Assembly: GCF_006738645.1 (NCBI RefSeq)
Contig: NZ_AP019700.1
Coordinates: 124,001 to 188,000, forward strand
Length of the DNA stretch: 64,000 nt
Direction of reading: 5' to 3'
From: Stella humosa
Lineage (GTDB): Bacteria; Pseudomonadota; Alphaproteobacteria; ATCC43930; Allostellaceae
The notes under the pieces are model-generated. The model had not been told where the DNA came from. It was given only the letters and a program-made list of their open reading frames with translations, and searched no databases. Positions 1 through 64,000 of this stretch are shown here, piece after piece; the stretch's first letter is position 1; every line of letters begins with the position of its first letter. The position numbers were made by a program, and so were the translations under genes.

Positions 1-93
1 CGACTATTTTCCCCGAGCGTGCCACCGCCAGCCGGGCGTCGGCGTTGATCCCGAACGTGCCCCGTTCATCCACCCGGGAAAGACCAACCCACC

Positions 94-1329
94 ATGTTCG
101 AGCCGGAAACGACGGCGCAGCCCGACCTGCGCGGCGGGGTGGCACCCTGGCATGCCGGCGTCACCTTGCCGGAGATGCGGCCGCCGACGGCCGACCTGCG
201 CTGCGGCGTGCTGATCGTCGGCGCCGGCATCACCGGGTCGCTGATGGCCGAGCACCTGACCCGCATGGGGCTGGACGTGGTCGTCATCGACCGAGAGCGC
301 CCAGGCTTCGGCAGCACGGCCGCCAGCACCGCCATGCTGCAATGGGAAATCGACACGCCGCTCGGCAAGCTGGCGGACCTCTATGGCTTCGAGCGGGCGG
401 CACGGATCTACCAGCGCAGCTATGCCGCCGCGCGCGGCCTGTGCGGGGTGATCGACGAGCTGGGGTTGGGCTGCCAGCTCCGCCAGCGGCAGTCCGTCTA
501 TCTGGCGGCGGGCGATGTCGGCGCGCGTGACCTGCTGGCCGAACATGAATTGCGGACCCGCGCCGGCCTGCCGGGCGATTTCCTCGACTATCGCCTGCTG
601 CGGCAGAGCTTCGGCTTCGACCGCGAAGCGGCGATCGTCGCCCCCGGATCGGCCGACGCCGACCCGTTGCGCCTGTCGCTGCTGCTGCTGGAAACCGCGA
701 CCCGGCGCGGTGCCAAGCTGCTGGCGGCCGACGCGGTGGCGTGGAATTCGGGGCTGTCCTCGGTCACGGTCGGATGTGCCGATGGCCGCACGATCGAGGC
801 CGACCATGTGGTCCTGGCGACCGGCTATGTGATGCCGGACTTCGTGCCGGCCGGCCTGCACCGGCTGGCCTCGAGCTGGGCGGTGGCCACGCCCGTGCAG
901 CGGCCCGATGCGCTGTGGCCGGAGCGCGCGCTGGTGTGGGAGGCGAGCGAGACCTACGCCTATGCCCGCACCACCGACGACGGCCGCATCGTCATCGGCG
1001 GCGAGGACGACCCCGACCTGATCGAGCCCGACGCCCGCGACCAGGCCATGCCCGACAAGGCGCGTACCCTGCTGGCCAAGCTCCACACCCTGTGGCCGCC
1101 GGCCGTGGCCACGGCCGACTATGTCTGGTCGGGCGTCTTCGGCAGCACGGTGGATGGCCTGCCGCTGATCGGCACGGTGCCGGACCGGCCGCGCATCCAC
1201 GCGGCCTACGGCTATGGCGGCAACGGCATCACCTTCAGTTTCCTGGCCTCCCGCATGATCCACCGCCTGATCGCCGGCGGGCGCGAGGACTGGTTCTCGG
1301 ACTTCGCGATCGACCGCTCCGTTCCGTAG
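94..1329 (+). CDS. FAD-dependent oxidoreductase, DAO family
   Basis: This 411-residue protein is a flavin-dependent oxidase or dehydrogenase of the D-amino acid oxidase (DAO) superfamily, which usually oxidises amines or amino acids. A dinucleotide-binding motif (GAGITG, residues 43-48) is followed by the acidic residue that ends the second beta strand (VVVIDRE). The C-terminal GYGGNGITFS motif is the typical second FAD contact of glycine oxidase and sarcosine oxidase relatives. The length is normal for the family. The ATG follows a weak purine tract (GGGAAAG). The gene stands alone and converges on the helicase gene, with four bases between the stop codons. I cannot tell the substrate from sequence. 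Confidence 0.85.
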   Translation: MFEPETTAQPDLRGGVAPWHAGVTLPEMRPPTADLRCGVLIVGAGITGSLMAEHLTRMGLDVVVIDRERPGFGSTAASTAMLQWEIDTPLGKLADLYGFERAARIYQRSYAAARGLCGVIDELGLGCQLRQRQSVYLAAGDVGARDLLAEHELRTRAGLPGDFLDYRLLRQSFGFDREAAIVAPGSADADPLRLSLLLLETATRRGAKLLAADAVAWNSGLSSVTVGCADGRTIEADHVVLATGYVMPDFVPAGLHRLASSWAVATPVQRPDALWPERALVWEASETYAYARTTDDGRIVIGGEDDPDLIEPDARDQAMPDKARTLLAKLHTLWPPAVATADYVWSGVFGSTVDGLPLIGTVPDRPRIHAAYGYGGNGITFSFLASRMIHRLIAGGREDWFSDFAIDRSVP

Positions 1330-1333
1330 GACC

Positions 1334-3391
1334 CTATCGCCAGATCGCCCGGAGGCGGGCCGCGATGTCGACCGCGCGCCGGGTCGAATCGGTCGCCACC
1401 ACGGTCGGCCGGGCGGGCGGCGGCCAGGACACTTCCTCGAACAGCGGCAGCAGGGCCGGCGGCAGGAAGCGGGTGCGCGCGGCATGGACGTAGCGGTCGC
1501 CGGTCGGCGCCTGCTGGTGGGTGTAGAAGCGGTGCGGCAGCATCAGCGCCAGATGGTCGCGCGCGCGCGTCATGGCGACGTAGAGCAGCCGGCGCTCCTC
1601 CTCGATCTCGTCCGCCCGGCCGGTCGCCAGGTCGGACGGCATGCAGCCATCGACGACGTTCAGCACGTGGACGGCGGTCCACTCCTGCCCCTTGGCGGAA
1701 TGGATGGTCGACAGGATCAGGTAATCCTCGTCCAGGAGCGGCACGCCCGCCTCGTCGCTGGTGGCGCCGGGCGGGTCCAGCGTCAGCTCGGTCAGGAAGC
1801 GTTCGCGGCTGGCATAGCCGGCGGCGATCTGCTCGAGCTGCACCAGATCGGCGGCGCGCGCGGCGGCGTCGGCATGGCGCTCGGCCAGCAGCGGGTCGTA
1901 CCAGGACCGGGCATCGGCCATCTCGGCCGGCCAGCCGGCGGCCCGGCGGTGCAGGCGGCCGACCAGGGCGACGAAGTCCGGCCACAGGGCCTCGGCGCGG
2001 GCCGGCGGCGGGGCCGCCGCCAGGGCCAGCTCGGGATCGAAGCCCTCGGCCACCCGGTCCAGCAGACGTCCGGCGATGGCCGGACCGATGCCCGGCAGGA
2101 TCTGCAGCACGCGAAATCCCGCCACCCGGTCGCGCGGGTTCTCGATCCAGCGCAGCAGCGCCAGCAGGTCCTTCACATGGGCGGAATCGAGGAACTTCAG
2201 CCCGCCGAACTTCACGAAGGGGATGTTGCGGCGAACCAGCTCCACCTCCAGCATGCCGCTGTGATGGCTGGTGCGGAACAGCACCGCCTGCTCCTTCAGC
2301 GCCAGGCCGGCCTCGCGATGGGCCAGGATGCGCTCGGCGACGCAGCGCGCCTGGTCGGCCTCGTCGCGCACGGTGACGAGCTGCGGCCGCTCGCCCGACA
2401 GCCGGTCCGACCACAGGTCCTTGGCATAGCGCTCCGGCGCCAGCGCGATCACGGCGTTGGATGCCGCCAGGATCGGCCCGGTCGAACGGTAGTTGCGCTC
2501 CAGCGTCAGGATGCGGGCGGGCGGGCGATAGAGGCCGGGGAAGTCCAGGATGTTGCGGTTGGTGGCCGCCCGGAAGGAATAGATCGCCTGGGCGTCGTCG
2601 CCGACCACGGTGACGCCGCGGCCGTCGGGTTTCAGGCCGGTCAGGATGCTGGCCTGCAGGCGGTTGGTGTCCTGGTACTCGTCCACCAGCACATGGTCGA
2701 AGCGGCCGCCGATCTCGGCCGCGATCTCCGGCTCCAGCATCATCTGCGCCCAGTAGAGCAGCAGGTCGTCGTAATCCAGCACCTGCTGGCGCTGCTTGGC
2801 CTCGACATAGCCGGCGAAGAGCCGACGCAGTTCGGCCTCCCACATCCGGACCCAGGGGAAGGCCAGGTCCAGCACCGTCTCCAGCTCGGCCTCGGCATTG
2901 ACCGCGCGGGAATAGACGGCAAGGCAGGTGGCCTTCAGCGGGAAGCGGCTGTCGCGCCCGGACAGGCCTTGCTCGTGCCGCACCAGCCCCATCAGGTCGG
3001 CCGCGTCCTCGCGGTCGAGGATGGTGAAGCCGGGAGCCAGTCCGATGCACTCGGCCTGCTCGCGCAACAGGCGGGCGCCGATGCCGTGAAACGTGCCCGA
3101 CCAGGATAGCGACGCCCGCTGCGGTCCCGGCAGGCGGGCCAGCAGGCGCTCCACCCGCCGCCCCATCTCTGCCGCCGCCCGGCGCGAGAAGGTGAGCAGC
3201 AGCAGGCGGCGCGGGTCGGCGCCGTCCGCCACCAGCCGGGCGACGCGGTGGGCCAGCGTGCTGGTCTTGCCCGAGCCGGCGCCGGCGATCACCAGCAATG
3301 GCCCCTCGCCATGCAGGACGGCCGCCTGCTGCTGCGGGTTCAGGCTCTCAAGGAGGGTGTCGCGCGCGGTCGGGTCGGCCCTGGGGATCAT
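1334..3391 (-). CDS. UvrD/Rep-family ATP-dependent DNA helicase
   Basis: This 685-residue superfamily 1A helicase probably unwinds DNA in repair or replication restart. All family motifs can be read in order: motif I GAGSGKT (37-43), Ia LLTFSRRAAAEM, motif II DEYQDTN, motif III GDDAQAIYSFR, motif V STIHSAKGQEW and motif VI YVAMTRARDHL. It begins with the usual LNPQQQAAVLHGEGPLLV Q-motif region. The length is close to that of PcrA/Rep rather than AddA or RecB. The ATG lies about 100 bases from the divergent arsenic island, and no partner gene is adjacent. It is a second, accessory UvrD-like helicase or the housekeeping one; sequence alone does not decide. Confidence 0.92.
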   Translation of the reverse strand: MIPRADPTARDTLLESLNPQQQAAVLHGEGPLLVIAGAGSGKTSTLAHRVARLVADGADPRRLLLLTFSRRAAAEMGRRVERLLARLPGPQRASLSWSGTFHGIGARLLREQAECIGLAPGFTILDREDAADLMGLVRHEQGLSGRDSRFPLKATCLAVYSRAVNAEAELETVLDLAFPWVRMWEAELRRLFAGYVEAKQRQQVLDYDDLLLYWAQMMLEPEIAAEIGGRFDHVLVDEYQDTNRLQASILTGLKPDGRGVTVVGDDAQAIYSFRAATNRNILDFPGLYRPPARILTLERNYRSTGPILAASNAVIALAPERYAKDLWSDRLSGERPQLVTVRDEADQARCVAERILAHREAGLALKEQAVLFRTSHHSGMLEVELVRRNIPFVKFGGLKFLDSAHVKDLLALLRWIENPRDRVAGFRVLQILPGIGPAIAGRLLDRVAEGFDPELALAAAPPPARAEALWPDFVALVGRLHRRAAGWPAEMADARSWYDPLLAERHADAAARAADLVQLEQIAAGYASRERFLTELTLDPPGATSDEAGVPLLDEDYLILSTIHSAKGQEWTAVHVLNVVDGCMPSDLATGRADEIEEERRLLYVAMTRARDHLALMLPHRFYTHQQAPTGDRYVHAARTRFLPPALLPLFEEVSWPPPARPTVVATDSTRRAVDIAARLRAIWR

Positions 3392-3469
3392 CGTCCGCGA
3401 GGAAGCATGATTCCTGTTTTGTTCGCAAGCATCGACCGCGGCGACACGGAAGCTTCACCAATATTCCAT

Positions 3470-3484
3470 TATTCGAGAAGAATA
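3470..3484. promoter_or_regulatory. Candidate ArsR operator upstream of the ArsR-ArsC fusion
   Basis: TATTC-GAGAA-GAATA is a perfect 5-bp inverted repeat ending 11 bases before the ATG. It sits in an unusually AT-rich stretch for this genome and follows an AATATT element that is also present before the second arsR. ArsR repressors bind such imperfect AT-rich dyads close to promoters. The assignment is inference from position and symmetry. Confidence 0.5.
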
Positions 3485-3495
3485 GAAGCGATAAG

Positions 3496-4353
3496 ATGCG
3501 CGCCATGGAAGCGCATCAGGCCGCGGCGGTCTTCGCCGCCCTCTCGCAGGAGACAAGGGTCCGGCTGCTGCACCGGCTGGTGGCCGCCGGTCCCGGCGGC
3601 GCGGTCGCGGGCGAGCTGGCGGCGGCCCTGGGCGTGCCGGCCTCGACCTTGTCCTTTCACCTGGCCGCCCTGGAAAAGGCCGGCCTGATCCGCGGCCGCC
3701 GCCAGGGCCGGCAGATGATCTACGCGGCCGCCCCGTCGGGCCTGCGGTCGCTGATCGGTTGCGCGGCACACCTGTGCCTGGGTGACGACTACGCTTCCAT
3801 GGCCTTGGTCGACGGGTTGCTGCCGCCGGAACCGGCGACCCTGTCGGCCAGCTACAGCGTGCTGTTTCTCTGCCAGCGCAATTCGGCGCGCTCGATCATG
3901 GCCGAGGCCATCCTGGGCCAGGTGGGCGGCGGCAGGTTCCGGGCCTTCTCGGCCGGACCGCAGCCGGCCGCCGATCCGCTGCCCGCCGTCGTCCAACTGC
4001 TGCGGGCCCTCGGCCACGCGGTGGGCCATCTCCGCAGCAAGTCGTGGGACGAGTTTGCCGGCCCCGTCGGCGCGCCGATGGATTTCGTGATCACGCTCTG
4101 CGACATGCCGGCGGATGGGGCACCGCCGCCGTTCGCCGGCCGGGCCATCCGCGCCGCCTGGCCCCTTCCCGATCCGGCGAAGTTCAGCGGCAGCACGGTG
4201 GAGCGCCGGGTGTTGCTGGACGAACTCTATGCCGGCCTGCGCCGCCGCCTCGTGGCGCTTTGCCGGCTGCCGCTCGACCTGCTGGATCGGGCCGGCGCCC
4301 AGACATGCCTAGACCGGATCGGCGATACGCGACCACCGGCCCACCGGGCGTGA
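3496..4353 (+). CDS. ArsR repressor-arsenate reductase fusion (ArsR + LMW phosphatase-type ArsC)
   Basis: This 285-residue fusion has an N-terminal winged-helix ArsR domain (about 4-95, with helix-turn-helix VPASTLSFHLAALEKAGLI). A low-molecular-weight protein tyrosine phosphatase-like arsenate reductase domain follows (about 118-265). The catalytic P-loop is CQRNSAR, a CX5R motif with C126 and R132, and an LPDPAK segment supplies the expected acid. The enzyme part would reduce arsenate to arsenite with thioredoxin-type or similar reductant, and the N-terminal part would sense arsenite. The ArsR part lacks the usual adjacent cysteine pair and instead shows C89 and C94. Start candidates are 3496 and 3505, and the operator-like dyad favours 3496. 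The gene is 15 bases before the GAPDH gene and is the first gene of the island. Confidence 0.88.
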   Translation: MRAMEAHQAAAVFAALSQETRVRLLHRLVAAGPGGAVAGELAAALGVPASTLSFHLAALEKAGLIRGRRQGRQMIYAAAPSGLRSLIGCAAHLCLGDDYASMALVDGLLPPEPATLSASYSVLFLCQRNSARSIMAEAILGQVGGGRFRAFSAGPQPAADPLPAVVQLLRALGHAVGHLRSKSWDEFAGPVGAPMDFVITLCDMPADGAPPPFAGRAIRAAWPLPDPAKFSGSTVERRVLLDELYAGLRRRLVALCRLPLDLLDRAGAQTCLDRIGDTRPPAHRA

Positions 4354-4368
4354 AACGGGGAAAGCGCA

Positions 4369-5412
4369 ATGGCAATCGGCATCAACGGAATGGGTCGGAT
4401 CGGCCGGCTGGCGCTGCGCGCCGCACTGGGCGGCGTCGAACGGGCCGACGGCGACCCGCGGGCGGGGAACCGCCTGGAGATCGCGCATGTGAACGAGATC
4501 AAGGGCGGCGCGGTGGCCGCCGCCCACTTGCTCGAGTTCGACAGCACCCACGGCCGCTGGCGCACCGGCATCGCGGTCGAAGACCCCGGCGCCATCCGGG
4601 TCGGCGGCCGTCGCATCGGCTTCAGCGAGGGGGCGGTCCCGGCCGCGGTGCCGTGGGGCGATCTCGGCTGCGACATCGTGCTCGAATGCACCGGCCGCTT
4701 CCGCGACCCCGCCCAGTTGCAAGGCTATTTCGATCGCGGCGTGCAGCGCGTGATCGTGGCCGCCCCCGTCGCGGATGCAGCCGCCCTCAATGTCGTCGTG
4801 GGGGTGAATGACGGGCTCTACGATCCGGCGCGCCATCGCCTGCTGACGACGGCGTCCTGCACGACCAACTGCCTGGCACCGGTGGTCAAGGTCGTGCACG
4901 AGGCCCTGGGCATCCGGCACGGGCAGATCACCACGATCCACGACCCCACCAACACGAACGTGGTGGTCGACGCACCGCACCGCGACCTGCGTCGCGCGCG
5001 CTCGGCCATGAACTCGTTGCAGCCGACGACGACGGGCAGTGCGACGGCGATCGCCATGATCTACCCGGAACTGCGTGGCCGGCTCGACGGTCACGCGGTC
5101 CGCGCGCCGGTGCTGAATGCCAGCCTCACCGACTGCGTCTTCGAACTGGCGCGGCCGACGACGGCTGATGCGGTCAACCGCCTGTTCGAGGAAGCGGCCG
5201 CCGGCCCGCTGGCCGGCATTCTCGGCATCGAGCACCGGCCGCTGGTCTCCGTCGACTATGCCAACGACAGCCGCAGCGCGATCGTCGATGCCCCCAGCAC
5301 GCTGGTGACCGACGGTACCATGCTCAAGGTCTATGCCTGGTACGACAACGAGATGGGGTACGCCTGCCGCATGGTCGACCTCGCCAGCATCGTGCTGCGG
5401 GCCGGGGTGTGA
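4369..5412 (+). CDS. ArsJ-associated glyceraldehyde-3-phosphate dehydrogenase
   Basis: This type I GAPDH has 347 residues. The NAD-binding N-terminus is [10 protein letters not shown]. The catalytic signature is ASCTTNCL, with the nucleophile C164, and H191 lies in TTIHDPTN. The conserved WYDNEMGY is near the C-terminus. In ars clusters GAPDH uses arsenate in place of phosphate to form 1-arseno-3-phosphoglycerate, which the next gene product exports. The gene is followed immediately by arsJ (GTGA overlap if the upstream GTG is used), so the pairing is diagnostic. A housekeeping role in glycolysis is less likely here because no glycolytic gene is nearby. Confidence 0.92.
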
Positions 5413-5429
5413 CGAAGGGTGGGGGCGTG

Positions 5430-6665
5430 ATGGCGGGCTGGCGCAGCTATGCCATCGTGACGGCCGCCTACTGGGGCTTCACCCTGACCGACGGCGCCTT
5501 GCGGATGCTGGTGCTGCTGCATTTCTTCGGCCTCGGCTACACCCCGTTTACGCTCGCCTTCCTGTTCCTGTTGTACGAGGCGGCGGGCATCGCCGCCAAC
5601 CTGGGCGGCGGCTGGCTGGTGTCGCGCTTCGGCATCGGCCGCATGCTGGCGGCAGGACTGCTCCTGCAGGCGGGCGGGCTGCTGATGCTGTCCGCGCTGG
5701 ATCCTGGTTGGGGCGCCATCCTGTCGGTCGCCTGGGTGGTGGCCGCGCAGGGGGTCGCCGGCGTCGCCAAGGACATCACCAAGACGGCGTCGAAATCCGC
5801 CATCAAGGCGACGGCCGCGGGCGGGCAGGGGCAGTTGTTCCGCTGGGTCGCCTGGTTCACCGGGTCGAAGAACGCGATGAAGGGCTTCGGCTTCTTCCTG
5901 GGCGGCCTGCTGCTGGAGTTCCTCGGCTTCCGGCCGGCGCTGTGGCTGATGGCCGGGCTGATCGGCTGCATCCTCGTGGCCGTCGTCCTCGCCCTGCCGC
6001 CGGCGCTCGGCCGCGCCGGTTCGTCGCGTAGCATGCGGGAGCTGTTCGCCAAGAGCCGGTCCGTGAACCTGCTGGCGGGCGCGCGGATTTTCCTGTTCGG
6101 GGCTCGCGACGTGTGGTTCGTCGTGGGCCTGCCGGTCTTCCTCTATGCCCATGGCTGGAGTTTTCTCCAGGTCGGGGCCTTCGTGGCCGGCTGGACCATT
6201 GCCTATGGCGGCGTCCAGGCGGTGGCCCCCATGCTGGTGACCCGGAGCCCCGACGGGCTGAGCCGAGAGGTGCCGGCCGCCCGGCTCTGGGGCGGCCTGC
6301 TGCTGGCGGTCCCGGCGATCCTGGCGGTCGCACTGGCCGTGCCCGTGGCCGATCCCGGCACTTGGCGGATGGACATGGTCGCCACCGCCGGTCTCGCCCT
6401 GTTCGGCCTGCCGTTCGCCGTGAACTCGTCCCTCCACTCCTACCTGATCCTCGCCTATGCCGGATCGAAGAAGGCGGCCGAGGACATCGGCTTCTACTAT
6501 GCCGCCAATGCCATGGGGCGCCTGGGGGGCACCCTGCTGTCCGGCCTGCTGTACCAGGCGGGCGGCCTCGCCGGCTGCCTCGCCGGCTCGGCGGCCATGC
6601 TGGCCCTGTGCTGGGCCATCACGTTCCGGCTGCCCGCCGCGCCTCCGGGCGAGGTTGGCCCTTGA
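5430..6665 (+). CDS. arsJ: Organoarsenical efflux MFS transporter ArsJ
   Basis: This is a twelve-helix major facilitator protein of 411 residues from the ATG, or 418 from an in-frame GTG at 5409 that overlaps the GAPDH stop. The N-terminus YAIVTAAYWGFTLTDGALRM and the internal KDITKTASKSAIK are typical of ArsJ. Known ArsJ proteins export the unstable 1-arseno-3-phosphoglycerate made by the partner GAPDH, so the pair removes arsenate without reducing it. I prefer the ATG because a G-rich tract (GGTGGGGG) lies just upstream at normal spacing. It is the last gene before the second ArsR dyad. Confidence 0.92.
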   Translation: MAGWRSYAIVTAAYWGFTLTDGALRMLVLLHFFGLGYTPFTLAFLFLLYEAAGIAANLGGGWLVSRFGIGRMLAAGLLLQAGGLLMLSALDPGWGAILSVAWVVAAQGVAGVAKDITKTASKSAIKATAAGGQGQLFRWVAWFTGSKNAMKGFGFFLGGLLLEFLGFRPALWLMAGLIGCILVAVVLALPPALGRAGSSRSMRELFAKSRSVNLLAGARIFLFGARDVWFVVGLPVFLYAHGWSFLQVGAFVAGWTIAYGGVQAVAPMLVTRSPDGLSREVPAARLWGGLLLAVPAILAVALAVPVADPGTWRMDMVATAGLALFGLPFAVNSSLHSYLILAYAGSKKAAEDIGFYYAANAMGRLGGTLLSGLLYQAGGLAGCLAGSAAMLALCWAITFRLPAAPPGEVGP

Positions 6666-6678
6666 CGAAGGAAGTCGT

Positions 6679-6702
6679 CTCCATAATATTGGAAATATGG
6701 AG
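6679..6702. promoter_or_regulatory. ArsR-type operator overlapping the arsR start codon
   Basis: CTCCATA and TATGGAG form a perfect 7-bp inverted repeat separated by 10 bases (AATATTGGAA). The right arm contains the ATG of arsR. A repressor bound here would occlude both the promoter and the translation start region of its own gene. It is the clearest dyad in the island and strongly suggests autoregulation. The AATATT core is shared with the region before the fusion gene. Confidence 0.65.
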
Positions 6703-7086
6703 AAGAAATCAGCCATCGCCGCCTTGGGCGCCCTCGCGCAGGAGACGCGGCTCGATATCTTCCGCCTGCTCGTGCAGGCGGGGGACGCCGGGGTCCCGGC
6801 CGGCCAGATCGGCGACCAGCTCGGCCTGCCTTCGGCCACGCTGTCCTTCCACCTGACCCAGCTGCGCCAGGCCGACCTGGTGACCTTCCGGCGCGAAGGA
6901 CGCTCGCTCATCTACGTGGCCGAGTACGCCGCCATGAACGGGCTGATCGGCTTCCTGACCGAGAACTGCTGCAGCGGCTCGCCCGCCGCAACCTGCGTGC
7001 CTGCCGCCGCCTGCCTTCCCACCACGGCCGCCGACAATCCGGGCGTGCCCGCCATCGCCCCCCTTTCGCGAAAGGCTTCGACATGA
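6697..7086 (+). CDS. arsR: Arsenical resistance repressor ArsR
   Basis: This 129-residue ArsR/SmtB winged-helix repressor has a DNA-recognition region LPSATLSFHLTQLRQADLV. An arsenite-binding vicinal pair lies in ENCCSGSPAATC (C91, C92, C100), typical of proteobacterial ArsR with a C-terminal sensor site. A further C106 follows, so the tail is cysteine-rich. It should release DNA on binding As(III) or Sb(III). The ATG lies inside the right arm of an inverted repeat. Its stop overlaps the start of the flavoprotein gene (ATGA), so regulator and enzyme are translationally coupled. It resembles the ArsR half of the upstream fusion but has the more conventional metal site. Confidence 0.92.
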   Translation: MEKKSAIAALGALAQETRLDIFRLLVQAGDAGVPAGQIGDQLGLPSATLSFHLTQLRQADLVTFRREGRSLIYVAEYAAMNGLIGFLTENCCSGSPAATCVPAAACLPTTAADNPGVPAIAPLSRKAST

Positions 7087-8507
7087 CTGCCTCCAACCTC
7101 CCCGTCGCCATCATCGGGGCCGGGCCGGTCGGGCTCGCTGCCGCCGCCAACCTGCTGGCCCGGGGCGAAGTGCCCCTGGTGCTCGAGGCCGGTCCCGCGA
7201 TCGCCCACAGCGTCCGCCAGTGGGGCCATGTCCGCATGTTCACGCCGTGGGAATACTGCGTCGACCGCCAGGCGGGCGCGCTGCTGCGCGAGGCCGGCTG
7301 GATCGCGCCGCCCGCGGATGCGACGCCCACCGGCGCCGAGCTGGTTTCGGAATACCTGGAGCCGCTGGCGGCCCTGCCGGCGCTGGCGCCGCACATCCAT
7401 CTCGACGCGCGGGTCGTGGCGGTGACGCGCCGCGGCTCGGATAAGGTGCGCACCGCCGGGCGCGGCGACCTTCCCTTCGTGCTGCGGGTGGCGGGCCCGG
7501 CCGGCCGGCTGCGCCATTTCGAGGCCAAGGCCGTGATCGACGCATCCGGCACCTGGACATCGCCCAACCCGGCCGGGTCGGACGGGCTGCCGGCGCCGGG
7601 CGAGGAAGCGGCCGCCCGCCACATCGCGACCGGCATTCCCGACGTGCTGGGCCAGGCGCGGGCGCGCCATGCCGGCCGGACGACGGCTGTCATCGGCGGC
7701 GGGCATTCGGCGCTGAACGTGCTGATCGACCTGGCCGCCCTGCGGGACGCGGTGCCGGAGACGCGGATCCTGTGGGTGATGCGCAAGGAGCGGGTGGAGG
7801 CGGCTTTCGGCGGCGAGGAGCTGGACGGCCTGCCGGCGCGCGGCGCGCTCGGCAGCCAGGCCCGCGCGCTCGTCGAGAGCGGCGCGGTCGAGGTGCTGTC
7901 GCCGTTCCGCATCGCCGAGATCCGGCCGGGCGACGACCGGGCGCTGCGCGTCGTCGGCCTGCATGATGGCCGGCCGGCCTCGTTCCTGGCCGACGAGCTG
8001 GTCGTCGCGGCCGGCTTCCGGCCGGACCTGTCGATGCTGCGCGAGATCCGCCTGTCGCTCGATCCCTGGCTGGAATGCGCGGCCGGCATCGGCCCGCTGA
8101 TCGACCCCAACCTGCACAGCTGCGGCACGGTGCGCCCGCACGGCGCCCGCGAACTCTCCCATGCCGAGGAGGGCTTCTTCATCGCCGGCATGAAAAGCTA
8201 TGGCCGCGCGCCCACCTTCCTGCTGGCGACCGGCCACGAGCAGGTGCGCTCGATCGCCGCCGCCCTGGCCGGCGACCAGGACGCGGCCGCCCGGGTCGAA
8301 CTGGTCCTGCCGGAGACCGGCGTGTGCAACACCCGCCCGTCTGCCACGGCTGCCGTGCGCATTCCGGCCGCCACCGGCTGTTGCGGCCCGGCCAAGGCCG
8401 AGCCCGAGCCCGCCGCGGCCTGCTGCAGCCCCGCGGCCGAGGCCGTGCCGGCGCCGATTGCCGTGGCCGCCACCGGCTGCTGCGCGCGCAAGGAACAGGC
8501 GGCATGA
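7083..8507 (+). CDS. Ars-cluster flavin-dependent oxidoreductase (ArsO-like) with Cys-pair tail
   Basis: This is a 474-residue FAD/NADPH-binding protein of the flavin monooxygenase-like group often encoded in ars operons. FAD binding is by GAGPVGLAAA (about 11-20) and NAD(P)H binding by IGGGHSALN in the middle. The region around residue 370 (FFIAGMKSYGRAPTFLLATG) is also typical. The role in arsenic detoxification is not settled in the family; oxidation of a reduced or organic arsenical is plausible. The last 60 residues are an alanine/proline-rich linker carrying C415 and three vicinal cysteine pairs at 433-434, 447-448 and 466-467, a likely soft-metal or arsenite binding tail. It overlaps arsR upstream and acr3 downstream by ATGA junctions. 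Confidence 0.85.
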   Translation: MTASNLPVAIIGAGPVGLAAAANLLARGEVPLVLEAGPAIAHSVRQWGHVRMFTPWEYCVDRQAGALLREAGWIAPPADATPTGAELVSEYLEPLAALPALAPHIHLDARVVAVTRRGSDKVRTAGRGDLPFVLRVAGPAGRLRHFEAKAVIDASGTWTSPNPAGSDGLPAPGEEAAARHIATGIPDVLGQARARHAGRTTAVIGGGHSALNVLIDLAALRDAVPETRILWVMRKERVEAAFGGEELDGLPARGALGSQARALVESGAVEVLSPFRIAEIRPGDDRALRVVGLHDGRPASFLADELVVAAGFRPDLSMLREIRLSLDPWLECAAGIGPLIDPNLHSCGTVRPHGARELSHAEEGFFIAGMKSYGRAPTFLLATGHEQVRSIAAALAGDQDAAARVELVLPETGVCNTRPSATAAVRIPAATGCCGPAKAEPEPAAACCSPAAEAVPAPIAVAATGCCARKEQAA

Positions 8508-9571
8508 GCCAGTCCGCCATTCCGGCCGCGCCGGCCGGGGCTGCCGCGATGGGCCTGTTCGAACGCTACCTGACGCTGTGGGTGGCGCTGTGCATCGTGG
8601 TCGGCATCCTGGCCGGCCAGGCCCTGCCGGGCCTGTTCCAGTGGCTGGGCACCGCCACGGTGGCGGAAGTGAACCTGCCGGTCGCGATCCTGGTCTGGCT
8701 GATGATCGTGCCGATGCTGCTGAAGATCGACCTGGCGGCGCTGGGCCAGGTCGGCGCGCACTGGCGCGGCATCGCCACCACGGTCGGGGTGAACTGGCTG
8801 GTGAAGCCCTTCTCGATGGCGCTGCTGGGCTGGCTCTTCATCGGCTTGCTGTTCCGGCCGTACCTGCCGGCCGACCAGATCGACAGCTACATGGCGGGGC
8901 TGATCCTGCTGGCGGCGGCACCCTGCACGGCCATGGTCTTCGTGTGGTCCAACCTGGTGGATGGCGAGCCGCACTTCACGCTGGGGCAGGTGGCGCTGAA
9001 CGACCTCATCATGATCGTCGCCTTCGCGCCGGTGGTCGGCCTGCTGCTGGGCCTGTCCTCGATCCTGGTGCCGTGGGACACGCTGCTGCTGTCGGTCGGG
9101 CTCTACATCGTCGTGCCGGTGATCGTGGCGCAGCTCTGGCGCCGCGCGGCGCTGGCCCGTGGCGGTCCGGCCGGTCTCGACCGGACGCTGCGCCGGCTGG
9201 GGCCGTGGTCGCTGTCGGCGCTGCTGGCGACGTTGGTCCTCCTGTTCGGCCTCCAGGGCGAACAGATCGTCCGCCAGCCGACCGTCATCGCCATGCTGGC
9301 GGTGCCCATCCTGATCCAGGTCTATTTCAATGCGGGCCTGGCCTATTGGCTCAATCGCCGGCTGGGCGTCGCCTGGTGCGTCGCCGGTCCGTCCGCCCTG
9401 ATCGGCGCCTCCAATTTCTTCGAGCTGGCGGTGGCGACCGCGATCGCGCTGTTCGGCTTCCAGTCGGGGGCGGCGCTGGCCACCGTCGTCGGCGTGCTGA
9501 TCGAGGTGCCGGTGATGCTGTCCGTCGTCCATATCGTGCGGCGCTCGCGCGCCTGGTACGAGCGCGGCTGA
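8504..9571 (+). CDS. acr3: Arsenite efflux transporter Acr3
   Basis: This is a 355-residue, ten-helix secondary transporter of the BASS/Acr3 family that exports arsenite from the cytoplasm. The diagnostic segment AAPCTAMVFVWSNL contains the conserved cysteine of Acr3 permeases. LWVALCIVVGILAGQALP at the N-terminus and GASNFFELAVATAIALFG near the C-terminus also match. It would complete the arsenate reduction and arsenite export route begun by the ArsR-ArsC fusion. Its ATG overlaps the preceding stop by four bases and its TGA overlaps the next ATG by one base. Confidence 0.95.
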   Translation: MSQSAIPAAPAGAAAMGLFERYLTLWVALCIVVGILAGQALPGLFQWLGTATVAEVNLPVAILVWLMIVPMLLKIDLAALGQVGAHWRGIATTVGVNWLVKPFSMALLGWLFIGLLFRPYLPADQIDSYMAGLILLAAAPCTAMVFVWSNLVDGEPHFTLGQVALNDLIMIVAFAPVVGLLLGLSSILVPWDTLLLSVGLYIVVPVIVAQLWRRAALARGGPAGLDRTLRRLGPWSLSALLATLVLLFGLQGEQIVRQPTVIAMLAVPILIQVYFNAGLAYWLNRRLGVAWCVAGPSALIGASNFFELAVATAIALFGFQSGAALATVVGVLIEVPVMLSVVHIVRRSRAWYERG

Positions 9572-10755
9572 TGGCGTGGAAGGGGGGCCGTGCCACCGTC
9601 ATCACGGCCCTGGGCACCACCCAGACGCTGAGTTGGGCGTCCAGCTACTACCTGCCGGCCGTCCTGGCCGACCCGATCGCCGAAAGCCTCGGCCTGTCGC
9701 GCGACTGGTTCTTCGGCGCGTTCTCGGCCGCCCTGCTGCTCTCCGGCCTGGTCGGCCCGATCGCCGGCCACGCGATCGACCGCCGGGGCGGCCGCAGCAT
9801 CCTGGCCATCACCAACATCGTCTTCGCGGCCGGCCTGCTGCTGCTGGCCATGGCATCGAACCTGGCCGGGCTTGCCCTGGCCTGGGCGGTGCTGGGCCTG
9901 GCCATGGGCTTCGGCCTCTACGAGGCAGCCTTCGCCACCGTGGCCGGCCTCTATGGCCGCAACGCCCGCGGGGCGATCACGGGGATCACTCTCATCGCGG
10001 GCTTCGCCAGCACGGTCGGCTGGCCGGCCACGGCCTTCTTCGCGGAGGTCTATGGCTGGCGCGGCGCCTGCGTCATCTGGGCCGGGCTGCACCTGCTCCT
10101 GGCCCTGCCGCTCAACCTGCTGCTGGTGCCGCCGGCACCGCCGCCGCCGGCCGCGGGCAGTGCTGCGCCCCCCGCTGGCATCGGCGCGCCGCGCGCCATG
10201 TACATCCTGGCCGGCGTGTTCGCCGCCTGCTGGTTCGTCTCGACGGCGATGGCGGCCCATCTGCCGCGCCTGTTGCAGGCGCTGGGCACCACGCCGACGC
10301 TGGCGATCGCGGCCGCCGCCATGATCGGCCCGGCCCAGGTGGCGGCCCGGCTGATTGAATATGGCCTGCTGCAACGCTTCTCGCCGCTCACCTCGGCCCG
10401 CCTGGCGGCCGGCCTGCACCCGATCGGCGCCGGCATCCTGATGATCGTCGGCGGCCCGGCGGCGGCGGTTTTCGCCATCCTGCACGGGGCCGGCAACGGC
10501 CTGCTGACGATCGCCCGTGGCACCCTGCCGCTGGCGCTGTTCGGCCCGGCCGGCTACGGCCTGCGCACTGGTCTGATCGCCGCCCCGGCACGCATCCTCC
10601 AGGGCGCCTCGCCGCTGCTGTTCGGCCTCGTGCTGGACCGGGCGGGACCGCTCTGGGCCCTGACGCTCACCGCCAGCCTGACCGGCCTGTCGCTGGTGGC
10701 GCTGCTGTTCCTCCAGCCGCCGCGGCCGGCCAGCGAAGGCGCGGCCGCCCCATAG
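9571..10755 (+). CDS. MFS transporter at the end of the arsenic operon
   Basis: This major facilitator protein has 394 residues and about twelve predicted membrane segments. It starts GGRATVITALGTTQTLSWAS and has the loop 2-3 signature GHAIDRRGGRS. It is coupled to acr3 by TGATG, so it is co-transcribed and almost certainly belongs to the arsenic response. MFS proteins unrelated to ArsJ, such as ArsK, have been described as arsenical efflux pumps in alphaproteobacteria. Whether this protein belongs to that branch needs a phylogeny. Substrate unknown; trivalent or organic arsenicals are the likely candidates by context. Confidence 0.8.
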   Translation: MAWKGGRATVITALGTTQTLSWASSYYLPAVLADPIAESLGLSRDWFFGAFSAALLLSGLVGPIAGHAIDRRGGRSILAITNIVFAAGLLLLAMASNLAGLALAWAVLGLAMGFGLYEAAFATVAGLYGRNARGAITGITLIAGFASTVGWPATAFFAEVYGWRGACVIWAGLHLLLALPLNLLLVPPAPPPPAAGSAAPPAGIGAPRAMYILAGVFAACWFVSTAMAAHLPRLLQALGTTPTLAIAAAAMIGPAQVAARLIEYGLLQRFSPLTSARLAAGLHPIGAGILMIVGGPAAAVFAILHGAGNGLLTIARGTLPLALFGPAGYGLRTGLIAAPARILQGASPLLFGLVLDRAGPLWALTLTASLTGLSLVALLFLQPPRPASEGAAAP

Positions 10756-10789
10756 CGCCGCCCGTCGACCGCGGTCCTCCGGTAGGGGG

Positions 10790-10815
10790 CTGCGAGTCTT
10801 GCAATCGCCTCGCAG
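10790..10815. promoter_or_regulatory. Inverted repeat upstream of the DUF3325 gene
   Basis: CTGCGAG and CTCGCAG form a perfect 7-bp dyad with a 12-base centre that contains TTGCAAT. It lies in a 176-base gap between the ars operon and the DUF3325 gene. It could be the operator of an iron-responsive regulator, since DUF3325 genes usually sit in iron or siderophore uptake operons, or part of a weak attenuator. There is no U-tract, so it is not a good terminator. Confidence 0.35.
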
Positions 10816-10857
10816 TAGCGATATTGCCGATCCCTGCCCGCCCCAGCCGAGGTCCCG

Positions 10858-10935
10858 ATGCTCCAGACGTCCGCGATCGCGCCCGCCATCCTGCCCGATC
10901 GCCGGACGGGCATCGGATCCCCGGTGGCGGCGTGA
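10858..10935 (+). CDS. Possible 25-residue leader or remnant peptide upstream of DUF3325
   Basis: This short open frame begins ATG CTC CAG ACG and ends in TGA, which overlaps the GTG of the following gene (GTGA). No strong ribosome binding site is visible beyond GAGGTCCCG. The peptide has no recognisable domain. The overlap is the same coupling pattern used by real genes in this window. That suggests a leader peptide or the eroded 3' end of a lost upstream gene. It may also be chance. Confidence 0.25.
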   Translation: MLQTSAIAPAILPDRRTGIGSPVAA

Positions 10936-11210
10936 CCGGCACGCTCGCCTTCCTGCTGGCCCTGGCCGGGTTGTCGGGGCTGTGCCTGGCGATGGACCGG
11001 CACCATCGCGACCGTTTCGGGCGCGCGTCGGGCAGGGCGCGCCGCCGGCTGATGCAGGGGCTGGGCTGGGCCGGGCTGGCGGGATCGGCCGCCCTCAGCA
11101 TCCTGGCCTGGGGCTGGGCCATCGGCCCGGTTGCCTGGTTCGCCCTGGCCACGCCGGCCGGTCTCGCCATCGTCTTCGCGCTGCCCTGGCTGCCGGCCGC
11201 GCGACGCTGA
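10932..11210 (+). CDS. DUF3325 family small membrane protein
   Basis: This 92-residue protein has three predicted membrane helices. The family signature LCLAMDRHHRDRFGR sits between helix one and two, and GWAIGPVAWFALATPAG marks the last pair. A GTG start is chosen because it places the first helix at the extreme N-terminus, as in relatives. It also overlaps a short upstream frame. DUF3325 proteins are normally encoded next to DUF3649 and PepSY-associated proteins in iron uptake operons. Here the partners are absent, so the gene is an orphan. A strong hairpin follows directly after the stop. Confidence 0.7.
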   Translation: MTGTLAFLLALAGLSGLCLAMDRHHRDRFGRASGRARRRLMQGLGWAGLAGSAALSILAWGWAIGPVAWFALATPAGLAIVFALPWLPAARR

Positions 11211-11211
11211 G

Positions 11212-11247
11212 GCGGACCGGCGCCCGATTGTCCGGGCGCCGGTCCGC
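11212..11247. terminator. Strong bidirectional hairpin between convergent genes
   Basis: GCGGACCGGCGCCCG and CGGGCGCCGGTCCGC form a perfect 15-bp stem with the 6-base loop ATTGTC. It starts two bases after the DUF3325 stop and ends seven bases before the aldo/keto reductase stop. The stem is symmetrical and extremely stable. It is well placed to end transcription from both sides, although neither flank has a long T-tract. Confidence 0.8.
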
Positions 11248-11254
11248 AGCGGCC

Positions 11255-12286
11255 CTACTTGAAGGGCGGCGGGTTGCGGTCGCTGCTGGTGCGGCGCTGG
11301 TGCCAGTAGGGATAGGTCGGCGGGCGATAGCTGGCCTCGTCCAGGCGCGCGACCTGTTCGGGGGTCAGGACGAACTCGACCGCGCCCAGGTTCTCGCGTA
11401 GCTGCGCCTCGTCGCGGGCACCCACGATCACCGTCGAGACGGTCGGCCGGCGCAGCACCCAGTTCAGCGCCACCTGCGGGATGGTGCGCCCGGTCTCCTC
11501 GGCCAGGGTCTGGAGTACGTCGACGATGTCGTAGTGCTGTTCCTGCGGATACTCCGGCCCCATGGTGCCGAGCTGGGCGTGGCGGGAGCCGGCGGGGACG
11601 ACGCGGTTGCGGCCGATCTTTCCCGACAGGCGGCCGCCGGAGAGCGGGCTCCACACCACCGTGCCGACCTTCTGGTCGATCCCGACCGGCATCAGCTCCC
11701 ACTCGAACTCGCGGGCGAGCAGCGAATAGTAGGCCTGGTGGGCGACGTAGCGCGTCCAGCCGTAGCGGTCGGCGATCGCCTGCGCCTTCATCAGGTGCCA
11801 GCCGGAGAAGTTGGAGCAGCCGATGTAGCGCACCTTGCCGGCCCGCACGAGGTCGTCCAGCGTCCGCATCGTCTCCTCGATCGGCGTCAGCGCGTCGAAG
11901 CCGTGCATCTGCCACAGGTCGATGTGGTCGGTGCCCAGGCGCTTCAGGCTGGCCTCGCAGGCGGCGATCAGGTGGTGGCGGGAAGAGCCGACGTCGTTCG
12001 GCCCCTTGCCGACGCGGAAGGTCGCCTTGGTCGATATCAGCAGGTCGTTGCGCCGGCCCTTGATCGCCGCGCCCAGGATGTCCTCGGCCATGCCGACCGA
12101 ATAGGCGTCCGCGCTGTCGAACATGTTGAGCCCGGCATCCAGGCAGAGGTCGACCATCCGCTTGGCCTCGGCCACGTCGGTGGCGCCCCAGGCGCGGAAG
12201 AAGTCCGTGCCGCCGCCGAACGTGGCGGTGCCGAAGCTGAGTGCCGGCACCATGAAGCCGGAGCCGCCGAGCAGTCGATATTCCAT
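11255..12286 (-). CDS. Aldo/keto reductase
   Basis: This NADPH-dependent aldo/keto reductase has 343 residues and a TIM barrel fold. The catalytic tetrad is readable: aspartate and tyrosine in NMFDSADAYSVGMAE, lysine in LLISTKATF and histidine in DLWQMHGFDALTP. The cofactor-binding C-terminus includes STVIVGARDEAQLRENL. The sequence resembles the YajO/Tas-like subgroup that acts on diverse aldehydes and sugars. It is transcribed alone, divergent from a lipoprotein gene, and is closed by a shared terminator. Physiological substrate unknown. Confidence 0.93.
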   Translation of the reverse strand: MEYRLLGGSGFMVPALSFGTATFGGGTDFFRAWGATDVAEAKRMVDLCLDAGLNMFDSADAYSVGMAEDILGAAIKGRRNDLLISTKATFRVGKGPNDVGSSRHHLIAACEASLKRLGTDHIDLWQMHGFDALTPIEETMRTLDDLVRAGKVRYIGCSNFSGWHLMKAQAIADRYGWTRYVAHQAYYSLLAREFEWELMPVGIDQKVGTVVWSPLSGGRLSGKIGRNRVVPAGSRHAQLGTMGPEYPQEQHYDIVDVLQTLAEETGRTIPQVALNWVLRRPTVSTVIVGARDEAQLRENLGAVEFVLTPEQVARLDEASYRPPTYPYWHQRRTSSDRNPPPFK

Positions 12287-12445
12287 GTCTTCTCCCTCGC
12301 GCTGGGTATTGGACCGTTTCCCGGCCGCGATTGTCGCCGCGCCGCGCGCGCCGCACCACCCCCCAAAGCTGCATGGCCATCATGCCGGCGGAACCGCGGC
12401 GGCATGTCCCGGGTTGGCAGCGCAGCGAAAGCGGAGGCGACCGGA

Positions 12446-12994
12446 ATGGCGATGGGCCGACTATGGCGGCGTGGCTGGGTCGCACCCCTGCTCGGCCTGC
12501 TGCTCGGGTGCTCGGACATGGACATCGACGATTTCGCCGGTCGTACGCCCACCCTGGTGCTGGAGGAGTATTTCGCTGGTCGCAGCGAAGGCTGGGGCAT
12601 CATGCAGAGCCGCTTCGGCACCTTGCAGAAGCAGTTCCGCATCGAGGCCGAGGGGGTGTGGGACGAGCCCGCCCAGACCCTGCGCCTGACCGAGACCTAT
12701 CGCTTCGATGACGGCCAGGTCGATCGTCTGGAATGGGCGATCCTGCGGCAGGAGCCCGGCCGCTACGAGGGCCGCGAGCCCGCCCTGGTCGGCACCGCCA
12801 GCGGTCGCCAGGCGGGCAACGCCTTCCATTGGGTCTACCAGCGCCGGTCGCCCGTGGCCGATGGCACGCGGCTCGGCTTCGACGACTGGTTCTGGCTGCA
12901 ACCGGACGGCGTGTTGATCGCGCGCGCCTCCGTCCGCCGCTTCGGCCTCGAAATCGCCACCATGTCGGTCTTCTATCGGCGCCTGGATCGCTAG
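12446..12994 (+). CDS. DUF3833 family lipoprotein
   Basis: This 182-residue predicted lipoprotein has a short basic start (MAMGRLWRRG), a hydrophobic segment and the lipobox LLLGC with the acylated cysteine at residue 22. The mature part begins with the family-typical LVLEEYFAGRSEGWGIMQ. It ends in GLEIATMSVFYRR, matching DUF3833 proteins of proteobacteria. An AGGAGG-like site (GGAGG) lies eight bases before the chosen ATG. Function unknown; relatives are often found near chalcone isomerase-like or DUF2878 genes, none of which is seen here. It is followed by the DUF3016 gene after 55 bases. Confidence 0.8.
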   Translation: MAMGRLWRRGWVAPLLGLLLGCSDMDIDDFAGRTPTLVLEEYFAGRSEGWGIMQSRFGTLQKQFRIEAEGVWDEPAQTLRLTETYRFDDGQVDRLEWAILRQEPGRYEGREPALVGTASGRQAGNAFHWVYQRRSPVADGTRLGFDDWFWLQPDGVLIARASVRRFGLEIATMSVFYRRLDR

Positions 12995-13049
12995 TGGCAA
13001 AGCGGTCCCGCCGTTCCATATCGCTGCCGTCGAACGTTGGAGGAGGTGC

Positions 13050-13616
13050 ATGATGGTCTTCGTCCGCTCGATCGCCATCGCCGCCATGCTGGCGACGCCC
13101 GTTCTGGCTGCATTTTCGGCGATCCCGGCCCGCGCCGACATCGAGGTGCTATTCGCCGATCCCGCCCGCTTCACCGATGCCGGCCTGCACCGCGAGCGCG
13201 GCCTGCGGGCGACGGAGCCGACGGTGGAGGGACTTCACGAACATTTGAGCCAGCTCGGCCAGCGCCACCTGGCCCCCGGCCAGTCCCTGCGCATCGAGAT
13301 TCGCGACATCGACCTGGCCGGCCGCTACGAGCCGTGGCGCGCCCATACCCGCGATGTCCGCGTGCTGCGCGACATCACCTGGCCGCGGATCGCGCTGCGC
13401 TGGGTGCTGGAGGAGGACGGCGTGCTGGTGGCCGAGGCCGAGGAGACTATCCGCGACCTGGAATACCTGACCCGCACCGCCGGCCGGCGTTCGGGCGACC
13501 TGCTGCACTACGAGAAGGCGATGCTCGACGACTGGTTCCGCAGCCGCATCGTCGAGCGCCGGCCGGTCGCCGGCGACGGCGCGCGGGGACGGGTCCAGCC
13601 CGCCGGATTGTTCTGA
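13050..13616 (+). CDS. DUF3016 domain periplasmic protein
   Basis: This exported protein has 188 residues, with a signal peptide of about 30 (hydrophobic core AIAAMLATPVLAAF, cleavage after ARA). The mature part is DUF3016. The conserved core SLRIEIRDIDLAGRYEPW is followed by WPRIALRWVLEEDGVLVAEAEE and a C-terminal LLHYEKAMLDDWFRSR. Function is not known for the family. A perfect AGGAGG lies three bases before the first ATG and six before the second at 13053, so translation may start at the second. The last codons and the stop are duplicated just downstream. Confidence 0.82.
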   Translation: MMVFVRSIAIAAMLATPVLAAFSAIPARADIEVLFADPARFTDAGLHRERGLRATEPTVEGLHEHLSQLGQRHLAPGQSLRIEIRDIDLAGRYEPWRAHTRDVRVLRDITWPRIALRWVLEEDGVLVAEAEETIRDLEYLTRTAGRRSGDLLHYEKAMLDDWFRSRIVERRPVAGDGARGRVQPAGLF

Positions 13617-13634
13617 TCGCGGATTGTTCTGATC
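13604..13634. repeat. 15-base tandem duplication across the DUF3016 stop codon
   Basis: CGGATTGTTCTGATC occurs twice with a period of 16 bases. The first copy contains the last two codons and the TGA of the DUF3016 gene. It looks like a recent slipped-strand duplication at a gene end. Confidence 0.7.
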
Positions 13635-13692
13635 ATGTGATCGATTCAGTGCCCGCCAGCGTATACCGGGCCGCAAGATCGGAAATGTCGGG

Positions 13693-14907
13693 GTGGGAAT
13701 GCCTGGGTTCGAGACCGCCTTGGGGGCGCTGGCCGGGGACTGGGACGAAGAAGACGTGGTCCAGGGGGCGCTGGTCGCCATCCGCAACCATCTCGGCATG
13801 GAGGTCGCCTACTTCTCGGAATTCGTCGACGGCCAGTCGGTCTTCCGGCGGGTCGACGCGCCGGGGCTGGAACACCTCATCAAGCCCGGCGATTCCCGCT
13901 CGCTCGACGACGTCTACTGCAACCACATCCTGGCCGGCCGCCTGCCCGGACTGATTCCCGATACCGCGCAGGAGCCGCTGGCCGTCGCCATGCCGATCAC
14001 CGGCGCGGTGCCGATCGGATCGCACGCCAGCCTGCCGATTCGGTTGCGCGACGGCACCCCGTTCGGCATGTTCTGCTGCCTCAGCCCGCGGCCGAACCCG
14101 ACTCTCAACCCGCGCGACCTGGAGACGATGCGGGTCTTCGCCGACCTGGCCGCCCGGCAGGTGAATGCCGAGCTCGACCGTCGGCGGGCTAGGCGCGACC
14201 GTCGAGCGGCGATCCACGCGGTGATCGATGCAGGGGCGTTCGCGTTCCTTTACCAGCCGATCCTTGACCTCTGCGGCGGCGGCATCGTCGCCTATGAGGC
14301 GCTCTGCCGCTTCACGCCGCAGCCCTATCGCTCGCCCGACCAGTGGTTCGGGGATGCCGCCGATGTCGGCCTGGCGGTCGAACTCGAGCTGAAGGCGGTC
14401 GAGGCGGCACTGACGGCTTTCGCGGTCCTGCCGGAGGGCGTGGCGCTCTCGGTCAACGTCTCGCCGGAAACGGCGGTCAGCGCCGCGCTGCCGGGCGTGC
14501 TCGGGACCCGGCCCATGCATCGGATCATCCTGGAACTGACCGAGCACGACCGGGTCGGCGACTATGCCCGGCTGGATGCCTGCCTGGGCCCGATGCGCCG
14601 CCAGGGGCTGAAGGTGGCCGTCGACGATGCGGGTGCGGGCTATTCCGGCCTGCAGCACATCGTCCGCATCGCGCCCGACGCCATCAAGATGGACATGAGC
14701 CTGACGCGCGGCCTGGACACCGACCCGGCCCGCCGCGCCCTGGCCAGCGCCATGATCTTCTATGCGCGAGAGACGGGGGCCACCCTGGTGGCCGAGGGGA
14801 TCGAGACGGCGGGCGAACTGGCGACGCTCCGGGCGCTGGGCTTCACGCGCGGGCAGGGCTACCTGCTCGGCCGGCCGGCACCCCTGGCGACGGCCGCGAT
14901 CTCCTAG
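13693..14907 (+). CDS. GAF-EAL cyclic-di-GMP phosphodiesterase
   Basis: This 404-residue cytoplasmic protein has an N-terminal GAF-like sensor (about 15-165) and a C-terminal EAL domain (about 175-400). The EAL domain should hydrolyse c-di-GMP. Its metal and catalytic residues appear present: EALCRF, SVNVSPE, ILELTEHD, VDDAGAGYSG, IKMDMS and VAEGIET. The loop 6 motif is DDAGAG instead of the usual DDFGTG. There is no GGDEF partner and no membrane segment. The frame opens with GTG, and an ATG follows six bases later at 13699. It converges on the GntR gene, and the stop codons share CTAG. Confidence 0.88.
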   Translation: MGMPGFETALGALAGDWDEEDVVQGALVAIRNHLGMEVAYFSEFVDGQSVFRRVDAPGLEHLIKPGDSRSLDDVYCNHILAGRLPGLIPDTAQEPLAVAMPITGAVPIGSHASLPIRLRDGTPFGMFCCLSPRPNPTLNPRDLETMRVFADLAARQVNAELDRRRARRDRRAAIHAVIDAGAFAFLYQPILDLCGGGIVAYEALCRFTPQPYRSPDQWFGDAADVGLAVELELKAVEAALTAFAVLPEGVALSVNVSPETAVSAALPGVLGTRPMHRIILELTEHDRVGDYARLDACLGPMRRQGLKVAVDDAGAGYSGLQHIVRIAPDAIKMDMSLTRGLDTDPARRALASAMIFYARETGATLVAEGIETAGELATLRALGFTRGQGYLLGRPAPLATAAIS

Positions 14908-15656
14908 CCGGGTGCGCTCTCGGGGGCGTCGGCCACCGAATCGCGCACCCGCTCCCAGCTTGCTTCCATGTGGGCGGCGAGCGCGGCGGCGGCCGCCTCG
15001 CCATCGCGGCGGTCCAATGCGGCGATGATCGCCTCGTGGTCGGCGACTGCGCCCGCCCAGCGGTCGGGCGCCTCGTTGCCGACATAGCGGATGCGCTTCA
15101 GGCGCGCCTGCAGGATGCCGTGGACATAGGCCAGCACCGCGTTGCCCGACGCGGCGAGGATGCGGCTGTGGATCTCCTGGTTCAGCTTGAAGTAGGGCAG
15201 CCGGTCGCGGGCGGCATAGCATTCCATCATCGCGTCGTGGACGCGGCGGATCTCCGCCAGCTCGGCGTCGCTGGCCTGGGCGCAGGCCAGCCGCCCGGCC
15301 AGCGCCTCCAGGCTGCCCAGGACCGACAGGGCGTCCTGCACGTCCTTGGGCGTGAAGCGGCGGACGATGGCGCCGCGCGCCGGCACCAGCTCGATCAGCC
15401 CCTCGCTCGCCAGGAACTTCAGCGCCTCTCGCAGTGGCGTGCGCGAGACGCCCAACGCGCGGCCGAGATTGCCCTCGTGGATGCGGCTGCCGGGCGCCAG
15501 CTCCCCCTCGATGATCATGTCGCGCACGCGGCCGACGACCGCGTCGTGCAGGTTCTGACGCACGATCGGCGGCCGCTCGAACCCGGCATCCGGCGGTGGA
15601 TCCGTCAGCGCGGCGGGTTGATCCATGTTTCGCCCCATGCGTCCCATAGTAGCCAA
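14904..15656 (-). CDS. GntR-family (FadR/FCD) transcriptional regulator
   Basis: This 250-residue regulator has an N-terminal winged helix (IIEGELAPGSRIHEGNLGRAL with GVSRTPLREALKFLASEGLI) and a helical FCD ligand-binding domain. In the FCD domain the metal/ligand residues fall in LNQEIHSRILAASGN and DHEAIIAAL. Such proteins respond to small carboxylic acids. It is divergent from the dehydrogenase-transport operon and is its obvious candidate regulator. An internal methionine at 15626 is an alternative start. Its stop overlaps the EAL gene stop. Confidence 0.9.
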   Translation of the reverse strand: MATMGRMGRNMDQPAALTDPPPDAGFERPPIVRQNLHDAVVGRVRDMIIEGELAPGSRIHEGNLGRALGVSRTPLREALKFLASEGLIELVPARGAIVRRFTPKDVQDALSVLGSLEALAGRLACAQASDAELAEIRRVHDAMMECYAARDRLPYFKLNQEIHSRILAASGNAVLAYVHGILQARLKRIRYVGNEAPDRWAGAVADHEAIIAALDRRDGEAAAAALAAHMEASWERVRDSVADAPESAPG

Positions 15657-15664
15657 TCCTGCAC

Positions 15665-15676
15665 GCTGTATGCAGC
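15665..15676. promoter_or_regulatory. Candidate GntR operator in the divergent promoter
   Basis: GCTG-TATG-CAGC is a short dyad in the 86-base region between the divergent regulator and the dehydrogenase operon. FCD-type GntR operators are often short dyads of this kind near a central AT step. Support is positional and modest. Confidence 0.3.
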
Positions 15677-15742
15677 ATTCTTGATACCGGCGCCGAATGC
15701 GGCTTAACTGCTGCCAGCGACTCTGGGGAGGGACGCCGGACA

Positions 15743-16624
15743 GTGACAGCAGTCGGATTCATCGGGATCGGCACCATGGGGCGCGACATGGCGCTAAACC
15801 TGCTTGCGGCGGGCCACCGCGTGCGGGCCTACGACGTGGTCGAAGGCGCGGCCGAATCGCTCCGTGCCCACGGCGCCGAGGTGGCGGCCAGCATCGCCGA
15901 GGCAACGGCCGGCGCCGACCTCGTCGTCACCATGCTGCCGGACACGCCGCAGGTCGAAGATGTCCTGCTCGGCGCCGGTGGCGTGCGCGACAACCCGCCG
16001 CCCGGCGGCGTCGTCATCGACATGAGCACCATCTCGCCCGAGGCAACGCGGCGCATGCATGCGGCACTGGCCGCGGTCGGCGTGGCGTTGCTCGACGGCC
16101 CCGTCTCCGGCGGGCCGATCGGGGCCAAGAACGGCACGCTCTCGATCATGATCGGTGGCGAGGCGGCAGCCTTCGAGAAGGCGCGGCCGGCACTGGAGGC
16201 GATGGGCAAGACGATCGTGCGCGTCGGCGACAGCGGCGCCGGCCAGACGGCCAAGCTCTGCAACCAGGTGATGGTCGGCCTCAATCTCCAGGCGGTGTGC
16301 GAGGCCTTGGCGCTCGGCCGGGCGGCCGGCGTCGACCCGGTCATCCTGCGCGAGGTGATGCTGGGCGGCTCGGCTGCGTCCTGGATGCTGGACAAGCTGG
16401 GCACGGCGATGATCGCCAAGGACGACCAGGCCGGTTTCCGCATCGACCTGATGCTGAAGGACCTGCGCCTGGTGGGGGAACTCGCCTTCTCGCTGGGCGT
16501 GCCCCTGCCTGGCACGGCCCTGGTCACCAGCCAGTATCTCGACGCCCGCGGCCATGGCGAGGGCGGCAAGGGCAACCAGGCGCTGTTCCGCGTCTATGAC
16601 CGCATGACCAACCAGGAGCCATGA
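15743..16624 (+). CDS. NAD(P)-dependent beta-hydroxyacid dehydrogenase, copy 1
   Basis: This 293-residue member of the 3-hydroxyisobutyrate/tartronate semialdehyde reductase family starts with a Rossmann fold (VGFIGIGTMGRDMALNLLAAGH). The substrate motif DGPVSGGPIGAKNGTLSIMIGG comes next, then the catalytic lysine segment GAGQTAKLCNQ. The start codon is GTG after GGGAGGGACG. It would reversibly oxidise a beta-hydroxy acid. A close paralogue follows with a four-base overlap, and the two are the first genes of the transport operon. The exact substrate is unknown. Confidence 0.9.
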   Translation: MTAVGFIGIGTMGRDMALNLLAAGHRVRAYDVVEGAAESLRAHGAEVAASIAEATAGADLVVTMLPDTPQVEDVLLGAGGVRDNPPPGGVVIDMSTISPEATRRMHAALAAVGVALLDGPVSGGPIGAKNGTLSIMIGGEAAAFEKARPALEAMGKTIVRVGDSGAGQTAKLCNQVMVGLNLQAVCEALALGRAAGVDPVILREVMLGGSAASWMLDKLGTAMIAKDDQAGFRIDLMLKDLRLVGELAFSLGVPLPGTALVTSQYLDARGHGEGGKGNQALFRVYDRMTNQEP

Positions 16625-17514
16625 CGATGACGGGCGGCCGCCCGCGCCTGGGCTATATCGGGCTCGGGCTGATGGGCACCGAGATGACCCTGCGGCTGCT
16701 GGAGCGCGGCTGGCAGGTCACCGTCTGGAACCTGGAGCCCGAGCGCGTGCCGCCGATGGTCGCGGCCGGCGCCGTCGCGGCCGCATCGCCGGCCGAGGTC
16801 GCCGGCGCCAGCGACATCGTCCTGATGTGCGTGCTGCACATGGCCGCTGTGGAGGCTTGCGTCTTCGGCCCGGGCGGGATCGCCGAGGGCGCGGCACCCG
16901 GCAAGATCCTGGTCGACCATTCGACCGCCCATCCCGGCCGCACTGCCGAGCTGGCGCGCCGCCTGCGCGACGAGACCGGCATGGGCTGGGTCGATGCGCC
17001 GGTGTCGGGTGGCACCGTGGCCGCGCGCGAGGGTTCGATGACCGTGATGGCCGGCGGGGCCGCGGCCGACATGGCGACGGTGGCGCCGGTCATGGCCGAC
17101 CTTGCCGCCAACTTCACCCACATGGGCCCGTGCGGTGCCGGCCAGACGGCCAAGCTGATCAACCAGGCGATCGTCGGCACCAACTACGTGCTGATGGCCG
17201 AGGTGCTGGCGCTGGCCGAGGCGTCGGGCATCGACGCCGCCCGCCTGCCGCAATGCCTGAAGGGCGGGCATGCCGACGGAACCCTGCTGCAGCAGCTCTA
17301 CCCGCGCATGCAGGCGCGCGACTTCGACCCGCCGCGCGCCTATGCCCGGCAGTTGCTGAAGGATGTGCACGCGGTGGAGGAGTTCGTGGCCGGCCTCGGC
17401 CTCGACCTGCCCCTGGTCACGGCCGCCGTTCGGCGGCACGATGCCCATGTCACACCGGAAAATGCGATGGTCGACCCGGCTTCGATCATCCGTCTCTACG
17501 ACAAGAAGAAATGA
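16621..17514 (+). CDS. NAD(P)-dependent beta-hydroxyacid dehydrogenase, copy 2
   Basis: This 297-residue paralogue of the preceding gene has the same landmarks: LGYIGLGLMGTEM for NAD(P), DAPVSGGTVAAREGSMTVM for substrate, and GAGQTAKLINQ with the catalytic lysine. The two differ enough to suggest different substrates or heteromeric function rather than recent duplication. It is translationally coupled to copy 1 by ATGA and followed after 29 bases by the binding-protein gene. Confidence 0.9.
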   Translation: MTMTGGRPRLGYIGLGLMGTEMTLRLLERGWQVTVWNLEPERVPPMVAAGAVAAASPAEVAGASDIVLMCVLHMAAVEACVFGPGGIAEGAAPGKILVDHSTAHPGRTAELARRLRDETGMGWVDAPVSGGTVAAREGSMTVMAGGAAADMATVAPVMADLAANFTHMGPCGAGQTAKLINQAIVGTNYVLMAEVLALAEASGIDAARLPQCLKGGHADGTLLQQLYPRMQARDFDPPRAYARQLLKDVHAVEEFVAGLGLDLPLVTAAVRRHDAHVTPENAMVDPASIIRLYDKKK

Positions 17515-17543
17515 CCAAACCCCATAACCCCTAGGGAGGGAAC

Positions 17544-18344
17544 ATGAAGCTCTCGAACCTGCTCCGCGGCGTCGCGATCGCCGCCGTCACCTTGCTGGCC
17601 GTGGCTCCGGCCGTCCATGCCGATGCGCTGGACGACATCCGCAAGGCCAAGAAGATCCGCATCGCCATCGATTTCGGGGTGCCGCCCTATGGCATGACCG
17701 ACGACAAGATGCAGCCGGCCGGGTCGGACGTCGACACCGCCCGCGCGCTCGCCAAGGACTGGGGCGTGGAGCTGGAGATCGTGCCGACGACGGGCGCCTC
17801 GCGCATCCCGTCCTTGCAGACGGGCAAGGCCGACCTCGTCATCTCCACGCTGTCGATCACACCCGAGCGCGCCAAGGTCATCGACTTCTCGCTGCCCTAC
17901 GCCACGCTGCGCACCGTCATCGGCGGCACCAAGTCCATGAACGTGAAGTCGCTCGAGGACCTGAACGGCAAGACCGTCGGCACGACCCGCGGCACGACCC
18001 ACGACACCTATCTCCAGCAGGCGGCCAAGGGCGCCAAGATCGTCCGCTACGAGGACGACGCCACGGCGACCCAGGCCTTCGTCAGCGGCCAGGTCGATCT
18101 GTTCAGCACGGCCGAGCTGCTGCTGGCCCCGGTCGCGGCCAAGAACCCCGGCCGCAATCTCGAGATGAAGTTCGTGCTGCAGGTCTTCGACCTGGCGGTC
18201 GGCGTGAAGAAGGGCGAGACCAAGCTGCTCGAAGAAGTGAATGGCTGGATCCGCGCGAACCTGAAGAACGGCAACCTCAACACGATCTACAAGAAGCACC
18301 ATGGTCATGACCTGCCCGAGCAGGTCGTCAAGGCCGCCGGCTGA
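17544..18344 (+). CDS. ABC transporter periplasmic substrate-binding protein, family 3
   Basis: This 266-residue periplasmic solute-binding protein has a signal peptide of about 26 residues (core VAIAAVTLLAVAPAVHA). The mature protein begins with the family-typical IRKAKKIRIAIDFGVPPYG and contains the signature ADLVISTLSITPERAKVIDFSLPY. Family 3 proteins usually bind polar amino acids, opines or related carboxylates. A strong ribosome binding site (AGGGAGG) precedes the ATG. It belongs with the two permeases and ATPase downstream, from which it is separated by the amidohydrolase gene. Confidence 0.92.
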   Translation: MKLSNLLRGVAIAAVTLLAVAPAVHADALDDIRKAKKIRIAIDFGVPPYGMTDDKMQPAGSDVDTARALAKDWGVELEIVPTTGASRIPSLQTGKADLVISTLSITPERAKVIDFSLPYATLRTVIGGTKSMNVKSLEDLNGKTVGTTRGTTHDTYLQQAAKGAKIVRYEDDATATQAFVSGQVDLFSTAELLLAPVAAKNPGRNLEMKFVLQVFDLAVGVKKGETKLLEEVNGWIRANLKNGNLNTIYKKHHGHDLPEQVVKAAG

Positions 18345-18419
18345 CCGGAAGCGAAAGCGATCGGGGGCGGGCCTGCCGCCCGCCCCCTCCCTGCCGCCAA
18401 CCGGAGAGCCGCCAGCGCC

Positions 18420-19325
18420 ATGGCCAAGCCGAGGATCGTCGACGCCCACCATCACTTCTGGGACGCGGAGCGCAACTACCATCCCTGGCTGCGCGACCAG
18501 CCGCCGATCCCGTTCCGCTATGGCGACTATAGCGGCCTGCGCCGTGTCTACCTGGCGCCCGACCTGCTGGCCGACGCCGCGGCCTACGATGTCGTCGGCA
18601 CGGTCTATGTCGAGACGGAGTGGGACCCGCGCGATCCCGTGGGCGAGATGGATTATGTCGCCCGGCTGCGGCGCGAGAGCGGCCTGCCATCGGTCGCCGT
18701 CGCCCAGGCCTGGCTCGACCGCGAGGACGCGCCGGCGTTGCTGGAGCGGTTGGCCGGCTTCGACTTCGTGCGCAGCGTGCGGCACAAGCCGCGCGCCAAC
18801 CCCGCGCCCGGCGACGGCCGGCCCGGCGGCATGGCCGACCCGGCCTGGCGCGCGGGCTTTGCCGAGCTGGCCCGGAACGGCCTGCGCTTCGACCTGCAGA
18901 CGCCCTGGTGGCACCTGCACGAGGCGGTCGACCTGGCGCGCGCCTTTCCCGACACCACCATCATCCTGAACCATACCGGCCTGCCGGCCGACCGCAGCGC
19001 GCAGGGAATCGCCGACTGGCGCGCCGCGATGGCCGGCGTGGCGGCCTGCGACAACGTCATGGTCAAGATCTCCGGCGTCGGCGTCCGCGGCCAGCCCTGG
19101 ACGGTGGAGGCCAACCGCGAGATCGTGCTGACGACGATCGACCTCTTCGGCACCGACCGGGCGATGTTCGCCAGCAACTTCCCCGTCGACGGGCTGTGCG
19201 CCAGCTACGACGAGATCTATGGCGGGTTCGAGCGCATCACGGCCGGGTTCGCGGCCGAAGAGCGCGCGCGCCTCTTCTGCGACAATGCCTGTCGCATCTA
19301 CGACCTGACGCCGCGCGGGGGCTGA
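18420..19325 (+). CDS. Amidohydrolase, PDC/lactone hydrolase-like
   Basis: This TIM-barrel metal-dependent hydrolase of the amidohydrolase 2 family has 301 residues. DAHHHFWD (8-15) supplies the first metal or substrate histidines. VYVETEW, ILNHTGLPAD and FASNFPVDGL cover the later strand ends. The overall pattern resembles 2-pyrone-4,6-dicarboxylate lactonase and L-fuconolactone or L-rhamnonolactone hydrolases. It sits inside an ABC uptake operon with two beta-hydroxyacid dehydrogenases, so hydrolysis of an imported lactone or amide is likely. Substrate not identifiable from sequence. Confidence 0.88.
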   Translation: MAKPRIVDAHHHFWDAERNYHPWLRDQPPIPFRYGDYSGLRRVYLAPDLLADAAAYDVVGTVYVETEWDPRDPVGEMDYVARLRRESGLPSVAVAQAWLDREDAPALLERLAGFDFVRSVRHKPRANPAPGDGRPGGMADPAWRAGFAELARNGLRFDLQTPWWHLHEAVDLARAFPDTTIILNHTGLPADRSAQGIADWRAAMAGVAACDNVMVKISGVGVRGQPWTVEANREIVLTTIDLFGTDRAMFASNFPVDGLCASYDEIYGGFERITAGFAAEERARLFCDNACRIYDLTPRGG

Positions 19326-19332
19326 GGGTCGG

Positions 19333-20016
19333 ATGTCCTACGAGTTCGACTTCGCCTTCCTGGCCGACCGCTGGCCGGATTTCCTGGCCGGGGCGTGGCT
19401 CACCATCCAGCTCACGGTGGTCGCGATCACGCTGGGCTTCGCGCTCGGCACCACCTGCGCCGTGCTGCGCGTCTATGGCCATCCGCTGGTGGCCCGGCTG
19501 GTCGGCGCCTATGTCGAGATCATCCGCAACACGCCGCTGCTGGTGCAGATCTTCATCGTCTATTTCGGCATCGCCACGCTCGGGCTGAAGCTCAGCGCCG
19601 AGATGTCGGCCATCATCGCGCTGGTGATCAATGTCGGCGCCTACACGACCGAGATCATGCGGGCCGGCATCGAATCGATTCCCCGCACCCAGGTCGAGGC
19701 GGCCGACTGCCTCGGCCTGAAGCGGCTGCAGGTGATCCTCCATATCGTCCTGCTGCCGGCGATGGAGCGGGTCTACCCCGCCCTCAGCAGCCAGTTCGTA
19801 CTGCTGATGCTGGCCTCCAGCATCACCTCGCAGATCTCGGCCGAGGAGCTGACGGCGGTCGCCAACCTGATCCAGTCGGACACCTATCGCAGCTTCGAGG
19901 TCTATATCGTGGTGGCGATCGTCTACCTCGCGCTGTCCTTCCTCTACCGGTTCGGCTTCTGGGTGATCGGCGCCTTCCTCTTCGTGCGCCGCCGCCGCCT
20001 CGGCACGGCGCTCTGA
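19333..20016 (+). CDS. ABC transporter permease, HisM/GltJ-like
   Basis: This inner-membrane permease of the polar amino acid family has 227 residues. It has about five helices and the EAA loop EAADCLGLKRLQVILHIVLLPA, which contacts the ATPase. The segment YVEIIRNTPLLVQIFIVYFG is typical of the family. It begins seven bases after the amidohydrolase stop and is followed 12 bases later by its heterodimer partner. Confidence 0.93.
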   Translation: MSYEFDFAFLADRWPDFLAGAWLTIQLTVVAITLGFALGTTCAVLRVYGHPLVARLVGAYVEIIRNTPLLVQIFIVYFGIATLGLKLSAEMSAIIALVINVGAYTTEIMRAGIESIPRTQVEAADCLGLKRLQVILHIVLLPAMERVYPALSSQFVLLMLASSITSQISAEELTAVANLIQSDTYRSFEVYIVVAIVYLALSFLYRFGFWVIGAFLFVRRRRLGTAL

Positions 20017-20028
20017 GGGGCCGGGCAG

Positions 20029-20676
20029 ATGCGCGAATTCAACAGCTTCCACCTGCTCTACCTGCTGGATGCGGCCAAGTGGACGATCGCCCTGTCGCTG
20101 ATCGCCTTCGTCGGCGGGGCGGTGCTGGGGATGGTGCTGGCCCTGTGGCGCCTGTCGAAATGGCGGGCGCTGCGCTGGCTGGCGATCGGCTACATCCAGC
20201 TCGTTCAGGGCACGCCGCTGCTCATCCTGCTGTTCCTGGCCTATTTCGGCCTGGGCATCCTGGGCGCCAAGCTGGAACCGGTGGTGGCGGCCGGCCTGGC
20301 GCTGACGCTCTATACCGGCGCCTTCCTGGGCGAGATCTGGCGCGGCTGCATCCAGTCGGTGCCGAAGACGCAGTGGGAGGCGTCCGACTGCCTCGGCCTT
20401 GCCCGCTTCCAGCAATATGTCTGGGTCATCCTGCCCCAGGCGGCGCGCATCGCCATCCCGCCCACGGTCGGCTTCATGGTCCAGGTGGTGAAGAACACCT
20501 CGCTCGCCTCGATCATCGGCTTCATCGAGCTGGCCCGGGCGGGCCAGATCGTCAACAACTCCACCTTCCAGCCGTTCCTGGTCTTCATCTGCGTGGGGGC
20601 GATCTACTTCGCGCTCTGCTACCCCCTGTCGGTGGCCAGCCGCTATCTCGAGAGGAGGCTCAATGTCGCGCGCTGA
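20029..20676 (+). CDS. ABC transporter permease, HisQ/GltK-like
   Basis: This is the second permease of the pair, with 215 residues. It has YIQLVQGTPLLILLFLAYFG in the early helices and the EAA loop EASDCLGLARFQQYVWVILPQA. Together with the preceding permease it should form the transmembrane channel for the family 3 binding protein. Its last 14 bases overlap the ATPase gene. Confidence 0.93.
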   Translation: MREFNSFHLLYLLDAAKWTIALSLIAFVGGAVLGMVLALWRLSKWRALRWLAIGYIQLVQGTPLLILLFLAYFGLGILGAKLEPVVAAGLALTLYTGAFLGEIWRGCIQSVPKTQWEASDCLGLARFQQYVWVILPQAARIAIPPTVGFMVQVVKNTSLASIIGFIELARAGQIVNNSTFQPFLVFICVGAIYFALCYPLSVASRYLERRLNVAR

Positions 20677-21439
20677 TGCCGCTGCCGCGGCCATGCCGGA
20701 GGCAAGCCAGCCCATCGTCCGCGTCACCGGGCTGGAGAAATCCTTCGGGCCGCTGAAGGTGCTGGACGGCGTGTCCTTCTCGGTCATGCCGGGCCAGATG
20801 GTGGCGGTCGTAGGCCGCAGCGGCTCGGGCAAGAGCACGATGTTGCGCTGCCTGAACGGGCTGGAGGACATCCAGGGCGGCACGATCGAGATCTGCGGCC
20901 ACCAGGTCGGCCGGCCGGGTAGCTGGAACAAGGCCCAGTTGCGCAGCGATGTCGGCATGGTCTTCCAGAGCTACAACCTGTTCCCGCACCTGACCGTCGA
21001 GCGCAACATCACGCTCGCCCTGACCCTGGTGCAGAAGAAGCCGCGGGCCGAGGCCCGGCAGGTGGCGCTGCGCGTCCTGGACCAGGTGGGGCTGGCCGAG
21101 AAGGCCGCGGCCTATCCCGAGCAGCTTTCGGGCGGGCAGCAGCAGCGCGTCGCGATCGCCCGCTCGCTGGCCCTGTCGCCCCAGGTGATGCTGTTCGACG
21201 AGGTGACTTCGGCGCTCGATCCCGAACTGACGGTCGAGGTGCTGAAGGTGATGGAGGACCTGTCGAAGGGCGGCATGACGATGATCCTCGTCACCCACGA
21301 GATGGGCTTCGCGCGCCGCGTCGCCCACACCGTCATCTTCATGCACCAGGGCCGGGTGTGGGAGACGGGGCCGACCGCCGAGCTGTTCGCCCGGCCGCAG
21401 ACGGCTGAGTTCCAGCAGTTCGTCGGCAGCGTGCTGTAG
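20663..21439 (+). CDS. ABC transporter ATP-binding protein, polar amino acid type
   Basis: This ATPase has 258 residues. Walker A is GRSGSGKST, the signature motif is LSGGQQQRVAIARSLA, Walker B is VMLFDEVTSALD and the H-loop is ILVTHEMGF. It powers the permease pair. It starts within the end of the second permease gene. An internal methionine at residue 11 is an alternative start that would reduce the overlap. It is the last gene of the operon and its stop lies only four bases from the convergent oxidase locus. Confidence 0.95.
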   Translation: MSRADAAAAAMPEASQPIVRVTGLEKSFGPLKVLDGVSFSVMPGQMVAVVGRSGSGKSTMLRCLNGLEDIQGGTIEICGHQVGRPGSWNKAQLRSDVGMVFQSYNLFPHLTVERNITLALTLVQKKPRAEARQVALRVLDQVGLAEKAAAYPEQLSGGQQQRVAIARSLALSPQVMLFDEVTSALDPELTVEVLKVMEDLSKGGMTMILVTHEMGFARRVAHTVIFMHQGRVWETGPTAELFARPQTAEFQQFVGSVL

Positions 21440-21442
21440 CGT

Positions 21443-21769
21443 TCAGACGCAGGCCGAGGCCAGGAACAGCGGCAGCCCGGTCCAGGCCGTCGATGCCAGC
21501 GCGGCGGCGGCCGCCGCCGGTCCGACCGCCGCCATGGCGCCAGCGCGACCCTGCCAGGCGACCGCCAGCAGCAGGGCATTGGCGACCAGATGGGCGACCC
21601 AGACCCCGGTCATCGCCCCCTGGTGCAGCAGGGGCGGCCAGACCTCGGCGCAGCCGATCGCTTGCACCACGTAGAGCAGGGTGAAGGCACTTGCCCAGAC
21701 GGTGAAGGCGGCCAGCGCCAGGACCAGCGGGTGCGGCCCCCTGCCGGCCGGCGGGGTGGCGTCGGTCAT
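21443..21769 (-). CDS. Small membrane protein of the oxidase locus
   Basis: This 108-residue protein has three predicted membrane helices (LVLALAAFTVWASAFTLLYVV, a middle one and ALASTAWTGLPLFLASACV). I do not recognise a named family. Its start overlaps the stop of the subunit I/III gene by four bases, so it is coupled to the oxidase. It may act as a small structural or assembly subunit in the subunit IV position. The evidence is positional and by topology only. Confidence 0.65.
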   Translation of the reverse strand: MTDATPPAGRGPHPLVLALAAFTVWASAFTLLYVVQAIGCAEVWPPLLHQGAMTGVWVAHLVANALLLAVAWQGRAGAMAAVGPAAAAAALASTAWTGLPLFLASACV

Positions 21770-24282
21770 GGTGCGGCCAGCAGCGGCAGGCCGTGCAGCA
21801 TCGCCAGGACGACGAGGCCGGTGGCGCCGGCATAGCCCGCCAGCAGGCCGGTGTTGTGCAAGGCCAGGTCGCGGCTGGGCGAGACGTAGCCGGCCCGGCA
21901 GCGCGCCCAGCTATAGCCCGCCGCCACCAGCGCCAGCGCGGCATGGAAGGCGGCATAGGCGGCCAGCGCCGTGGCGGCGGCGGCATAGGCATGGGTCGCA
22001 GGCGGCGGCAGGCGCAGCCCGATCGTCGCCGCCAGTGCGGCCAGCGCCAGGGCGGCCCCGGCGGCCGATACGGCCAGCCAGGGCTGCGGCCGCCGCGCGC
22101 CGATGGCGATCCGCGCCGCCACCGCGGCCGCACCCAGCCCGCCCGCGGCCAGCCCGGCCAGGATCGGCGCCGGCGCCATGAAGGCGGGCGGTGGCCAGTT
22201 GGGCGCGATCACCCACAGGAAGGCCTGGCCGAAGGCGAGTGAAGCGAAGAAGGAGGCGTCGGCGACGAGGGTGAAGACCAGGGCGCCGCGCAGGGGTGAC
22301 CGGCGGTCGGCCGGTGCTGACGGAACCGACTGGCCAAGGCCGATCGGCACGATCGGCATGTCGTGCCGGCTGCCCATGCTCCACAGCCACAGGATCACCA
22401 GGACCAGCACGGCGGCCGCCCCCGCCAGCGCCAGCAGGTAGAGCTTGAAGAGGGCGGAGACGAAGAAGACGCCCGTCGCCACGGCCGCCCACAGGGGCAG
22501 GAAGGTGGGGCCGGGCAGCAGCAGCACCTGGTCGGGCCGGCCGGTGACGGCGTCCACCCCCAGCGTCTCACGCCAGCCGTTGCGGGTGATCCCCAGATGC
22601 TGCTCGCCGGCCGCCATGGACGCGGCCAGCGCCGGCCCGGCCAACGCCTGTCCTGGCTGCGCGGCTTCGCCCAGCGCCGGCTGGCTGGCGAAGTTGTAGC
22701 TGGGCGGCGGCAGCGGCATCGCCCATTCCAGCGTGCCCGCCCCCCAGGGGTCGGCCGACGCCGGCCGGCCGAAGCGGCGTTGCAGCAGGATGTCGACGAC
22801 GAACAGCGCGAATCCGATCGCCATGACGAAGGATGCCACCGACGACAGCAGGTTGAGCCCGTCCCAGCCCAGTCCCGGCGCATAGGTGTAGACCCGCCGC
22901 GGCATGCCCAGCAGCCCCGTCAGGTGCATCGGCAGGAAGGTGAGGTTGAATCCCACGAACACCAGCCAGAACGAGGCGGTGCCCAGATGATGCACCGGCA
23001 TGCGCCCGGTGAAGTGCGGCAGCCAGTAGTAGGCGCCGGCCATCATCGGGAAGATGAAGCCGCCGATCAGCACGTAATGCAGGTGGGCGACCACGAAATG
23101 GGTGTCGTGCACCTGCCAGTCGAAGGGCACGACCGCCAGCATGACGCCGGTCAGCCCGCCCGCCACGAAGATGAAGAAGAAGCCGCAGATGAACAGCATC
23201 GGCAGCCGGAAGACCGGGCGCCCGCGCAGCAGCGTGCCGATCCAGGCGAAGATCTGCACCGCCGTCGGGATCGCCACCAGCATGCTGGCGGCCGAGAAGA
23301 ATCCGAGCGCCAGATGCGGGATGCCGACCGCGAACATGTGGTGCACCCACAGCCCGAAGCTGAGGAAGGCCATGGCGACGATGCTGACGACGATCCAGTT
23401 GTAGCCGACCAGCCGGTGGCGGGCGAAGACCGGCAGGACGGTGGAGACGACGCCCGCCGCCGGCAGGAAGATGATGTAGACCTCGGGATGGCCGAACAGC
23501 CAGAACAGGTGCTGCCACAGCAGCGGGTCGCCGCCGCGGACGGGGTCGAAGAAAGGCCAGCCGAAGGCCCGCTCCAGCTCCAGCAGGATCGAGCCCAGGA
23601 TCAGCGGCGGGAACCCCACCAGCATCATCCCGGCCGTCACCAGCAGGTACCAGGCGAAGATCGGCATGCGGTGCAGCGCCATGCCGGCCGTCCGCACGCG
23701 CAGGACCGACACCACGATCTCGACGGCAGCCGCGATCGCCGAGACCTCGACGAAGGTGATGCCGATCAGCCAGATGTCGGCATTGATGCCGGGCGAATAG
23801 GGGCGCGAGGAGAGCGGCGTGTACATGAACCAGCCGCTGTCGGGCGCCACCCCCATGACCAGCGCACTCACCACCAGCGTGCCGCCGAAGAGATAGCACC
23901 AGTAGCCGTAGGCACCCAGGCGCGGGAAGGCCAGGTCGCGCGCGCCCAGCATCTTGGGCAGCAGATAGACCGCCAGCCCCTCGAACATCGGGATGGCGAA
24001 GAGGAACATCATCACCGTGCCGTGCATGGTGAAGATCTGGTTGTAGGCGCCGGGATCGAGGAAGGCGTTGCCCGGCGTGGCGAGCTGGGCGCGGATCAGC
24101 ATCGCCAGCAGCCCGCCGATCGCGAAAAAGACGAAGGCGGTGACGATGAACCGCCGGCCGATGATCGTGTGGTTGACGGCGGCCAGCCGGCCCCAGCCGC
24201 GCGGCGTGCCCCACAGCGCCTCCAGCGCGCCATCCAGGCCAGGGGCGGGGGCCAGCGCGTCGTCCCTGGATGGGGCGGTCAT
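21766..24282 (-). CDS. ctaD: Cytochrome c oxidase subunit I-III fusion
   Basis: This 838-residue fusion has a haem-copper oxidase subunit I (about 25-530) followed by a subunit III-like domain (about 590-838). The reducible centre ligands are present: haem a H87 and H402, haem a3 H400, CuB H265, H314 and H315, and the cross-linking Y269 in GHPEVY. E267 of the D pathway is also there. The usual K-pathway lysine (PTGIK in aa3 enzymes) reads PTAVQ (Q343). The asparagines normally seen near D116 (GARDLAFPRLGAYGYW) are replaced. It would reduce oxygen to water at the cytoplasmic membrane. It is coupled to the subunit II gene upstream and the small membrane protein downstream. Confidence 0.93.
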   Translation of the reverse strand: MTAPSRDDALAPAPGLDGALEALWGTPRGWGRLAAVNHTIIGRRFIVTAFVFFAIGGLLAMLIRAQLATPGNAFLDPGAYNQIFTMHGTVMMFLFAIPMFEGLAVYLLPKMLGARDLAFPRLGAYGYWCYLFGGTLVVSALVMGVAPDSGWFMYTPLSSRPYSPGINADIWLIGITFVEVSAIAAAVEIVVSVLRVRTAGMALHRMPIFAWYLLVTAGMMLVGFPPLILGSILLELERAFGWPFFDPVRGGDPLLWQHLFWLFGHPEVYIIFLPAAGVVSTVLPVFARHRLVGYNWIVVSIVAMAFLSFGLWVHHMFAVGIPHLALGFFSAASMLVAIPTAVQIFAWIGTLLRGRPVFRLPMLFICGFFFIFVAGGLTGVMLAVVPFDWQVHDTHFVVAHLHYVLIGGFIFPMMAGAYYWLPHFTGRMPVHHLGTASFWLVFVGFNLTFLPMHLTGLLGMPRRVYTYAPGLGWDGLNLLSSVASFVMAIGFALFVVDILLQRRFGRPASADPWGAGTLEWAMPLPPPSYNFASQPALGEAAQPGQALAGPALAASMAAGEQHLGITRNGWRETLGVDAVTGRPDQVLLLPGPTFLPLWAAVATGVFFVSALFKLYLLALAGAAAVLVLVILWLWSMGSRHDMPIVPIGLGQSVPSAPADRRSPLRGALVFTLVADASFFASLAFGQAFLWVIAPNWPPPAFMAPAPILAGLAAGGLGAAAVAARIAIGARRPQPWLAVSAAGAALALAALAATIGLRLPPPATHAYAAAATALAAYAAFHAALALVAAGYSWARCRAGYVSPSRDLALHNTGLLAGYAGATGLVVLAMLHGLPLLAAP

Positions 24283-25316
24283 CGCAACCCTCCCAGATAG
24301 CGCGCGATGCTGTCGGCCGCGGCCGCCTCCAGCAGGCCGTGATGGGGTTCGTGGCTGCCGGGCTTCAGGACCGGGTGCTGGGCGATCCAGCGGGCGAAGG
24401 CATCCGGCCCGTCATTGGCAAGCGCCCCGCCGCCCAGCCACTGCCGGCCCGCCACGCCGGCCAGGTTGGGGCCGCTGCTTGGCCGGCGGGCGTCGGCGCT
24501 GTGGCACTGGCCGCAGGCGGCGACGAATTCGGCCGCCCCTGGCCGGGCGGGCTCGGGCGGCCGGGCGAGGGCGTCGAGCCGCGCCTGGAAGGCGTCGGGC
24601 GTGTGGGCGATCACCTGGAACCCCATGAAGGTGTGCTGCAGCCCGCAGAACTCCGCGCACTGGCCGCGATAGGTGCCGGGCGCCACCGGACCCAGGCGGA
24701 TGCGGGTGCGATGGCCGGGGATCGCGTCGATCTTGCCGCCCAGGCGCGGGACCCAGAAGCTATGGATGACGTCGTGGGCCATCACCTCGACCTCGATGGC
24801 GCGCCCGGCCGGGATATGCAGCTCGCCCGCGGTATGGAGCGGCCGGCCGGCGAAATCGGGGTAGACGAACTCCCACCACCATTGCCGCGCATGGGCCTCG
24901 ACCCGCAGCGGCGCGTCGCCCCCCGTCCGGGGCAGCAGCGCCTCGCCCGTGCGCAGCGAGAAGACGAGAAGGGCGGTCAGCACGACCAGCGGAAAGGCGA
25001 TGCCGGCGCCGCCCAGCAATGCGGCGGTCGACGGCGACCGGCCGCCACCGGCCAGGGCATAGGCCAGCAACGCCATCACCCCGACCAGGATCAGCGTGGC
25101 CCCGCCCAGCATCCACCACCACAGTTGCGCCGTCGCCGCGGCCGCCGGCCCGGCCGGATCGAGCGCCGACAGCGGCCCGCCGCAGCCACCCAGCAGCGCA
25201 CCTGCCGGAACCAGCAGGAAACCTGCCCGCGCCGCCCGCGTTAACCTCCGGTTGCCCGTCGCCCCGCCCCGCCCCGCCTCGGCCCGACCGGAGACCGCCC
25301 GATGACCGAACCCCAC
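24279..25316 (-). CDS. ctaC: Cytochrome c oxidase subunit II with C-terminal cytochrome c
   Basis: This is a lipoprotein-type subunit II of up to 345 residues. Counted from the GTG, the lipobox is LLGGC (C45) and two transmembrane helices follow. The CuA site is H185, C220, E222, C224, H228 and M231. A cytochrome c domain has CGQCH at 268-272. The expected axial methionine motif near the C-terminus is replaced by KPGSHEPHHGLL. Start choice is difficult: no ATG, GTG or TTG lies in frame between the lipobox and 25316. That GTG overlaps the divergent DUF2231 gene. A good ribosome binding site (CGGAGG) precedes an ACG at 25241, which would give an ideal lipoprotein signal. ATGA overlap with subunit I. 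Confidence 0.88.
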   Translation of the reverse strand: MGFGHRAVSGRAEAGRGGATGNRRLTRAARAGFLLVPAGALLGGCGGPLSALDPAGPAAAATAQLWWWMLGGATLILVGVMALLAYALAGGGRSPSTAALLGGAGIAFPLVVLTALLVFSLRTGEALLPRTGGDAPLRVEAHARQWWWEFVYPDFAGRPLHTAGELHIPAGRAIEVEVMAHDVIHSFWVPRLGGKIDAIPGHRTRIRLGPVAPGTYRGQCAEFCGLQHTFMGFQVIAHTPDAFQARLDALARPPEPARPGAAEFVAACGQCHSADARRPSSGPNLAGVAGRQWLGGGALANDGPDAFARWIAQHPVLKPGSHEPHHGLLEAAAADSIARYLGGLR

Positions 25317-25787
25317 CTGCGCGACCCGCGCTACCACGACATCAGTTCGCGCGTGGCGCTGGCCGGCCATCCCATCCACGCGATGATGGTGACTTTCCCC
25401 ATCGCGCTGGTGATCTCCACCCTGGGCGCCGACGTGTTCTTCTGGTGGACGGCCGATCCGTTCTGGATCCGGGCGGCCCTGTGGTCGAGCGGCTTCGCCT
25501 TCTGCCTGGGGGTGCTGGCCGGGCTGGTCGGCACGGTCGAGATCCTGCTGGCGCCCGGCATCCGCCGCCGCACGGCGAGCTGGACGCATTTCGTGGCGGC
25601 GATGATGCTGCTGTCGGTCGCGGGCGCCAACTGGGGCCTGCGCTTGTCCGACCCGCCCGCCTCGCCGCTGCCCTGGGGCATCCTGCTGTCGGGCCTGGCG
25701 ACGGTCTTCGTCGGGCTGGCGGGCTGGCATGGCGGCAAGCTGGTATTCGAGCATCAGATCGGCCTGCTGCTCGCCAAGGAGGACTGA
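25302..25787 (+). CDS. DUF2231 domain membrane protein
   Basis: This 161-residue protein has four predicted helices and the DUF2231 signature GHPIHAMMVTFPIALVIS. The intervening arginine-rich loop IRRRTASW and a C-terminal GGKLVFEHQIG also match the family. DUF2231 proteins often accompany cytochromes or haem-copper oxidases and may bind haem or a metal, but the role is not established. It is transcribed opposite to the oxidase genes on both sides. Its start region overlaps that of subunit II and its end overlaps the CopD-like gene by 34 bases. Confidence 0.85.
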   Translation: MTEPHLRDPRYHDISSRVALAGHPIHAMMVTFPIALVISTLGADVFFWWTADPFWIRAALWSSGFAFCLGVLAGLVGTVEILLAPGIRRRTASWTHFVAAMMLLSVAGANWGLRLSDPPASPLPWGILLSGLATVFVGLAGWHGGKLVFEHQIGLLLAKED

Positions 25788-26290
25788 CCAGTCCAATCCC
25801 AGTCGGTGCGATCGGGCCGCGGCTGGCGCAGCCAGTCGGGGAACAGCGTCTCGTCGAAGCCGGGCTTGGCCAGCACCAGCCACAGGATGGCGACCATCGC
25901 CGTGCCGGCTGCCGCCAGCAGCAGGGCCGGGAGCAGGCGGCCGATCCGCCCCTCGGCCTGGGCCAGGCGGGCGATGCTGCGGCCATGCTGCATGTGCACC
26001 AGCACCAGGACACCGACCAGCGCCAGCTTCGCGAAGAGCCATGGCGCGAAGGCGCCGCGCTGGAAGATGAGCGCCATGCCGCTGCCGATCGCCAGCACCG
26101 CGGCTGGCGACGCGACGGCCAGGTAGCAGGCGCGCCCGAAGCTGCGCAGTTGCTGGGCGGCAGCTCCCTCCCACTCGCCCGTCTGCACCGCGCGGCCGGT
26201 GCGAACCAGCACGCCCGGCAGCACCAGCAGCCCCGCGCACCAGACCGAGAGGGCGGCGATGTGCAGGATCTTCAGCCAGGTGGCCGTCAC
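25754..26290 (-). CDS. CopD-like membrane protein
   Basis: This 178-residue protein has four membrane segments. It begins TATWLKILHIAALSVWCAGLLVLPG, the histidine-containing first helix typical of CopD/DUF2269-type proteins. It continues with GSGMALIFQRGAFAPW and KLALVGVLVLVHMQHGR, with further conserved histidines. CopD relatives are linked to copper uptake, which suits CuA/CuB assembly in the neighbouring oxidase. The GTG start overlaps the stop of the CtaG-like gene (GTGA), so the two are co-translated. Confidence 0.78.
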   Translation of the reverse strand: MTATWLKILHIAALSVWCAGLLVLPGVLVRTGRAVQTGEWEGAAAQQLRSFGRACYLAVASPAAVLAIGSGMALIFQRGAFAPWLFAKLALVGVLVLVHMQHGRSIARLAQAEGRIGRLLPALLLAAAGTAMVAILWLVLAKPGFDETLFPDWLRQPRPDRTDWDWTGQSSLASSRPI

Positions 26291-27042
26291 CCCTGCGGTT
26301 CCGGGCTCGCCCGGTGGGCTGCCGCAAGCCAGCCGGCCAGCGGCACCAGGGCGGCTGCGAGGTAGGGCAGGGCGGCCGGCACCCACATGACCAGGCCGGC
26401 CAACTGCTGGTCCTCCAGCGGCGTCAGGCCCCAGGGCAGGGTGGTGGCGAAATGGGCGGCGTAGAGCGGCGCCGGTACGAAGGTCAGCAGCGCGCCCAGC
26501 AGCCCCATCTGCATGACCATGGCCAGCAGCGCCGACAGGCGGGCGGCACCTGCCGGTGCCGCCGTCCGCAGGGTCGACCAGAACAGCACCGCGCTGCCCA
26601 GCAAGGTCGCCTGCATCAGCCAGTAGAGCGTGCCGTCGGCAAGGGCTGCCGCATAGGGCCCCGGCATGTGCCACAGCCACAGGGCCGCGGTCTGCGCCAG
26701 CGTCGCCACCAGCAATCCCGCACCCGGACGTCTGGCCGGCCCGGCATCCGGCAGGGCGGCCGCGATCAGGGGCGCGGCGGCCGCGATCAGCAGCAGGTGA
26801 TGCAAGGCGCGGGCCGAGAACAGGGCGGACGACAGCGCGCAGAGCGGCGAGACGAAGGCCAGCACCAGTACCGCCCATGCGGCCGCCGCGCAGGCCTTCC
26901 GACGCACGCCGCCGGGCGGATGGAGCAGGATCAGTAGCCCGGCCGCCGCCAGCAGGCCCAAGAGCACCGGGTCGCCGTTCCAGCGGCCCCAGATCTCGTC
27001 GGGCAGCGGGCCGCTACCGCAATAGGGTATCCCCTCGCCCAT
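26287..27042 (-). CDS. CtaG-family cytochrome c oxidase assembly protein
   Basis: This polytopic protein has 251 residues and about seven helices. The start PYCGSGPLPDEIWGRWNGDP is followed by SARALHHLLLIAAAAPLIAA, LWLWHMPGPYAAAL and LEDQQLAGLVMWVPAALPYL, all hallmarks of the caa3-type CtaG family. These proteins are needed for assembly, probably copper insertion, of caa3/aa3-type oxidases. It is the first gene of a two-gene unit with the CopD-like gene. Confidence 0.88.
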   Translation of the reverse strand: MGEGIPYCGSGPLPDEIWGRWNGDPVLLGLLAAAGLLILLHPPGGVRRKACAAAAWAVLVLAFVSPLCALSSALFSARALHHLLLIAAAAPLIAAALPDAGPARRPGAGLLVATLAQTAALWLWHMPGPYAAALADGTLYWLMQATLLGSAVLFWSTLRTAAPAGAARLSALLAMVMQMGLLGALLTFVPAPLYAAHFATTLPWGLTPLEDQQLAGLVMWVPAALPYLAAALVPLAGWLAAAHRASPEPQG

Positions 27043-27120
27043 CGACCGATTCCCTCCCTCGACGCCCCAAGGTGCGGCAACGCCCCAGATGGCGGATTCG
27101 ATCCCTGCGGAAGGACACCG

Positions 27121-29634
27121 TCAGACGATCGCCTTGTCCCAGCCGCCATAATGCTCGCCGCTCAACCGGCCCCGCGGCAGCGACAGCAGGATCAGCGCGA
27201 TGCCGGCCGCCACGCCGACCGCCATGGATGCCGGGCCGCCGCCGTCCAGGACGAAGGGGGCGGCCACGAGCCAGGCGCCGACGGCCATGTTGAGGAAGCG
27301 GACAGGGCGCGCCACCTCGGCCAGGGCGGTGACCGCGATCGTGACGACAAGGCAGCCCGCGACATGGTCGCTGTTGGCCAGGTCGCCTTCGGTGCCGGCC
27401 AGCAGCCGGGTCGCCATCAAGGCGAGGCCGATGGCGATGGACAGCGACAGGGTCCAGGGAAAGCTGACCCCGCCCAGCAGGAACGCGCGCAGGAGCTGGC
27501 CCACGGGTGCGTCGATATCCGGGCCCTTCTCCCGCTCCGCGCCGGGCAGGCTGTCACCGCCCTGCCAGAAGGTGCGCCACAGCGGCCGCCCGGCGCGGCG
27601 TGCCCGCAGCAGGAACTGCGCCGAGGCGAGCAGCTCGTCCAGCGCGTAGGGGATCATCGCCACGCTGACGACGGCTGTCGCCAGGCACAGGCCGCACCAG
27701 GTGCCGATCAGCACCGGCTGGATGATGATGAAGCCGATGCTGACGGCCCCCAGGGGCACGATCAGCAGGCCGAATCCCAGCACCAGCCAGGGCATGGTGC
27801 GCCAGCGGCGGCGGTCGCCGATCAGCCCGGTCAGGGCCTCGATCAGGTAGACGACGGCCCCCATGCCGGCATCGGCGATCGGCCAGGCGCGCGACAGGTC
27901 GGAGGTGATGACCCGCTCGGTGCCGTCGCCGAAGGCCGGGTCCCAGGCGTCGTCGATGTGGCCGAGCTGGAAGGCCGCCATGTAGCGTGACAGCAGGAAG
28001 CCGATGAAGGCCAGGACGACGATCGGCACGCGCTGGGAATAGCTGGATGGCGAATAGCTCCAGCCGAGCGGGATGTCGGCATCGCTCTTGAGCGCCACGG
28101 TGGCGATGCCGGGCGGGTTGGCGACCAGCGTGGCGAATGCGATCACAAGCGCGCCTATGATCGTGTCGTTGGCATAGGCGGCGGCATTCGTGGTCCAGAA
28201 GACCAGCGGCGCGAACAGCAGCCAGGTGCCGACCGCAGCCACGGCCCAGCGTGCCCAGCGATGGCGCCAGGACAGGGACATCCCGCCCAGCAGGACCAGC
28301 AGCAGGCCGCAGCCGACGTCGCTCCAGCCCAGCATGCGGTCGCGCCACAAGGCGTCCGGCAGGGCGGCGCCGGCGGCCGGGGGAATCGTCGCCGCATTGC
28401 CGCCCTCGAACAGGCCGAAGCTGAACGGGCTGGCGATCAGCCACAGCCCCAGCATGGCGACGAGGAACCCGGCCCAGCGCGTGCTGGAATGCGTGGTCTC
28501 CAGCTCTGCTGCCACCGCACGGCGCTCGGCCGCGGCCACATGCTCGGGCGGGGCCTCCTCTACCTTGGCGGCGGCCATGGCCTTGGCGTTCAGCTTGTTT
28601 GCCGCGTACCAGCCGGCCGGGTCTGCCTTCAGGTTGGCGATCATCTCGGGAATCGTCGCCTCCAGCCGGTGTCGCGGCCGCCAGCCCAGCAGTTGCCAGG
28701 CCCGGTCGGTGTCGATCTCGTAATGGTCGTCGGCCCGGTCGATCATCCAGGGCTGGACGAAGGGATCGAGGTCGAGCACGTCTTCCTGCAGCCACTGCCC
28801 GGCCTTGGCCATCGCCTTGGGCACGGGGCGGGTCTCCCATTCCTCGTCGTGCAGCAGCCGGCCGAACAGGCGTTGCAGCCGGTCGTAGCTGAGCGTCTCG
28901 GCCTCGCCCAGCAGCAGCGTCGTCTCGACCGGCAGCTCGGCCCGGCGGTCGACGATGCGGGCGATGGCATCGACCAGGTCGTCGAGGTGCAGGTAGGGCT
29001 GCCCATGGTCCAGCTCGCCCGGATAGAGGTGGCTGATCACCTGGCGCTCGTGGATGTTGGCGATCTGCTGGGCCAGGAATGCCGCGCGGCACATCTCGTC
29101 ATAGACGCCGGCCGGGCGGATCACGACGAGCGGGATGGCGCCATGCTCGGCCAGCAGCGCCTGCTCGGTCCGCGCCTTGGATGCGGGGTAGGGGGACAAG
29201 GGCTCGATCGGCCTGTCCTCGTCGATGGGCCGCCCGGGCAGCGTCGGCCCGTGGACCAGCAGGGTGCTGGCCAGCACGAACTGGTCCACCCCCAGCGGTT
29301 GCAGGTGGCGCATCAGGCGCCGGCTGCCCTCCACCGTCACCGCCTCGTATTTCGGGTTCTCGTCGCCCGACAGGTCGTAGTAGGCGGCAAGGTGGATGAC
29401 CGATGCGATCCGGGCGCCGGCCCGGCCGACCTCGGCGATGGCGGCGGCCACGCTTTCTTCCTGCGTCAGGTCGACCTGGACCGGCTCGATGCCATCGGGC
29501 GGGGCGTCCGGCACGGTGAAATCCAGCCCGAAGATGCGGAAACGGCCCGCCAGGCGCCGCGCGACCGCCTGGCCCAGGAACCCGCTGCTGCCGGTCACGA
29601 TCACGATCTCGCGGGATTCCGCCTGCTCCGGCAT
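27121..29634 (-). CDS. Epimerase-SPW-VKOR multidomain fusion protein
   Basis: This 837-residue fusion starts with an extended SDR/NAD-dependent epimerase domain (about 8-330). Its landmarks are TGSSGFLG at 14-21, S123, and Y149/K153 in YPASK. A membrane region has at least three SPW-like repeats (GLWLIASPF near 396, GTWLLFAPL near 469, GAWLVAAPF near 786). Between the repeats lies a vitamin K epoxide reductase-like domain (about 535-680) with DDAWDPAFGDGTERVITSD and the redox CxxC WCGLC at C647 and C650. The two loop cysteines of typical VKORs are missing. It may join sugar or quinone-like substrate chemistry to membrane thiol/quinone redox. The start is chosen from a GGAGGA site seven bases upstream; 29652 is an alternative. 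Function not known. Confidence 0.85.
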   Translation of the reverse strand: MPEQAESREIVIVTGSSGFLGQAVARRLAGRFRIFGLDFTVPDAPPDGIEPVQVDLTQEESVAAAIAEVGRAGARIASVIHLAAYYDLSGDENPKYEAVTVEGSRRLMRHLQPLGVDQFVLASTLLVHGPTLPGRPIDEDRPIEPLSPYPASKARTEQALLAEHGAIPLVVIRPAGVYDEMCRAAFLAQQIANIHERQVISHLYPGELDHGQPYLHLDDLVDAIARIVDRRAELPVETTLLLGEAETLSYDRLQRLFGRLLHDEEWETRPVPKAMAKAGQWLQEDVLDLDPFVQPWMIDRADDHYEIDTDRAWQLLGWRPRHRLEATIPEMIANLKADPAGWYAANKLNAKAMAAAKVEEAPPEHVAAAERRAVAAELETTHSSTRWAGFLVAMLGLWLIASPFSFGLFEGGNAATIPPAAGAALPDALWRDRMLGWSDVGCGLLLVLLGGMSLSWRHRWARWAVAAVGTWLLFAPLVFWTTNAAAYANDTIIGALVIAFATLVANPPGIATVALKSDADIPLGWSYSPSSYSQRVPIVVLAFIGFLLSRYMAAFQLGHIDDAWDPAFGDGTERVITSDLSRAWPIADAGMGAVVYLIEALTGLIGDRRRWRTMPWLVLGFGLLIVPLGAVSIGFIIIQPVLIGTWCGLCLATAVVSVAMIPYALDELLASAQFLLRARRAGRPLWRTFWQGGDSLPGAEREKGPDIDAPVGQLLRAFLLGGVSFPWTLSLSIAIGLALMATRLLAGTEGDLANSDHVAGCLVVTIAVTALAEVARPVRFLNMAVGAWLVAAPFVLDGGGPASMAVGVAAGIALILLSLPRGRLSGEHYGGWDKAIV

Positions 29635-29840
29635 CTCGGGTCCTCCGGCCATGGGTCGCCGCGGCGACCCCGGGATTGCGGTCGCCCTGGTTGGACAGCG
29701 CATGGGGCAGGGCCGGGTTCCATTCTTTGCCGGCGGGCGGCCCGGGATGCGTGGCCGGGCCGCATGGCGCGCGGCATAATCGCGCCGCCGGACAGCGCCC
29801 GACTCGGGAATGGCGCCGCCGGCCGGAGGGAGCGGCCAGC

Positions 29841-31448
29841 ATGGATGCGGATCAGTTCGACTACATCGTCGTCGGGGCCGGCTCGGCCGGGTGCGTGCTG
29901 GCCAACCGGCTGACGGCCGACGGCCGCACCACGGTCCTGCTGCTGGAGGCCGGCGGCAAGGACACCGACCCCTGGATCCATATCCCGGCCGGCTTCTACC
30001 GCAACATCTACAACCCCAAGGTCGCCTGGAAATTCGAGACCGAGCCGGAGCCGAACATGAACGGCCGGCGCATCCCCTGGCCGCGCGGCAAGGTGCTGGG
30101 CGGCTCCAGCTCGATCAACGGCCTCATCTACATCCGCGGCCAGAAGGAGGATTTCGACCTGTGGCGGCAGATGGGCAATGCCGGCTGGTCCTATGACGAC
30201 GTGCTGCCCTACTTCCGCAAGTCCGAGGGGCAGGAGCGCGGCGCCGATGCCTATCACGGCGCCGACGGCCCGCTCGCCGTCTCCGACCTGCGCTCGCCGC
30301 ACACGCTGCACGACGCCTTCATCGCCGCGGCGCAGCAGGCGGGGTATCCCTTCAATGCCGATTTCAACGGCGCTTCGCAGGAGGGCGTCGGCCCCTTGCA
30401 GGTGACGGTGCGCGGCCGCCGCCGGTGCAGTGCGGCCGTCGGCTACCTCCGGCCCGCCATGCGCCGACCCAACCTGAAGGTCGAGATCCGTGCCCTGACG
30501 CGCCGGGTGCTGACCGAGGGCCGGCGCGCGGTCGGCGTCGAGTACGACCAGGGCGGCGCCACCCGCCACGCCCGCGCCCGGCGCGAGGTGCTGCTGTGCG
30601 GCGGCACGATCAACTCGCCGCAGATCCTGCAGCTATCGGGGGTCGGGCCGGGGGCGCTGCTGCAGTCGCTGGGCGTCCCCGTCGTGCACGACCTGCCAGG
30701 GGTGGGCGAGAACCTGCAGGACCATCTGGGCGGCCGCCTCATCTATCGCGTGCGCAACGCCAACACGCTGAACGAGATCTCGCGCAGCTGGTGGCGCAAG
30801 GCGCTGACCGGGATGGAGTATGCGTTGGCCTCGCGCGGCGCGCTGATGACAGGGGCGGCCCCCATCGGCCTCTTCCTGAAGACCCGGCCGGAACTGGTCT
30901 CGCCCGACGTGCAGTACCAGTTCCTGGCCGGCAGCTCGCCCAAGGCGGGTGAACCGATGCACGACTTCCCCGGCTGCACCATCGTCGCCATCCCCTGCCG
31001 GCCGGAAAGCCGCGGCTGGCTGCGCATCCAGTCGCCGGACCCGGCGGCACCGCCGCGGATGACGGCCAACTACCTGTCGACCCAGGGCGACCGCGACACC
31101 ATGGTGGCCGCGCTGCGCGCCGCGCGCCGGGTGTTCGAGGCGCCGGCCATGCGCGCTCAGGTTACCGACGAGTTCATGCCGGGTTCGGCCGCCGTCACCG
31201 ACGAGGCCCTGCTGGAGCATGTGCGCTCGACCTCGGGCACGACCTTCCACCAGACCAGCACCTGCATGATGGGGCCGCAGGCGAACGCCGTCGTCGACAC
31301 CACGCTCAGGGTGAAGGGGATGGAGGGGCTCCGGGTGATCGACGCCTCGATCATGCCGACGGTCGTGTCGGGCAACACCAACGCGACGGCCATCATGATC
31401 GCCGAGAAGGGGGCGGACATGATCCTGCGGGGTGCGGCCGCGGCCTGA
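29841..31448 (+). CDS. GMC-family oxidoreductase, choline dehydrogenase-like
   Basis: This 535-residue FAD-dependent GMC oxidoreductase shows FDYIVVGAGSAGCVLANRL at the N-terminus and GKVLGGSSSINGLIYIRGQ, the GMC signature 1. GGTINSPQILQLSGVGP is signature 2. The catalytic histidine lies in TFHQTSTCMMG, and its partner in SGNTNATAIMIAEKGAD. It oxidises an alcohol to an aldehyde; choline is possible but no betaine aldehyde dehydrogenase is near. It is divergent from the epimerase-SPW-VKOR gene across a 206-base gap that shows no clear operator. The start has GGAGGGAG upstream. Confidence 0.92.
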   Translation: MDADQFDYIVVGAGSAGCVLANRLTADGRTTVLLLEAGGKDTDPWIHIPAGFYRNIYNPKVAWKFETEPEPNMNGRRIPWPRGKVLGGSSSINGLIYIRGQKEDFDLWRQMGNAGWSYDDVLPYFRKSEGQERGADAYHGADGPLAVSDLRSPHTLHDAFIAAAQQAGYPFNADFNGASQEGVGPLQVTVRGRRRCSAAVGYLRPAMRRPNLKVEIRALTRRVLTEGRRAVGVEYDQGGATRHARARREVLLCGGTINSPQILQLSGVGPGALLQSLGVPVVHDLPGVGENLQDHLGGRLIYRVRNANTLNEISRSWWRKALTGMEYALASRGALMTGAAPIGLFLKTRPELVSPDVQYQFLAGSSPKAGEPMHDFPGCTIVAIPCRPESRGWLRIQSPDPAAPPRMTANYLSTQGDRDTMVAALRAARRVFEAPAMRAQVTDEFMPGSAAVTDEALLEHVRSTSGTTFHQTSTCMMGPQANAVVDTTLRVKGMEGLRVIDASIMPTVVSGNTNATAIMIAEKGADMILRGAAAA

Positions 31449-31455
31449 AGACAGG

Positions 31456-31491
31456 CGCTACCGCACGAAGGCGGGCCGCTACAGCACGAAG
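31456..31491. repeat. 15-base tandem duplication at the end of the RTX protease gene
   Basis: CGCTACCGCACGAAG and CGCTACAGCACGAAG are repeats with one mismatch and a 21-base period. Read on the minus strand they encode the last residues plus stop of the protease (FVL-stop) and, seven codons later in the same frame, a near copy (FVR-stop). Confidence 0.7.
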
Positions 31492-34478
31492 TCCAGCGCG
31501 TCGAGCTTGGTCGCGCCGTTGACCTGGATCTCCAGGTCGGCGGTGCGGTCGCGGTTGGTGTCGGCCTGGATGCTGAGGACGCCGCCGCTGACGCTGTAGC
31601 GCAGCTGGCCGGCACCGCCGGTGAAGGCGCCGGTGCCGATGAAGGTGAAGGCCTGGTTGCCGGAATTGCGGCTGTCGGCGTCGATCGCCGACAGGTCGAT
31701 GCGGTCGAGGTCGTCGAAGGCGGTGATGATGTCGCGGTTGGAGCCGCGCGGGCTCTCCGCCGTCGACTGGTAGACGAAGCGGTCGGCGCCTTCGCCGCCC
31801 GTCAGCAGGTCGCGGCCGCCGCCGCCATAGAGCGTGTCGTCGCCACCACCGCCCACCAGCGTGTTGGCGCCGCTGTTGCCGTTGATGACGTTGGCCAGGT
31901 CGTTGCCCGTGCCGGCGATGCCGGACGACCCCGTCAAGGTCAGGTTCTCGACGAAGCCGGGCAGGGTGTAGGTGACCGAGGTCTGGATCAGGTCCGTGCC
32001 GCCGCCGTCCAGCTCGATGACGACGTCGCCGGCATGGTCCACGGTGTAGCTGTCGTTGCCGCCGGCACCGGTCATGGTATCGGCGCCGCCCGCCCCGTTG
32101 AGCGCGTTGGCGGCGGCGTTGCCGGTGATGCGGTTGGCGGCCGAGTTGCCGGTGCCGGCAATCGCCTGGTCGCCCGTCAGGGTCAGGTCCTCGAAGTTGT
32201 TGGCGAGCGTCCAGGTGACCGACGACAGCACCCGGTCCACGCCGGCGCCGCCGCTCTCGCTCAGCGAATCCCGCGTCGAATCGACGATGTAGACGTCGTC
32301 GCCCTGGCCACCCGCCAGCGTGTCGTTGCCGGCCCCGCCATCCAGCGTGTCGGCCCCGCCATTGCCGTTCAGCCGGTCGTTGCCGCCCAGCCCGTCCAGC
32401 CTTTCGTCCGCGGCCGTGCCGGTCAGCGTGTCGGCGTTGGCGGTCCCGGTCAGCGAACCGCCGCCGCCCCCTCCGCCGCCACCGCCCATCAGGTTGTCGG
32501 TCGACAGGTTCTGGTCGGCGAAGGACAGCATCTCGACACCGTACACCTGGTCGCTGCCCTCGGGCGCGCCGGTGCGCTTGTCGACGATGAGGAAGCTGGC
32601 GCTGCCTGCCTGCCAGGTGACGTCGTACTGGCTGCGGTTGCCGTCATAGACGGCGCGGTCGCTGCCCTGGCCGCCCAGCAGCGTGTCGTTGCCGGCCCCG
32701 CCCGCCAGCGTGTCGTTGCCGACGCCGCCATCCAGCGAATCGGCGCCGCGATAGCCCTCGATCCAGTTGGCCGCGTCGTTGCCCGTCACCCGATCGTTGC
32801 CGTCGCCCAGGATCGCGGTCTCGATCACGGTGCCGGCGGCGATCGTCAGGCTGCGCCCGGCGACCGTGCTGGCCGACCCCGGCCGCAGGTCGAGCGTGGT
32901 GGCGGCGGCGATGGCCGACAGGTTCATCGTGTCGTTGCCGCCGTCGTCCCGCAACGTCGCCCGGGCGGTCTCGCCGCCGATGGCGCCGAAGGCATCGGTG
33001 TAGACGTAGCTGTCGTCGGCGGTGTCGGGATCGCCGATCATCGTCATCGACCAGGAATTGAGCGTGCCGGCGATGCCGGTGGCGTGGTCGGTGACGATCA
33101 GCGTCCAGGTGCCGTTGGCGGATTCGCCCCAGAACTGCACGCTGTCGACGGTGAAGCGGATGTCGTCCTGGCTGGTGCCCAGCGCATTGGTGGAGCTGAC
33201 GCCCGGCCGGTAGACCAGCTCCGACACGGTGCCGGACGGCGAGGTGAGCGTGACCGACAGGTCGCCGATCCAGGCATGCTGGATGTCGAGGGTCACTTCC
33301 ACCCGGTCGATCTCGACCGCCTGGCCGGAGATCGCGATGCTGTCGGTCACCCGGCCGCCGTCGGGGATGGCCAGGTTCGGGCTCGGATCGGAAGTGCGGG
33401 TGACCAGCACGCGGTCGGCCTGGGTCGACTGCTCGCCCCAGCTTTCGGCCAGGCGCACGGCGGCATGGGCGTCGACCAGGCCGAAGCCGTGATCGTCGTT
33501 GAAGCGCAGGCCGCCGCCGTTCCAGTCGCGGGCGCCGTTCACGTCCCAGGTGATGCCGCTGGCGGTCGGCTGCTGGGCGGAATAGGCCAGGATCTCCTGC
33601 ACGTCGCGATAGCCCAGGCGCGGGTTCGCCTCCAGCATGAGGGCGACCACGCCCGAGACGATGGGGGCCGCGAACGAGGTGCCGCCGACGCTGGCATAGT
33701 CGCCGCTGCCATAGCCGACGCTGCCCAGCCGGTCGGTGGTGGTGATGCTGACGCCCGGTGCCGACACCAGGACGGCTGCCCCTGGCGTGCTGAAGGATGC
33801 GATCCGCCCGCTCGAATCGGTGGCGCCGACGGCGATCACGTAGGGGCTGTTCTGGAAGTCGTGGTAGTTCACGTTGTCGCCCGCGCCGCGGCTGTTGCCG
33901 GCGGCGAAGACGACGACCGTGCCGAGGTTGCCGCGTCCGCTGGTGGCGGCCGCCTGCAGGGCCGTGCCGATCGCCTGGAACTGGCTGGCGGCGAAGTTGT
34001 CGCCGAAATAGCCGCCATAGCCCCAGCTATTGTTGGCGATGTCGGCGCTGGCCATGCGCTGGAAGGCGCTCAGGATCTGGGCGGTGGTGCCGTTGGCGCC
34101 ATAGCCGATGCGCAGGCCGACGAGATCGGCCTCCCAGGCGATGCCGACGCCGCCCAGGTTGTTCTTCTCTGCGGCGATGACGCCGGCGACCGCGGTGCCG
34201 TGGAAATCGCTCGACCCGGCCTGGGCGTCGGCATCGTTGTCGCGGGTGTCGAAGTCGAGGTCGGTGCGGTAGTTGGCGTCGAGGTCCCCATGGGTGCGCT
34301 CGAAGCCGTCATCGATCACCGCGATCTTGATGTCGCGCCCGGCATAGTCGTCCCAGGCGCGCTTCACGTCGATGGCATCGAGATGCCATTGGTTGGTGGC
34401 CAGCGGATCGGTCGGCACCAGGGCCGGCAGCGGCCCGTCCTCGTTCGCACGCGCGCCCATATCGGCCATGACCATCAC
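31479..34478 (-). CDS. Secreted subtilisin-like serine protease with P domain and RTX repeats
   Basis: This 999-residue extracellular protease has an S8 subtilase domain (about 28-345) with the catalytic triad D56 (AVIDDGFE), H93 (DFHGTAVAG) and S268 (GGTSFAAP), plus N195 of the oxyanion hole. A proprotein convertase P domain covers about 365-480. Calcium-binding RTX nonapeptides (GGxGxDxLx type) fill 555-610 and 676-900, and a serralysin-like C-terminal domain ends the protein. There is no signal peptide, and the terminal DFVL (acidic plus hydrophobic residues) fits a type I secretion signal. A run of ten glycines lies at 665-674. No type I secretion genes are adjacent. The upstream ATG or a later in-frame one may be used. 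Confidence 0.9.
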   Translation of the reverse strand: MMVMADMGARANEDGPLPALVPTDPLATNQWHLDAIDVKRAWDDYAGRDIKIAVIDDGFERTHGDLDANYRTDLDFDTRDNDADAQAGSSDFHGTAVAGVIAAEKNNLGGVGIAWEADLVGLRIGYGANGTTAQILSAFQRMASADIANNSWGYGGYFGDNFAASQFQAIGTALQAAATSGRGNLGTVVVFAAGNSRGAGDNVNYHDFQNSPYVIAVGATDSSGRIASFSTPGAAVLVSAPGVSITTTDRLGSVGYGSGDYASVGGTSFAAPIVSGVVALMLEANPRLGYRDVQEILAYSAQQPTASGITWDVNGARDWNGGGLRFNDDHGFGLVDAHAAVRLAESWGEQSTQADRVLVTRTSDPSPNLAIPDGGRVTDSIAISGQAVEIDRVEVTLDIQHAWIGDLSVTLTSPSGTVSELVYRPGVSSTNALGTSQDDIRFTVDSVQFWGESANGTWTLIVTDHATGIAGTLNSWSMTMIGDPDTADDSYVYTDAFGAIGGETARATLRDDGGNDTMNLSAIAAATTLDLRPGSASTVAGRSLTIAAGTVIETAILGDGNDRVTGNDAANWIEGYRGADSLDGGVGNDTLAGGAGNDTLLGGQGSDRAVYDGNRSQYDVTWQAGSASFLIVDKRTGAPEGSDQVYGVEMLSFADQNLSTDNLMGGGGGGGGGGSLTGTANADTLTGTAADERLDGLGGNDRLNGNGGADTLDGGAGNDTLAGGQGDDVYIVDSTRDSLSESGGAGVDRVLSSVTWTLANNFEDLTLTGDQAIAGTGNSAANRITGNAAANALNGAGGADTMTGAGGNDSYTVDHAGDVVIELDGGGTDLIQTSVTYTLPGFVENLTLTGSSGIAGTGNDLANVINGNSGANTLVGGGGDDTLYGGGGRDLLTGGEGADRFVYQSTAESPRGSNRDIITAFDDLDRIDLSAIDADSRNSGNQAFTFIGTGAFTGGAGQLRYSVSGGVLSIQADTNRDRTADLEIQVNGATKLDALDFVL

Positions 34479-34577
34479 CGGATGCCAAGCAACGTCCCGG
34501 TTGTAGACTTTGGCCGCCGGTCCCGCAATGGTGCCGCCGTTGCGGCTTTATTTGCGCGCCCGCGGATGGGGAAGACA

Positions 34578-35192
34578 ATGCGACTGAATCTCGGCTGTGG
34601 TCGCAATCACCTGGAAGGGTTCGTCAACATCGACCGCTTCGCCGAGGCCCGGCCCGACCTTTTGTGGGACCTGGAGCGGACGCCGTGGCCGATCGCGTCC
34701 GGCTCGGTAACGGAGATCATGGCCGTGCATGTGCTGGAGCATCTGGGCCAGCGCACCGAGACGTTCCTGGCTATCATGAAGGAGATTCATCGGGTGCTGG
34801 CCCCGGGCGGGTTCCTGCGCATCCGCGCGCCGCATCACCGCTCCGAGGGCTACTGGGGCGACCCGACCCATGTGCGGCCGATCAACCGGGCCGTCATGAG
34901 CCTGTTCAGCAAGGCCAACTGCCGCATGTTCGCCGCCCGTGGCTGGCCCAACACGCCGCTCGCCGACTATCTCGACATCGACCTGGAGATCGTCGAGGCG
35001 ACCGATCGGCTGACGCCGGCGTGGCGCAAGCGGATGGCCGACGGGCTGTCGGAGGCCGACCTGATGTTCGCGGCCGAAACCTATGCCAACGTCATCGACG
35101 AGGTCGCGATCGTCCTGCGCAAGGTGCCGCCGGAAGCCGTGATGACGGAAACCGCGCTACCTTCGCCTGCCACAGGCACAGCAGCGGGGTAA
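34578..35192 (+). CDS. Class I SAM-dependent methyltransferase
   Basis: This 204-residue methyltransferase has motif I LNLGCGRNHLEGFVNIDRF and the post-motif VHVLEHL. It continues with EIHRVLAPGGFLRIRAPHH, typical of the group acting on small or sugar-linked molecules in polysaccharide clusters. A purine tract (GGGGAAG) precedes the chosen ATG, and an in-frame ATG at 34566 is possible. Its last 101 bases overlap the convergent DUF4345 gene. It has no operon partner. Confidence 0.85.
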   Translation: MRLNLGCGRNHLEGFVNIDRFAEARPDLLWDLERTPWPIASGSVTEIMAVHVLEHLGQRTETFLAIMKEIHRVLAPGGFLRIRAPHHRSEGYWGDPTHVRPINRAVMSLFSKANCRMFAARGWPNTPLADYLDIDLEIVEATDRLTPAWRKRMADGLSEADLMFAAETYANVIDEVAIVLRKVPPEAVMTETALPSPATGTAAG

Positions 35193-35538
35193 CGACAAGC
35201 TCCATCGCCAGCCCGGCCAGCATCGGCGGCGACGGGGTGCCGGCCGCGAGGAGCGAGACCAGCCGGCCGGCGCCGCCGATGACGACGATCGCCGTCAGCA
35301 GGCGGAAGGCCGGCCCGTGCGCGGCAATCCGAGGGACCAGGGACCAGAAGGCGATGCCGACGCCCAGCAGCAGGCCGGACAGGTAGCGGAAATGGCTGTC
35401 GAGCGTGGCGCCGTCCGTCGTCGCTTCGCCGGCCATCGACGGCCCTGACCAAATGCCGGAAAGCCCGGCTCCGACTGGAACGAGCCCGGCCAGGGCGACC
35501 GCGAGCTGGAGCGCGCGCCGCTCACCGGCCGGGGTCAA
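35092..35538 (-). CDS. DUF4345 family membrane protein
   Basis: This 148-residue protein has four predicted helices and the family pattern LSGIWSGPSMAGE, LDSHFRYLSGLLLGVGIAFW and GGAGRLVSLLAAGTPSPPML. A TTG start is inferred because it overlaps the TPR gene stop (TTGA) and places the first helix correctly. Function unknown. The C-terminal basic tail runs into the coding region of the convergent methyltransferase, so the true 3' end might be shorter only if a different stop existed; none is seen in frame. Confidence 0.7.
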   Translation of the reverse strand: MTPAGERRALQLAVALAGLVPVGAGLSGIWSGPSMAGEATTDGATLDSHFRYLSGLLLGVGIAFWSLVPRIAAHGPAFRLLTAIVVIGGAGRLVSLLAAGTPSPPMLAGLAMELVVTPLLCLWQAKVARFPSSRLPAAPCAGRSRPRR

Positions 35539-37139
35539 GCCAGGATCCGGATGCGGGCTGCCTCGGTCGCCAGCTCGGCCGCGACGCGGGCGACGACGCT
35601 GCCCCATTCGCGCGGTGCGGTCTGCCGGAAGAGGCGCATGGTCGGATACCAGGGGCTGTCGTCGCGATCGGTCAGCCAGCGGAAGCAGCCGTCGAAGCGC
35701 GACAGCACCCACACCGGCCGGCCCAGCGCGCCGGCCAGGTGGGCCATGGCGGTGTCGACCGTGATCACCAGGTCGAGCTGCTCGACGATGGCGGCGGTGT
35801 CGGCGAAATCCCGCACGTCGCCCATGGGGTCGAGGATCTGGCGGGCGAAGGGCTGGCCATTGCGGTCGGCGCCGCGCCGGCCGAACTGCAGCGACACGAA
35901 GTCGATGCCGGGCACGGCGAAAAGGGGCGCCAGCGTCTCCAGCCCCAGGCTGCGCCGGCGGTCGGTCGAGTTGCTGATCGGCATGTGCGGGCGGGGGTCG
36001 CCGGCCCAGACGAGGCCCACCCGCAGCCGGCCGCGGTCGGGGATGCGGCCGGCCCAGCGCGCCCGCGCCTCGGCGTCGGGCGCCAGGTAGGGAATGTCGG
36101 CCGGGATGGTCGCGACCTCGGTCCCGAACAGCCCCGGCAGGCTCATCAGCGGGGCATGCAGGTCATGCGGGCCGACCGCCTGGCCGGGTGCGACTGCCAT
36201 GCGCACGCCCGGCACGGAATGCAGCAGCCGCACCAGGGCTGTCTGCCCGACCAGCACGACGTCGGCGCCACGGGCGGCGACCAGGCTGGCGTAGCGCGCG
36301 AACTGCAGCGTATCGCCATGGCCCTGCTCGCCCCAGAGCACGATGGTGCGACCCTGCAAGGGTTCTCCCTGCCAGCGCGGCTGGGTGAAGGGCAGGGGGC
36401 GCACCATGTCGGTGCGGAAGCGGTTCTCGTAGGCAGGCCAGCCTTGCGTGAAGTCCCCCAGGCGCAGCAGCGGCAGCGCGCGGTTGAAGCTGGGGGCCAC
36501 GAAATCCGGCTGGGCCGCCAGGGCGGCATCGAAGGCGGCCAGCGCCTCGGCGCTGCGACCCCCCATCATCAGCAGGATGCCGCGCTCGTTCAGCAGTTCG
36601 GGCGTCGTGCCCGTCGCCGCGGCGACGCGGTCCAGCTCGACCAGCGCCTCGGCGAAGAAGCCCTCGTCGCGCAACGCGCCCGACAGCGCGCGCCGGGCCG
36701 GATGGGCGGCCGGGGCCAGTTCCAGAACGCCGCGCAGGATGACGGCGGCCTCGCCGTTGCGGCCCTGGCCGGCCAGCAACCGGCCCAGGTTGAACTGCGC
36801 CTCGACCAGGGCCGGGTCGCGGCCGATGGCGGCGCGGAAGGCGGCCTCGGCCTCGGCCTTGCGGCCAAGCATGCCCAGGGTCGATCCGCGCAGGTTGAGC
36901 GCCAGCGGGTTGGCCGGCTCGATGGCGACGGCCTCGTCGGCGATGGCATAGGCGCGCTCGGCTTCGCCGCGATCCAGCAGCACGCCCGCCAGCCGCAGCA
37001 GGACGGGCACGGGCCGCACCGGCTCGCGCGCCGACAGGTCGCGCAGCAGCGCGCGCAGCCGCTCCTCGGCCTCCGGCAGCCGGCCCCCCTCATGTGCGGC
37101 CGCTGCCGCTGCCAGCGCCGTATCCCAGGCCATCGCCAT
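35535..37139 (-). CDS. TPR-domain glycosyltransferase (GT9-like)
   Basis: This 534-residue protein has tetratricopeptide repeats over about residues 1-230 (for example NPLALNLRGSTLGMLGRKAEAEAAF and ALVEAQFNLGRLLAGQGRNGEA). A C-terminal domain like ADP-heptose:LPS heptosyltransferase follows, with LWGEQGHGDTLQFARY, RVGLVWAGDP and ITVDTAMAHLAGALGRPVWVL. Such fusions occur in alphaproteobacterial surface glycosylation, including flagellin. It is cytoplasmic by prediction. It couples to the DUF4345 gene downstream and is divergent from the polyketide synthase gene. Confidence 0.85.
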   Translation of the reverse strand: MAMAWDTALAAAAAAHEGGRLPEAEERLRALLRDLSAREPVRPVPVLLRLAGVLLDRGEAERAYAIADEAVAIEPANPLALNLRGSTLGMLGRKAEAEAAFRAAIGRDPALVEAQFNLGRLLAGQGRNGEAAVILRGVLELAPAAHPARRALSGALRDEGFFAEALVELDRVAAATGTTPELLNERGILLMMGGRSAEALAAFDAALAAQPDFVAPSFNRALPLLRLGDFTQGWPAYENRFRTDMVRPLPFTQPRWQGEPLQGRTIVLWGEQGHGDTLQFARYASLVAARGADVVLVGQTALVRLLHSVPGVRMAVAPGQAVGPHDLHAPLMSLPGLFGTEVATIPADIPYLAPDAEARARWAGRIPDRGRLRVGLVWAGDPRPHMPISNSTDRRRSLGLETLAPLFAVPGIDFVSLQFGRRGADRNGQPFARQILDPMGDVRDFADTAAIVEQLDLVITVDTAMAHLAGALGRPVWVLSRFDGCFRWLTDRDDSPWYPTMRLFRQTAPREWGSVVARVAAELATEAARIRILA

Positions 37140-37268
37140 CGTCTCGGTCCCCGTTCACCGCCCGCGTACAATCCTTTGTGAAGCGTCGCGGCGGGGCCCG
37201 CAATTCGATTGTGCCGGGGCGCGGGTTGGCGTCCTGTGGTCGGGCCGGGGGGCGGACTGGGATCGCAC

Positions 37269-38366
37269 ATGCGCCTGGAAGACGAGCCTGCAAGCGAGCC
37301 CCGGCTGGTCGCCCTGGCGACCGCCGTCCCGCGCCATTTCCTGGCCCAGGAGGCGGTCGCCGAGGCGGCGTCGGCCATCTTCGCCGAGGCCGGCGGCGGG
37401 TTCCAGCATCTGGCGCCCGTCTATCGCCATGCCGAGATCCGGCAGCGCCGGTCCTGCGTGCCGCTCGAATGGTTCGCGCGCCCGCACGGCCTGGCGGAGC
37501 GCAACCGGCTCTTCCTCGACCATGCCGTGGCGCTGCTGGCCGAGGCGGCGACGGCCGCGCTCGACCAGGCCGGGCTGGCGGCATCGGACATCGACATGCT
37601 GGTGACGGTGTCCTCGACCGGCATCGCGACGCCCGCGCTCGACGCCCGCCTGATGGCCCGCCTGCCCTTCCGCGCCGACGTCCAGCGCCTGCCGGTCTTC
37701 GGGCTGGGCTGTGCGGGCGGGGTGCTGGGCCTGGCGCGCGCGGCCGCCCTGGCGCGGGCAGCACCCGGTTCGCGCGTGCTGCTGCTGGCAGTCGAGCTGT
37801 GCAGCCTCACCTTTCGGCGCGACGATCGCCGGCCCACCAACATCGTTGCGACCGCCCTCTTCGGCGACGGGGCGGCGGCGGCCATCGTCACCTGCCGCGA
37901 CGACGATCCGCCGGGCGTCCCGCTCGGCCCCTGGGGCGAGCATACCTGGCCCGGCAGCATCGACGTGATGGGCTGGGAGCTGGATGACGAGGGCTTCCAG
38001 GTCGTGTTCTCGCGCGAGATCCCGGCCCTGGTGCGCCAGTGCCTGCGGCCGGCGGTCGACGCCTTCCTCGCCCGCCACGCCGTCCCCTGGGCCGGGCTCG
38101 ACGGCTTCCTTTGCCACCCCGGCGGGGCGAAGGTGCTGGACGCGCTGGCCGATTGCCTTGAACTGCGGCCGGCCGACCTCCGGCATGCCCGCGCCGTGCT
38201 GCGCGACCATGGCAACATGTCTTCGGTGACGGTGCTCTTCGTCCTGCGCGCGGCGATGGACGAGGCCAGGACGGGTCGCGGTCCCGGCATCGGCGGTCGC
38301 TGCCTGATGACGGCGCTCGGGCCGGGCTTCACCGCCGGCATGCTAATGCTTGATCTCGGCCGATGA
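37269..38366 (+). CDS. Type III polyketide synthase (chalcone/stilbene synthase family)
   Basis: This 365-residue type III PKS has the catalytic triad C148 (GLGCAGG), H283 (FLCHPGGAKVL) and N316 (DHGNMSS). It condenses acyl starter units with malonyl-CoA to give pyrones, resorcinols or similar. In bacteria, pairing with an ICMT-like methyltransferase suggests alkylpyrone or alkylresorcinol phenolic lipids as in the srsAB system. The ATG is chosen because the protein starts with the expected short lead. It overlaps the methyltransferase gene by ATGA. Confidence 0.93.
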   Translation: MRLEDEPASEPRLVALATAVPRHFLAQEAVAEAASAIFAEAGGGFQHLAPVYRHAEIRQRRSCVPLEWFARPHGLAERNRLFLDHAVALLAEAATAALDQAGLAASDIDMLVTVSSTGIATPALDARLMARLPFRADVQRLPVFGLGCAGGVLGLARAAALARAAPGSRVLLLAVELCSLTFRRDDRRPTNIVATALFGDGAAAAIVTCRDDDPPGVPLGPWGEHTWPGSIDVMGWELDDEGFQVVFSREIPALVRQCLRPAVDAFLARHAVPWAGLDGFLCHPGGAKVLDALADCLELRPADLRHARAVLRDHGNMSSVTVLFVLRAAMDEARTGRGPGIGGRCLMTALGPGFTAGMLMLDLGR

Positions 38367-38893
38367 CCGGCAGCGTGCTGCAATGGCTGACCGGCAGCGC
38401 GCTGCCCTGGGTGCTGGCGCTGGTCGCGGCCCAGCGCCTGGCGGAACTGTGGCTGGCCGGCCGCAACACGCGCCGGCTGCTGGCGGCGGGCGGGCGCGAG
38501 GTGGGCGGCGGCCACTACCCGCTCTTCGTGCTGCTGCATGCGGGCTGGCTGGCCGCGATCCTGGCGACGACCCCGCTCGACCGGCCGCCGGCCTGGGGCC
38601 TGCTGGCGCTGTTCGCCCTGCTGCAGCTCGGCCGCGCCTGGGTGATCGCGACGCTGGGCCGCTTCTGGACGACCCGCATCGTCACGCTGGACGGGGCACC
38701 GCTGGTCCGCGCCGGCCCATACCGCCTCGTCCGCCATCCCAACTACTGGATCGTGGCGGCCGAGGTGGCGGTGTTGCCGCTGGCCTTCGGCAACTGGCCC
38801 GTGGCCGTCCTGTTCTCGGTCCTGAACGCTGGCCTGCTCGGCCACCGCATCCGGGTCGAGGCCGCGGCCCTGGCGCCGCGCGAGACGGCCTGA
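38363..38893 (+). CDS. Isoprenylcysteine carboxyl methyltransferase-like membrane protein
   Basis: This 176-residue membrane protein has the ICMT signature GPYRLVRHPNYWIVAAEVAVLPL and the C-terminal HRIRVEAAAL. Bacterial relatives encoded beside type III PKSs methylate hydroxyl groups of the polyketide lipid. The coupling to the PKS gene supports that role here. It converges on the serine hydrolase gene with seven bases between stops. Confidence 0.88.
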   Translation: MTGSVLQWLTGSALPWVLALVAAQRLAELWLAGRNTRRLLAAGGREVGGGHYPLFVLLHAGWLAAILATTPLDRPPAWGLLALFALLQLGRAWVIATLGRFWTTRIVTLDGAPLVRAGPYRLVRHPNYWIVAAEVAVLPLAFGNWPVAVLFSVLNAGLLGHRIRVEAAALAPRETA

Positions 38894-38900
38894 TCGGTGT

Positions 38901-40103
38901 TCAGGCGGCCGCGAAGTGGCGGCGGATGGCGTCCACCCCTTGCATCGTCAGCGCGATCCGGCCCGTGTCCATGGCCTGGGCGTGGGAGGACAGCTTGGCG
39001 ATCACCAGTTCGTTCGCCCGGTCGACGAACAGGTTCTGGCCGTTGACGCCGACGCAGAACAGCAGCGGCGAGGGGCCGTGCAGCACATACCACTTGCTGC
39101 GGTAGTGGATGGGCAGGCCGGGGAAATAGCCGACGAAGTCGCCTGCGTCCCAGGCCGCGCGCTCGCCGCCGGCCACCAGATCGTCGATCCAGGCTTCCGG
39201 GACGACTTGGTCGCCGTCGCGCCGGCCGCCCTGGACCAGCAGTTGGCCCATGCGGGCAAGGTCGGTCGCCGTCATGCAGATGCCGCCGGCGCCGCGCGCG
39301 CCGCCGAGCCGGTCGACCGTGATGTAGGCGTTGCGGGCCGCCCCCATCGGCTGCCACAGCAGCCGGCTGGCCAGCTCGGCATAGGGCGCGCCGCCCGCCC
39401 GCTCGATGACCCAGGCCAGCAGGTCGGTATTGGGCGAGACATAGTGGAAGCGGCCGCCATGGGGGCCGTCGCGGTCGGCCATGGTGGCGATGAAGCTGCG
39501 GATGTCGGACGGCCGGTCGCCGGGCGCCAGCGGGTTCCAGTTCTGCGCCTTGCGGTATTCGATGATCGGGCCGGACGTGGCCAGGTAGTCCTCGTCGAAG
39601 CCGATGCCGGCGCGCATGTCGAGCAGGTGCTGGATGCTTGCCCCGTCATAGGCGCCGCCGGCCAGCTCGGGCACGTAGCGGGTGACGGGTGTCGCCGGGT
39701 CGAGCTGCCCACGGGCCGCCAGGATGCCGGCCAGCACCGCCAGCACGGACTTCGAGACCGACATCAGGATGTGCGGCGTGGTGGCGGTCATGCCGTTGGC
39801 ATAGCTCTCCCACACGACGCGGCCGCGATGGAGGATCACCAGGGCGTCGGTATCGGTCGCCGCCAGGAACTGTGGGAAGTCGATGGCCCCACCTTCCCCC
39901 GCCACCGTCACGTCCGACAGGTCGGCCGGCGCCGACGGCAGCCGCCATACCCGGTCGGGATCGTTGGCGATGTCGGCGGTCGGCACGATCTCGCGGACGT
40001 GCTGGAAGGCCCAGCGGTTGAAGGGCGGGGTGCGCCAGTTCGCCAGCGTCACCTGGCCCGCGGGTGGCGGGGGAAAGCCTTGCATCAGCGGCTGGTCGGT
40101 CAT
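38901..40103 (-). CDS. Serine hydrolase, beta-lactamase/NylB-like family
   Basis: This 400-residue hydrolase of the penicillin-binding-protein fold has the SxxK motif in MSVSKSVLAV and a YxSxN-type motif in FHYVSPNTDLLAWVIERAGG, as in 6-aminohexanoate-dimer hydrolase NylB. GICMTATDLARMGQLL is also conserved. No signal peptide is seen, so it is cytoplasmic and probably an esterase or amidase. It is the last gene of a minus-strand series (SDR, MFS, GST, hydrolase) with short gaps. Confidence 0.88.
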   Translation of the reverse strand: MTDQPLMQGFPPPPAGQVTLANWRTPPFNRWAFQHVREIVPTADIANDPDRVWRLPSAPADLSDVTVAGEGGAIDFPQFLAATDTDALVILHRGRVVWESYANGMTATTPHILMSVSKSVLAVLAGILAARGQLDPATPVTRYVPELAGGAYDGASIQHLLDMRAGIGFDEDYLATSGPIIEYRKAQNWNPLAPGDRPSDIRSFIATMADRDGPHGGRFHYVSPNTDLLAWVIERAGGAPYAELASRLLWQPMGAARNAYITVDRLGGARGAGGICMTATDLARMGQLLVQGGRRDGDQVVPEAWIDDLVAGGERAAWDAGDFVGYFPGLPIHYRSKWYVLHGPSPLLFCVGVNGQNLFVDRANELVIAKLSSHAQAMDTGRIALTMQGVDAIRRHFAAA

Positions 40104-40161
40104 GGCGCGAAGCCCCCCTCGGGTTGTGGCCGGCAAGCGTCGCCCCTGCCATGGGTTGGCG

Positions 40162-40848
40162 TCAATGCGGGAAGGCCGGCACCAGGCGGGCCATCCCGCC
40201 ATAGAGGTCCAGCATGCGTTCGCGCCAGGCATGGACCGGGTCGTCGGTGGCCAGCAGCCGGAACGGGCTGACGCAGCGCGCCCACTGGAAACTGCCGAAG
40301 ACCATGTAGTCACCATAGTCGGGTGTCGTGCCGCCCAGATAGGGCTGGGCGGCCAGCGTCGCGCGCAAGGGCTGCAGCAGGGCACGGAAGGCCGGCAGGC
40401 GCTGCTCGCGATCGGCCGTCACCGCCTCCAGCGGCATGCCGAATCGCTTCTCGCGGCTGCTGCGGAAATAGTCCTGCTCGGCCGCCCCCAGCACCGCCGG
40501 TATGTCGCTGACGATCAGGCGGACGAGCGCCGGGTTGATGCCGTCCGCCCAGGCCGAGACGAAGCGCATGGTGGCGAGCGCGCCGCCGAACAGCGCGGGG
40601 CGGTCGGGGTAGTTGGCCTCGAGATACTCCGCGATGGCCCAGGAATCGGATGCGACGCGCTCGCCGTCGACCAGCACCGGCACCTTGTCGTGATGGGCGA
40701 ATGCCAGCCGCTCGGTCTCGCCGAAGCGCCAGGGCACGGTCTCGAAATCCAGCCCCTTGTGGGCCAGCGCCAGGCAACTGCGCCAGCAGAAGGGGCTGAA
40801 GCGGCGGGTCGGGTCGGCGCCGACCAGTTCGTAGAGCTTGCGGGTCAT
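40162..40848 (-). CDS. Glutathione S-transferase family protein
   Basis: This 228-residue protein has an N-terminal thioredoxin-like domain (LYELVGADPTRRFSPFCWRS, KVPVLVDGERVASDSWAIAEYLE) and a helical C-terminal domain. The SPFCW segment puts a cysteine near the catalytic position, suggesting a lyase or thiol-transferase type, and the mid-part lacks the typical tyrosine. A GGGAGA site precedes the ATG. It lies between the MFS and hydrolase genes. Confidence 0.88.
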   Translation of the reverse strand: MTRKLYELVGADPTRRFSPFCWRSCLALAHKGLDFETVPWRFGETERLAFAHHDKVPVLVDGERVASDSWAIAEYLEANYPDRPALFGGALATMRFVSAWADGINPALVRLIVSDIPAVLGAAEQDYFRSSREKRFGMPLEAVTADREQRLPAFRALLQPLRATLAAQPYLGGTTPDYGDYMVFGSFQWARCVSPFRLLATDDPVHAWRERMLDLYGGMARLVPAFPH

Positions 40849-40865
40849 CGATCGTCTCCCGGTGG

Positions 40866-42029
40866 TCAGGTGGGGGCGGCGCGTTGGCTGCGCGCCGATG
40901 CCAGGGCCAGCGCCGCGCCGCCCGCCAGGGCGACGGCGCCGATCAGGAACAGCGGGCGGTGGCTCCCGGCCGTGGCGAAAAGGTAGGACATGCCCCAGGC
41001 GCCGCCGGCCTGGGCCACGGCAAAGGCGCTTGTCATCCAGCCCCAGACCCGGCGATGGGCCGTCATCCCCGCCTGCTCGGCGACCCAGGCCGAGCAGAGG
41101 GTGGTGGTGCCGCTGACGAGCGCGCCGACGATGATGGACGAGACGAGCAGCCCGACCGGGGCCGACCAGACGAGCGGCAGGGCGACGCCGGCCGCCTTCA
41201 GCGCCATGCCGGCGGCAAAGGTGCGTCCCAGGCCGGCGCGGTCGGCGACGGTGCCGGCGAGGAACGGGCCGCAGGCGGCGCCGAGGCCGAAGACGATCCA
41301 GAAGGCGCCGCCCGTTTCCAGTCCACGGCCCAACCCGCGGGCGATGTAGTCGACCCAGAAGACGGTGTGGGGAATGAAGCCCAGCGCGTCGCAGGCATAG
41401 GCCGCCAGCAGCAGGCGCAGGGCCGGCGACAGGCGGCCGGCGCCGGTCCGGGCGACGGCCGGGATCGGCGCGTCGGGCGGGATCGTCACCCAGACGCAGA
41501 TCGTCAGCAGCAGGACCGCGGCGGCGAGGGTCAGCCAGACGAAGGTCAGGCCGATCTGGGCGATGGCCGGGACGACCGCGCCGGCGATGGCCATGCCGAG
41601 GCCGACCCCGGTGATGACGACGCCGGCCGCCCGGCCGCGCCGCGCCGGTGGCGTCAGCGCCAGCACGGCGGGCACGGCCAGCACCATCAGCACCCCGCCG
41701 GTCACCCCGGCCAGGAAGCGCCACCCGGCATACCAGGCAAAGCCCAGCGGCCAGGCGCAGGCGGCCAGGCTGGCCATGGTGGCGACGGCGGCCAGCCGGA
41801 TCGCCAGCGTCCCGGTCATCGCCTGGGCCAGGCGTGCCGCACCCAGCGCCCCCGCCAGATAGCCGGCCAGGTTGGCGGCCGCCAGATAGACGGCGTCGGC
41901 CGGCGAGAACCAGCCGGCCGCGATCAGGGCCGGGATCAGCGGGGTATAGGCGAAGCGGCCGATGCCGTTGCCGATCAGGGTCGCCGCCAGGCCGCCGGCG
42001 GCGACCGTCCAGTTGCCGGCGCGCTTCAT
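40866..42029 (-). CDS. YbfB/YjiJ-family MFS transporter
   Basis: This twelve-helix MFS protein has 387 residues and the family start AATLIGNGIGRFAYTPLIPALI. It also has RFLAGVTGGVLMVLAVPAVLAL. Family members are poorly characterised sugar or drug exporters. The gene is 19 bases from the SDR gene and 17 from the GST gene, so the three are likely one transcript. Confidence 0.9.
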   Translation of the reverse strand: MKRAGNWTVAAGGLAATLIGNGIGRFAYTPLIPALIAAGWFSPADAVYLAAANLAGYLAGALGAARLAQAMTGTLAIRLAAVATMASLAACAWPLGFAWYAGWRFLAGVTGGVLMVLAVPAVLALTPPARRGRAAGVVITGVGLGMAIAGAVVPAIAQIGLTFVWLTLAAAVLLLTICVWVTIPPDAPIPAVARTGAGRLSPALRLLLAAYACDALGFIPHTVFWVDYIARGLGRGLETGGAFWIVFGLGAACGPFLAGTVADRAGLGRTFAAGMALKAAGVALPLVWSAPVGLLVSSIIVGALVSGTTTLCSAWVAEQAGMTAHRRVWGWMTSAFAVAQAGGAWGMSYLFATAGSHRPLFLIGAVALAGGAALALASARSQRAAPT

Positions 42030-42048
42030 CGTCGACTGCCCCGGCCGG

Positions 42049-42873
42049 CTAGGCGGGCCACCCCTGGCCGCCGCCGTCGACGCGCAGCACCTGCCCCGAC
42101 ACGAAGGCGCCCAGCGGCCCGGCGAAGACGTCCACCAGGCGGGCCACCTCGTCCACCGTCGCCACGCGGTCGAGCGTGCCCTCCTCCACCATCCGGCGCT
42201 CGTCGACCGCGCGCGTGCCGAGGAAGCGGCCGGTGCGCGTCTCGCCCGGGGCGATGCAGTTGACCGTCACCTCGTAGGGGCGGAGCTGGTCGGCCAGGCA
42301 CCGCGTGAAATGGTTCACGCCCGCCTTGGCCACGGCATAGATCGAGCCGTTGGTGCGCCCGCGCGACCCGGCGGTCGAGCCGATGGTGACGATGCGGCCG
42401 CCCCGGCGCTCCATCATGCCGCGGGCGACCGCCTGGCAGGTCAGGATGGTGCTGACGAGGTTGCGGTCCAGCACCGCGCGCACGTCCTCCTCGCGGATGA
42501 AGACGGCATCGTTGGGGTCGGGCTTGCCGCCGCGGGCGGCGATGTCGCCGCCGGCATTGTGGACCAGGATGTCGATCGGCCCCAGGGCTGCGGTCGCCGT
42601 GTCGATGACGCGGGCGATGTCGGCCGCCTGGGTCAGGTCGCCCAGCAGGCGCAGCGTGCGCACGCCGTATGCCGCGGCGATTTCCTCGGCGACGGCGGTC
42701 AGGGTCGTGCCCTCGCCGAATTCCGCCGGCCCGTTCTCGCGCATGCCGTGGACGGCGATGGCCGCCCCCATGGCGGCCAGGCGCTCGGCGAATGCCCGGC
42801 CCAGGCCGCGGCCGGCGCCGGTCACGAGTGCCACCTTGCCGCGGAGCGGTCGGTCCTGGTCTCGATCATTCAT
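42049..42873 (-). CDS. Short-chain dehydrogenase/reductase
   Basis: This classical SDR has 274 residues, with TGAGRGLG for NAD(P), LVHNAGG and the catalytic S-Y-K set in IGSTAGSRGRTNGSIYAVAK. A C-terminal GQVLRVDGGGQGWPA follows. It reduces a carbonyl or oxidises an alcohol and leads the SDR-MFS-GST-hydrolase operon. The ATG precedes a second in-frame ATG by no useful spacing difference, so the first is used. Substrate unknown. Confidence 0.92.
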   Translation of the reverse strand: MNDRDQDRPLRGKVALVTGAGRGLGRAFAERLAAMGAAIAVHGMRENGPAEFGEGTTLTAVAEEIAAAYGVRTLRLLGDLTQAADIARVIDTATAALGPIDILVHNAGGDIAARGGKPDPNDAVFIREEDVRAVLDRNLVSTILTCQAVARGMMERRGGRIVTIGSTAGSRGRTNGSIYAVAKAGVNHFTRCLADQLRPYEVTVNCIAPGETRTGRFLGTRAVDERRMVEEGTLDRVATVDEVARLVDVFAGPLGAFVSGQVLRVDGGGQGWPA

Positions 42874-43066
42874 TTGCGGGGGCTCCCGTAGATCCGGCCG
42901 CCACAGTCGCGGCACTGGCCCGGAAAGGGAAGTGGCTTTGCGCCGGATGCCAACGCCCCTATCATCCGGCTTGCGCGATATCCTCGGTTGAGTTTTTCGA
43001 TCGGCACCGTACCTGCCGGCTGGAGGACAGCCGGGACCCCGGACGGTCGTCGAGAGGGCAGGGACG

Positions 43067-45664
43067 ATGGCAGCAGCGGGACGCACGCGACCCGCCAGGA
43101 CACAGAATGGACAAGGCTCGGCTGGCCGACGGCCGCGGGGCTGGCTCGTCGCTGTCATTGCCGCCTCCTGGGTGCTGGTGTCCATCGCCGTGCTGGGCGG
43201 GCTGTTGATCCAGCTGCGCCAGCAGGCCATGGGCGGTGCCGAGCGGCTCGTCCGTTCCTTCGCCCAGATCGTCGAGGAACAGACGGGCCACACGTTCCGG
43301 GCCGCCGGCACACTGTTCGGCACCATCGCGGCGCGCATCAATTCGCTCGATCCCGTCGCCGCGGCCGATGCCGTGGCCGTCAGCGCCAGCCTGCGCCGGC
43401 TGATCGCCGACCTGCCCGCATTCTCCGGCGTCTGGGTGCTGGGGCTCGACGGCCGCGTGATCTATGACGGGCGCGACAGTTTCGGGATGGATCTGTCCGA
43501 CCGCGAGTATTTCCAGATCGTGCGGGACAATCCCGACAAGGCCGTCCAGGTCGGCGCCCCGGTCCGAAGCCGCGTCAGCGACGCCTGGATCGTGCCCGTC
43601 GTGGCTCCGTGGCGCCGTCCGGACGGAACCTTCGCCGGGGTGATCGTGCTGGCCGTGCAGTCGCGCCAGTTGGAGCAGGTGTGGCGGGTGGAGGATGCGG
43701 GCGACAGCCGCTCCATCGGCCTGCTCCGCCGGGACGGCATCCTGCTGCTGCGCAACCCCTATGTCGAGGGCGCGACCGGCCAGCGACTGAGCGGCATGCG
43801 GCTGTTCAGCGAGGCCCTGGCGTCGGCTGACAGCGGCACGATCGAGGAAATCAGCCCGCTCGACGGGAAGCATCGCCTGATCGGCTTCCGCCGCATGGCG
43901 GCCAACCCCGATCTCGTCATCGTCGCCAGCGAAGCGGTCGACGAGGTGGCGGCTGCGTGGTGGAGAACGCTTTGGATCGTCGTCGTCGGCTGGATCGTGG
44001 CCTCGACGATGCTGGCGCTGCTGGGGCTCAGCCTGCGGCGGGAGTGGCGGCGGCGGCGGGACAGCGAAGCGGGGCTGGCTGCGGCCAACGCCGTGCTCGA
44101 GGGCGAGATCGCCGATCGTCGGCGGGCCGAGGAGGCGGCGGTCGCCGCCCGGACGCGGCTGACGGATGCGATCGCGGTCTTCCCCGGCAGCTTCCGCCTC
44201 TTCGATGCCGACGAACGGCTGGTCCTGGCCAACGGGGTGGAGTGGCTGGAGAATGCGCCCGGTCCTTTGCCGCTCAGCGTGGGCATGACCATCACGGACA
44301 TGGTCACGCGTGCGGCCGACCTCGGCCTGGACACCGCCGCCGCCGGGCGACGCGAGGCGTGGATCGAGGAACGCTTGGCGCAATTCCGCCTGGGCCGGAC
44401 GGACGCCGAGCTCCATTGGGCCGACGGTCGCTGGTTCCACCTGCTGGAGCGTAGGACGTCGGACGGCGGCTGGGTCAGCATCCGCCTCGACATCACCGCC
44501 CAGAAGCTGGCCGAGGAGCAGCTTCGCCAGGCCCAGAAGATGGATGCGATCGGCCAGTTGACCGGCGGGATCGCGCACGACTTCAACAACATGCTGACGG
44601 TCATCATCGGCAATTCGGAGCTGCTGGCCGAACGTGCCGATGCCGCGCCGGAGGTCCGTGCCGGGCTGGACCTGGTGCTGCGCGCGGCCGAGGCGGCGGC
44701 CGAGCTGACCGGTCGCCTGCTGGCCTTCGCCCGGCGCACGCCCCTTCAACCCCGGCGTGTCCAGGTCAATCCGTTCATCACCCAGGTGGAAGTGCTGCTG
44801 CGGCGGTCGCTGGGCGAGCAGTACGACATCCACCTGGCGCTGGCGCCCGGCATGTGGGACGTGCTGATCGACCCGGCCCAGCTCGAGGCCGCGATCCTCA
44901 ACCTGGCCTTGAACGCGCGCGACGCGATGGCGGACGGCGGGCCGGTCACGATCGAGACCGCCAACATCGAGATCGACGAGGCCTATGCCGCGGCCAACGA
45001 GGATGCCCAGCCCGGCCAGTTCATCATGGTGGCGATCTCGGACGCCGGCGCCGGCATGCCGGCGGAGGTGGTGCGGCGCGCCTTCGAGCCGTTCTTCACG
45101 ACCAAGCCGGTCGGCAAAGGCACCGGGCTTGGCCTCAGCATGGTGTACGGCTTCGTCCGCCAGTCGGGCGGGCATGTGAAGATCTACAGCGAGGAGGGGC
45201 GCGGCACGACAATCCGCCTCTATCTGCCGCGGGCCATCGACGACGTTGCCGCGTCCGATACCCTCGTCGCCGAGCAGCATCTGCCACGCGGCGAGAACCG
45301 GACGGTCCTGGTGGTCGAGGACGATGACCTGGTCCGCCGCCATGTCGAGGCCCAGCTCGATGCGCTGGGCTATCGCGTGCTGGGTGCCGAGAATGGGCCG
45401 GCGGCACTGGCCCGGCTGGAAGCCGGCGAGGCGGTCGACCTGCTGCTGACCGATGTGGTGATGCCGGGCGGCATGACCGGCCGCGAGGTGGCGACGGCGG
45501 CCCAGCGGCTGCGCCCCGGCCTGCCGGTCCTCTTCATGTCCGGCTACACGGAGAACGCGATCGTGCATGGCGGCCGGCTCGATCCCGATGCGCGCCTGCT
45601 GAGCAAGCCCTATCGCCTGCGCGACCTCGCCGCCAAGGTCCACGCCGCCTTGACCGAAGCCTAG
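43067..45664 (+). CDS. Hybrid sensor histidine kinase with CACHE, PAS and receiver domains
   Basis: This 865-residue membrane sensor has two transmembrane helices (about 26-49 and 302-324) bracketing a periplasmic double-CACHE sensor. A PAS domain follows (about 365-480). The HisKA domain has the phospho-acceptor H504 in GGIAHDFNNML. The ATPase domain has N box 612-620, G1 DAGAGMP and G2 GTGLGL. A C-terminal receiver has D796 in LLLTDVVMPG. No separate response regulator is near, so the output is unclear. It precedes the polysaccharide cluster, which it could control through phosphorelay. Confidence 0.93.
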   Translation: MAAAGRTRPARTQNGQGSAGRRPRGWLVAVIAASWVLVSIAVLGGLLIQLRQQAMGGAERLVRSFAQIVEEQTGHTFRAAGTLFGTIAARINSLDPVAAADAVAVSASLRRLIADLPAFSGVWVLGLDGRVIYDGRDSFGMDLSDREYFQIVRDNPDKAVQVGAPVRSRVSDAWIVPVVAPWRRPDGTFAGVIVLAVQSRQLEQVWRVEDAGDSRSIGLLRRDGILLLRNPYVEGATGQRLSGMRLFSEALASADSGTIEEISPLDGKHRLIGFRRMAANPDLVIVASEAVDEVAAAWWRTLWIVVVGWIVASTMLALLGLSLRREWRRRRDSEAGLAAANAVLEGEIADRRRAEEAAVAARTRLTDAIAVFPGSFRLFDADERLVLANGVEWLENAPGPLPLSVGMTITDMVTRAADLGLDTAAAGRREAWIEERLAQFRLGRTDAELHWADGRWFHLLERRTSDGGWVSIRLDITAQKLAEEQLRQAQKMDAIGQLTGGIAHDFNNMLTVIIGNSELLAERADAAPEVRAGLDLVLRAAEAAAELTGRLLAFARRTPLQPRRVQVNPFITQVEVLLRRSLGEQYDIHLALAPGMWDVLIDPAQLEAAILNLALNARDAMADGGPVTIETANIEIDEAYAAANEDAQPGQFIMVAISDAGAGMPAEVVRRAFEPFFTTKPVGKGTGLGLSMVYGFVRQSGGHVKIYSEEGRGTTIRLYLPRAIDDVAASDTLVAEQHLPRGENRTVLVVEDDDLVRRHVEAQLDALGYRVLGAENGPAALARLEAGEAVDLLLTDVVMPGGMTGREVATAAQRLRPGLPVLFMSGYTENAIVHGGRLDPDARLLSKPYRLRDLAAKVHAALTEA

Positions 45665-45743
45665 GCGCGGGTGGCCGCAATCCTTGCGCCGGCTCGCGGC
45701 CGGCCGCTAGGTTCCGGCCGACAGCGGGGGAATCGCCACTAGC

Positions 45744-46439
45744 ATGCTGGAAGCTCTGGTCATGGCCGGAGGCCGCGGGTCGCGCCTGGATCCGTTGACC
45801 GCATTCCTGCCCAAGCCGCTCGTGCCGGTGGCCGACCGGCCGATCCTCGAGCATGTCATCGAGATGATCGCGCGCCAGGGCGTGCGCGAGATCGCGGTGT
45901 CGGTCGGCTACCTGGCGCCGCTCGTCCAGGCCTATTTCGGCGACGGCAGCCGCTACGGCGTGCGCATCCGCTACCTGCTGGAGGACCGGCCGCTGGGCAC
46001 CGCGGGGTCGCTTGGTTTGCTGGGCGGTTGGCAGCGTACGCTGTTCGTCGTCAATGCCGACATCCTCTGCGACCTCGACCTGGGTGCGATGCTGGCCCGC
46101 CACCGCGAGGCGGGGGCCGATGCCACGGTGGCGGCCGTCGAGCGCGTCCACCGGCTGCCGACCGCCGTGCTGGAGACCGACGCCGCCGGCCGCATCGTCG
46201 GCTATCGCGAGAAGCCGGAGACGACCCACCAAGTCGCGATGGGCTGCTACATGATCGAGGATGGCATGCGCGCGTACCTGCAACCGGCGGAACGGATCGA
46301 CATGCCCGACCTGATGGGCCGGCTGCTCGCGGCCGGGCGCCGCGTCGTCGCCTATGCCCATCGGGGCGAATGGATCGATGTCGGCCGGCCGGAGGATCTG
46401 GCGCGCGCGCAATCCTTCCGGCTGGGCAGCGTGCCATGA
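45744..46439 (+). CDS. Sugar-phosphate nucleotidyltransferase
   Basis: This 231-residue nucleotidyltransferase starts MLEALVMAGGRGSRLDPLTAFLPKPLVPVADRP, shown here only in part: the GGRGSRL loop and the PKPLVPV lysine mark NTP binding. It makes an NDP-sugar such as a GDP- or CMP-activated precursor. The product is not predictable. It is the first gene of the polysaccharide cluster and overlaps the next by ATGA. Confidence 0.85.
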   Translation: MLEALVMAGGRGSRLDPLTAFLPKPLVPVADRPILEHVIEMIARQGVREIAVSVGYLAPLVQAYFGDGSRYGVRIRYLLEDRPLGTAGSLGLLGGWQRTLFVVNADILCDLDLGAMLARHREAGADATVAAVERVHRLPTAVLETDAAGRIVGYREKPETTHQVAMGCYMIEDGMRAYLQPAERIDMPDLMGRLLAAGRRVVAYAHRGEWIDVGRPEDLARAQSFRLGSVP

Positions 46440-47449
46440 AGCCGCCGGTCGACCGGCCCGTCCCGGCCGAGGGGCGCCTGGCGCTGGTGACGGGAGCGGG
46501 CGGCTTCATCGGCAGCCGCCTGGCCGAGCGCCTGGTCGCCGCCGGGTGGCAGGTCCGCGCCTTCGTCCGCTACGGCGCCGAGGGCAATGTCGGTGGCCTG
46601 AAGGCGCTGGTCGCGGCGGCGGCGGACCGGGTCCAGGTGCATCGCGGCGACATCATGGACGTGGAAAGCGTGGCGCGCGCGACCGACGGCGTCGACACGG
46701 TGTTCCACCTGGCTGCCCGGATCTCCATTCCCTATTCCTACGAGGCGCCGCGCGACACCTTCCACGTGAATGCGCTGGGCACGCTCAACGTGCTGGAGGC
46801 GGCCCAGCAGGCCGGCATCCGCCGGCTGGTCCATACCTCCACCAGCGAGGTGTTCGGCAGTGCCGTCACCCTGCCGATGGCCGAGACGCACCGCCTGAAG
46901 GGGCAGTCGCCCTATGCCGCCTCGAAGATCGCGGCCGACAAGCTGGTGGAAAGCTATGTCTGCGCCTTCGGCCTGCCGGCGGTCGTCGTGCGGCCGTTCA
47001 ACACCTACGGGCCGGGCCAGTCGCCGCGCGCGGTCATCCCGGCCGTCATCCAGCAGGCGCTGGCGGGCGGGCCGGTCCGCCTCGGCACGCTGACGCCGCG
47101 GCGCGACTTCACCTTCGTCGACGATACCGTGGACGGGATGATCCGGGCGGCCCTGGCCGACGGCGTCATCGGCCGCGAGATCAACCTCGGCACCGGGCAG
47201 GACATCGCCATCGGCGAACTGGCGGAACGGATCATCGCGCTGGTCGGCCAGCCGTGCGAGATCGTGGCGGCGGCCGAGCGCATGCGGCCGGCGGCCAGCG
47301 AGGTCGACCGGCTATGCTCTGACAACCGGCTGGCCGGGCAACTGCTGGACTGGCGGCCGCGCGTGTCGCTGGAAGAGGGCCTGTCGCGCACGATCGCCTG
47401 GTGGCGCGGCGATCGCGAGCGGTTCGACTGGCGCGGCTATGCCGTCTGA
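46436..47449 (+). CDS. NAD-dependent 4,6-dehydratase/epimerase, LegB-like
   Basis: This 337-residue extended SDR has TGAGGFIGSRL for NAD, Y/K catalytic residues in SPYAASKIAADKL, and RPFNTYGPGQSPRAVIPAVI. It resembles LegB-type sugar-nucleotide 4,6-dehydratases. It should convert an NDP-sugar to its 4-keto-6-deoxy form. It is coupled to the nucleotidyltransferase upstream. The next gene begins shortly after or overlaps its end, depending on start. Confidence 0.87.
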   Translation: MKPPVDRPVPAEGRLALVTGAGGFIGSRLAERLVAAGWQVRAFVRYGAEGNVGGLKALVAAAADRVQVHRGDIMDVESVARATDGVDTVFHLAARISIPYSYEAPRDTFHVNALGTLNVLEAAQQAGIRRLVHTSTSEVFGSAVTLPMAETHRLKGQSPYAASKIAADKLVESYVCAFGLPAVVVRPFNTYGPGQSPRAVIPAVIQQALAGGPVRLGTLTPRRDFTFVDDTVDGMIRAALADGVIGREINLGTGQDIAIGELAERIIALVGQPCEIVAAAERMRPAASEVDRLCSDNRLAGQLLDWRPRVSLEEGLSRTIAWWRGDRERFDWRGYAV

Positions 47450-47477
47450 CGGGCTGGCGAGCCATGAAAGTCGGGCC

Positions 47478-48578
47478 ATGAAGATCATGACGGTGCTGGG
47501 CACCCGGCCGGAGATCATCCGCCTGTCCCGCATCATTCCGCGGCTCGACCGGCATGTCGCCCACGTCCTGGTCCATACCGGGCAGAACGCCGACCCGGCC
47601 CTGTCCGACCGCTTCTTCGACGAGCTGGGCCTGCGCCAGCCCGACCATCACCTGGGCATCGTCGAGCCCGACTTCGCCCGCCAGATCGCCCGCATCCTGA
47701 CCGGCACGCATGACCTGCTGCTGGCCGAGCGGCCGGACCGCGTGCTGATCCTGGGCGACACCAACTCGGCCCTGTCGGCCATCGTGGCGCGGCGCCTGGG
47801 CATCCCGGTATTCCACATGGAGGCGGGCAACCGCTGCTTCGACCCCCGCGTGCCCGAGGAGGTCAACCGCCGCATCGTCGATTCGGTCAGCGACGTGCTG
47901 ATGCCCTACAGCGAGCGCAGCCGCACCAACCTGCTGCGCGAGGGCTTTGCCGTCGACCGCGTGCATGTCGTGGGCAACCCGATCGGCGAGGTCCTGGCGG
48001 CCCATGCCGACCGCATCGCCCGGTCGGATGCGGCGGCCGGGCTGGGGCTGGCAGCCGGCCAGTATTTCCTGGCGACCCTGCACCGGGCCGAGAACACCGA
48101 CGACGGCCAGCGCCTGGCGACCTTCGTGGCGGCCTTCGGCGCGCTCGCCGCCCGGCACGGCATGCCGCTGGTGCTGAGCACCCATCCGCGCACCGCCGAC
48201 CGGCTGCGGGCGGGCGGCATCGCCGCACCCCCCGGCGTGTGCTTCCTGCCGCCCTTCGGCTTCGCGGACTTCGTCGCCCTGGCCAAGGGGGCCTGTTGCG
48301 TGCTGTCGGACAGCGGCACGGTGCAGGAGGAATGCGCCATCCTGGGCGTGCCCAACGTCACGCTGCGCGATGCCACCGAACGGCCCGAGACGGTGGAGAC
48401 CGGGTCCAACCACCTGACCGGCTGCGACATGGAGGCGATCCTGCGCGCGGTCGCGATCGCCCTGGACGGCCGGCCGCGCTGGCAGGTGCCGCCCGAGTAC
48501 CGGGTGCCCGCCGTCAGCGACACGGTGCTGCGGATCGTCACCGGGCGCCTGCCGCCCGGCGTCGCGGCGGCGGGCTGA
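47478..48578 (+). CDS. UDP-GlcNAc 2-epimerase-like enzyme, FnlC type
   Basis: This 366-residue non-hydrolysing 2-epimerase starts MKIMTVLGTRPEIIRLSRII and has HTGQNADPALSDRFFDELGLRQPDHHL in a pattern typical of FnlC/WbjD, the last enzyme of UDP-N-acetyl-L-fucosamine synthesis. Other landmarks are HMEAGNRCFDPRVPEE and SDSGTVQEE. An in-frame ATG at 47439 would overlap the previous gene. The RBS is weak, so coupling is likely. Confidence 0.88.
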   Translation: MKIMTVLGTRPEIIRLSRIIPRLDRHVAHVLVHTGQNADPALSDRFFDELGLRQPDHHLGIVEPDFARQIARILTGTHDLLLAERPDRVLILGDTNSALSAIVARRLGIPVFHMEAGNRCFDPRVPEEVNRRIVDSVSDVLMPYSERSRTNLLREGFAVDRVHVVGNPIGEVLAAHADRIARSDAAAGLGLAAGQYFLATLHRAENTDDGQRLATFVAAFGALAARHGMPLVLSTHPRTADRLRAGGIAAPPGVCFLPPFGFADFVALAKGACCVLSDSGTVQEECAILGVPNVTLRDATERPETVETGSNHLTGCDMEAILRAVAIALDGRPRWQVPPEYRVPAVSDTVLRIVTGRLPPGVAAAG

Positions 48579-48588
48579 GGGCCGGTCG

Positions 48589-49494
48589 GTGCGGGTGTTG
48601 ATCCTGGGGGCGACCGGCATGCTGGGCCACATGCTGGCCCGGGTACTGGCGGGCGACTTCGATACCGTGGCGGCCTTCCGCGGCGATGCCGGCCGCTGGC
48701 CGCGGGCGATCGCCGGGGTCGCGATCGAGCCCGGCTGCGATGTCGAGGATGCCGCCGGCCTTGCCCGCCTGCTCGACCGGGTGCGGCCCGATGCGGTCCT
48801 CAACGCGGCCGGCGTCGTGAAGCAGCGGCTGGGCGCGGCGGATACCGAGCGCGCGGTCGCGATCAACGCCCTGCTGCCGCACCGGCTGGCCCGGCTTTGC
48901 GCCGAGCGCCGGGTCCGCCTGGTGCAGTACGGCACCGACTGCGTCTTCGACGGCACGGCCGGCGGGGTGCGCGGCCCCGGCGGCTATCGCGAATCCGATC
49001 CCGCCGCCCCCGCCGATCTCTATGGCCGCAGCAAGCTGCTGGGCGAGCCGGCGCTGCCCGGCTGCCTGGTCCTGCGCACCTCGATCGTCGGGCGCGAACT
49101 GGATGGGCGGCATGGCCTTGTCGAGTGGTTCCTGGCACAGGGTGCCGGTCCGGTGGGTGGCTTCACGCGGGCCTTCTTCACCGGCCTCTCGACCCTGGAA
49201 CTGGCCCGACTGACCGCCCGCCTGTTGCAGCAGCACCCGGCTATGGATGGCCTCTGGCACGTCGCGGCGGGCGCCATCGCCAAGCACGACCTGCTGCGGC
49301 TGCTGGCCGCGGCCTTCGCGCGGCCGACCGCGGTGCAGCCGGACGACGCCTTCTTCTGCGACCGGCGGCTGGACGGCAGCGGCTTCGCCGCCGCCACCGG
49401 CTGGGCCGCCCCGGACTGGCCGGAGATGGTGGCGGCAATGGCGGCCGACGCCGCCGCCAGCGGCCTATATCCCGCGGCCGGCGGTGCGGCGTGA
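48589..49494 (+). CDS. RmlD-like NDP-sugar reductase, FnlB-like position
   Basis: This SDR of the dTDP-4-dehydrorhamnose reductase family has 301 residues. It has LILGATGMLGHMLARVL, the catalytic YGRSKLLGE and LRTSIVGREL. In clusters with FnlA- and FnlC-like enzymes this group reduces the 4-keto sugar intermediate. A GTG start is used. It overlaps the next gene by GTGA. Confidence 0.88.
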   Translation: MRVLILGATGMLGHMLARVLAGDFDTVAAFRGDAGRWPRAIAGVAIEPGCDVEDAAGLARLLDRVRPDAVLNAAGVVKQRLGAADTERAVAINALLPHRLARLCAERRVRLVQYGTDCVFDGTAGGVRGPGGYRESDPAAPADLYGRSKLLGEPALPGCLVLRTSIVGRELDGRHGLVEWFLAQGAGPVGGFTRAFFTGLSTLELARLTARLLQQHPAMDGLWHVAAGAIAKHDLLRLLAAAFARPTAVQPDDAFFCDRRLDGSGFAAATGWAAPDWPEMVAAMAADAAASGLYPAAGGAA

Positions 49495-49961
49495 CGCCAT
49501 CTTCCGGGCCACCTGTGCTGCTCCTCGACGGCACGGAGTCGGCGGCCGGGCGCGGCCTGCTGGTCCTTTCGGCGCTCTACTGGTGCACGAACTGGCTGCC
49601 GCGCGTGCGCATCCGGGTGTGCGACGTCGCCCGCGAGGACGTGGCCCTGGCCTGGAACGCCTTCCATTTCGACACTCGGCTGAAGGTGGACATGCGGGTT
49701 GCCGCCACGGCGGCCGACCCCGCCCGCCCGCTCTTCGCGGGGGCCGCCCTCTATGGCGCGATCGCCAGCGGCGGGGCCCGGCACCTGCGCCTGGCAGAGG
49801 CGGCCCAGGCTGGCGTGCCCGCCCTGGTCGCGATCCAGTTCCCGGAAGGCGACTGGTCGACGGCCGAGGCCGTTCGCCTGGAAAACGCCGCCTTCGATGC
49901 CCGGCGGTTCGCGGACGAATTGCGGTCGGCCCTGGCGCCGGTGCTGGATCGGCCGCAATGA
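49491..49961 (+). CDS. Unrecognised 156-residue protein of the polysaccharide cluster
   Basis: I do not recognise this protein. It is hydrophilic and has no signal peptide or clear motif. The last third (AAQAGVPALVAIQFPEGDWS and the basic/acidic helix after it) resembles the C-terminal part of a glycosyltransferase or a binding fold, but not strongly. It is coupled on both sides (GTGA upstream, ATGA downstream), so it is almost certainly expressed with the cluster. Confidence 0.6.
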   Translation: MTPSSGPPVLLLDGTESAAGRGLLVLSALYWCTNWLPRVRIRVCDVAREDVALAWNAFHFDTRLKVDMRVAATAADPARPLFAGAALYGAIASGGARHLRLAEAAQAGVPALVAIQFPEGDWSTAEAVRLENAAFDARRFADELRSALAPVLDRPQ

Positions 49962-51235
49962 CATCTGTCGCGCCAGCCACGCCGCCCGCCGGGAACAAGG
50001 CCATGCCCTGTGTGCTGGTGGTGGCGATGGCCGACAGCATCCATACCGCGCGCTGGGTGCGCCTGGCGCTGGGCCAGGGCATGCGCATCGTGCTGCTGCC
50101 GGTGACCGGGGGCGCCCTCGTGCCAGAACTGGCCGACGCCCGGCCGATCCGCGACACCCGGGACCTGGACGGCCTGTCCGACCGGCAGCCCGGCCTGTTC
50201 GTCGTCGACGCCCTGGATCGGGAAGCCGTCGCCGCGTTCGATCGCGGGATCGGCTACCGACCATGGCGGCCGAGCTGGCTGCCGCCGTCGGTCCCAATTC
50301 TGCGCGCCGGCCAGCTTGCGGCGGCGATCGAGCGCCTGGCGCCCGATGTCGTCCATTCGATGGAGATCCAGCTCGCCGGCTATGCCTGCCTGGCCGTCCG
50401 CCAGGCGCTGGGGCCGGCGATGCCACCCTGGATGCTGTCCAACTGGGGCAGCGACGTCTACCTCTATCGCAAGATCGGGAGCCACCGGTCGCGGCTGGAG
50501 GCCCTGGTCGGACTGGTCGACGTCTATGTCGCCGAATGCGCCCGCGACATTGCGATCTTCCGGGCCACGGGCTTCCGCGGGCGGGTCGTTCCGCCGATCC
50601 CGGCGTCGGGCGGCATGGACCTGGATGGCTTTCCCGAGCCGGCCGAACTGGGCCTGCCGTCCGGCCGCGGCGAGATCGTGGTCAAGGGCTATCATGGCTG
50701 GGCCGGCCGCGGGCTGCATGTGCTGGCCGCCATCCACCTGGCGGCGGATGCCCTGCGGCGCTACGCGATCCGCATCACCCTGGCCTCGCCGGAGGTCCGG
50801 GCGATGGCGGCGGTCATGGCCGGACGGGACCGGCTGGACATCGTCTGCGAAAGCCGGATCGACAGCCATCGGCTGGCGCTGCTGCGTCTGGCCCGCGCCC
50901 GCATCGTCGTCGGCAGCGGCATTTCCGACGGCATCACCACGACCTTGCTGGAAGCCATGACGACCGGCGTGTTTCCGATACTGGCGACGACGTCCTGTGC
51001 CGACGAATGGATCGAGGACGGCCGCACCGGCCTCCTGGCCTCGCCCCACGACACCGCTGCCCTGGCCGCCGCCCTGACGCGCGCGGCCGGCGACGACGCG
51101 CTGGTCGACCAGGCCGCCATCGCCAATCGCGCGACGGTGGCGCAGCGCTGGAACGCGCGGACGAACGCCCCCGTCATCGCCGCCAACTATCGTCGGGCGA
51201 TGGCCGTCCGAGACAGGGTCGGGAGCCCGCGATGA
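49958..51235 (+). CDS. Glycosyltransferase, GT4-like
   Basis: This 425-residue GT-B fold protein has SIHTARWVRLALGQGMRIVLL in the N-terminal domain. The donor-binding pattern GSGISDGITTTLLEAMTTGVFPI, with the conserved glutamate, lies in the C-terminal domain. It would add one sugar to a lipid-linked repeat unit at the cytoplasmic face. It overlaps neighbours by ATGA at both ends. Confidence 0.85.
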   Translation: MTSVAPATPPAGNKAMPCVLVVAMADSIHTARWVRLALGQGMRIVLLPVTGGALVPELADARPIRDTRDLDGLSDRQPGLFVVDALDREAVAAFDRGIGYRPWRPSWLPPSVPILRAGQLAAAIERLAPDVVHSMEIQLAGYACLAVRQALGPAMPPWMLSNWGSDVYLYRKIGSHRSRLEALVGLVDVYVAECARDIAIFRATGFRGRVVPPIPASGGMDLDGFPEPAELGLPSGRGEIVVKGYHGWAGRGLHVLAAIHLAADALRRYAIRITLASPEVRAMAAVMAGRDRLDIVCESRIDSHRLALLRLARARIVVGSGISDGITTTLLEAMTTGVFPILATTSCADEWIEDGRTGLLASPHDTAALAAALTRAAGDDALVDQAAIANRATVAQRWNARTNAPVIAANYRRAMAVRDRVGSPR

Positions 51236-52983
51236 CCGACGATGCCCTCGCCGACCGGGAGTTGATCGGCCGGCTGTTCCTGCCCGCCGGCAACCCGGCC
51301 CGCCTGCGCCATTATCTCGAACAGGGCTGGCGCGAGGGGCGCAACCCGAACCCGTGGTTCATCGGCCGCTACTACGCCGCCGTCAGCGGGGTGGCGGATG
51401 TCTGTCCACTGGTCCATTTCGTCCGCCGGGGGGCCGCCATCGGCCTGTCGCCGCATCCCTGGTTCGATGGCGCCTGGTACGCCCGCCGCTACCTCGACCA
51501 GCCGAAGCCCGGCGCCTTGGCGCTGGTGCATTTCCTGGCCGAGGGCGCCCGCGCCGGGCATGTGCCGCACCCGGCCCTGGACGAACCCGCGGTCGCCGCC
51601 CGGCTGGCAGCGGCCGACCCGTCCGCCCGCGAGGCATTGATCCGCACCATCATCGCCGAGCGCGAGGCCGACCTGGGCCCGGCCCAGGCGCTCGTCGACA
51701 GCCGCTGGTACCTGGCGGCCTATCCGGATGTGGCGCGGGCCGGGGTCGACCCGCGCCTGCACTACCTGCGCTCGGGCTGGCGCGAGCGCCGCGACCCCAA
51801 TCCGTGGTTCTCGACCAGCTACTATCTGGCGCGCCAGCCGGCGGTCGCCATCGAGGGCATCTGTCCCGTCCTCCATTTCGTGCTGCGCGGCGCCGCGGCC
51901 GGGGCGGAGCCGAGCCGTGGATTCCGGAGCGCGTGGTACGCCAGGCGGTATCTGGATGGCGCGCCGGCCGCGACCGCGCTGGCGCATTTCCTGCGCCAGG
52001 GGCTCGATGCCGGCCTGGCGCCGCACCCGCTGCTGGATCGGCCGGAAACGGCCTTGCGCATACAGGCCGCCCCGCCCGCCATCCGTTCGCGCCTGATGCT
52101 CGACATGCTGGATGGCGAGGACCTTGACGGCGATGACCTGCTCCTGGCCCTGATCGACGGCGACTGGTATCGGGGGCGCTATCCGGAACTGGGGCCGCGC
52201 GTCGACCCTGCCGGGCATTATCTGGACAGCGGCTGGAAGGAGGGTCGGGACCCCAATCCCTGGTTCTCGACCAGCCGGTACATCGCGTCGGCCCCGGTCC
52301 TGGCCAGCGGCAATCGCTGCCCGCTGGTGGATTTCGTCGAGGAGGGGGCGGCGGCCGGCCGCGACCCCTGCGCGGCATTCGACATCGCCTGGTACAGCCG
52401 CCGCCACCTCGGCTGGTCCGAACCACGGCCGGAGGCACTGCGCCATTTCCTGCGGGTCGGGCTGGCGACCGGGCTGGCCCCGCACCCGGCGCTGGATGGG
52501 CCGGGGGCGGCCGCGCACCTGCAATCTCTCCCGGCCGAGAGCCGCTCGGCCATGATGCGCGACTTGGTCGACCTCGTGCTGCGCCTCGGCCTTGGGGGGA
52601 AGGGGCCCGCGGACGCGGATGGCGCACGGCTGTGGGGCTGGCTCGGCCGGCTCGTCGCCCCCGGGGCCGGCGCCGTGCTCCTGGTCGGGCCGCCGGCGGC
52701 CGACGGGCTGCGACTGGCCCGGGCCGCGGGACATGCCCTGCCGATGGGCGAGGTCGCCATCGAAGCCGCCGTTCGCAGCGACGGGGACATCCTGGTTGCC
52801 ACTGGCGACGACACCCCGCCGATGGTGCTGGCGGCCGCGCGGGATGTCGGGATGCTGCGCGCCCTCGTCCAGGCTACCCGCTGCACGCGCGGCGCCCTGC
52901 TGGGCCGGTGGCCGGGCGACGCCGCCCTGGCCCGGGCATTGCGCCAGGCGGGCCTTGCCGTCACGGTCCCCGACCGCGCATGA
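51232..52983 (+). CDS. Repeat-module protein of the polysaccharide cluster
   Basis: This 583-residue protein is dominated by three large repeats (about 26-117, 157-270, 309-422), each made of about 40-residue sub-repeats. The consensus is (F/W)Y...YP...xPLxHFxxxGxxxGRxPxPxF, for example HYLRSGWRERRDPNPWF and HFLRQGLDAGLAPHPLL. The C-terminal part (about 475-583) resembles a Rossmann-like fold. I recall similar modules fused to glycosyltransferases in alphaproteobacteria, but here the module stands almost alone and is flanked by two glycosyltransferase genes. A scaffold or glycan-binding role is possible. It overlaps both neighbours (ATGA). Confidence 0.75.
   Translation: MTDDALADRELIGRLFLPAGNPARLRHYLEQGWREGRNPNPWFIGRYYAAVSGVADVCPLVHFVRRGAAIGLSPHPWFDGAWYARRYLDQPKPGALALVHFLAEGARAGHVPHPALDEPAVAARLAAADPSAREALIRTIIAEREADLGPAQALVDSRWYLAAYPDVARAGVDPRLHYLRSGWRERRDPNPWFSTSYYLARQPAVAIEGICPVLHFVLRGAAAGAEPSRGFRSAWYARRYLDGAPAATALAHFLRQGLDAGLAPHPLLDRPETALRIQAAPPAIRSRLMLDMLDGEDLDGDDLLLALIDGDWYRGRYPELGPRVDPAGHYLDSGWKEGRDPNPWFSTSRYIASAPVLASGNRCPLVDFVEEGAAAGRDPCAAFDIAWYSRRHLGWSEPRPEALRHFLRVGLATGLAPHPALDGPGAAAHLQSLPAESRSAMMRDLVDLVLRLGLGGKGPADADGARLWGWLGRLVAPGAGAVLLVGPPAADGLRLARAAGHALPMGEVAIEAAVRSDGDILVATGDDTPPMVLAAARDVGMLRALVQATRCTRGALLGRWPGDAALARALRQAGLAVTVPDRA
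51793..52275. repeat. Direct repeats within the repeat-module gene
   Basis: A 27-base stretch starting GACCCCAATCC at 51793 recurs at 52249 with one mismatch. Both copies encode the DPNPWFSTS core of the protein repeat. The DNA similarity could allow unit gain or loss by recombination. Confidence 0.65.
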
Positions 52984-55493
52984 CGACCGAGCCTGAGAAC
53001 GCCATGGCCGCGGCGCCGCTGGTCTCGATCGTCATTCCCGTCTTCAACGGTGCCAACTACCTGGCGGAGGCGATCGAGAGCGCGCTTGGGCAGACCTATC
53101 GGGATATCGAGGTGCTGGTCGTCGACGATGGGTCGACCGATCAGGGCGCCACCCGGCGGGTCGCAGCCGCCTTCGGCTCGCGCATCCGCTACCTGGCCAA
53201 GCCCAATGGCGGGGTCGGCAGCGCGCTCAATTTCGGCATCGCCGCCATGCGGGGCGAACTCTTCAGCTGGCTCAGCCACGACGACCTCTACCGCCCGCGC
53301 AAGGTGGAGCGCCAGGTGGCGGCATGGCGCAGCGCCGGCCGGCGCGCGGTCGTCGTCGGCGACGTGGAGACGATGGACGCGGAGGGGACGACCGTCGGCT
53401 ACCGGTCGCTGGCCGGGACCAATCTCGCCGCGCGGCCGCTCGACGCCATCATGCGTCGCGACCTGAACGGCTGCGCCATGCTGATCCCGCGGGCGGTGTT
53501 CGACGAGGTCGGCCTGTTCGACCCCGGCCTGCCGACGACGCAGGACTACGACCTGTGGCTGCGCATGGCCCACCGGGTGCCGTTCGTGCATGTGGCCGCC
53601 CCCGATGTCCGCCAGCGCCTGCACCCCGAGCAGGGGTCGCACCACCCGGCCCACCGGCGCGAGGCCGAGCGGCTTTTCGTCCATGCCTTCAGCCACCTGC
53701 CGCCGGCGCGGATGGCGGCCTACGAAGGCAGCGAGGTCGGTTTCCTGCTGCGCCATCGCGACGACATGGCGCCCTATCCCGGCGTGGTCGATCATATCGA
53801 CCGCCGCCTGGCGGACCTCCGGGACCAGGCGGACCTGGCCTGCGTGCTGATGGCACCGGACGGGATGGCCCCGCCGGCCGCCGCGGCGGCGGCGGTGCAA
53901 GGCTGGAACCCCCGGCCGCGGCAGGTGCTGCATGGCGGCTTCGGTGCCGCGGCGGTGCGGCGGGCGGTGGAAGACACGACGGCGGAATGGCTCCTCTTCG
54001 TGCGCGCCGACCGCCTGCCGGCAGCCGATCGGGTGCGTGCCGCACTGGTGCTGCAGGCGCGCCGGGATGCGGACATGGTCCTGCTGGCTGAGCCGGCCGG
54101 CGACGGCATCCCCGTCGCCGATTTCCTGCTGCGCCGGGGGGCGGCCCTGGCACTGCGCATCGCCCTGGTCGACGCGGCAACGCTGGACCGCGCCTGCCTC
54201 GATGCACTGGCGCTGGTGGCGACGCTGCCGGGACAGGACCCCCCGGAGACCGTCCCGGGGCGCGCTGACATCCGCGATGCCGCGGCCGGGCAGTCGCTGT
54301 CGGCGCCGCACGGGGCGGATGCCGATGCCGCCGTCGTGCGCGCGCTCGCCGATGCCGGCGGCCCCGAGCTGCCGCGTATCCTGTTCCTGGCGCATGATTT
54401 CGGCGGCGGCACGCTGGTGCATCTGCAACGCCTGGGCGCGCTGCTGCGCGGCCGCGCCGTGCCGGTCTTCGCCTTCGGCTCGGCGGCGGGCGAGATTCGC
54501 CTGTCGCTGTCGGCGGCGGAGGGGCGCCACGGCGTCGTCTTCCGTCTGTCGCACCACTATCGGCGGCTGGTCGACACCCTGCGCCGGGCCGGTTTCGTGC
54601 GGGTCGATGTCTTCCACGTCATGGGGTTCGAGGAGCACGCGGCGCAACTGGTCGCCGACCTGGGCCTGCCCTACGACGTGACGCTCGTCGACTACGACCA
54701 TTTCGCCACGCCGCCCCATCTGGGGGACGCCGATGGCCGCTTCCGCGGCGAGGGGTTGGTCGATGCCCGCGAGCCCACCCTGATCCGGGCGTCGCCGCGC
54801 CCGATCGTGACGACGGCCGGGCGGGTGGTGGCGATCTCGCGCGACATGGCCCACCGCGTCGCCCGCATCGCCCCGGGGCTGCCCTTGGTCTGCGCCGCCC
54901 ACTGGGCGCGCCCCGCGCCGGAAAGCCATCGGGTGATGCCGGTCGGGCTGCGGCCGGGCGAGCCGCTGCGCGTGCTGCTGGTCGGCACGATCGGCCCGAT
55001 CAAGGGCAGCCAGGTGGTGGCCGAGGCCGCGCGGATCGTGCGCACGCGCCGGCTGCCGATCCGTTTCCATGTGGCCGGCGCGCTCGGCCCCTTGCCGGCG
55101 CTGCCGGACGACGTCCTGACGATCCATCCCGCCGCCGACCATGGCCGGCTGCCCGACCTGTTCGGCCATATCGGCGCCCATGTCGGCTGGCATCCGGCCC
55201 AGGTGCCGGAGACCTGGTCCTATTCCCTGACCGACATGATGGAGGCCGGCCTGCCCATCGTGGCCAGCGCGCTGGGCGCCTTGAGCGAGCGCTGCGCCGG
55301 CCGGCCGTTCACCTGGCTGCTGCCATGGGACGGCACGGCCGAGGCATGGGTCGAGTTCTTCCTGCGCCTGCACGCGACCCGGCTGGCCGAGCCGCCGCGC
55401 TGGGCCCCGGTCGAACACCTGCCGCCGGCGGTGGCGTTCTATCCCGACGCCTACCTGGCGCCGGCCGAAGCGGCATTGCGGGAGCGGGGATGA
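52980..55493 (+). CDS. Two-domain glycosyltransferase (GT2 plus GT4-like)
   Basis: This 837-residue fusion starts with a GT2 domain (about 14-260), with VSIVIPVFNGANYLAEAIES, VVDDGSTD and SHDDLYRP as the DXD site. A linker and a GT-B-like domain (about 475-830) follow, with VLLVGTIGPIKGSQVVAEA and YSLTDMMEAGLPIVAS. It may transfer two different sugars or act on both donor types. It overlaps the previous gene by ATGA and the next by ATGA. Confidence 0.88.
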   Translation: MTTEPENAMAAAPLVSIVIPVFNGANYLAEAIESALGQTYRDIEVLVVDDGSTDQGATRRVAAAFGSRIRYLAKPNGGVGSALNFGIAAMRGELFSWLSHDDLYRPRKVERQVAAWRSAGRRAVVVGDVETMDAEGTTVGYRSLAGTNLAARPLDAIMRRDLNGCAMLIPRAVFDEVGLFDPGLPTTQDYDLWLRMAHRVPFVHVAAPDVRQRLHPEQGSHHPAHRREAERLFVHAFSHLPPARMAAYEGSEVGFLLRHRDDMAPYPGVVDHIDRRLADLRDQADLACVLMAPDGMAPPAAAAAAVQGWNPRPRQVLHGGFGAAAVRRAVEDTTAEWLLFVRADRLPAADRVRAALVLQARRDADMVLLAEPAGDGIPVADFLLRRGAALALRIALVDAATLDRACLDALALVATLPGQDPPETVPGRADIRDAAAGQSLSAPHGADADAAVVRALADAGGPELPRILFLAHDFGGGTLVHLQRLGALLRGRAVPVFAFGSAAGEIRLSLSAAEGRHGVVFRLSHHYRRLVDTLRRAGFVRVDVFHVMGFEEHAAQLVADLGLPYDVTLVDYDHFATPPHLGDADGRFRGEGLVDAREPTLIRASPRPIVTTAGRVVAISRDMAHRVARIAPGLPLVCAAHWARPAPESHRVMPVGLRPGEPLRVLLVGTIGPIKGSQVVAEAARIVRTRRLPIRFHVAGALGPLPALPDDVLTIHPAADHGRLPDLFGHIGAHVGWHPAQVPETWSYSLTDMMEAGLPIVASALGALSERCAGRPFTWLLPWDGTAEAWVEFFLRLHATRLAEPPRWAPVEHLPPAVAFYPDAYLAPAEAALRERG

Positions 55494-56548
55494 TGGGGGA
55501 ATTCGCCGGCAAGCGCGTGCTGCTGCTGGGGGGCACGGGGTCGCTCGGCCGGGTGCTGACCCGCCGCCTGCTGTCGGGCGACATCGGCCTGCCGGAGCGC
55601 ATCGTCATCCTGTCGCGCGACGAGGCCAAGCAGCATGAGATGCGGGTCGCCTATGCCGGCCTGCCCCGGCCGACCGACGAGATCATTTACGCCAACTTCC
55701 AGCGCATGCTGCAATTCCGTATCGGCGACATTCGGCACCAGGACAGCGTCGCCCGCGCGCTGGACGGCATCGACATCGTCGTCAATGCCGCGGCGATGAA
55801 GCAGGTGCCGACCTGCGAATACTTTCCCCACGAGGCGACGATGACCAATGTCGTCGGCCCGCAAAACCTGATGACGGCGGTGGCCCAGGCGCCCCGCCCG
55901 CCGGAGGCGGTGATCGGCGTGTCGACCGACAAGGCGGTCGAGCCGGTCAACGTCATGGGCATGACCAAGGCGTTGCAGGAGCGCCTGATGATCGCAGCCC
56001 AGCTCGCCCTGCCGCAGACCCGGGTCCTGCTGGTGCGCTACGGCAACGTGCTGGCCTCGCGCGGGTCGGTGGTGCCGCTGTTCCTCCAGCAGGTGCGCGC
56101 CGGCGGGCCGCTGACTATCACCGACCCGGCCATGACGCGGTTCCTGCTGTCGCTCGACGCGGCGGTGGACGCGATCGCCCTGGCGCTGCGCCATGCCGGC
56201 CGGGGCGATATCCTGGTGCCGCGGGTGGCGTCGGCGGCCATGGTCGACGTTGCCCGCGCGCTGATCGGCGACCGCCCCATCGCCATGGTCACGACCGGGA
56301 TAAGGCCGGGCGAGAAGCTGCACGAGGTGCTGATCTCGGCCGAGGAATCGCGCCGCGCCGTCGACCATGGCGGGTTCCACCTGATCCGGCCGATGCTGCC
56401 CGAACTGGCCCTGCCGCCGTCGGCCGATGCGCCCGGCCGGGAATACAGCTCGGCCACCGATCCGATGTCGGCGACGGAGGTCGCAGCCATGCTGGCCGCG
56501 CACGGCCTGACGGCATCGGCGGCGGCGGACGGCGAACTGTTGCGCTGA
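55490..56548 (+). CDS. Polysaccharide dehydratase/epimerase, CapD/FnlA-like
   Basis: This 352-residue extended SDR has LLLGGTGSLGRVLTRRL for NAD(P) and FRIGDIRHQDSVARALDG. NAAAMKQVPTCEYFPHEA contains the MxxxK catalytic region of the CapD/FlaA1 group, and GVSTDKAVEPVNVMGMTK completes it. FnlA-type enzymes convert UDP-GlcNAc to the 4-keto-6-deoxy intermediate for UDP-FucNAc. It ends the cluster and would complete the trio with the 2-epimerase and the RmlD-like reductase about 7 kb upstream. Confidence 0.9.
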   Translation: MMGEFAGKRVLLLGGTGSLGRVLTRRLLSGDIGLPERIVILSRDEAKQHEMRVAYAGLPRPTDEIIYANFQRMLQFRIGDIRHQDSVARALDGIDIVVNAAAMKQVPTCEYFPHEATMTNVVGPQNLMTAVAQAPRPPEAVIGVSTDKAVEPVNVMGMTKALQERLMIAAQLALPQTRVLLVRYGNVLASRGSVVPLFLQQVRAGGPLTITDPAMTRFLLSLDAAVDAIALALRHAGRGDILVPRVASAAMVDVARALIGDRPIAMVTTGIRPGEKLHEVLISAEESRRAVDHGGFHLIRPMLPELALPPSADAPGREYSSATDPMSATEVAAMLAAHGLTASAAADGELLR

Positions 56549-56554
56549 CCGGCT

Positions 56555-57577
56555 TCAGTCGTAGCGCAGGTCGGTCGCCTTGCCCCGGAACACCCAGTAG
56601 CTGAGCGCCGAATAGCCCAGGATCACCGGCAGCACGAAGAGCGTGCCCCACAGGATGATCATCAGGCTTTCGGGTGCAGCCGCGGCGGCCACGATGGTCA
56701 GCCGGTCCGGCACGATGAAGGGGTAGAAGGAATAGGCGAGCCCGGCGAAGGCCAGCACGAAGATGCCGGCCGCGCCCGCGAAGGGGACCCAGCCGAAGCG
56801 GTCGCGGCTATCGGGCAGGTGGCCCAGCACCAGCCAGACGGTGCCCAGCAGGACGGCCGCCATGGCCGGCAATGGCGCCAGCAGCAGGATCTCCGGCATC
56901 GAGAACCAGCGCGCGAAGATCCGCGGCGAGACCAGCGGCGTCGCGGCCGAGATGGCAAGGAACCCGACCGTGGTCAGCACCAGAGCCAGCCGGGCGAGTG
57001 CGACTGCCCGGCGTTGCAGTTCGCCGTCGGTCTTGATGATCAGCCAGCCGGCGCCGACGAAGGCATAGCCGGCCGCGACGCAGACCGCCGTCACGGCCGC
57101 GAAGGCCAGCGTGGCCGGGCTGTGTTCCAGCCCCATGACGTAGAGGCCCAGCATGAAGCCCTGGCTCAACGCCGTCAGCAGCGAGCCCGCGAAGAAGGCG
57201 CGGTCCCAGGCTGGCTTCCAGCCGGCTTCGGCCTTGGCGCGGAACTCGAAGGCGACGCCGCGCAGCACGATGCCCACCAGCATGACCGCGACCGGCAGGT
57301 AGAGCGCGCCCAGGATGGCGCCATGGGCGACCGGGAAGGCGACCAGCAGCAGGCCGACCGCCAGCACCAGCCAGGTCTCGTTGGCGTCCCAGAACGGCCC
57401 GATCGAGGCGATCATGCGGTCCTTCTGGGCCTCGTCGGCGGCCGGGAACAGGATGCCGACGCCGAGGTCGTAGCCGTCGAGCACGACATAGATCAGGATC
57501 GACAGGCCCATCAGCCCGGCGAAGACCAGCGGCAGCCACTGGGCGGGGTCGTGGAACTGGGCGGGATCGTGGAACAT
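56555..57577 (-). CDS. cydB: Cytochrome bd-type ubiquinol oxidase subunit II
   Basis: This polytopic subunit has 340 residues and the family motif LDGYDLGVGILFPAADEAQKDRMIASIGPFWDANETWLVL in the first third (GPFWDANETWL is diagnostic). It forms the oxidase with CydA. Codons 2-7 and 8-13 are a tandem duplication encoding FHDPAQ twice. It begins five bases after the CydA stop. Confidence 0.93.
   Translation of the reverse strand: MFHDPAQFHDPAQWLPLVFAGLMGLSILIYVVLDGYDLGVGILFPAADEAQKDRMIASIGPFWDANETWLVLAVGLLLVAFPVAHGAILGALYLPVAVMLVGIVLRGVAFEFRAKAEAGWKPAWDRAFFAGSLLTALSQGFMLGLYVMGLEHSPATLAFAAVTAVCVAAGYAFVGAGWLIIKTDGELQRRAVALARLALVLTTVGFLAISAATPLVSPRIFARWFSMPEILLLAPLPAMAAVLLGTVWLVLGHLPDSRDRFGWVPFAGAAGIFVLAFAGLAYSFYPFIVPDRLTIVAAAAAPESLMIILWGTLFVLPVILGYSALSYWVFRGKATDLRYD
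57539..57574. repeat. 18-base in-frame tandem duplication at the cydB 5' end
   Basis: On the minus strand two adjacent 18-base units (TTCCACGATCCCGCCCAG and TTCCACGACCCCGCCCAG) differ at one position and encode FHDPAQ-FHDPAQ right after the start codon. It looks like a recent slippage event that left the frame intact. Confidence 0.8.
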
Positions 57578-57582
57578 GGCGG

Positions 57583-58944
57583 CTACTCCGCAGGCGCGAA
57601 GGCGGTGGGATGGGGGGCGGGGCCGGTCTCGATCTCCTTCGGCTTGGCACCCTTGCGCGCCAGCAGGAAGAGCGTGGCCACATAGGCCAGCAGCAGCACC
57701 GCATAGACGACGAGGTAGACCGCCAGCGTGAAGGCGACCATCGGCCCCGACACGGTCGCGACCGGGGATACCGCGTCGGCCGTGCGCAGCACGCCGGTGG
57801 CGAGCCAGGGCTGGCGGCCGATCTCGGTCACGTACCAGCCGGCCAGCGTCGCCGCCCAGCCCGAGAAGGTCATCGCCACCAGCATGCGGGCCAGCCAGCG
57901 CGGCACCTGGCCCCGCCGCCACAGCAGCAGCGCGCCCAGCCAGGACACCGCCAGCATCAGCAGGCCCAGGCCGACCATGACGCGGAAGGCGAAGAAGACC
58001 GGCGCCACCGGCGGGTGCCGGCCGGCATAGTCGTCCAGGCCCGGCACGACGCCGTCCGCGCGATGGGTCAGGATCAGGCTGGCGCCGGACGGAATGCCGA
58101 TCTCGAACCGGTTGGCGCGCGCGGCCTCGTCCGGCCAGGCGAACAGCAGCAGCGGGCGGTTCGGCCCGGTCTGCCAGTTGCCCTCCATCGCCGCCACCTT
58201 CTGCGGCTGGTGCTCCAGCGTGTTGATGCCGTGCAGGTCGCCCGCGAAGATCTGCACCGGGATCAGGATCGCGGCCAGGACGACGCCGGTGCGCAAGGCC
58301 GCCAGCACGGCCGGCTCGCGGTCGTCCCGCAGCCAGCGATAGGCCGAGATGCCGGCCACCAGGAAGGCCGCCGTCAAGCCCGAGGCCAGCAGCATGTGGG
58401 CCAGGCGGTACGGGAAGGACGGGTTGAAGATGATCGCCAGCCAGTCGGTGGCATGGGCGACGCCGTCGCGCATCTCGAACCCGGCCGGCGTCTGCATCCA
58501 GGAATTGAGCGCCAGGATCCAGAAGGCCGACAGCGTGGTGGCCAGGGTCACCAGCAGCGTGGCGGCCGTATGCACGCCGGCCGGCACCCGGCGAAAGCCG
58601 AACAGCATGATGCCGAGGAACACCGCCTCCAGGAAGAAGGCCGTCAGCACCTCGTAGGCCAGCAGCGGACCGGCGATGTTGCCCACGCGCTCCATGTAGC
58701 CCGGCCAGTTGGTGCCGAACTGGAAGCTCATGGTGATGCCGGACACGACCCCCAGCGCGAAGGTGAGGGCGAAGACCTTCACCCAGAAATGGTAGGCGTC
58801 CATCCATTTCAGGTCGCGGGTGCGGTTGAAGCGCAGCTTGAAGAAGACCAGCACCCAGCCGAGCGCGATGGTGATGGTGGGGAAGAGGATGTGAAACGAG
58901 ATGTTGGCGGCGAACTGGATGCGCGCCAGGATCAGCGGGTCCAT
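57583..58944 (-). CDS. cydA: Cytochrome bd-type ubiquinol oxidase subunit I (CioA-like)
   Basis: This 453-residue subunit starts MDPLILARIQFAANISFHILFP, with H18 the likely haem ligand. GWYVTEIGRQPW, typical of the family, and LALNSWMQTPAGFEM also match. The Q loop is short, placing it in the cyanide-insensitive (CioA) group rather than the long-loop E. coli type. It is a high-affinity terminal oxidase for quinol in the inner membrane and is followed directly by cydB. Confidence 0.94.
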   Translation of the reverse strand: MDPLILARIQFAANISFHILFPTITIALGWVLVFFKLRFNRTRDLKWMDAYHFWVKVFALTFALGVVSGITMSFQFGTNWPGYMERVGNIAGPLLAYEVLTAFFLEAVFLGIMLFGFRRVPAGVHTAATLLVTLATTLSAFWILALNSWMQTPAGFEMRDGVAHATDWLAIIFNPSFPYRLAHMLLASGLTAAFLVAGISAYRWLRDDREPAVLAALRTGVVLAAILIPVQIFAGDLHGINTLEHQPQKVAAMEGNWQTGPNRPLLLFAWPDEAARANRFEIGIPSGASLILTHRADGVVPGLDDYAGRHPPVAPVFFAFRVMVGLGLLMLAVSWLGALLLWRRGQVPRWLARMLVAMTFSGWAATLAGWYVTEIGRQPWLATGVLRTADAVSPVATVSGPMVAFTLAVYLVVYAVLLLAYVATLFLLARKGAKPKEIETGPAPHPTAFAPAE

Positions 58945-58948
58945 GGCT

Positions 58949-59545
58949 CTAGGCCTCCGTCTCTTTGCCGTCGGCGCCGCCCGGGCGGGCGTCCCTGCGG
59001 CGGCCGAAGGGCAGCACGCGGTCCTTGAATTCCAGCGCCTTCTGGACCCTGGCACCCAGCGTCAGCAGCGACACCAGGCGCTCGGTCTCCAGCCGGCGGA
59101 CGTCGTCGTACCAGCGGGTCAGCAGTTCGATCAGGTGCAGCGTCTCGGCCATGCGCGCCTGGGCGTGGCGCTCCTCCGCGCTGGTCGGCTGCAGCATCAG
59201 GGCATCGCGCAGCATCGTCAGCGTCGGGTCGATCTCGCGCTTCTTGCGCTCCTCGACCAGCGTGCGGACGATCTCCCACAGGTCGTCGGGCGTGGAGAAA
59301 TAGTCGCGGCGGTCGTTCGGCAGGTGGCGCAGGCGGACGAGGTTCCAGGCCTGCAACTCCTTCAGCCCCATGCTGACGTTGGAGCGCGAGACTCCCAGAC
59401 GCTCGACGATCTGGTCGGCATTCAGCGGCGTGGGCGACAGGTACAGCACGGCGTACATCTGGCCGACGGTGCGGCTGATGCCCCAGCGGCTGCCCATCTC
59501 GCCGAAATGCAGCACGAAGGTCTGGACCAGGGGTGGCAGGTTCAT
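58949..59545 (-). CDS. GbsR/MarR-family transcriptional regulator of the bd oxidase
   Basis: This 198-residue winged-helix protein has a GbsR-like core: VLHFGEMGSRWGISRTVGQMYAVLYL, followed by the recognition region ERLGVSRSNVSMGLKELQAWNLV. It lies four bases before cydA on the same strand, so it is co-transcribed with the oxidase. A perfect 7-bp-arm palindrome lies 24 bases upstream of its ATG and is probably its own operator. Confidence 0.88.
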   Translation of the reverse strand: MNLPPLVQTFVLHFGEMGSRWGISRTVGQMYAVLYLSPTPLNADQIVERLGVSRSNVSMGLKELQAWNLVRLRHLPNDRRDYFSTPDDLWEIVRTLVEERKKREIDPTLTMLRDALMLQPTSAEERHAQARMAETLHLIELLTRWYDDVRRLETERLVSLLTLGARVQKALEFKDRVLPFGRRRDARPGGADGKETEA

Positions 59546-59568
59546 GGCGCCCGCTCGATGTTCTGAAG

Positions 59569-59586
59569 TTTCAGTTATTACTGAAA
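59569..59586. promoter_or_regulatory. Palindromic operator upstream of the GbsR-cydAB operon
   Basis: TTTCAGT-TATT-ACTGAAA is a perfect 7-bp inverted repeat with a 4-base centre in an AT-rich island. It lies just upstream of the regulator ATG on the minus strand and toward the divergent dioxygenase gene, so it could control both directions. Confidence 0.75.
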
Positions 59587-59724
59587 ATACGGAATTGGCT
59601 GCGTGGCGCTAGTGCGACACGTTGCCCTGGTCGCGCCGGGATGGACGGGTTTTGTGGAAAAGTCGTGGAACTCCTTGTGCCTCCGGCATTAATTTGTCCG
59701 GTCAGCAGGGCGAGGAGCAGTTCG

Positions 59725-60891
59725 ATGATGCCGGCGAGGATTGAGGGCAAGGCGGTCTGGAAAGGGCCGGAGGTCGACTACCGGGCCGAGATGATGCACC
59801 GCTTCAGCGATGCCGAGGTGGCCGAGATCGACGCCGCGCTGAAGGCCTGCGGCGAGCGCGACATTCCCGACATCACGGCCGACACCTTCGTCCTGCCGAC
59901 CATGGGGCCGACCATGCGGCGCCTGCGCGGCGAGCTGCTGGACGGGCGCGGCGTGGTGCTGATGCGCGGCTTCCCGCGCGAGCGCTATTCCGCCGACGAC
60001 ATGGCGCGGATCTATGTCGGGCTGGGCGCGCAGTTCGGCCAGCCGGTATCCCAGTCCTGGCAGGGCCAGCTCCTGGGCAGCGTCATCGACATCTCGGACG
60101 TGGTCGAGAAGGTGCGCGGCTACAATGCCGGCGGCGGCCAGAACTTCCATATCGACGGCTCGGCCTGCGATATCGTGGCGCTGATGTGCCTGCGCAGCGC
60201 CAAGGCCGGCGGCGCCAGCCGCATCGTCAGCGTGGCCGCCCTGCACAACGCCATGCTCGACAGCCGCCCGGACCTGCTGGAGACGCTCTATCGCGGCTAC
60301 TACCACCGCAACCACGAGATGGACGCGCTGCACTCGCTGATGCCGGTGCAAAGCGACCATCGCCTGCCCTTCCTCAGCCAGCGCGACGGCCGCGTCACCT
60401 GCCTGGCGTCGGGCTGCATCCGCTATGCCGTGCAGTATGGCGGCGTGACGATGTCGCCGCTCGAGGTCGAGGCCTATGACGAATGGCAGCGGCTGGCGCG
60501 CTCCGAGGAGTTCTTCCTCGACATGAACTTCGAGGAAGGGGACATCCAGTTCCTCAACAATCGCAGCATCATGCATGCGCGGACCGACTACGAGGATCAT
60601 GACCCGGTGGCCCGGCGTCGCCACATGCTGCGCCTGTGGCTGCGGGTCCCCGAATGGCCCGCGCGCGAGCCCAACCAGATCTGGATGAACGAGATCGACT
60701 GCCGGCACTGGCAGGACAAGAACCGCACGCCCTTCATGGAACTGCCGTCGCGTTACCTGGCGGAGCTGACCGCGACCCAGGAGCAGCGCCAGCGCGACCG
60801 CACCGTGCTGAAGCCGGACGTGCCGTCGGGCAAGTATCCCAGCGCGCGGGGCTGGCAGGAAGCACGCGAGGCGGCCAAGGTCGACGCATAG
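59725..60891 (+). CDS. TauD/TfdA-family dioxygenase
   Basis: This Fe(II)/2-oxoglutarate-type dioxygenase has 388 residues. The HxD facial motif is in QNFHIDGSACD, and the distal part contains IMHARTDYEDHDP and RRRHMLRLWLR with the last histidine and the arginine that holds 2-oxoglutarate. Members act on organosulfonates or related small molecules. It has its own start after a GAGGAG site and an AT-rich upstream region. Substrate unknown; it is divergent from the bd oxidase regulator. Confidence 0.88.
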   Translation: MMPARIEGKAVWKGPEVDYRAEMMHRFSDAEVAEIDAALKACGERDIPDITADTFVLPTMGPTMRRLRGELLDGRGVVLMRGFPRERYSADDMARIYVGLGAQFGQPVSQSWQGQLLGSVIDISDVVEKVRGYNAGGGQNFHIDGSACDIVALMCLRSAKAGGASRIVSVAALHNAMLDSRPDLLETLYRGYYHRNHEMDALHSLMPVQSDHRLPFLSQRDGRVTCLASGCIRYAVQYGGVTMSPLEVEAYDEWQRLARSEEFFLDMNFEEGDIQFLNNRSIMHARTDYEDHDPVARRRHMLRLWLRVPEWPAREPNQIWMNEIDCRHWQDKNRTPFMELPSRYLAELTATQEQRQRDRTVLKPDVPSGKYPSARGWQEAREAAKVDA

Positions 60892-61188
60892 GCCGGCCGG
60901 CCGAATCTCCGTCCTACGTCGTCGTTTCGGCCCGGCGCTTGCCGTCCGGGCCGAATTGATGATTGTTATGGGTCGAAGGATGCCTGCGGGGACACTTGGC
61001 AGGTTTCCCGCCATCACGGTCTGATATAAGAATTCCCGCCACCCTCTCGTCCGGCGCTCCAAATGATCGCCGGGCGAAGGCTCTCGACAAAAAGCCTACG
61101 ACTTTGGTTCAGGGAAGGCGGGTCCCGGTGTGTGCTCGAATTCCGACCTACGAGAACAAGCAGCAAAAGCCAACAATCGGATAGGGAC

Positions 61189-61770
61189 ATGGACTTCGCC
61201 ATAACCCGCAGGATCGAGATCGACGCCGGCCATCGCATCGCCAGCCACGGCTCGAAATGCCGGCATCTGCATGGTCATCGCTACGTGGTCGAGGCGACGT
61301 GCCGGGCCGCGTCGGGCGAACTCGTGCGCGAGGGCGAGCAGTCCGGCATGGTGCTGGACTTCGGATTCCTGAAGGACGAGATGGTGCGCATCGTCGACGG
61401 CCCCTGCGACCATGGGCTGATCGTGGCGATCGACGATAATGCGTTGCTGGGCCTGTTCGCGCCGGCCGCCGCCGATGGCGAGGCGTGGGTCGCCGATGCC
61501 ACGCGCGAGGTCGCGGCCGTCGGCTATGCCGAGCGCACCGGCGCTGCCCTCGGGCAAAAGCTCTATCTCGTGCCGTTCCCGCCGACCGCGGAATGCCTGG
61601 CGCGGCACTGGTTCGAGCGGCTGTCGCCGGCGATCGCCGCGCGCAGCACCGGCCGGGCCGAGCTGGTCGGCGTCACGGTGTGGGAGACGCCGAACTGCCG
61701 CGCCGATTTCGGCCTCGCCAACATGATCCAGCCGCCGCGCCTGGCGTCGGAGCAGGAGCGCAGCTACTAG
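61189..61770 (+). CDS. queD: 6-carboxytetrahydropterin synthase QueD-like
   Basis: This 193-residue 6-pyruvoyl tetrahydropterin synthase family enzyme has the zinc/catalytic set in GHRIASHGSKCRHLHGHRY, with the catalytic cysteine and HxH. GVTVWETPNCRADF is near the C-terminus. QueD makes 6-carboxy-5,6,7,8-tetrahydropterin for queuosine. No queC or queE is adjacent. The 297-base region before it shows no convincing preQ1 riboswitch. Its stop shares CTAG with the convergent flavoprotein gene. Confidence 0.9.
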   Translation: MDFAITRRIEIDAGHRIASHGSKCRHLHGHRYVVEATCRAASGELVREGEQSGMVLDFGFLKDEMVRIVDGPCDHGLIVAIDDNALLGLFAPAAADGEAWVADATREVAAVGYAERTGAALGQKLYLVPFPPTAECLARHWFERLSPAIAARSTGRAELVGVTVWETPNCRADFGLANMIQPPRLASEQERSY

Positions 61771-62960
61771 GCCGCCTGGCCGGCGGCCCAGCCGCTCGAC
61801 CAGGCCCACTGGAAATTGTAACCGCCCAGCCACCCGGTCACATCGACGGCCTCGCCGATGAAGAAGAGGCCGGGGACGGCCTTGGCCTCCATCGTCTTCG
61901 ACGACAGGCCGGCGGTGGCCACGCCGCCCAGCGTCACCTCCGCCTTGGCATAGCCCTCCGATCCGCTGGGCGTCAGCCGCCAGGCCTGCAACCGCTCCGC
62001 CAGCCGCCGCAGTTCACGGTCGCCGGCCTCGCCGATCGGGCGTGCCGGCAGGTAGCGGTCGGCCAGTTGCGTCGCCAACCGCTGCGGCAGCACCTCGGCC
62101 AGGATCGTCCGCCCCTCGGCCCGCGGTCGCGTGCGCTTGCGGTCCAGCAGGAAGGCTGCCGCGTCGATGTCCGGCAGCAGGTCGATGGTGATCGCCTGGC
62201 CCGGCCGCCAATAGGACGATATCTGCAGGATGGCCGGCCCCGACAGGCCGCGATGGGTGAAGAGCAGCGCCTCGCGGAAGCGCCCGGCGCCGCAGCGGGC
62301 GACCACGGCCGGGATGGATACCCCGCTCAGTGCCTGCATCGCCGCCAGTTCCTCGTCGGCGAAGGTGAGCGGCACCAAGCCCGGCCGGGTCTCGCTGAGG
62401 GCCAAGCCGAATCGCCGGGCGACGGTGTGGGCCAGGCCGGTCGCCCCCATCTTCGGGATCGACAGGCCGCCGGTCGCCAGCACGACCGAATCGGCCGTGA
62501 AGCTGCCCCGGTCGGTCTCCACCCGGAAGCGGTCGTCCCGCTCCACGGCGCCGATCCGGTGGGCCAGGCGCAGCTCGACGCCGGCCGCGCCGCATTCCGC
62601 CAGCAGCATGGCCACGATCGCCCGCGCCGACCCGTCGCAGAAGAGCTGGCCCAGCGTCTTCTCGTGGTGGGCGATGCCGTGGCGATCGACCATGGCGATG
62701 AAGTCATGCTGGGTGTAGCGCGACAGCGCCGACTTGCAGAAATGCGGGTTGTCGGACAGGAAGCGGTCGGGCGCGCTGTCACGGTTGGTGAAGTTGCAGC
62801 GCCCGCCGCCGGAAATCAGGATCTTCTTGCCCGGCGCCTCGGCATGGTCGAGCAGCAGCACCCGCCGGCCGCGGCGGCCGGCGCTGATGGCGCACATCAG
62901 CCCGGCCGCGCCGGCCCCCAGGATCACCAGGTCGAAGGCCGGCGCTGCGTCCCCGCTCAT
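61767..62960 (-). CDS. BaiN/HI0933-family FAD-dependent oxidoreductase
   Basis: This 397-residue flavoprotein has DLVILGAGAAGLMCAISAG and the family motif GKKILISGGGRCNFTN. The C-terminal VPGLFFIGEAVDVTGWLGGYNFQWAWSSG closes it (the last part is diagnostic). Its physiological substrate is not known in most bacteria. It is 29 bases from the lyase gene on the same strand and converges with queD through CTAG. Confidence 0.93.
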   Translation of the reverse strand: MSGDAAPAFDLVILGAGAAGLMCAISAGRRGRRVLLLDHAEAPGKKILISGGGRCNFTNRDSAPDRFLSDNPHFCKSALSRYTQHDFIAMVDRHGIAHHEKTLGQLFCDGSARAIVAMLLAECGAAGVELRLAHRIGAVERDDRFRVETDRGSFTADSVVLATGGLSIPKMGATGLAHTVARRFGLALSETRPGLVPLTFADEELAAMQALSGVSIPAVVARCGAGRFREALLFTHRGLSGPAILQISSYWRPGQAITIDLLPDIDAAAFLLDRKRTRPRAEGRTILAEVLPQRLATQLADRYLPARPIGEAGDRELRRLAERLQAWRLTPSGSEGYAKAEVTLGGVATAGLSSKTMEAKAVPGLFFIGEAVDVTGWLGGYNFQWAWSSGWAAGQAA

Positions 62961-62989
62961 GCCGGGCCGCGGCGTTCGCGAAGGATGGT

Positions 62990-63853
62990 CTAGCCCGCGA
63001 CGATGTAGGGCTTGGCGTCGACGTCGTAGGCGGGATAGCCCAGCGTCGTGCGCAGCTCCGGCCCCGGCAGGGCGCCGGCCGCGGCCGATTCGCCCGCGTT
63101 CAGCGCGGCCAGGCCGGCCTTCATGCCGGCGATCGCCGGCGACAGCATGCCGGTCGGGAAGGTGCCGATCTTGAAGCCGAGCGCGGTCGCCTGGGCGATC
63201 GTCGGCGTCGCTCGCGGTGCCCCCGGCGACAGGACGGCAAAGGACGGGCGCCCCGCCGCGGCGGCCACGGCGCGGCGGATCTCGTCGTCGTTCTCGGGCG
63301 AATCGAGGAACAGGATGTCGGCCCCTTCCTCGACATACATCTCGATGCGGGCGACGGCCTCGTCGATGCCCTGGGTCGGGCGGCAGTCGGTGCGGGCAAG
63401 CACCAGGATGCCCGACTCCTTGGCCGCCTCGATCGCCGCGCGGATCTTCATCCGCGCCTCCTCGCGCGGCAGGCAGGGCTTGCCGGCCGATGTCAGCGCG
63501 CGCGGCGTGATCTTGTCCTCGATCAGCACGGCGGCGGCCCCTGCGCGGCCATAGGCGCGCACGGTGCGCTGCACGTTCATGGCATTGCCATAGCCATGGT
63601 CGCCGTCGGCCAGCACCAGCGTGCCGGGGGCGGCGCCATGCACCATGTTGAAGGAATCGAACATCTCGCCGAACGAGACGAGGTCGAGGTCCGGTCCGCC
63701 GAGCCGGCTGGCGGCCACGCAGGACCCCGACAGGAAGGCGGTCTGGAAGCCGGCGCCGGCGGCCAGCTTGGCGCTCAGCCCGTCCCACACGGCCGGCATG
63801 ACGACGAAGGCGGGCTCGGCCAGCAGGGCACGCAGACGATCGGGGGGTGTCAT
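62990..63853 (-). CDS. Isocitrate lyase/PEP mutase family enzyme
   Basis: This 287-residue TIM-barrel enzyme has VLADGDHGYGNAMNVQRTV, with the metal-binding aspartates, and AAAVLIEDKITPRALTSAGKP in the catalytic loop. ILVLARTDCRPTQGIDEAVAR follows. Close relatives act as oxaloacetate decarboxylase or 2-methylisocitrate-like lyase. The loop lacks the lysine-cysteine pattern (KKCGH) of true isocitrate lyases. An AAGGA site precedes the ATG. It is upstream of the flavoprotein gene on the same strand. Confidence 0.88.
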   Translation of the reverse strand: MTPPDRLRALLAEPAFVVMPAVWDGLSAKLAAGAGFQTAFLSGSCVAASRLGGPDLDLVSFGEMFDSFNMVHGAAPGTLVLADGDHGYGNAMNVQRTVRAYGRAGAAAVLIEDKITPRALTSAGKPCLPREEARMKIRAAIEAAKESGILVLARTDCRPTQGIDEAVARIEMYVEEGADILFLDSPENDDEIRRAVAAAAGRPSFAVLSPGAPRATPTIAQATALGFKIGTFPTGMLSPAIAGMKAGLAALNAGESAAAGALPGPELRTTLGYPAYDVDAKPYIVAG

Positions 63854-63948
63854 GTCGCCATCCTTGGGGGTTCCATATGCGCCGGCGACGATAGGCGCGG
63901 CCGGCCGGGCCGACAAGCCGGATGCCGGCCTATCGGGGGACGGTGCCG

Positions 63949-64000
63949 TCAGGTGGCGGGCAGCAGCACGCCGCGGCCGGCGGCATCGGCGGCGGGGGTG
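63949..64000 (-). CDS. Possible 3' end of a gene running in from the right edge
   Basis: On the minus strand the last 16 codons of an open frame end in TGA (residues TPAADAAGRGVLLPAT). The fragment is too short to identify. It is compatible with the C-terminus of a gene that would be upstream of the lyase gene on the same strand, but chance is possible. Confidence 0.3.
   Translation of the reverse strand, partial: TPAADAAGRGVLLPAT

Follow-up and report, generated by a model that had tools for sequence, protein, structure and literature searches.

What would a protein do that carries a soluble dinucleotide-dependent enzyme and a membrane redox bundle on a single chain, and are the two chemistries coupled? 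The question is raised by a gene at positions 27121-29634 (minus strand) of the window, by which we mean the whole 64,000-nucleotide stretch of Stella humosa DNA analysed here. The gene encodes 837 amino acids in the order SDR, SPW, VKOR, SPW. Its frame of 837 codons plus stop begins with an ATG at 29634, with GGAGG 7 bases 5' of this start, and a longer open frame is possible from 29703. Three Pfam families match the protein above their cut-offs: Epimerase (PF01370, residues 11-235, positions 28930-29604; 86.4 bits, E 2.6e-24), VKOR (PF07884, residues 537-664, positions 27643-28026; 78.4 bits against a cut-off of 27.5, E 7.1e-22) and SPW (PF03779, 75 bits against a cut-off of 31.5; three stretches at E ≤ 1, the best at residues 728-819). 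It is the sole PF07884 match in its genome, and in public annotation such fusions go by 'epimerase family protein' in some records and 'VKOR family protein' in others. Neither Rfam nor tRNA scans gave a match in the 64-kb window. A sequence-only reading of this DNA had described one polypeptide with an epimerase fold, SPW repeats and a VKOR-like CxxC; our analysis bore this out, with the ORF, strand, coordinates and residue numbers all correct.

Scanned for the sequence pattern, 84,980 species genomes yielded at least 537 relatives, of which the best 80 were kept, so the relative set leans towards the query. The set that includes these 80 comprises 96 relatives once both of the window's own copies and two duplicates are taken out; 83 of them are fused alike and 13 consist of the C half alone. 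Such frequent joining indicates that the coupling is under selection rather than accidental. An artefact of assembly or gene calling could be read from Jiella (L006/L044) and L051, where apparently frameshifted genes stand against fused sisters, but fusion in one frame in 83 relatives from several Pseudomonadota orders refutes this explanation, and we give it practically no weight. The survey across genomes thus did not find the domains split or unrelated in all relatives, as the sequence-only reading had allowed for. Among the 13 unfused relatives the linkage is partial: ten have no such SDR adjacent, two (L006 and L051) are apparently frameshifted fusions, and one is split, Pontibacter actiniarum (L007) carrying the same two halves as neighbouring genes with an SDR that is 49% identical.

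The closest named relative among the best 80 of at least 537 is Stella sp. ATCC 35155 (75% over the C half), the family of the window organism being Allostellaceae in the tree tool. The fusion gene was present in at least 5 of 385 genomes in a random sample of the class and in at least 6 of 398 in a random sample of the phylum, Pseudomonadota, the window's genome included in both; these counts are lower bounds, since two or three candidates were scored per genome, and they indicate that the gene is patchy. A separate sample of 299 genomes gave a PF07884 match in four, two of which belong to this SDR–SPW–VKOR family. Taken together with its VKOR-SPW members, the family occurs in Proteobacteria, Bacteroidota and haloarchaea. 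A tblastn search returned 157 plasmid records, 117 of them with at least 80% query coverage, including 73 from Sinorhizobium; in Sinorhizobium meliloti the fusion gene lies on pSymB.

We then considered how the parts are arranged. The full-length AlphaFold2 model, built on an alignment of 73 fused proteins, had a mean pLDDT of 89.2 and a pTM of just 0.64, which leaves the placement of the SDR unsure, while the C half modelled alone reached a pLDDT of 91.8 and a pTM of 0.88. The epimerase-like SDR domain is predicted to extend to about residue 350, beyond its Pfam match, and carries GxxGxxG, T124, Y149 and K153; its best solved-structure match in Foldseek is 4lw8_A (E 5.3e-15). The membrane part has twelve predicted helices. 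Four of them form an N-side SPW unit (residues 386-504, positions 28123-28479; helices 386-405, 428-452, 461-478 and 484-504), four the VKOR-type bundle (532-556, 588-604, 615-643 and 648-680) and four a C-side SPW unit (residues 728-819, positions 27178-27453; helices 727-746, 750-769, 773-795 and 801-818). The earlier count of at least three SPW repeats was therefore a fair one, the VKOR bundle being flanked in the models by four SPW helices on each side. VKOR entries took ranks 1-3 in Foldseek for this bundle with probabilities of 0.93-0.96 and weak E values of 0.42-0.58; no match reached E ≤ 0.001, and the family sequence profile found no solved chain at E ≤ 1.

The average content of basic residues is high ahead of helix 1, in loops 453-460, 605-614, 671-690 and 771-780, and after residue 821, and low in the intervening loops of the membrane part. 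Because basic loops face the cytosol under the positive-inside rule, this pattern places the SDR, like the two ends of the chain, inside, and loop 557-587 and the CxxC outside, as is likewise the case for the loop and CxxC of canonical VKOR. The model and the charge pattern thus predict an SDR in the cytosol and a CxxC at the periplasmic face, and with the two on opposite sides of the membrane a direct hand-over between them is unlikely. The suggestion that a soluble dinucleotide step is tied to membrane redox therefore survives in part: the domains are physically joined in 83 of 96 relatives, but they are predicted to work on opposite membrane sides, and the residues of neither site are universal.

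The latter point follows from the alignment. The CxxC, C647-G-L-C650 in the window protein (positions 27685-27696), is present in 96 of 103 aligned members and in 73/73 rows of the alignment of 73, and S..A replaces it in seven (L008, L013, L015, L131, L134, L135 and L136); this 7/103 is not a frequency, as three occurred among the first 97 rows and the other four came from six loci chosen for their likeness to a CxxC-less one. The CxxC-less members occupy at least two places in the tree as drawn, though by its starred branches they may share a single origin. Loop 557-589 contains no cysteine in the window protein, as the sequence-only reading had seen, nor in any of the 103 members. Invariant in 103/103 are P585, D588, G592, Y596, P627, Q639-P640 and D666-E667, as well as R610, W611, R612, M614, P615 and W616 of RWRTMPW (residues 610-616, positions 27787-27807), a signature of the subfamily located where a VKOR helix ends on the cytosolic side. 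These residues lie at both ends of the bundle, partly at its cytosolic end and distant from the CxxC. On the SDR side, Y149 and K153 are present together in 89 of the 90 rows with an SDR residue at position 149, and T or S occupies position 124 in 90/90. The one exception is a Cupriavidus fusion (L009:6998-9583), whose SDR has neither Tyr149 nor Lys153; a separate classical SDR gene adjoins it.

These patterns bear on several explanations. We considered whether the CxxC is what every member of the family depends on and ruled this out, given its absence in seven members; for the same reason thiol chemistry cannot be the universal function. With Tyr/Lys lost in one of 90 as well, neither chemistry is universal; their joint conservation argues that both usually work, and the loss of each in single lineages that neither alone is the point. 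VKOR-type enzymes are commonly viewed as thiol oxidases that need loop cysteines. A plain VKOR/DsbB-type disulfide oxidase whose extra domains are mere decoration, as its PF07884 score above cut-off and its CxxC might suggest, is improbable: in two canonical proteobacterial VKORs (L142 and L143), which can be aligned to the family profile, the CxxC and the two loop cysteines are all present, whereas the loop cysteines are absent in 103/103 members, seven have lost the CxxC, and the RWRTMPW signature is foreign to the canonical proteins. We also regard as unlikely a sensory or structural role for the SDR, in which it would bind NAD(P)H and gate the membrane part, by analogy with complex I, in which an extended SDR (NDUFA9) is a subunit. 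The persistence of the Cupriavidus domain without its Tyr and Lys, and the position of the SDR across the membrane from the CxxC, would fit such a role, but conservation of Tyr/Lys in 89/90 and of T/S124 in 90/90 points to catalysis.

If the SDR is catalytic, it may instead modify a polyprenyl-, hopanoid- or sugar-linked lipid at the cytosolic face, with the SPW and VKOR helices gripping the lipid tail and the CxxC being secondary. The closest families to the domain are sugar-nucleotide epimerases and HpnA, the hopanoid-associated epimerase, its best-scoring NCBIfam equivalog (47.3 bits against 367.65, not a member); none of the 25 equivalogs listed, among them GalE, HpnA and RmlB, reached its cut-off. 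The CxxC-less members retain the SDR Tyr/Lys, GH15 genes occur at 14 of 96 loci, an MGH1-like glycosidase adjoins the Pontibacter gene, and the invariant RWRTMPW and D666-E667 lie near the cytosolic end. Set against this, all invariant residues of the VKOR part are retained by the ten unfused relatives that lack this SDR, neither glycosyltransferase nor isoprenoid genes are widely recurrent in the neighbourhoods, and the copper context described below also speaks against it. An isoprenoid- or sugar-lipid enzyme is thus a doubtful reading, if one that several observations favour.

In the window, the divergent-strand neighbour of the fusion is a GMC oxidoreductase gene (29841-31448, plus strand), which had been taken for a divergent member of its family and a possible partner. 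It is an ordinary one, scoring 633 bits against a cut-off of 605 for the choline dehydrogenase subfamily NF002550, and it fails the stricter NCBIfam betA equivalog (535 against 732 bits). A GMC gene adjoins the fusion in 3 of 96 loci, all in Stella, two of them probably from one strain; we therefore rejected it as a partner outside Stella, and it falls outside the module beyond the genus. At 31479-34478 (minus strand) lies a gene for a 999-residue subtilase with a proprotein-convertase P domain and RTX calcium-binding repeats, which we take to be a likely type I-secreted protease.

On the other side, the fusion in Stella heads a CtaG/caa3-oxidase row on one strand. A CtaG-family cytochrome oxidase assembly gene (26287-27042, minus strand; PF09678, 100 bits) lies 78 bases 3' of the fusion, an order also found in L018, L099 and L100, with Stella gaps of 65-77 bases against the 78 in the window. 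It is followed in the window by a UPF0093 membrane protein gene (25757-26284, minus strand; PF03653, 52.7 bits), then by COX2 with a cytochrome c tail of the caa3 type (24282-25190, minus strand; COX2 68 bits, CoxB 152.8 bits, Cytochrom_C weak at 20.9 bits against a cut-off of 21.3) and by COX1 (21766-24282, minus strand; 838 residues, PF00115 489.5 bits over residues 41-486). COX1 continues for about 350 residues past its Pfam match with no other Pfam family at E ≤ 1e-4, an extension that may be a fused subunit III. A DUF2231 membrane protein gene (25302-25787, plus strand) lies on the opposite strand between COX2 and UPF0093. In the genus, the fusion and this CtaG occur together in three of four genomes and are both absent from the fourth. 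CtaG or COX genes are near 9 of 96 loci, four in the window's clade (clade I), one in clade II and four elsewhere.

To describe the neighbourhoods across the family, we clustered the neighbouring genes, taken from longest-ORF calls around the loci, named the representatives by Pfam and plasmid annotation, and counted markers within about 10 kb. Heavy-metal P-type ATPases, SCO, multicopper oxidase, CusA-type RND, DUF411 and DUF305 recur, as do a four-helix copper-binding protein (DUF326), MerR, CcdA, TlpA, GH15 and classical SDRs; DUF411 and DUF305, which Pfam lists as unknown, we assume to be members of the copper set from the contexts seen. At least one of seven copper/metal markers was found at 43 of the 96 loci and at least two at 29, counts that are not independent events since many copper loci are Rhodobacterales near-copies. 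The markers were unevenly spread, at 1/29 loci in the window's clade, 3/18 in clade II and 39/49 among the others (42/67 outside the window's clade altogether), and at least two of the seven were present at 29/49 loci outside clades I and II. CtaG and COX are the sole copper/metal-related neighbours at the window locus. A copper role for the window's own clade is thus unsupported by its neighbours, at 1/29, and we keep copper as an inference at the level of the family. Copper neighbours were not seen for six of the seven CxxC-less members. Genes for thiol chemistry and copper delivery are also represented (SCO near 15 of the 96 loci, TlpA near 12, CcdA near 16).

The genome background was computed for DUF411 and GH15 in 49 genomes. 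DUF411 had 89 copies in 260 Mb, so that 0.365 would be expected in 50 loci and nine were seen (Poisson 2e-10), and GH15, with 52 match rows, had 0.214 expected and three seen (Poisson 0.001), values that overstate independence because related Rhodobacterales islands account for seven of the nine DUF411 loci. All nine have coordinates matching Pfam hits in their genomes, under a deduced identity of the contigs. On plasmids of Halalkalicoccus and Natrinema, the four-helix copper protein, GH15, VKOR/SPW and SDR genes form a cassette running in one direction, variants of which occur in Stutzerimonas (on a plasmid) and Cupriavidus. Two further associations were noted: proteins combining Rieske and pyridine-nucleotide-disulphide oxidoreductase domains (L132:1941-3506, minus strand; L013:3451-4986, plus strand), encoded near two members of the clade that holds most CxxC-less forms, and sodium/calcium-exchanger-type genes directly 3' of the fusion at three loci from two clades (L134:6430-7464, L023:11382-12479 and L028:5879-6919), an assignment from a Pfam run on L134.

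In the window's clade a different signal appeared upstream of the gene. The EcfG motif, a promoter motif of the general stress response, is given as GGAAC-N16-CGTT for R. etli in the accessible part of one paper (PMC3892343) and as GGAAC-N17-20-GTT for Sphingomonas in that of another (PMC6599016). We found GGAAC-N16-18-CGTT within 250 bases upstream of 9/29 clade I genes compared with 7/414 neighbours (Fisher p 5e-8), while three altered motifs used as controls each gave 0/29. Seven of the nine hits are in Sinorhizobium/Ensifer, the others in Mesorhizobium alhagi and Desertibaculum. The looser GGAAC-N16-19-GTT was found at 13/29 clade I genes and 30/414 neighbours. Outside the window's clade the strict motif gave 2/66 against 9/1083 neighbours (p 0.13) and the looser one 5/66 against 22/1083 (p 0.016); this clade-wise count supersedes a first, looser one of 10/98 core genes against 28/1503 neighbours. 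The motif is absent upstream of the Stella genes, the window gene included. The closest sequence upstream of the latter, GGAAC-N16-CGCT at 29695-29721 (minus strand), differs from the motif in one base and may be a chance resemblance.

At the level of the family, the fusion looks tied to copper and general stress. The copper-delivery and thiol neighbours, the oxidase row of Stella and the rhizobial stress promoters together make an envelope redox protein used under stress the likeliest explanation. We tentatively favour, at something short of an even chance, an envelope redox protein of many bacteria that is induced by stress, linked to quinone and equipped with an NAD(P) module in the cytosol. 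Within the twelve-helix membrane part, the VKOR-type bundle would hold a quinone, and the periplasmic C647xxC650, in most members, would directly exchange electrons between this quinone and a thiol or copper-thiol partner in the periplasm, bypassing the loop-cysteine shuttle. The SDR would be a working NAD(P) enzyme at the cytosolic face that shares a site or ligand with the bundle and does not feed the CxxC directly, and the protein would be switched on or carried by many bacteria for stress, copper stress foremost. Quinone binding, the redox partner, the direction of electron flow and the SDR substrate are what we infer in this proposal. It is tempting to speculate further that the family represents a class of trans-envelope redox enzymes, in which cytosolic NAD(P)H is coupled through a loop-less, quinone-holding VKOR bundle to the reduction or oxidation of copper-thiol sites in the periplasm, and which spread as a mobile module for copper defence and oxidase copper supply before being drawn into the general stress response; we think it rather unlikely that this wider picture holds as a whole.

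The sequence-only reading knew of no described function for the arrangement, and our searches agree with it: in the literature searched, which covered few subscription journals, no paper was found on the SDR–SPW–VKOR architecture, on an 'SPW repeat', on a four-helix copper protein with VKOR, or on VKOR together with an NAD-dependent epimerase and heavy metals, and an epimerase-VKOR fusion returned nothing but unrelated proteomics. The accessible part of one paper lists a VKOR gene alongside metal genes in a plasmid region of Sulfobacillus (PMC6803676). For S. meliloti, tags SMb20014-SMb20019 came up just in an intergenic-region list, in the part of that source available; judged by coordinates, the pSymB fusion gene probably has a lower tag, and the small literature subset checked for SMb20009-SMb20014 held no mention of them. 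New here are the copper/metal-island flanks outside the window's clade, the EcfG motif within it and the CtaG/caa3-oxidase row in Stella. They describe a large VKOR-type family in which the loop cysteines are gone and the CxxC is mostly retained, to which an NAD(P) enzyme and two SPW units have been added, and which accompanies copper and stress genes, and they make the role of a loop-less VKOR a testable question in Sinorhizobium meliloti.

Compared with known systems, the family resembles canonical VKOR (PF07884) in its predicted four-helix bundle, the place of its CxxC and a serine-rich loop end, but differs in having neither loop cysteines (103/103) nor a thioredoxin domain, in the loss of the CxxC in seven members, and in the presence of RWRTMPW, flanking SPW units and usually a fused SDR; the accessible part of a VKOR phylogeny paper (PMC4555120) has no word of fusion, epimerase or SPW. 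With the extended SDRs and NAD-dependent epimerases (PF01370) it shares the Rossmann core, the glycine motif and the T-Y-K triad, whereas its SDR is joined to twelve predicted membrane helices. A further comparison is with the VKOR-SPW proteins that stand alone in copper islands and carry the annotation 'vitamin K epoxide reductase family protein'. These align with the C half over its full length and have the same invariants but no fused SDR, and several of their genes adjoin GH15 and a different classical SDR that is 18-21% identical over the alignment. Finally, the SPW repeat domain (PF03779), a domain without a described function, matches both before and after the VKOR bundle, and the fusion family gives it a first biological setting.
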